Shown here: positions 1 through 13,465 of the stretch, one piece after another
How the letters are laid out: the number at the start of each line of letters is the position of its first letter
How positions within the stretch are numbered: position 1 is the stretch's first letter
NCBI GenBank assembly: GCA_937981945.1
Contig: CALJNJ010000299.1
Span: 1-13,465, forward strand
Direction: 5' to 3'
DNA: 13,465 bases
Origin: an uncultured Caulobacterales bacterium
Lineage (GTDB): Bacteria > Pseudomonadota > Alphaproteobacteria > Caulobacterales > Maricaulaceae
Program-made: the position numbers and the translations under genes
The notes under the pieces: generated by a model
Told to the model about the DNA's origin: nothing
What the model saw: the letters and a program-made list of their open reading frames with translations, nothing else
Database searches by the model: none

Positions 1-79
1 TACCGCTGGAGAGCGCAAAAATTGTATCCCGCCAATTTTCGCTTTCGCCTTCTTTGTAAAGATCGTCTGTTTTGACCAT
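1..79 (-). CDS. N-terminal fragment of an unidentified protein (runs off the left edge)
   Basis: On the minus strand an ATG at 79-77 overlaps the TAA stop of the sugar dehydrogenase by one base (TAATG), and the frame stays open for 26 codons to the window edge. The fragment starts MVKTDDLYKEGESENW and is rich in charged residues, with no signal peptide visible in the part seen. The one-base stop/start overlap points to translational coupling with the upstream dehydrogenase gene and supports this being a real gene. The fragment is too short to assign a family; the end (RDTIFALSSG) could be the beginning of a helix. Only the start is known, so product and length are unknown. Confidence 0.5.
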   Translation of the reverse strand, partial: MVKTDDLYKEGESENWRDTIFALSSG

Positions 80-1233
80 TATTTTGGGGTAATCCGTAAA
101 AGCTGTCCGCCGTCTTTAGACTCCGTCAGAACCAATAGGGCCCCGTCCTGATCTGTTTTCACGTCCCGTATGCGCGCGCCTAAATCTGCAAGCAGACGGG
201 TTTCACCTTTTGCTTTTGTGCCGTCGAGATCAATACGCCACACTGATCGGCCGACCAGCGCGCCGACAAAAGCATCGCCCTTCCATTCAGGGAACATATC
301 TCCTTGATAAATAGTCAATCCGCTCGGCGCGATCGACGGGGTCCAATCATAGACAAACGGCTCGGTCCCGGCGTAGCTGCGGTGAGGCGTTATTTTGGCG
401 CCGTTATAATCCGTTCCCGTTGTTGCCAAAGGCCAGCCGTAATTGGCGCCTTCTTTTATCAAATTGAGCTCGTCGCCGCCGCGGGGGCCGTGTTCATGGG
501 CCCACAAATTGCCGGTCGAAGAATCAAAGGCAATGCCCTGCACATTGCGGTGGCCATAGGAATAAACATATGGATTAGCGTCGGCATTCCCGGCAAATGG
601 GTTATCAGCGACCGGTTTACCGTCTCGGTCCATACGAACTATTTTCCCCAATTGGGATTTAAGGTTTTGCGCAGATTCCCTATAGGTAAACCCGTCTCCC
701 AACGTCAGAACCAATGTGCCATCGGGCAAAAACACCATGCGCCCCCCAAAATGGGACCAGGTGTCTTTTTTCGCCGAAGTAAAAATAATCCGGCCGTCCG
801 TCAATTTGTCACCGTCCAGCGTGCCCCGATAAACAGCCGTACTGTTTTGAAGCCGCGTTTTCTCCACAAAGGACAGTGATAAAAAGACTTCGCGGCTTTC
901 AGCAAAATCAGGTGCCAAAACGATGCCCATTAATCCCCCTTGGCCTTTGACATGAAGAGACCCGCGCGGAAATCCCGAAATGTCTAAGACTCCGCCGATT
1001 TCCCGAGTTTGCCCGTCCTTGATATGCTTGAGGCCGCCCTCAAACTCAGTGACCAAATAGCTGCCATCCGGCAAGGTCGCCACGCCCCAGGGCTTCTTGA
1101 GCTGATCAGATATGGTTTCAACCGTCAGGTCGGAAGACGATAAATCCGTAATTTCCGGCGCCGGCTGCGGCTCCAAACAAGCCGACAACATCAGAGCGGA
1201 TATAAGCGCAAATTTTCTCAATCGAAACTCCAT
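79..1233 (-). CDS. PQQ-dependent sugar dehydrogenase (glucose/sorbosone dehydrogenase family), predicted lipoprotein
   Basis: 384 aa. Proteins of this family are six-bladed beta-propellers that oxidise aldose sugars in the periplasm with pyrroloquinoline quinone (Asd/YliI-like). An N-terminal signal peptide ends in the lipobox L16-S-A-C19, so the mature protein should be lipid-anchored. The family pattern is clear: KKPWGVATLPDG near 46-57, SHFGGRMVFLPDG near 160-172 (H161 is the likely catalytic-base position), SYGHRNVQGIAFD near 225-237, HEHGPRGGDELNLI near 246-259 and NYGWP near 264-268. Length fits the family. No clear Shine-Dalgarno precedes the ATG, which is divergent from the membrane-protein gene at 1288 across only 54 bp. 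The following gene overlaps its stop by 1 base. No PQQ biosynthesis genes are in the window, so the cofactor source is unknown and the true substrate cannot be told from sequence. Confidence 0.9.
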   Translation of the reverse strand: MEFRLRKFALISALMLSACLEPQPAPEITDLSSSDLTVETISDQLKKPWGVATLPDGSYLVTEFEGGLKHIKDGQTREIGGVLDISGFPRGSLHVKGQGGLMGIVLAPDFAESREVFLSLSFVEKTRLQNSTAVYRGTLDGDKLTDGRIIFTSAKKDTWSHFGGRMVFLPDGTLVLTLGDGFTYRESAQNLKSQLGKIVRMDRDGKPVADNPFAGNADANPYVYSYGHRNVQGIAFDSSTGNLWAHEHGPRGGDELNLIKEGANYGWPLATTGTDYNGAKITPHRSYAGTEPFVYDWTPSIAPSGLTIYQGDMFPEWKGDAFVGALVGRSVWRIDLDGTKAKGETRLLADLGARIRDVKTDQDGALLVLTESKDGGQLLRITPK

Positions 1234-1287
1234 GATTGACCGATGCCGTCAGTTTAGGCCATTCTGAGACCGGTACAAGGACAGACT

Positions 1288-1746
1288 ATGATCAGGTTTT
1301 TAAAAACGTATCTATTTCCGCTTATTTTGGCGGCCGCCGCCACGGCAATATTGGCCACAATAATGCAAACTCAGCGCGTGATTTCCGCGCTTAAGGACGC
1401 GGGCGGGACCGTATCGGGGAGCGAGCGTATCTCCATGACCCTATACGATGCTCAACATTTAGGGTCATTGTACTTTGTTTTTATTTTTATTGCGCTTTTG
1501 GTTGCGCTCACCGTCGCTGCTTTTATCGCTCGCCGAAAAGCGGGTATTGCCAAATACATTTATATGGGCGCCGGGTTTGTCGCCATGTTCGTTATGCTGT
1601 TTTTGATGAAAAAGGCTTTTTTCGATGTCCACATTATAGCCGGTGCTCGGGATGGACTTGGTCTGATCTTACAGGGATTGGCCGGCGCTATTGGCGGCTA
1701 TGTCTTTTGGCGACTTCGCCGTCCTGGTTTAACGGATAATCTATAA
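1288..1746 (+). CDS. Small four-helix membrane protein of unknown function
   Basis: 152 aa. I do not recognise a named family. Hydrophobic segments lie at about 8-24, 57-79, 88-108 and 124-142, consistent with a four-helix inner-membrane protein. A roughly 30-residue polar loop (about 27-56) follows helix 1. The C-terminus is basic (WRLRRP). The start is well supported: AAGGA at 1277-1281 sits 6 bases before the ATG. It is the only plus-strand gene left of the origin and is divergent from the sugar dehydrogenase. Its 3' end overlaps the convergent exported-protein gene by 59 bp. The order may reflect an accessory or sensing role next to the dehydrogenase, but nothing in the sequence proves that. 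Confidence 0.75.
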   Translation: MIRFLKTYLFPLILAAAATAILATIMQTQRVISALKDAGGTVSGSERISMTLYDAQHLGSLYFVFIFIALLVALTVAAFIARRKAGIAKYIYMGAGFVAMFVMLFLMKKAFFDVHIIAGARDGLGLILQGLAGAIGGYVFWRLRRPGLTDNL

Positions 1747-2551
1747 ACCGCTGTCGATAAGCCGGATCTATGTCAAAGTTTAAGGCAATAGTTTCCAGAT
1801 GGCTCATTGCGCCCGAAAGAATATGAGAAATTTTTGCATCAGATAGTTCTTTGTGGGCCTTAGGATTCTCCGTACGCCGTTGGGACTCCCACGCGCGGAA
1901 TTGGTCCATAATCATGTTTTCTAACTTCGTTCGATAAGACGGGTCTTTCAAACTATCTTCATTTAAGTGCTCTGCTTCCTTTAAGGCTATTTCGATAGAC
2001 AATGAAGCAGATTCGAAACCGCCCCAAAGTCGCGGTGGTGGGCCTGTCTTTCGAGACTCCGGGTTTATGGAGTTAGCTGGATTTGCATAGGGAGCTCCGC
2101 AATTTTGAGATAGTATGAACGGTATTTGCCGAGCCCGATTGAGCATGTTTGCATCGGACATCAAGTGGCACACATCGGTTTCTGTCGGGCAGTACAGAGC
2201 TAATTGTTTCGGCGTTACTATACCCACTTGATATGTATCGATGCTATCAGAAAGCCTGAATTCCGGTGCCAGGCCAATTGTTAAAATACGATCATCAAGC
2301 TTACCGCGAACAACCATTTCGGCAATAAATCTATATTCTGTCCAACTATGGTATTCTTTGCCCAAACGGTCCTTCCGGATTCCTTTTCTATCCAGTATCT
2401 TTCCTTCGAATACTACGTCTGCCAATAACAATTTATCCAAGCGTAAAGGATTTGTGTTTTCATCCCAGCAAGCATAAGCAGGGATAGCCGTAAATACGCT
2501 AACACCGAAAACGAGAAATGTTCGAATACATTTTCTGAAGACAACGTTCAT
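1688..2551 (-). CDS. Exported hypothetical protein with N-terminal Cys after the signal peptide, possibly NTR/TIMP-like
   Basis: 287 aa from the ATG at 2551. A TTG 36 bases upstream (2587) would add 12 residues, but the ATG gives a normal signal peptide: basic MNVVFRK, a hydrophobic core to about 23, then the AYA cleavage site at 25-27. The mature protein would begin at C28 (CWDEN). The lipobox does not fit because Tyr is at -2, so signal peptidase I cleavage is more likely than lipidation. The next segment (LADVVFEGKI ... YRFIAEMVVRGKLDDRILTI) resembles the start of bacterial proteins with an NTR/TIMP-like OB fold, where an N-terminal Cys is followed by a strand pattern of the type ADxVFxGxV. 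Further cysteines lie mid-protein (CPTETDVC, NCGAP). The C-terminal third is helical and charged. The function is unknown and the fold suggestion is tentative. The 3' end overlaps the convergent gene at 1288-1746. Confidence 0.7.
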   Translation of the reverse strand: MNVVFRKCIRTFLVFGVSVFTAIPAYACWDENTNPLRLDKLLLADVVFEGKILDRKGIRKDRLGKEYHSWTEYRFIAEMVVRGKLDDRILTIGLAPEFRLSDSIDTYQVGIVTPKQLALYCPTETDVCHLMSDANMLNRARQIPFILSQNCGAPYANPANSINPESRKTGPPPRLWGGFESASLSIEIALKEAEHLNEDSLKDPSYRTKLENMIMDQFRAWESQRRTENPKAHKELSDAKISHILSGAMSHLETIALNFDIDPAYRQRFIDYPLNQDGEVAKRHSRQ

Positions 2552-2605
2552 GAACCAAACTTTGGACGTAATGACGGTTCCCGTCAAAGGCGAAATACAG
2601 CGGAC

Positions 2606-2857
2606 CTATCTCAGTAAACTTCCCAAATTCAAGAAAACGGTCAGAATAATGCTGACGAGAAGCATGGCTTTCCAAGGAAAAAATACTTTCACCCGCGGTC
2701 GATTACCGGCCTCTGTGTCCCGGGCCTGTTCTTCCATTTTTTCTTGTATTTTATCAAACGTTCGGCGGCTCGCATTTGGGAAAAGGCGCGGCAAAATATT
2801 AAGAGCCAATGTCAGAACCACGGACGCTATTATAGAATAGAGGACGAAGTTCTGCAC
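2606..2857 (-). CDS. Small two-helix membrane protein downstream of rho
   Basis: 83 aa, GTG start at 2857 only 5 bases after the rho stop, so probably translated from the rho transcript. There is a hydrophobic segment at about 5-24 and a second at about 64-81. Between them lies a polar, charged stretch (RRTFDKIQEKMEEQARDTEAGN) of helical character that could form a short coiled coil. No other in-frame start lies before Met41, so the GTG is the only reasonable choice. No Shine-Dalgarno is obvious, which fits translational coupling to rho. I do not recognise a family, and no motif points to a function. The gene is short, but its clear two-helix layout and tight spacing make it credible. Confidence 0.6.
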   Translation of the reverse strand: MQNFVLYSIIASVVLTLALNILPRLFPNASRRTFDKIQEKMEEQARDTEAGNRPRVKVFFPWKAMLLVSIILTVFLNLGSLLR

Positions 2858-2862
2858 GGCTT

Positions 2863-4158
2863 TTAAGTGTTCATGCTGTCAAAAAATTCTGAATTCGCTT
2901 TGGTGTCTTTGAGCTTGGAGAGTAAAAACTCAATGGCGTCCATAGTTCCCATTGGATTGAGAATTCGGCGCAGAACAAATGTCTTCTTAAGCTCTTCCGG
3001 CGGCACTAACAGCTCTTCTTTTCTCGTGCCTGACTTTGTGACGTCAATGGCCGGGAAGATCCGTTTGTCAGAAACTTTGCGGTCCAGAATAATTTCGCTG
3101 TTACCCGTCCCTTTAAATTCTTCAAAAATAACTTCATCCATACGGGACCCGGTTTCGATCAAGGCCGTTGCAATAATAGTCAATGATCCGCCGTCTTCAA
3201 TATTCCGCGCAGCACCGAAGAAACGTTTCGGACGTTGCAGAGCATTGGCATCAACACCGCCGGTCAAAACCTTACCGGAGCTTGGCACAACCGTATTATA
3301 GGCGCGGCCCAGACGGGTAATTGAGTCCAGCAGAATGACCACATCTTTGCCGTTTTCCGTCAGGCGTTTGGCTTTTTGAATAACCATTTCAGCGACCTGG
3401 ACGTGGCGGGTTGCCGGCTCATCAAATGTGGAGCTGACAACTTCTCCTTTAACGGAGCGCTGCATATCCGTGACTTCTTCCGGGCGCTCGTCGATCAATA
3501 ATACCAAGACATAACATTCCGGGTGGTTTGCTTCGATGGAGTGAGCAATATTTTGCAGAAGAACGGTTTTACCGGTTCGGGGCGGCGCTACAATCAGGGC
3601 CCGCTGACCTTTTCCGATCGGCGCAACGATATCAATAATGCGTCCTGAAAGATCTTTACGCGTCGGATCTTCAATTTCCATTTTCATCCGCTCATCGGGA
3701 TATAAAGGCGTCAGATTATCAAAATGTGCTTTGTGGCGGGCATCTTCAGGACTGGCAAAGTTTAAGCTTTCAAGCTCAACCAGCGCAAAATAACGCTCAT
3801 TATCACGAGGGCTACGAATTTTACCGGTGACCGTATCACCTGTTTTAAGACCAAACTTTTTAATCTGTTTCGGGCTGATATAAATATCATCCGGACCCGG
3901 CAGATAATTAGCTTCCGGCGCTCTTAGAAATCCAAAACCGTCCTGCAGAACTTCAACCACACCGCCGCCGTGAATGGTAATATCCCGTTCTTCGGCAAGC
4001 TCTTTCAAGATCGAGAAAAAGATATCCTGCTTGCGCATGGAGCCGGCATTTTCTACGCCCACTTCTTCGGCAAAGGCGATAAGGCCCGCCGGTTTCATGG
4101 CTTTTAAATCATCTAAAGAGATGGATTCGATATTTTCGAGGTCTATTTTGTCTGTCAT
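2863..4158 (-). CDS. rho: Transcription termination factor Rho
   Basis: 431 aa, full length for the family. Rho is a hexameric RNA-dependent ATPase/helicase that ends transcription at Rho-dependent terminators. The N-terminal domain carries a helical Rho-N segment (about 14-58) and a cold-shock-like RNA-binding fold with RNP1 GFGFLR at 74-79. The motor domain has the Walker A stretch APPRTGKTV at 191-199 (Lys197), [14 protein letters not shown] at 223-236, Walker B VVILLD at 273-278, the Q-loop region with [11 protein letters not shown] near 297-307 and the R-loop EFKGTGNSE. All key residues seen are intact. It has its own promoter (4245-4273) in the 120-bp gap after hemJ and a leader with two hairpins. 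A small membrane protein gene follows 5 bases after its stop. The position near hemE and the origin is typical of Alphaproteobacteria. Confidence 0.98.
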
Positions 4159-4187
4159 TTTTAAAGGTCTACAATTGGGAAAGGGAA

Positions 4188-4217
4188 GCGGATGAAAAAG
4201 TAATAGGGAATATCCGC
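4188..4217 (-). repeat. Inverted repeat in the rho leader
   Basis: GCGGAT at 4188-4193 pairs with ATCCGC at 4212-4217 (6 bp, perfect) around an 18-base loop that is U-rich in the RNA. It lies between the predicted rho transcription start and the rho ATG. Together with the hairpin at 4223-4236 it gives the rho mRNA a leader of about 80 nt with two stems. Whether it acts in autoregulation of rho is inference. Confidence 0.35.
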
Positions 4218-4222
4218 AAAAG

Positions 4223-4236
4223 AAGCCGAACGGCCT
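4223..4236 (-). terminator. Hairpin with U-rich tail at the 5' end of the rho transcript / behind hemJ
   Basis: On the minus strand the inverted repeat AGGCCG-TT-CGGCTT forms a 6-bp stem (one G-U pair) with a 2-base loop, followed by CTTTTG. It could be the intrinsic terminator of hemE-hemJ or an element at the very start of the rho leader. The predicted rho start site (about 4238) lies just before it. The stem is short and the U-tract interrupted, so termination would be modest. Confidence 0.4.
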
Positions 4237-4244
4237 GACTTTTG

Positions 4245-4273
4245 CCTATATGCACTTAGTTTTTGTCCGTCAA
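4245..4273 (-). promoter_or_regulatory. Predicted sigma-70-type promoter for rho
   Basis: On the minus strand TTGACG (4273-4268) and TATAGG (4250-4245) are separated by exactly 17 bases. The -35 matches the consensus at 5 of 6 bases and the -10 at 4 of 6. The predicted start site is near 4238, leaving a leader of about 80 nt before the rho ATG at 4158. The -35 lies just past the hemJ stop codon. This would let rho be expressed apart from hemE-hemJ. Confidence 0.55.
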
Positions 4274-4278
4274 CCCTT

Positions 4279-4707
4279 TTAAAACGGTTCTATGACGGCC
4301 AAAATAACAATAATAATGGTCGCAATGGCGGGAACTTCATTAAAGGCGCGGAAAAATTTTTCACTTTTCGGGCGTTCACCGGCCTCAAATCTTTTACGCA
4401 TTTTCGATAAAAATCCGTGATACCCAAAAAGCGCAAACACCAAAAGAAGCTTCAAATGTAGCCAACCCTGACCCGTCCAAGCATCCTGTCTGAGCCATAG
4501 AAGCGCCAAACCGAAAACCAGTGCGGCGATCATAGCCGGGTTCATAATAATTCTGAAAAGTCGTTTTTCCTGGAGCTTTAAAGTCTCATCCAGCTCTCCG
4601 CCAAGCTGAGCCCCCGAATGATAAACAAATAGCCGCGGCAAATATAAAAGCCCCGCCATCCAAAAGATAACAGCAATAATATGAAAAGCCCTCATCCACT
4701 CATACAT
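4279..4707 (-). CDS. hemJ: Protoporphyrinogen IX oxidase HemJ (UPF0093 family)
   Basis: 142 aa. HemJ oxidises protoporphyrinogen IX to protoporphyrin IX, the penultimate step of heme synthesis, in the inner membrane. It is the oxygen-independent-type enzyme common in Alphaproteobacteria. Recognition comes from the N-terminal pattern AFHIIAVIFWMAGLLYLPR (7-25), with H9 as a family-conserved His, followed by YH at 29-30. Further matches are EKRLFRIIMNPAM near 47-59 and the segment GWLHLKLLLVFALFGYHGF near 81-99, where K86 is conserved. Four membrane segments are visible (about 7-27, 55-72, 84-100, 120-140). The ATG lies inside the 3' end of hemE (8-bp overlap), so the two are translationally coupled and co-transcribed. 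Length and motifs are normal for the family. Confidence 0.95.
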   Translation of the reverse strand: MYEWMRAFHIIAVIFWMAGLLYLPRLFVYHSGAQLGGELDETLKLQEKRLFRIIMNPAMIAALVFGLALLWLRQDAWTGQGWLHLKLLLVFALFGYHGFLSKMRKRFEAGERPKSEKFFRAFNEVPAIATIIIVILAVIEPF

Positions 4708-5728
4708 ATTGCCCGTCTCCCGTTCTGACGTGATTGATCACGGCTAATACGTTTTCAGGTTTTACGTCGGGCGCTACGCCGTGTCCCAGATTAAAAATAT
4801 GGGGCCCTTCCAACGATTCCAAAACATTTTGAACCGAAGATCTGAGTGTGTCTCCCCCAATGCGTAGTGCCAAAGGATCAAGGTTTCCCTGTGTGGCAAT
4901 ATTTTTTGTCAAAAGAGATTTAAACTTTTTGACCGGTACATCCGTCCCAAGCGCGCAAGCGCTAATATCCAATTGATTGGCATATCGGACAGCATTCAGC
5001 CCGGCGCCGCGGGGAAATCCCATAATCGGAACGTCTATACCGGCCTCTCTGACCAAGCGTATAATTGTTTCCGTAGGTTTTATGACAAGCCGATCAAATA
5101 AATCAGGCGCCAAATTTTCAGCCCAACTTTCAAATATCTTCAATACATCTGCGCCGGCTTTCGCTTGTCTGATCAAATATTCGGCGCTGGCGACCGCAAT
5201 GGATTCAAGCAGAAGATCCATGTCGGATCTATGTTCGTAGGCAAACCGCTTAGCTATTTCCTTTTTCGGACTGCCGCGACCTTCAATCATATATGTTGCA
5301 ACAGTCCAGGGACCTCCGCAAAATCCGATCAGCGTTTTATGGCTTTCCAAATTTGATCTGACATTTGAAAGGGTTTCATAAACCGGTTCGAGAACGCTCA
5401 TATCAGGTTTAAAAGATCTGATATCCTCAATCGTAATAGGATCAAGAACCGGTCCGGTACCTTTTATAAAATCAACTTTTCGGCCAAGCGCAATGGGAAC
5501 CAATAAGATATCCGCAAATAAAATTGCGGCATCCATGTCATAACGACGAATAGGCTGTAAGGTAACTTCAGCTGCCTTATTCGGCGAAAAACAAAAATCG
5601 ATGAAATTTTTTGTACTCGCCCGAACTTCCATATATTCAGGCAGGTGTCGACCTGCCTGGCGCATCATCCAGATCGGATACGGTGTTACGGGTTTGCCCG
5701 CTAAGACTTTCAGTATGGCTTGGGTCAC
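4700..5728 (-). CDS. hemE: Uroporphyrinogen III decarboxylase HemE
   Basis: 342 aa cytoplasmic enzyme that removes four carboxyl groups from uroporphyrinogen III to give coproporphyrinogen III in heme synthesis. The substrate-binding signature IWMMRQAGRHLPEY (19-32, with R23 and R27) and the catalytic Asp73 in AAILFADILL are present. So are GFCGGPWTVATYM, MGFPRGAG and the C-terminal FNLGHGV with its conserved His. The start is GTG at 5728; the frame begins VTQAILKVLAGKPVTPYP and matches family length. No Shine-Dalgarno is seen, and a promoter predicted at 5742-5771 would leave a leader of only about 7 nt. It is the left border of the origin, as in Caulobacter. The ferrochelatase gene that often accompanies it is absent here; hemJ follows directly. 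Confidence 0.97.
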   Translation of the reverse strand: MTQAILKVLAGKPVTPYPIWMMRQAGRHLPEYMEVRASTKNFIDFCFSPNKAAEVTLQPIRRYDMDAAILFADILLVPIALGRKVDFIKGTGPVLDPITIEDIRSFKPDMSVLEPVYETLSNVRSNLESHKTLIGFCGGPWTVATYMIEGRGSPKKEIAKRFAYEHRSDMDLLLESIAVASAEYLIRQAKAGADVLKIFESWAENLAPDLFDRLVIKPTETIIRLVREAGIDVPIMGFPRGAGLNAVRYANQLDISACALGTDVPVKKFKSLLTKNIATQGNLDPLALRIGGDTLRSSVQNVLESLEGPHIFNLGHGVAPDVKPENVLAVINHVRTGDGQYV

Positions 5729-5741
5729 GGATATATATCTA

Positions 5742-5771
5742 GTTATACGGCCCTGTTTTGTCTCCCCTCAA
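5742..5771 (-). promoter_or_regulatory. Possible hemE promoter
   Basis: On the minus strand TTGAGG (5771-5766) and TATAAC (5747-5742) are 18 bases apart. The -10 matches consensus at 5 of 6 bases and the -35 at 4 of 6. The predicted start site near 5735 leaves about 7 nt before the hemE GTG, so the transcript would be almost leaderless. This agrees with the missing Shine-Dalgarno. It lies on the far side of the trio/DnaA-box element, so transcription would start inside the origin. Confidence 0.4.
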
Positions 5772-5782
5772 ATAAATATATT

Positions 5783-5800
5783 TAGTGGTAATAGTAATAG
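5783..5800 (-). promoter_or_regulatory. DnaA-trio-like repeat (predicted unwinding element)
   Basis: Six consecutive trinucleotides read on the plus strand as TAG TGG TAA TAG TAA TAG. Read 3' to 5' on that strand they are GAT/AAT units, the pattern described for DnaA-trios in the basal unwinding system of Bacillus subtilis and other bacteria. Five of six fit; TGG does not. They are separated by a short GC patch (GGCT, 5801-5804) from two tandem DnaA-like boxes and are followed on the other side by the AT-only run AAATAAATATATTT (5770-5783). The order box-box-GC-trio-AT matches the described layout. Confidence 0.6.
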
Positions 5801-5804
5801 GGCT

Positions 5805-5821
5805 TGTGGATGTGTGGATGA
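5805..5821 (-). promoter_or_regulatory. Tandem DnaA-box-like pair
   Basis: On the minus strand TCATCCACA (5821-5813) and ACATCCACA (5813-5805) follow one another with a shared base. Against TTATCCACA the first has one mismatch and the second two. The core ATCCACA is intact in both, as in the moderate-affinity G-boxes (TGATCCACA) reported for Caulobacter. Their 3' ends face the trio repeat. Confidence 0.6.
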
Positions 5822-5823
5822 AA

Positions 5824-5838
5824 TTAACCTTTGGGTAA
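5824..5838. promoter_or_regulatory. Near-consensus CtrA-type site
   Basis: TTAACCTTTGGGTAA fits TTAA-N7-TTAA at 7 of 8 defined positions. It begins two bases after the DnaA-box pair and exactly 21 bp before the next CtrA-type site. In Caulobacter, phosphorylated CtrA binds such sites in the origin to block initiation. Confidence 0.5.
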
Positions 5839-5844
5839 GGAAGT

Positions 5845-5859
5845 TTAATATCCGCTTAA
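5845..5859. promoter_or_regulatory. Consensus CtrA-type site
   Basis: TTAATATCCGCTTAA is an exact TTAA-N7-TTAA match. In AT-rich DNA such a match can arise by chance. Its place in an origin beside DnaA boxes and its 21-bp (two-turn) phasing with the 5824 site make function more likely. Confidence 0.6.
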
Positions 5860-5901
5860 TCTTAGACTTTTTATTAAATTGTTATTTTGTGAATTGAATT
5901 A

Positions 5902-6114
5902 GGGGAAAAATAAGAATTGGGCCAAAAAACTAAAAAGATCCGTAACATAAATGTGAATAATTCCGGGGAAAATTTTTGGGATAAAAATTATTCATAGGTT
6001 TCCCTGTGAGGGGATAAAAACATTTACAGAATAGAATTTTCTCGGATTAACTTGAAAAACAATACTCTTGTTTCGGCGACTTCTCGTCACAAAATTATCG
6101 CTTGTGGGGAAAAA
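5902..6114 (+). repeat. Dispersed GGGGAWAAA motif in the origin
   Basis: The same short plus-strand word recurs at 5902 (GGGGAAAAA), 5965 (GGGGAAAAT), 5978 (GGGATAAAA), 6010 (GGGGATAAA) and 6106 (GGGGAAAAA). The reverse complement of the 6010 copy contains TTATCCCCT, which matches a DnaA box at 7 of 9 positions, and the 6106 copy contains TCCCCA on the minus strand. A weak TCCCCA-type DnaA site (W-box) has been described in the Caulobacter origin, so these may be low-affinity DnaA sites. Confidence 0.4.
5952..5996. repeat. Inverted pair of DnaA boxes
   Basis: TGTGAATAATT (5952-5962) and AATTATTCATA (5986-5996) are inverted copies with one mismatch in 11. The left arm contains a DnaA box fitting TTATNCACA exactly (TTATTCACA, minus strand, 5960-5952). 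The right arm contains TTATTCATA (5988-5996, plus strand), one base off. The 23-bp centre holds two further GGGRA-type motifs. Confidence 0.55.
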
Positions 6115-6137
6115 CGAATAAGTTAAGAATTTACTCC

Positions 6138-6980
6138 GTGAGCAATCGTAACAAAAACATCGCCGTCTATTTCCATGTCCACTTAGTTTCTGATTCAACC
6201 GGAGAAACGTTGGTGGCTATGATGAAGGCCAGCTGCGCTCAGTTCAGGCACGCTACGCCTCTGGAACATTTGCACGCTTTGGTCCGAACTGAAGAACAAA
6301 TGAGCAGAACCATCCATGATATTGAGATCAAACCCGGCGTCGTTCTCTATACGATTGCCAATCCGGATCGCCGAAAAATGCTCGAAGAGTTTTGTGCCGA
6401 TCGGCGGATTCCCGCTATTTCAATTCTGGATCAATCACTAGCCATGCTCGGGCGCTATCTCGGAGCATCGGTGACCCATGAGGTCGGCGCGCAGCGAACT
6501 CTTGATAATGAATATTACGACCGGATTGCGGCGCTGGACTTTGCCATGGCCCATGATGACGGACAAAATGTGACCGGGCTTAAAAATGCCGATATTGTCC
6601 TTTTGGGCATTAGCCGAACGTCAAAAACGCCGACCAGTATTTATCTCGCCAATCGCGGGTTTAAGACCGGAAATATTCCGCTGGTACCGACAGCCCCGCT
6701 GCCGGTTATTCTGGAAACGTTTACGGACCCGTTTATTGTTGGCTTGGTGGCGAGCCCGGACCGGATTGCCCAAATCAGAACCCAAAGATTAGTGGGGCTG
6801 AACGAAAAAGGCACAACTGATTATACGGATATTGATAAAGTCCGGGATGAAATGCGCCAAGCCAAGCGAATGTTTGTCAAAAAGGGCTATCCCGTTGTCG
6901 ACGTAACGCGCCGCTCCATTGAAGAAACCGCCGCAAAGATTATAACCCTGTATCACAAGCAAAAGTCAGACAGGTCATAA
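6138..6980 (+). CDS. ppsR: Bifunctional kinase/pyrophosphorylase (DUF299, PpsR/PDRP family)
   Basis: 280 aa from the GTG at 6138. Family members both phosphorylate, using ADP, and dephosphorylate, using phosphate, a Thr on PEP synthase or pyruvate phosphate dikinase, switching carbon flow between pyruvate and PEP. The N-terminal HLVSDSTGETL signature and the P-loop GISRTSKTP (157-165) are intact, as is the RDEMRQAKRMF...VDVTRRSIEETA C-terminal segment. The frame is also open upstream to a TTG at 6102, but that would add 12 residues from within the origin, and the GTG gives the usual family length. The Shine-Dalgarno is weak. It is the first gene right of the origin, equal in position to RP001/CC0001. 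Its stop overlaps the maf ATG by one base. The PpsR name follows the E. coli enzyme and is unrelated to the photosynthesis repressor of the same name. Confidence 0.93.
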   Translation: MSNRNKNIAVYFHVHLVSDSTGETLVAMMKASCAQFRHATPLEHLHALVRTEEQMSRTIHDIEIKPGVVLYTIANPDRRKMLEEFCADRRIPAISILDQSLAMLGRYLGASVTHEVGAQRTLDNEYYDRIAALDFAMAHDDGQNVTGLKNADIVLLGISRTSKTPTSIYLANRGFKTGNIPLVPTAPLPVILETFTDPFIVGLVASPDRIAQIRTQRLVGLNEKGTTDYTDIDKVRDEMRQAKRMFVKKGYPVVDVTRRSIEETAAKIITLYHKQKSDRS

Positions 6981-7570
6981 TGCGCATTATTTTAGCCTCC
7001 GGCAGTGCCATAAGAAAACAAATTATGGAAGACGCCGGATTAGATTTCGAGGTCATTGTCAAACCTGTTGATGAAGGCGCCATAAAGGCGACCATGTTGG
7101 CGGAGGGGGCAAAAATTCGCGACATTGCCGACGCTTTGGCGGAGGCGAAATCCAAACGGGTCAGCCTGTCGGAGCCGGGCTTGGTTATTGGCGCCGATCA
7201 AATCATGGAAATGGACGGACGCCTGTTCGATAAGCCCAAAACCATTGAGGAGGCCCGAGAGCGCTTGATAGAAATGCGCAGCAAAACTCACCGGTTAATC
7301 GGCGCCGTTGTAATTTGCGAAAACGGACGGCCTGTTTGGCGCCATATGTCCAAAACGGTTTTGACGGTTCGTCCGTTCAGCGATGCGTTTTTAGACGACT
7401 ATATAAAAGAAGAGGGGGAGCTTTTAACTAAAAGTGTCGGCGCCTACCGCTTTGAAGGGCGCGGATCCCAACTGTTTTCTTCGGTTGAAGGAGACTTTTT
7501 CTCTATATTAGGGTTATCTTTACTGCCGGTGCTTGATTATTTGAGGGAACGAAGGGCTGTTTTAACGTGA
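6980..7570 (+). CDS. maf: Maf-family nucleotide pyrophosphatase
   Basis: 196 aa. Maf proteins hydrolyse non-canonical or modified nucleoside triphosphates to monophosphates (house-cleaning); bacterial members act on dTTP/UTP or 7-methyl-GTP. The family start ILASGSAIRKQIMEDAGL (3-20), IGADQIMEMDG with the catalytic-type Asp, the FDKPKTIEEARERL segment and the C-terminal SVGAYRFEGRGSQLFSSVEGD...GLSLLP are all present. The motif is GADQ rather than the GADT/GADS of many relatives, so the substrate cannot be assigned with confidence. ATG overlaps the previous stop (TAATG) and its TGA overlaps the aroE start by 4 bases (GTGA), so it is a coupled operon gene. Confidence 0.93.
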   Translation: MRIILASGSAIRKQIMEDAGLDFEVIVKPVDEGAIKATMLAEGAKIRDIADALAEAKSKRVSLSEPGLVIGADQIMEMDGRLFDKPKTIEEARERLIEMRSKTHRLIGAVVICENGRPVWRHMSKTVLTVRPFSDAFLDDYIKEEGELLTKSVGAYRFEGRGSQLFSSVEGDFFSILGLSLLPVLDYLRERRAVLT

Positions 7571-8406
7571 CTGTGCCAATTCCAAAATTAGCCGGAGTCT
7601 GCGGCTGGCCCATCCACCATTCTCTCTCGCCCATTATTCATACACACTGGCTAAGAGAAACAGGCATTGCCGGAGCTTATGTCCACTTCGCGGTTCGCCC
7701 GGACGAAGCTATCCATGCCTTTAAATCTCTAAAACACACATCGATCGCCGGCGTGAACGTGACCCTGCCATTGAAAAAGCTTGCCTATGAAGCGGCCGAT
7801 ATTGTCACGCCGGATGCGGAGCGCTTGGGTGTCTCGAATTGTCTCTACAAGAAAAACGGCCGCCTGATTGCTCACAATACGGACCCGGAAGGATTTGCGG
7901 CGCCATTACTGAAGCGGCGCAGCCCTAACCTCATTATGAATATGCCGGCATTGGTCATCGGAACCGGCGGCGCTGCGCGCGCTGTTATTGGGGCACTTTT
8001 AAACTTGAACTGCCCTGAGATTAGGGTTTGCGGCCGAACGGATGAAAAAGCTGAAAACTTGGTGAGAGAATTTAATCTCCCAAGCCTGTATGCGGTCGGC
8101 TGGCGACATCGAAACTTGTCACTCCCAACAGCGGGATTAGTGATCAATGCCAGTTCCGCGGGCATGAAGGGATTTCCCGATTTGGACCTGGATCTGACCG
8201 GTGCGCGTCCGGACACTTTTATATATGATCTGGTTTACACGCCTATTCGAACAGGCCTTCTAAAACAGGCTGAAATGAGAGACCTGCCTCATATTGGCGG
8301 TCTTGAAATGCTGATCGGGCAGGCCAAGCCGTCTTTTAAACTGTTTTTCGGACAAGAGCCCAAAGAGGGTTCAGACCCGAGCCCGCTTTTACTGAAAGCC
8401 CTTTAA
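7567..8406 (+). CDS. aroE: Shikimate dehydrogenase AroE
   Basis: 279 aa. Reduces 3-dehydroshikimate to shikimate with NADPH in aromatic amino acid synthesis. The shikimate-binding SLSP (19-22), N64-V-T-L-P-L-K70 with catalytic Lys70, the SNCL segment (90-93) and HNTDPEG with Asp106 form the catalytic domain. The Rossmann domain has VIGTGGAARAV for NADP binding, followed by INASSAGM and the C-terminal GGLEMLIGQA. It starts with GTG at 7567, overlapping the maf stop by 4 bases, which is typical of translational re-initiation. All key residues are present and the length is normal. Confidence 0.95.
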   Translation: MTVPIPKLAGVCGWPIHHSLSPIIHTHWLRETGIAGAYVHFAVRPDEAIHAFKSLKHTSIAGVNVTLPLKKLAYEAADIVTPDAERLGVSNCLYKKNGRLIAHNTDPEGFAAPLLKRRSPNLIMNMPALVIGTGGAARAVIGALLNLNCPEIRVCGRTDEKAENLVREFNLPSLYAVGWRHRNLSLPTAGLVINASSAGMKGFPDLDLDLTGARPDTFIYDLVYTPIRTGLLKQAEMRDLPHIGGLEMLIGQAKPSFKLFFGQEPKEGSDPSPLLLKAL

Positions 8407-8409
8407 GGA

Positions 8410-9018
8410 ATGACCGCAAATTCCATGATTGTTCTGGGATTGACAGGGTCAATCGGCATGGGAAAAACGACGACCGCTCAAATGTTTCGGGACGCCGGGT
8501 GCCCGGTGTTTGATGCTGATGCCTGTGTTCACGGTCTTTATAACGCCGGCGGCGAGGCTGTGCCCCTAATCAAAGCTGTGTTCCCGGATGCCATATCAGA
8601 CGGCATAGTTGACCGAAAAATTTTGGGCGGTCACATGCGAGCAGATCCCATAAATCTGAAAGTTTTGGAAAGTTTCATTCATCCTATGGTCGAGCGAAAA
8701 AGACAGGTTTTTTTCGAAACGGCAAAAGCCTCCGGCGCCGATGTGGTAGTTTTGGATGTGCCTCTTTTATTTGAAACGGGCGGCGACCAAAAAGTTGATA
8801 AAGTAATCGTGGTAACAGCGCCGGCAGAGGTTCAGAAAAAGCGGGTCATGGCGCGCCCGGGCATGACGGAAGATTTGTTCAAGACCTTATTGGCGCGGCA
8901 AACGCCCGACGCCGAAAAAAGAATCCGTGCAGATTTTCTGATATTCACGGATAAGGGGTTGAACGCGGCCCGCGAACAGGTGCAAAAGATTTTGGAAGAT
9001 ATTCGAAACGGCACTTAA
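8410..9018 (+). CDS. coaE: Dephospho-CoA kinase CoaE
   Basis: 202 aa as listed. Phosphorylates the 3'-hydroxyl of dephospho-CoA, the last step of CoA synthesis. The P-loop GLTGSIGMGKTT lies at 10-21 (Lys19), followed by FDADACVHGLY and the FIHPMV and LDVPLLFETGG segments typical of the family. Two starts are possible: ATG 8410, with AAGGA only one base upstream and overlapping the aroE stop, or ATG 8425, which gives MIVLGLTGSIGMGKT, closer to other CoaE N-termini, but with AAGGA 15 bases away. Coupled re-initiation from aroE (3-base gap) favours 8410; family alignment favours 8425. Confidence 0.94.
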   Translation: MTANSMIVLGLTGSIGMGKTTTAQMFRDAGCPVFDADACVHGLYNAGGEAVPLIKAVFPDAISDGIVDRKILGGHMRADPINLKVLESFIHPMVERKRQVFFETAKASGADVVVLDVPLLFETGGDQKVDKVIVVTAPAEVQKKRVMARPGMTEDLFKTLLARQTPDAEKRIRADFLIFTDKGLNAAREQVQKILEDIRNGT

Positions 9019-9022
9019 ATTT

Positions 9023-9742
9023 ATGTCAGGCAAACGGGAAATCGTTTTTGATACGGAAACCACGGGTTTTGATGCCTGGGGTGAAGACCGGATTACGGAA
9101 ATTGGCTGCGTTGAAATTCTGGACTTAATTCCGACCGGAAACACGTTTCATACCTATTTGGATCCCAAGCGGGATATTCCTGAAAAGGTCACGGAGATCA
9201 CAGGGCTGACCAGAGAGTTTTTGGACGGAAAGCCTTTGTTTTCCGACAAAGCGCAAGAATTTTTGGACTTTGTCGGTGACGCGCAATTAGTGGCGCATAA
9301 TGCTGAATTTGATATGGGTTTCGTTAATGCAGAGCTTGTTCGCGCGGGGCGAGAGCCCGTGCCGGCCAAACGCTTTACGGACACATTAAAAATCGCAAGA
9401 GCAAAATTTCCGGGCTCGCCGGCGTCACTGGACGCGCTCTGTAAGCGGTTTGATATTTCTCTGGCAAGCCGTGACAAGCACGGGGCTTTGGTTGATGCGG
9501 AGCTTTTGGCGCGGGTATATTTGGATCTTTCGGGCGGACGTATGCGCCGCTTTGGCTTTGACGATAAAAAGGACACAGCCATCCAAACGACCTTGGTGTC
9601 TGTGGCAAAGCCGCGGCCGGTTCCTTTACCGGTGCGCTTGTCTGAAACAGAACAGGCATCGCACAGAAAATTTATGGAGAAGATTGGCGGGGACGATCAA
9701 AAAACCGTCTGGCAAAAATATTGGGCCAGAGCGGCTGGCTGA
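9023..9742 (+). CDS. dnaQ: DNA polymerase III epsilon subunit (3'-5' proofreading exonuclease)
   Basis: 239 aa. DnaQ is the proofreading subunit of the replicative polymerase core. The DEDDh exonuclease residues are all visible: Asp10 and Glu12 in IVFDTETTG, Asp97 in AHNAEFDMGF, and His153/Asp158 in HGALVDAE. The C-terminal tail (about 175-239), with proline-rich PRPVPLPVRLSETEQASHRKF, probably links to the polymerase alpha subunit; the final segment ends KTVWQKYWARAAG. The ATG follows the coaE stop after 4 bases and has little Shine-Dalgarno, so translation is likely coupled. Its stop is immediately adjacent to the stop of the convergent SRPBCC gene, with no space for a terminator. Confidence 0.95.
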   Translation: MSGKREIVFDTETTGFDAWGEDRITEIGCVEILDLIPTGNTFHTYLDPKRDIPEKVTEITGLTREFLDGKPLFSDKAQEFLDFVGDAQLVAHNAEFDMGFVNAELVRAGREPVPAKRFTDTLKIARAKFPGSPASLDALCKRFDISLASRDKHGALVDAELLARVYLDLSGGRMRRFGFDDKKDTAIQTTLVSVAKPRPVPLPVRLSETEQASHRKFMEKIGGDDQKTVWQKYWARAAG

Positions 9743-10315
9743 TTATTTTTCTTCGGCGGCTTCAGTGCTGGGATCTTCCGGCGCTTCTTCACCGGATTCT
9801 ACCAAGATACCGTCGTTTGCAACCAGTCTGAGAATGGCTTCGGTCTTCACCTGATCAACGACATCGGCCAATTTATCGAGCCCGCTTTCAGATGACCCGT
9901 TTGCCACTTCGTCAAATGTAACTATTGAGCCGGTTTCGCCGTCAGGCGCAATAGTAATGGTCCAAACATCCGTGATGGCCATGGCCTGAAGCGGCCCGAA
10001 CGGGGCATCGAATCTGATTTGTTTGCCGTCACTAATATAGAGGATGCGGCCGTGAATCACGGATCCGTCTGCCCATTCTTCTTTCCACAGTCCGTTGATC
10101 TTGGGATCAAGGCTCATATTCTGGACATCGCCCGAATAAGAATGATGCCACCATAGCGAAGGCTCAAGCAATTTGTCCCACAGCTCTTCCGGAGATAATT
10201 CGCTGGTAGCTTCTTGTTTTAGGGTGAAATGATCAGGCGATGATTTAATGACACCCGCGCCGGCAATTTGTGCTCCCGTCAGGGTTAAAATCAGCGCCGC
10301 AATATACTTTTTCAT
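9743..10315 (-). CDS. Exported SRPBCC (START-like) domain protein
   Basis: 190 aa from the ATG at 10315; a TTG at 10318 directly upstream would add only one residue. GAGAG about seven bases before the ATG can serve as Shine-Dalgarno. A signal peptide (MKKYIAALILTLTGAQIAGA, cleavage near 20) places it in the periplasm. The body follows the SRPBCC pattern: a first strand FTLKQEATSELSPEELWDKLLEPSLWW, then DVWTITIAPDGETGSIVTFDEV and a long C-terminal helix LDKLADVVDQVKTEAILRLV, which forms a hydrophobic ligand cavity in known members. The tail is acidic (EEAPEDPSTEAAEEK). Ligand and role are unknown; most SRPBCC proteins are cytoplasmic, so the signal peptide is noteworthy. It lies behind the secB terminator and is convergent with dnaQ. 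Confidence 0.85.
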   Translation of the reverse strand: MKKYIAALILTLTGAQIAGAGVIKSSPDHFTLKQEATSELSPEELWDKLLEPSLWWHHSYSGDVQNMSLDPKINGLWKEEWADGSVIHGRILYISDGKQIRFDAPFGPLQAMAITDVWTITIAPDGETGSIVTFDEVANGSSESGLDKLADVVDQVKTEAILRLVANDGILVESGEEAPEDPSTEAAEEK

Positions 10316-10341
10316 CAATAGCTCTCAAAAAACGAACGAGG

Positions 10342-10347
10342 ACTATA
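10342..10347 (-). promoter_or_regulatory. Possible -10 element for the SRPBCC gene
   Basis: TATAGT on the minus strand matches the -10 consensus at 5 of 6 bases and lies directly after the secB terminator hairpin. No good -35 is seen at the right spacing. The transcript would start near 10335, about 20 nt before the ATG. Confidence 0.25.
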
Positions 10348-10349
10348 AC

Positions 10350-10381
10350 AAAGCCCGTCCAACAGAAGATGAACGGGCTTT
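10350..10381 (-). terminator. Rho-independent terminator of secB
   Basis: AAAGCCCGT (10350-10358) and ACGGGCTTT (10373-10381) form a perfect 9-bp, GC-rich stem around a 14-base loop, 28 bases after the secB stop codon. On the minus strand the stem is followed by GTTATAG, so the U-tract is mostly provided by the stem's own TTT. Being nearly symmetric it could also slow transcription from the other strand. Confidence 0.7.
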
Positions 10382-10408
10382 ATAAAACTGCTTAATGTTT
10401 ATAAAGAA

Positions 10409-10906
10409 TTAGGCCTGACCGGTTTCGGCTGCGCGCTTCATCAATTGTTCGCGAAACATGGCGACAAAATCCGGCGGATCAATCAACAGAGGCGGGAAAC
10501 CGCCATTTTGGGTCATGTTGCCCATTATCTGACGGGCCTGCGGAAACAAAATTCGCGGACACTCAATCATGACCATTGGCTGAATTTCTTCCAAATTTAC
10601 ATTTTGAAAGGCAAACAGCCCGCCATATTCAAGTTCGGCGATAAAAGCGACTTCATCATTGCCCTGTTTGGCTTCTGCCTTAATCTTGATAATAACCTCA
10701 GCTGTGTCATCGGACAGCATTTGCCGCGTGGTTTCAAAATTGACATTGGTCGACGTGACCGGGTTTTCGCGGCGCAAAGATTCGGGCGCGCGCGGATTTT
10801 CAAAGCTTTGATCTCGGGTATATTGAGCCAAAACCTGAAGCATGGTGGATAATTGACCTTCTGCCGGCTCTGTGGCTTCCGGTGTTTCGTCTTTTTTCTT
10901 GGCCAT
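10409..10906 (-). CDS. secB: Protein-export chaperone SecB
   Basis: 165 aa. SecB binds unfolded preproteins in the cytoplasm as a tetramer and hands them to SecA for Sec export. The family pattern is clear: LAQYTRDQSFENPRAP at the first strand, NVNFETTRQM, VIIKIKAEAKQGNDEVAFIAELEYGGLFAFQN, and CPRILFPQARQIMGNMTQNGGFPPLLIDPPDF near the C-terminus. The N-terminus (MAKKKDETPEATEPAEG) is a flexible charged extension. The start is supported by AGGAG (minus strand, 10918-10914) seven bases before the ATG. It has its own terminator and is divergent from the Tim44-like gene. SecB in this position is typical for Alphaproteobacteria near the origin. Confidence 0.97.
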   Translation of the reverse strand: MAKKKDETPEATEPAEGQLSTMLQVLAQYTRDQSFENPRAPESLRRENPVTSTNVNFETTRQMLSDDTAEVIIKIKAEAKQGNDEVAFIAELEYGGLFAFQNVNLEEIQPMVMIECPRILFPQARQIMGNMTQNGGFPPLLIDPPDFVAMFREQLMKRAAETGQA

Positions 10907-11019
10907 GGGGCCGCTCCTGTTAAATCTGTTGCACTGTGCGCGCGGTCAGCTAACATAGGGTTTCTGTTCGGGCAACCGGTCAATGCCGCTTTCCGAAAAT
11001 CTAGAAAGATAAAAAAACC
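10907..11019. promoter_or_regulatory. Divergent intergenic region between secB and tim44-like gene
   Basis: This 113-bp gap must hold promoters for both strands. On the plus strand TTGCAC (10929-10934) and TAACAT (10951-10956) are 16 bases apart, a weak match. On the minus strand TTGACC is present, but no -10 lies at normal spacing. I mark the region but not exact promoters. Confidence 0.3.
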
Positions 11020-11682
11020 ATGATTTATGAAGTCATTTTATATGCGGCGATTGCGACGGTTGTCTGTGCCATGCTGTATTCTGTTTTAGGAAAGTCCACC
11101 GGACAAGGGCCTGAAAGCGCTTTAGATCCTAAGCAGTTCATGGCGCCCGACCCTGATGCGCAGCCTGCTGTTATAGACCCTATTGAGGAATATGGCGATT
11201 TTCCGGATATTGGCGTTATCCGCGGATTTGATCCGTCTTTTTCGCTCAATGTTTTCAAAGATAATGCCCAAGGTGCTTATGGCATGATATTGGAAGCCTA
11301 TGCAGACGGCGACAGAGCTCTGCTGAAAGAATTGCTGACCCCAAAAGTCTATGATGTTTATGACGGCGCGATCGCTGACCGAGAGCGCAATAATCTGACT
11401 CAAATTACGGATTTAGCCAGGTTGATTGACACGGATGTGACGGCGGTCAAATGTGACGGCACGAATGCGCGGATTTCGGTTATGTTTGAGGCCGAGCTGG
11501 CGTCCGCCATGAAGGACGGTGAAGGTCAAGTTGTACAAGGCGATCCGGACATGCTGTCGCGCAGTAAAGAAGTTTGGTCATTTGAGCGCGATATGAAAAG
11601 CAAAAGCCCGAACTGGCTCTTGGCGGATGTGGCGCCGTCAGATGGCGGTCCAGAAGCAGACCCAACTCCGGACACCGAATAA
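11020..11682 (+). CDS. Tim44/TimA-type membrane-anchored protein
   Basis: 220 aa. An N-terminal membrane anchor (IYEVILYAAIATVVCAMLYSVLG, about 2-24) is followed by a low-complexity proline/acidic linker and then a globular domain of about 75-205 with the Tim44-like pattern FDPSFSLNVFKDNAQGAYGMILEAYADGDRALLKELLTPKVYDVY. In mitochondria Tim44 links the import motor to the inner membrane. Bacterial relatives are conserved in Alphaproteobacteria, and their role is less well defined. The stop is three bases before the mltA ATG, so the two form an operon. Divergent from secB across 113 bp; no strong Shine-Dalgarno or consensus promoter was seen in that gap. The C-terminal tail (PDGGPEADPTPDTE-like) is acidic and probably disordered. 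Confidence 0.88.
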   Translation: MIYEVILYAAIATVVCAMLYSVLGKSTGQGPESALDPKQFMAPDPDAQPAVIDPIEEYGDFPDIGVIRGFDPSFSLNVFKDNAQGAYGMILEAYADGDRALLKELLTPKVYDVYDGAIADRERNNLTQITDLARLIDTDVTAVKCDGTNARISVMFEAELASAMKDGEGQVVQGDPDMLSRSKEVWSFERDMKSKSPNWLLADVAPSDGGPEADPTPDTE

Positions 11683-11685
11683 TCC

Positions 11686-12963
11686 ATGAAAAATGTTTTG
11701 ATTTTGGGGGGGGCAATTTTATGCCTCCTGCTCTCGGCCTGTGTAACGACCCCGACCCCGTCTGACCCGGCGCCTGAAACCGGTTCTGATCCGAGCACAA
11801 ATACCGAAGCGCCGCCGGTCATCACAACACAACCGGAAATTACGCCGCCGCCTGCGAGCACAACAGAGACAATGCCGCCGCCTGTTATTGACAGTTTTCC
11901 GGGTCAAACCGGCCAGACGCAGCCGCCGATTATTTCTAAGGATATTTCCACCGCCTATGCTGATATTACCGGCTGGGACCGAGCAGATTTTTCCAAGGCC
12001 TTGATGTCGTTTCAGCGAGGCTGCGCCAAAATCATAGAGAAGACACCGACAGACGCCATGTCTTCGGATCAACCAAAGTTCGGGACGGCCTCTGATTGGA
12101 TGGCAGCTTGTTCCATTGCATTGGCAACCCCGCAAACCGGCTCTGACGGGGCACGGCGATTTTTCGAAAGTGAGTTTTTGCCGGTGGTTTTCACGCCGGA
12201 AGAAACCGGAATGGTGACCGGATATTATCAACCGGAAATACAGACCAGACGCTATCCCACCGGCCCTTTCACAGAACCGATTTTGGCCGTACCGACAAAT
12301 GCAGCAAGTACGACATTGCCGCGCAGCCGCATCACAGCTTCAACATCAGACGTCTTGGGGTATGGCCGTCCTATTGATGTGTTCTTTATGCAGATACAGG
12401 GCTCAGGGGTGATGGTGTTTGACGACGGGCAAAAAATGCGCGCAGCCTATGCCGCGAATAATGGCTATCCTTATACATCTATCGGAAGCGTTTTGATCTC
12501 CCGCGGAGAGATGACCAAAGACCAATCATCCAAAGACCATATTGAAAACTGGATGATCCAAGCAGGGCCCGAAAAGGCGCGGGCCCTCATGAATGAAAAC
12601 AAACGATATATTTTCTTCAGGGCGGAAACGATCCTGCCGGGGGAGGGGCCGAAAGGCGCTATGCGTGTTCCGCTGACGGATATGGCCTCGATCGCGGTGG
12701 ACCCGTCTTATTATCCGTACGGACTGCCGGTTTGGCTTGAACTTAAAGTGCCGACGGCCGCCGGTGATTACCGCGGTTCACAGACCGAGCTATTGGTGAT
12801 TGCACAGGATACGGGCAAAGCTATTCGCGGGGCCAACCGTGCGGATCTGTATTTTGGATCAGGGGATAGCGCCGGCGAAAAAGCCGGTGTTATGAAACAT
12901 CCGGCGCGCTGGACGATTCTTTTGCCTTTCCATCTCGCTTTGCAGTTGGCATCCCGAACCTAA
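11686..12963 (+). CDS. mltA: Membrane-bound lytic murein transglycosylase A (MltA), lipoprotein
   Basis: 425 aa. MltA cleaves the MurNAc-GlcNAc bond in peptidoglycan, forming 1,6-anhydro ends, while tethered to the outer membrane. The signal peptide ends at lipobox L16-S-A-C19. A proline/threonine-rich linker of about 65 residues follows (about 20-85), then the MltA domain with TGYYQPEIQTRRY and VFFMQIQGSGVM. The C-terminal 3D domain has the three conserved aspartates at D375 (QDTG), D387 (RADLYFG) and D394 (GSGDSAGEKAG); the last is in the segment equivalent to the catalytic Asp of E. coli MltA. It lies three bases after the tim44-like stop, as in other Alphaproteobacteria. Confidence 0.95.
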   Translation: MKNVLILGGAILCLLLSACVTTPTPSDPAPETGSDPSTNTEAPPVITTQPEITPPPASTTETMPPPVIDSFPGQTGQTQPPIISKDISTAYADITGWDRADFSKALMSFQRGCAKIIEKTPTDAMSSDQPKFGTASDWMAACSIALATPQTGSDGARRFFESEFLPVVFTPEETGMVTGYYQPEIQTRRYPTGPFTEPILAVPTNAASTTLPRSRITASTSDVLGYGRPIDVFFMQIQGSGVMVFDDGQKMRAAYAANNGYPYTSIGSVLISRGEMTKDQSSKDHIENWMIQAGPEKARALMNENKRYIFFRAETILPGEGPKGAMRVPLTDMASIAVDPSYYPYGLPVWLELKVPTAAGDYRGSQTELLVIAQDTGKAIRGANRADLYFGSGDSAGEKAGVMKHPARWTILLPFHLALQLASRT

Positions 12964-12982
12964 CCCCTTAAGCGCTTCATTT

Positions 12983-13465
12983 ATGACGCGCATGAGCAAT
13001 CATAAACTGGCAGGCCCTCTAACGGTTTTAGCGGGCGGTGTTTGTATTGGCTTTGCACCCATCGGGCTAAGGTTGGGTCTGGGGGATTTGGGGCCGCAAG
13101 CTATCGCGTTTTGGCGCTATTTGCTGGCCGTACCCATCTTGCTGGTCTTGGTTCTGGCTATCCAAAAGCGATTGCCGAAAAAGCCCAACAAAATCGTTAT
13201 ATTAGCCGGAATATTTTTTGCTTGCGATATCGCGCTTTGGCATTGGGGCCTGGCAATCACAACCGTTGCCAATGCCACATTTATAGTGAGCTTGGGAAAT
13301 ATTGGTGTTGGATTTCTGGCTTGGCTAATTCTGAAAGAGCGCCCGGCACCCATTTGGTTTCTGGCAGTTTTACTGGCGGTCATTGGGGCGGCAGGCCTTT
13401 CTCTGGGCGGGGGAGACGGCAGTAAGGGTGTGCTCCGAGGCGATTTATTGTCACTGGCGGCGGCG
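12983..13465 (+). CDS. EamA/DMT-family transporter, N-terminal part (runs off the right edge)
   Basis: 161 codons are open from ATG 12983 to the end of the window; a second in-frame ATG at 12992 (MSNHKLAG) is equally possible. The protein is highly hydrophobic, with successive helices: LTVLAGGVCIGFAPIGLRLG, AIAFWRYLLAVPILLVLVLA, IVILAGIFFACDIALWHWGL, ITTVANATFIVSLGNIGVGF and FLAVLLAVIGAAGLSLGGG. The pattern of an arginine after the second-helix start (FWRYLL) and LKERP between helices is typical of EamA drug/metabolite transporters such as RhaT/YddG types. The family usually has ten helices in two EamA repeats, and the second repeat is outside the window. It begins 19 bases after mltA, where many relatives carry other genes. 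Substrate cannot be predicted. Confidence 0.88.
   Translation, partial: MTRMSNHKLAGPLTVLAGGVCIGFAPIGLRLGLGDLGPQAIAFWRYLLAVPILLVLVLAIQKRLPKKPNKIVILAGIFFACDIALWHWGLAITTVANATFIVSLGNIGVGFLAWLILKERPAPIWFLAVLLAVIGAAGLSLGGGDGSKGVLRGDLLSLAAA

Follow-up and report, generated by a model that had tools for sequence, protein, structure and literature searches.

A putative DNA-opening module of DnaA boxes and trio-like triplets next to a pair of CtrA-type sites in a Hellea-type hemE/PpsR chromosome origin

The window, a stretch of 13,465 nucleotides from the draft genome (1.86 Mb) of an uncultured Caulobacterales bacterium, carries a gap of 409 bp between hemE on the minus strand and the gene of a COG1806-type regulator (PpsR) on the plus strand. 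Within the window the cumulative GC skew has its minimum at 5251-5750. The same hemE/COG1806 pair flanks Cori of Caulobacter crescentus, an experimentally known origin, according to the available text of PMC1914354. Two further Cori-type traits are found at this locus, namely TTAA-N7-TTAA sites near DnaA boxes and, in the same genome, a CtrA gene recognized with 426.7 bits, above the cut-off. The window contains a Hellea-type (Caulobacterales) hemE/PpsR origin, whose features are collected in Table 1.

Table 1. Features of the origin region and their positions in the window
Feature	Position	Strand	Basis
hemE, uroporphyrinogen decarboxylase, GTG start	4700..5728	-	TIGR01464, 360.2 bits
Intergenic region hemE-PpsR, predicted chromosome origin with Cori-type flanks	5729..6137	.	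NCBIfam flanks, GC skew and Cori comparison
Purine-rich block GAGGGGAG closing the AT run	5762..5769	-	alignment column counts
AT-only run AATATATTTATTT	5770..5782	-	with the distal triplets, least stable stretch of the gap
Six triplets CTA TTA CTA TTA CCA CTA	5783..5800	-	direct reading, motif search; period-3 test (39 origins)
Short GC spacer AGCC (GGCT/GCCT type in relatives)	5801..5804	-	direct reading and motif search
DnaA box 2 ACATCCACA, 2 mismatches, one base common with box 1	5805..5813	-	direct reading and box scan
DnaA box 1 TCATCCACA, 1 mismatch	5813..5821	-	direct sequence reading and box scan
Proximal CtrA-type site TTACCCAAAGGTTAA, 1 mismatch, ending 2 bp before box 1	5824..5838	-	site scan
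Distal CtrA-type site TTAAGCGGATATTAA, TTAA-N7-TTAA, 0 mismatches	5845..5859	-	site scan
Further DnaA box TTATTCACA, 1 mismatch	5952..5960	-	box scan
Pyruvate phosphate dikinase / PEP synthase regulator, COG1806-type (PpsR), GTG start	6138..6980	+	NF003742, 309.5 bits

Read on the minus strand, the hemE side of the gap shows DnaA boxes, a GC patch, triplets and an AT run, in the order and at the coordinates given by the original prediction, both of which are right by direct reading. The two boxes and the GC patch that it named are there, but the boxes overlap by one base (the A at 5813, with the centres 8 bp apart) and the patch comprises only four bases. Six trio units had been announced and six do follow in register from 5800 to 5783, although the fifth, CCA, departs from the published motif at its middle position, which leaves the published base in five of the six and in a contiguous run of four from triplet 1. 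The plus strand, 3'-GAT AAT GAT AAT GGT GAT-5', would be the strand bound by DnaA. As to the sequence criteria published for the basal unwinding system (BUS), the tandem co-oriented boxes, for which at most two mismatches are allowed in the better one and at most four in the other, have one and two; the four contiguous middle-A triplets (3'-NAN-5') from triplet 1 compare with the at least three demanded; and the first triplet lies 4 bp from box 2 and 12 bp from the better box 1, within the 0-16 bp, peaking at 10-13 bp from the better box, stated in the accessible part of PMC8287927. Among the 25-bp stretches in the window's gap, 5770-5794 has the lowest duplex stability, and GAGGGG follows directly after the AT run on the minus strand. 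The purine-rich block is mostly purine in relatives too.

A module score of 29.0 was obtained for the site, with weights for boxes, spacer and trio bases that were chosen from the published consensus after the site had been seen. None of 2000 dinucleotide shuffles of the gap came up to this score, their mean being 15.5 and their maximum 26.5. A simplified version of the BUS survey rule, as worded in the part of PMC8287927 at hand, gave hits in 50.5% of 1000 shuffled versions of the AT-rich gap; within the window, the longest run that it picked out was one of five triplets at 5939-5925 and not the noted 5800-5783 array. Since it matches half of the shuffles and prefers another run, this loose rule is no evidence here and was rejected as such. 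The second run (5925-5960; TTATTCACA, 12 bp, ATC TTT TTA GTT TTT) fits the loose rule better than 5800-5783 does.

Opening of the E. coli type would assign these parts differently. The AT run would act as a classical unwinding element, with DnaA at other boxes capturing its T-rich strand after bending and the triplets only weakening the duplex, or else the run 5939-5925 behind the box 5960-5952 would serve. The location of the AT run within the least stable stretch of the window's gap, the presence of further DnaA boxes and the match of the published-type rule to 5939-5925 are compatible with such an opening, which is nevertheless unlikely: conservation over 5921-5960 is poor (mean 0.39 bits in 29 origins, against 1.10 over 5781-5820), and register, tandem-box spacing and C/A periodicity are all kept, none of which is needed by composition alone.

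For comparison with relatives, identical regions were collapsed from 139 to 126, and the 11 of these 126 without a hemE boundary were kept apart. In 29 aligned origins, window included, the conservation of the gap in 40-bp steps is highest over the box/triplet module (about 1.1 bits). An unsupervised motif search, gapless by design, recovers box 2, the GGCT-type spacer, the six triplets, the AT run and the purine block from 39 hemE-proximal regions of near relatives (the Hellea clade), which represent at least seven genera and include the window's own. The register is conserved in these 39 origins, with consensus triplets of approximately CTA CAA CTA TCA CTN CTT. The middle T (A on the DnaA-bound strand) averages 4.0 of 6 in register 0 against 1.9 in either shifted register, and is present at four or five of the six triplets in 32 of the 39. 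Counted from triplet 1 to triplet 6 it occurs in 36, 17, 29, 8, 34 and 33 of the 39 origins; at triplets 2 and 4 most relatives have a relaxed middle base. Near-relative sequences are not independent because of their common ancestry. Retention of the 3-base phase in relatives was the check named beforehand in the original prediction, and the 39 near-relative origins and nine loci of genus g12 (see below) fit it; a box/trio-type module reading towards hemE is therefore well supported as anatomy.

The window agrees with the published BUS sequence criteria, but many relatives do not. Three contiguous middle-A triplets are found from triplet 1 in 14/39 origins and anywhere within the six in 21/39, a box plus run by the published-type rule in 11/39, and 16/39 lack, over the 26 nt that precede the array, any box with two or fewer mismatches to TTATCCACA. 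The likeness to the B. subtilis DnaA-trio element that had been claimed for the window thus holds for the BUS-type layout towards hemE, but the module is not a plain copy, the middle base being relaxed and the boxes weaker. The least stable 25-bp stretch begins 0-30 nt after triplet 1 in 22 of the 39 origins and elsewhere in 17, with a median fraction of less stable windows of 0.01 (39 origins).

Several further patterns were tried and discarded. A strict odd/even alternation of the triplets, suggested by the tables of 29 and 39 sequences, is broken by genus g12, where most loci are strict at triplet 2 and most are relaxed at triplet 3, and a relaxed middle base is therefore preferred over alternation. 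A conserved hairpin at the AT run (CCC...GGG arms in some relatives) gave a mean z of -0.58 in the 39 origins against -0.27 in control segments, with z below -2 in six against two in controls, and is not a general feature. A narrow DNA pattern for the module, run on whole genomes, was too strict to inform, matching 3 of 41 genomes at four places, one of them (G002:C21) off the origin locus. The motif search in genera g8 and g10 settled mostly away from the module.

Both TTAA-N7-TTAA sites listed in Table 1 are the only ones of this type (at most one mismatch) in the window's gap. CtrA sites had been placed in this origin from the beginning, and they are found at a fixed distance beside the module: the proximal slot (20-25 nt before triplet 1) holds a site with at most one mismatch in 30/39 origins (mean 0.89 and maximum 5 in 300 mononucleotide shuffles) and the distal slot (41-46 nt before triplet 1) in 22/39, the window being included in both counts. 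The two sites occur together in 19/39, spaced by 21 bp in 16 and by 20 bp in three. Altogether 98 such sites with at most one mismatch are present in the 17,288 bp of the 39 gaps. The placement differs in other clades. Genera g5, g15, g16, g11 and g14 have a CtrA-type pair, often with the 21 bp spacing, at approximately 220-250 bp from hemE and approximately 100 bp upstream of the first triplet, not beside the boxes. This clade-dependent placement agrees with the statement in PMC4468827 that marine and freshwater origins probably came to use CtrA independently of each other.

Genus g12 separates the module from hemE, which was not found beside the origin in 10/11 loci. When g12 was left out of the training, the resulting matrix located the module in 9 of these 10 loci with scores of 16.6-45.5; 40 shuffles did not exceed -5.3, and the runner-up position within the real loci reached 2.4 at best. 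The pieces scanned were of 961 bp, except L014 (3819 bp) and L090 (420 bp), and this short tenth locus scored -0.4. The gene rho adjoins the module in six of the nine (L014, L081, L085, L086, L091 and L092), and the CtrA-type sites are seen at 23 nt in 8/9 loci and at 44 nt in 7/9. In this genus the module is INDEPENDENCE from hemE. Because it is kept in nine g12 loci in which no hemE was found, it belongs to the origin and not to hemE.

This bears directly on transcription control of hemE, whereby CtrA and DnaA sites would regulate the hemE promoter and the triplets would be incidental. CtrA and DnaA are also transcription factors (stated in the text seen of PMC4468827), the CtrA sites, boxes and triplets lie approximately 40-130 bp upstream of hemE, and in relatives the hemE start is closely preceded by a TATAAT-like stretch. 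Retention of the cassette in g12 without a hemE found, with rho in six of the nine loci, largely refutes it; moreover, the conservation peak coincides with the box/triplet block and not with the 40 bp adjoining hemE, and a period-3 structure is unexpected for a promoter. Control of hemE is thus a very improbable explanation.

In order to follow the triplets beyond Caulobacterales, 66 genomes were searched, of which 45 had the regulator (the window's included); 42 loci were retained (two partial matches excluded), 32 had a usable hemE boundary, and 31 were analysed, each from another family and all from other alphaproteobacterial orders, with L214 (Caulobacterales) left out. Ten loci were dropped, four with hemE beside the gap and a match start too late for the threshold, the rest with no usable match. 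An assumption-free motif search over the 31 families returned ATCCCCGttATCCACAGGCAtcAACaACca, tandem boxes followed by a C-N-A array. C-N-A on the box strand corresponds to 3'-GNT-5' on the DnaA-bound strand. After the box, C-N-A reaches z=9.0 relative to shuffles, the middle-T pattern -2.0 and C-T-N -0.1, and period-3 power amounts to z=6.4 for C, 3.8 for A, 1.1 for G and 0.5 for T, with no base above z 1.3 in the 30 nt upstream of the boxes. When the best five-triplet window was chosen by outer bases only (threshold 8 of 10), a C..A array was found in 19/31 families, against 0/31 on the opposite strand, 1/31 on the PpsR side and 7.6% of shuffles. On the box strand, these 19 arrays have C 37 times, A 31 times, T 26 times and G once in the middle position, so that a middle A occurs on the DnaA-bound strand in 26/95. 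The single middle G on the box strand (1/95) indicates that C is avoided there on the DnaA-bound strand. The published trio rule, in the text available of PMC6727663, lets the ends vary and requires a middle A. By their sequences, the alphaproteobacterial arrays show the reverse, the outer bases being kept and the middle one free.

A periodic C-N-A could also be a coding remnant, an upstream extension of hemE with codon periodicity. An in-frame stop between the array and the inferred hemE start is present in only 9/19 class arrays, which leaves room for such an extension, but it is present in 34/39 near-relative origins (window included). Since the 30 nt ahead of the boxes show no periodicity, g12 has arrays without hemE and G is nearly missing from the middle positions, this explanation is hardly credible.

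The Hellea clade does not follow the class pattern in full. After the box, z values are 12.8 for C-N-A, 12.3 for C-T-N and 1.2 for N-T-N, so that C-T-N is as periodic as C-N-A, which counts against a simple C-N-A code there; its period-3 power (C 10.8, A 10.4, T 4.2) is inflated by relatedness. Other Caulobacterales (58 origins from the same family, genera g4, g5, g7, g8, g10, g11 and g14-g16) show a weak C-N-A signal (z=3.4), and 0/58 reach four of five triplets. By the outer-base measure, arrays are found in 0/7 origins of f2, 0/4 of f5, 1/27 of the Asn187 group and 11/25 of the Ser187 group; the Gln187 genus (g7) has arrays in 4/12, yet also 3/12 on the control strand.

The Asn187, Ser187 and Gln187 groups are named after the DnaA residue aligned with a trio reader of B. 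subtilis. In the B. subtilis complex, following the accessible text of PMC10721633, Arg202 and Glu228 make contact with the guanine and Asn187 with the middle adenine, and the middle bases usual at triplets 2 and 4 of the relatives work poorly in B. subtilis. DnaA could be read in 87 of the 90 loci fetched. The guanine-reading positions are Lys at 202 and Glu at 228 in 87/87. Position 187 is Tyr, Phe or His in 27 of 28 DnaAs of other orders (Y23, F3, H1, N1; these 28 do not match the 31 origin families exactly, G149 lying outside them), S23, A10, N4, G1 and R1 in 39 DnaAs from the Hellea clade (a set that differs from that of the 39 origins), and S9, N9, A1 and Q1 in 20 of other Caulobacterales. 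An earlier pass over 83 DnaAs had given Y23, F4, H1 and N1 for 29 of other orders, with Lys202 and Glu228 in 83/83. The DnaA of the window's own genome has Ser, Lys and Glu at the positions aligned with B. subtilis 187, 202 and 228, and its initiator-specific motif is longer by three inserted residues. Between 193 and 202, within this motif, 3-8 extra residues are found in 39/39 Hellea-clade DnaAs (L164 and 38 others; RGKDRKAIEAFK, compared with RDNKAVDFR in B. subtilis), and this insertion is absent in the 20 DnaAs of other Caulobacterales and the 28 of other alphaproteobacteria. The overall pattern fits a kept guanine reader together with a changed adenine reader. Within Caulobacterales residue 187 does not simply track the array type, and few independent ancestral events may lie behind the association of residue and array.

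An element with this order, register and conservation, seen at a Cori-type origin position, in the least stable part of the window's gap and independently of hemE, is likely to be the module by which the DNA of the chromosome origin is opened, with the DnaA-box/DnaA-trio BUS as its plan. DnaA would dock on the two weak boxes, its AAA+ oligomer would extend in the 3' to 5' direction over the plus-strand triplets, and the AT run would be opened towards hemE. Bound to its two sites, which at a distance of 21 bp are separated by two helical turns and lie on one face of the DNA, CtrA~P would cover or crowd box 1, and opening would be blocked as a result while CtrA is active. For Cori, the text at hand of PMC4468827 gives steric exclusion of DnaA by CtrA as the simplest mechanism, and cites that a Cori without CtrA sites perturbs the normal cycle mildly only. 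What is added here is the identity of the DnaA site that the CtrA-type pair abuts, as read from the DNA.

As part of the same likely explanation, alphaproteobacterial DnaA would read the triplets mainly by the outer guanine (3'-GNT-5') and be relaxed towards the middle base, owing to replacement of the residue that recognizes this base in B. subtilis, and Hellea would be an intermediate still favouring a middle A. A bolder reading goes further. We consider it conceivable, if somewhat doubtful, that the class uses an inverted trio code (ends 3'-GNT-5' fixed, middle free; Lys for Arg202 and Glu228 kept, Asn187 mostly changed to Tyr) and that the Hellea clade, with mostly Ser or Ala at 187 and the motif insertion, is an intermediate in which the module became fused to a tandem CtrA pair, the repressor gating the first opening step directly.

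With the B. subtilis BUS (DnaA-boxes 6/7 and DnaA-trios) the module has in common two co-oriented boxes, a short GC spacer, in-register triplets and AT-rich DNA, and box-strand CTA triplets equal to 3'-GAT-5'. It differs in the middle A, relaxed at triplet 5 in the window and at 2 and 4 in most relatives, in the class consensus 3'-GNT-5', in boxes that deviate more, in the adjacent CtrA sites and in the changed DnaA residue 187. With Cori, compared by description and not by sequence (the text available of PMC4285127, PMC1914354 and PMC4468827), it shares the hemE/COG1806 flanks, an AT-rich part, CtrA TTAA-N7-TTAA sites and weak DnaA boxes with a second-base change. Cori has five CtrA sites spanning the origin and TGATCCACA G-boxes in those descriptions, in the parts of which covered here no trio array appears, while the Hellea window has two CtrA-type sites 21 bp apart abutting the box pair. 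Among the boxes with at most two mismatches in the window's gap the G-box is absent, box 1 being TCATCCACA. The origin of the marine Caulobacter MCS10 (Shaheen et al. 2009) reportedly has one CtrA site paired with a critical DnaA box, against two CtrA-type sites in the Hellea clade; trios are not known to have been described by 2009.

The literature passages covered here that name both DnaA-trio and CtrA mention the two elements separately, and C. crescentus is named there in one sentence on trios and DnaA-ATP, without description of an array; an earlier trio alignment for alphaproteobacteria may exist. The 2021 BUS survey covered all five proteobacterial classes (PMC8287927, text available in part), and its supplement should therefore hold alphaproteobacterial origin predictions. 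The same source reports that 15% of origins are without trios and suspects deviant motifs without the middle adenine. C-N-A would be a concrete class-wide candidate for such a deviant motif, with a change in the DnaA residue that contacts the middle base; since candidate motif and residue change come together, recognition is testable by swaps. The known CtrA control of replication would act at a single mechanical step, by governing whether DnaA can reach the box from which the opening filament is loaded. Finally, the TATAAT-like stretch of the relatives stands directly before the hemE start codon (5729-5750 in the window), which suggests a leaderless hemE or a misplaced hemE start.
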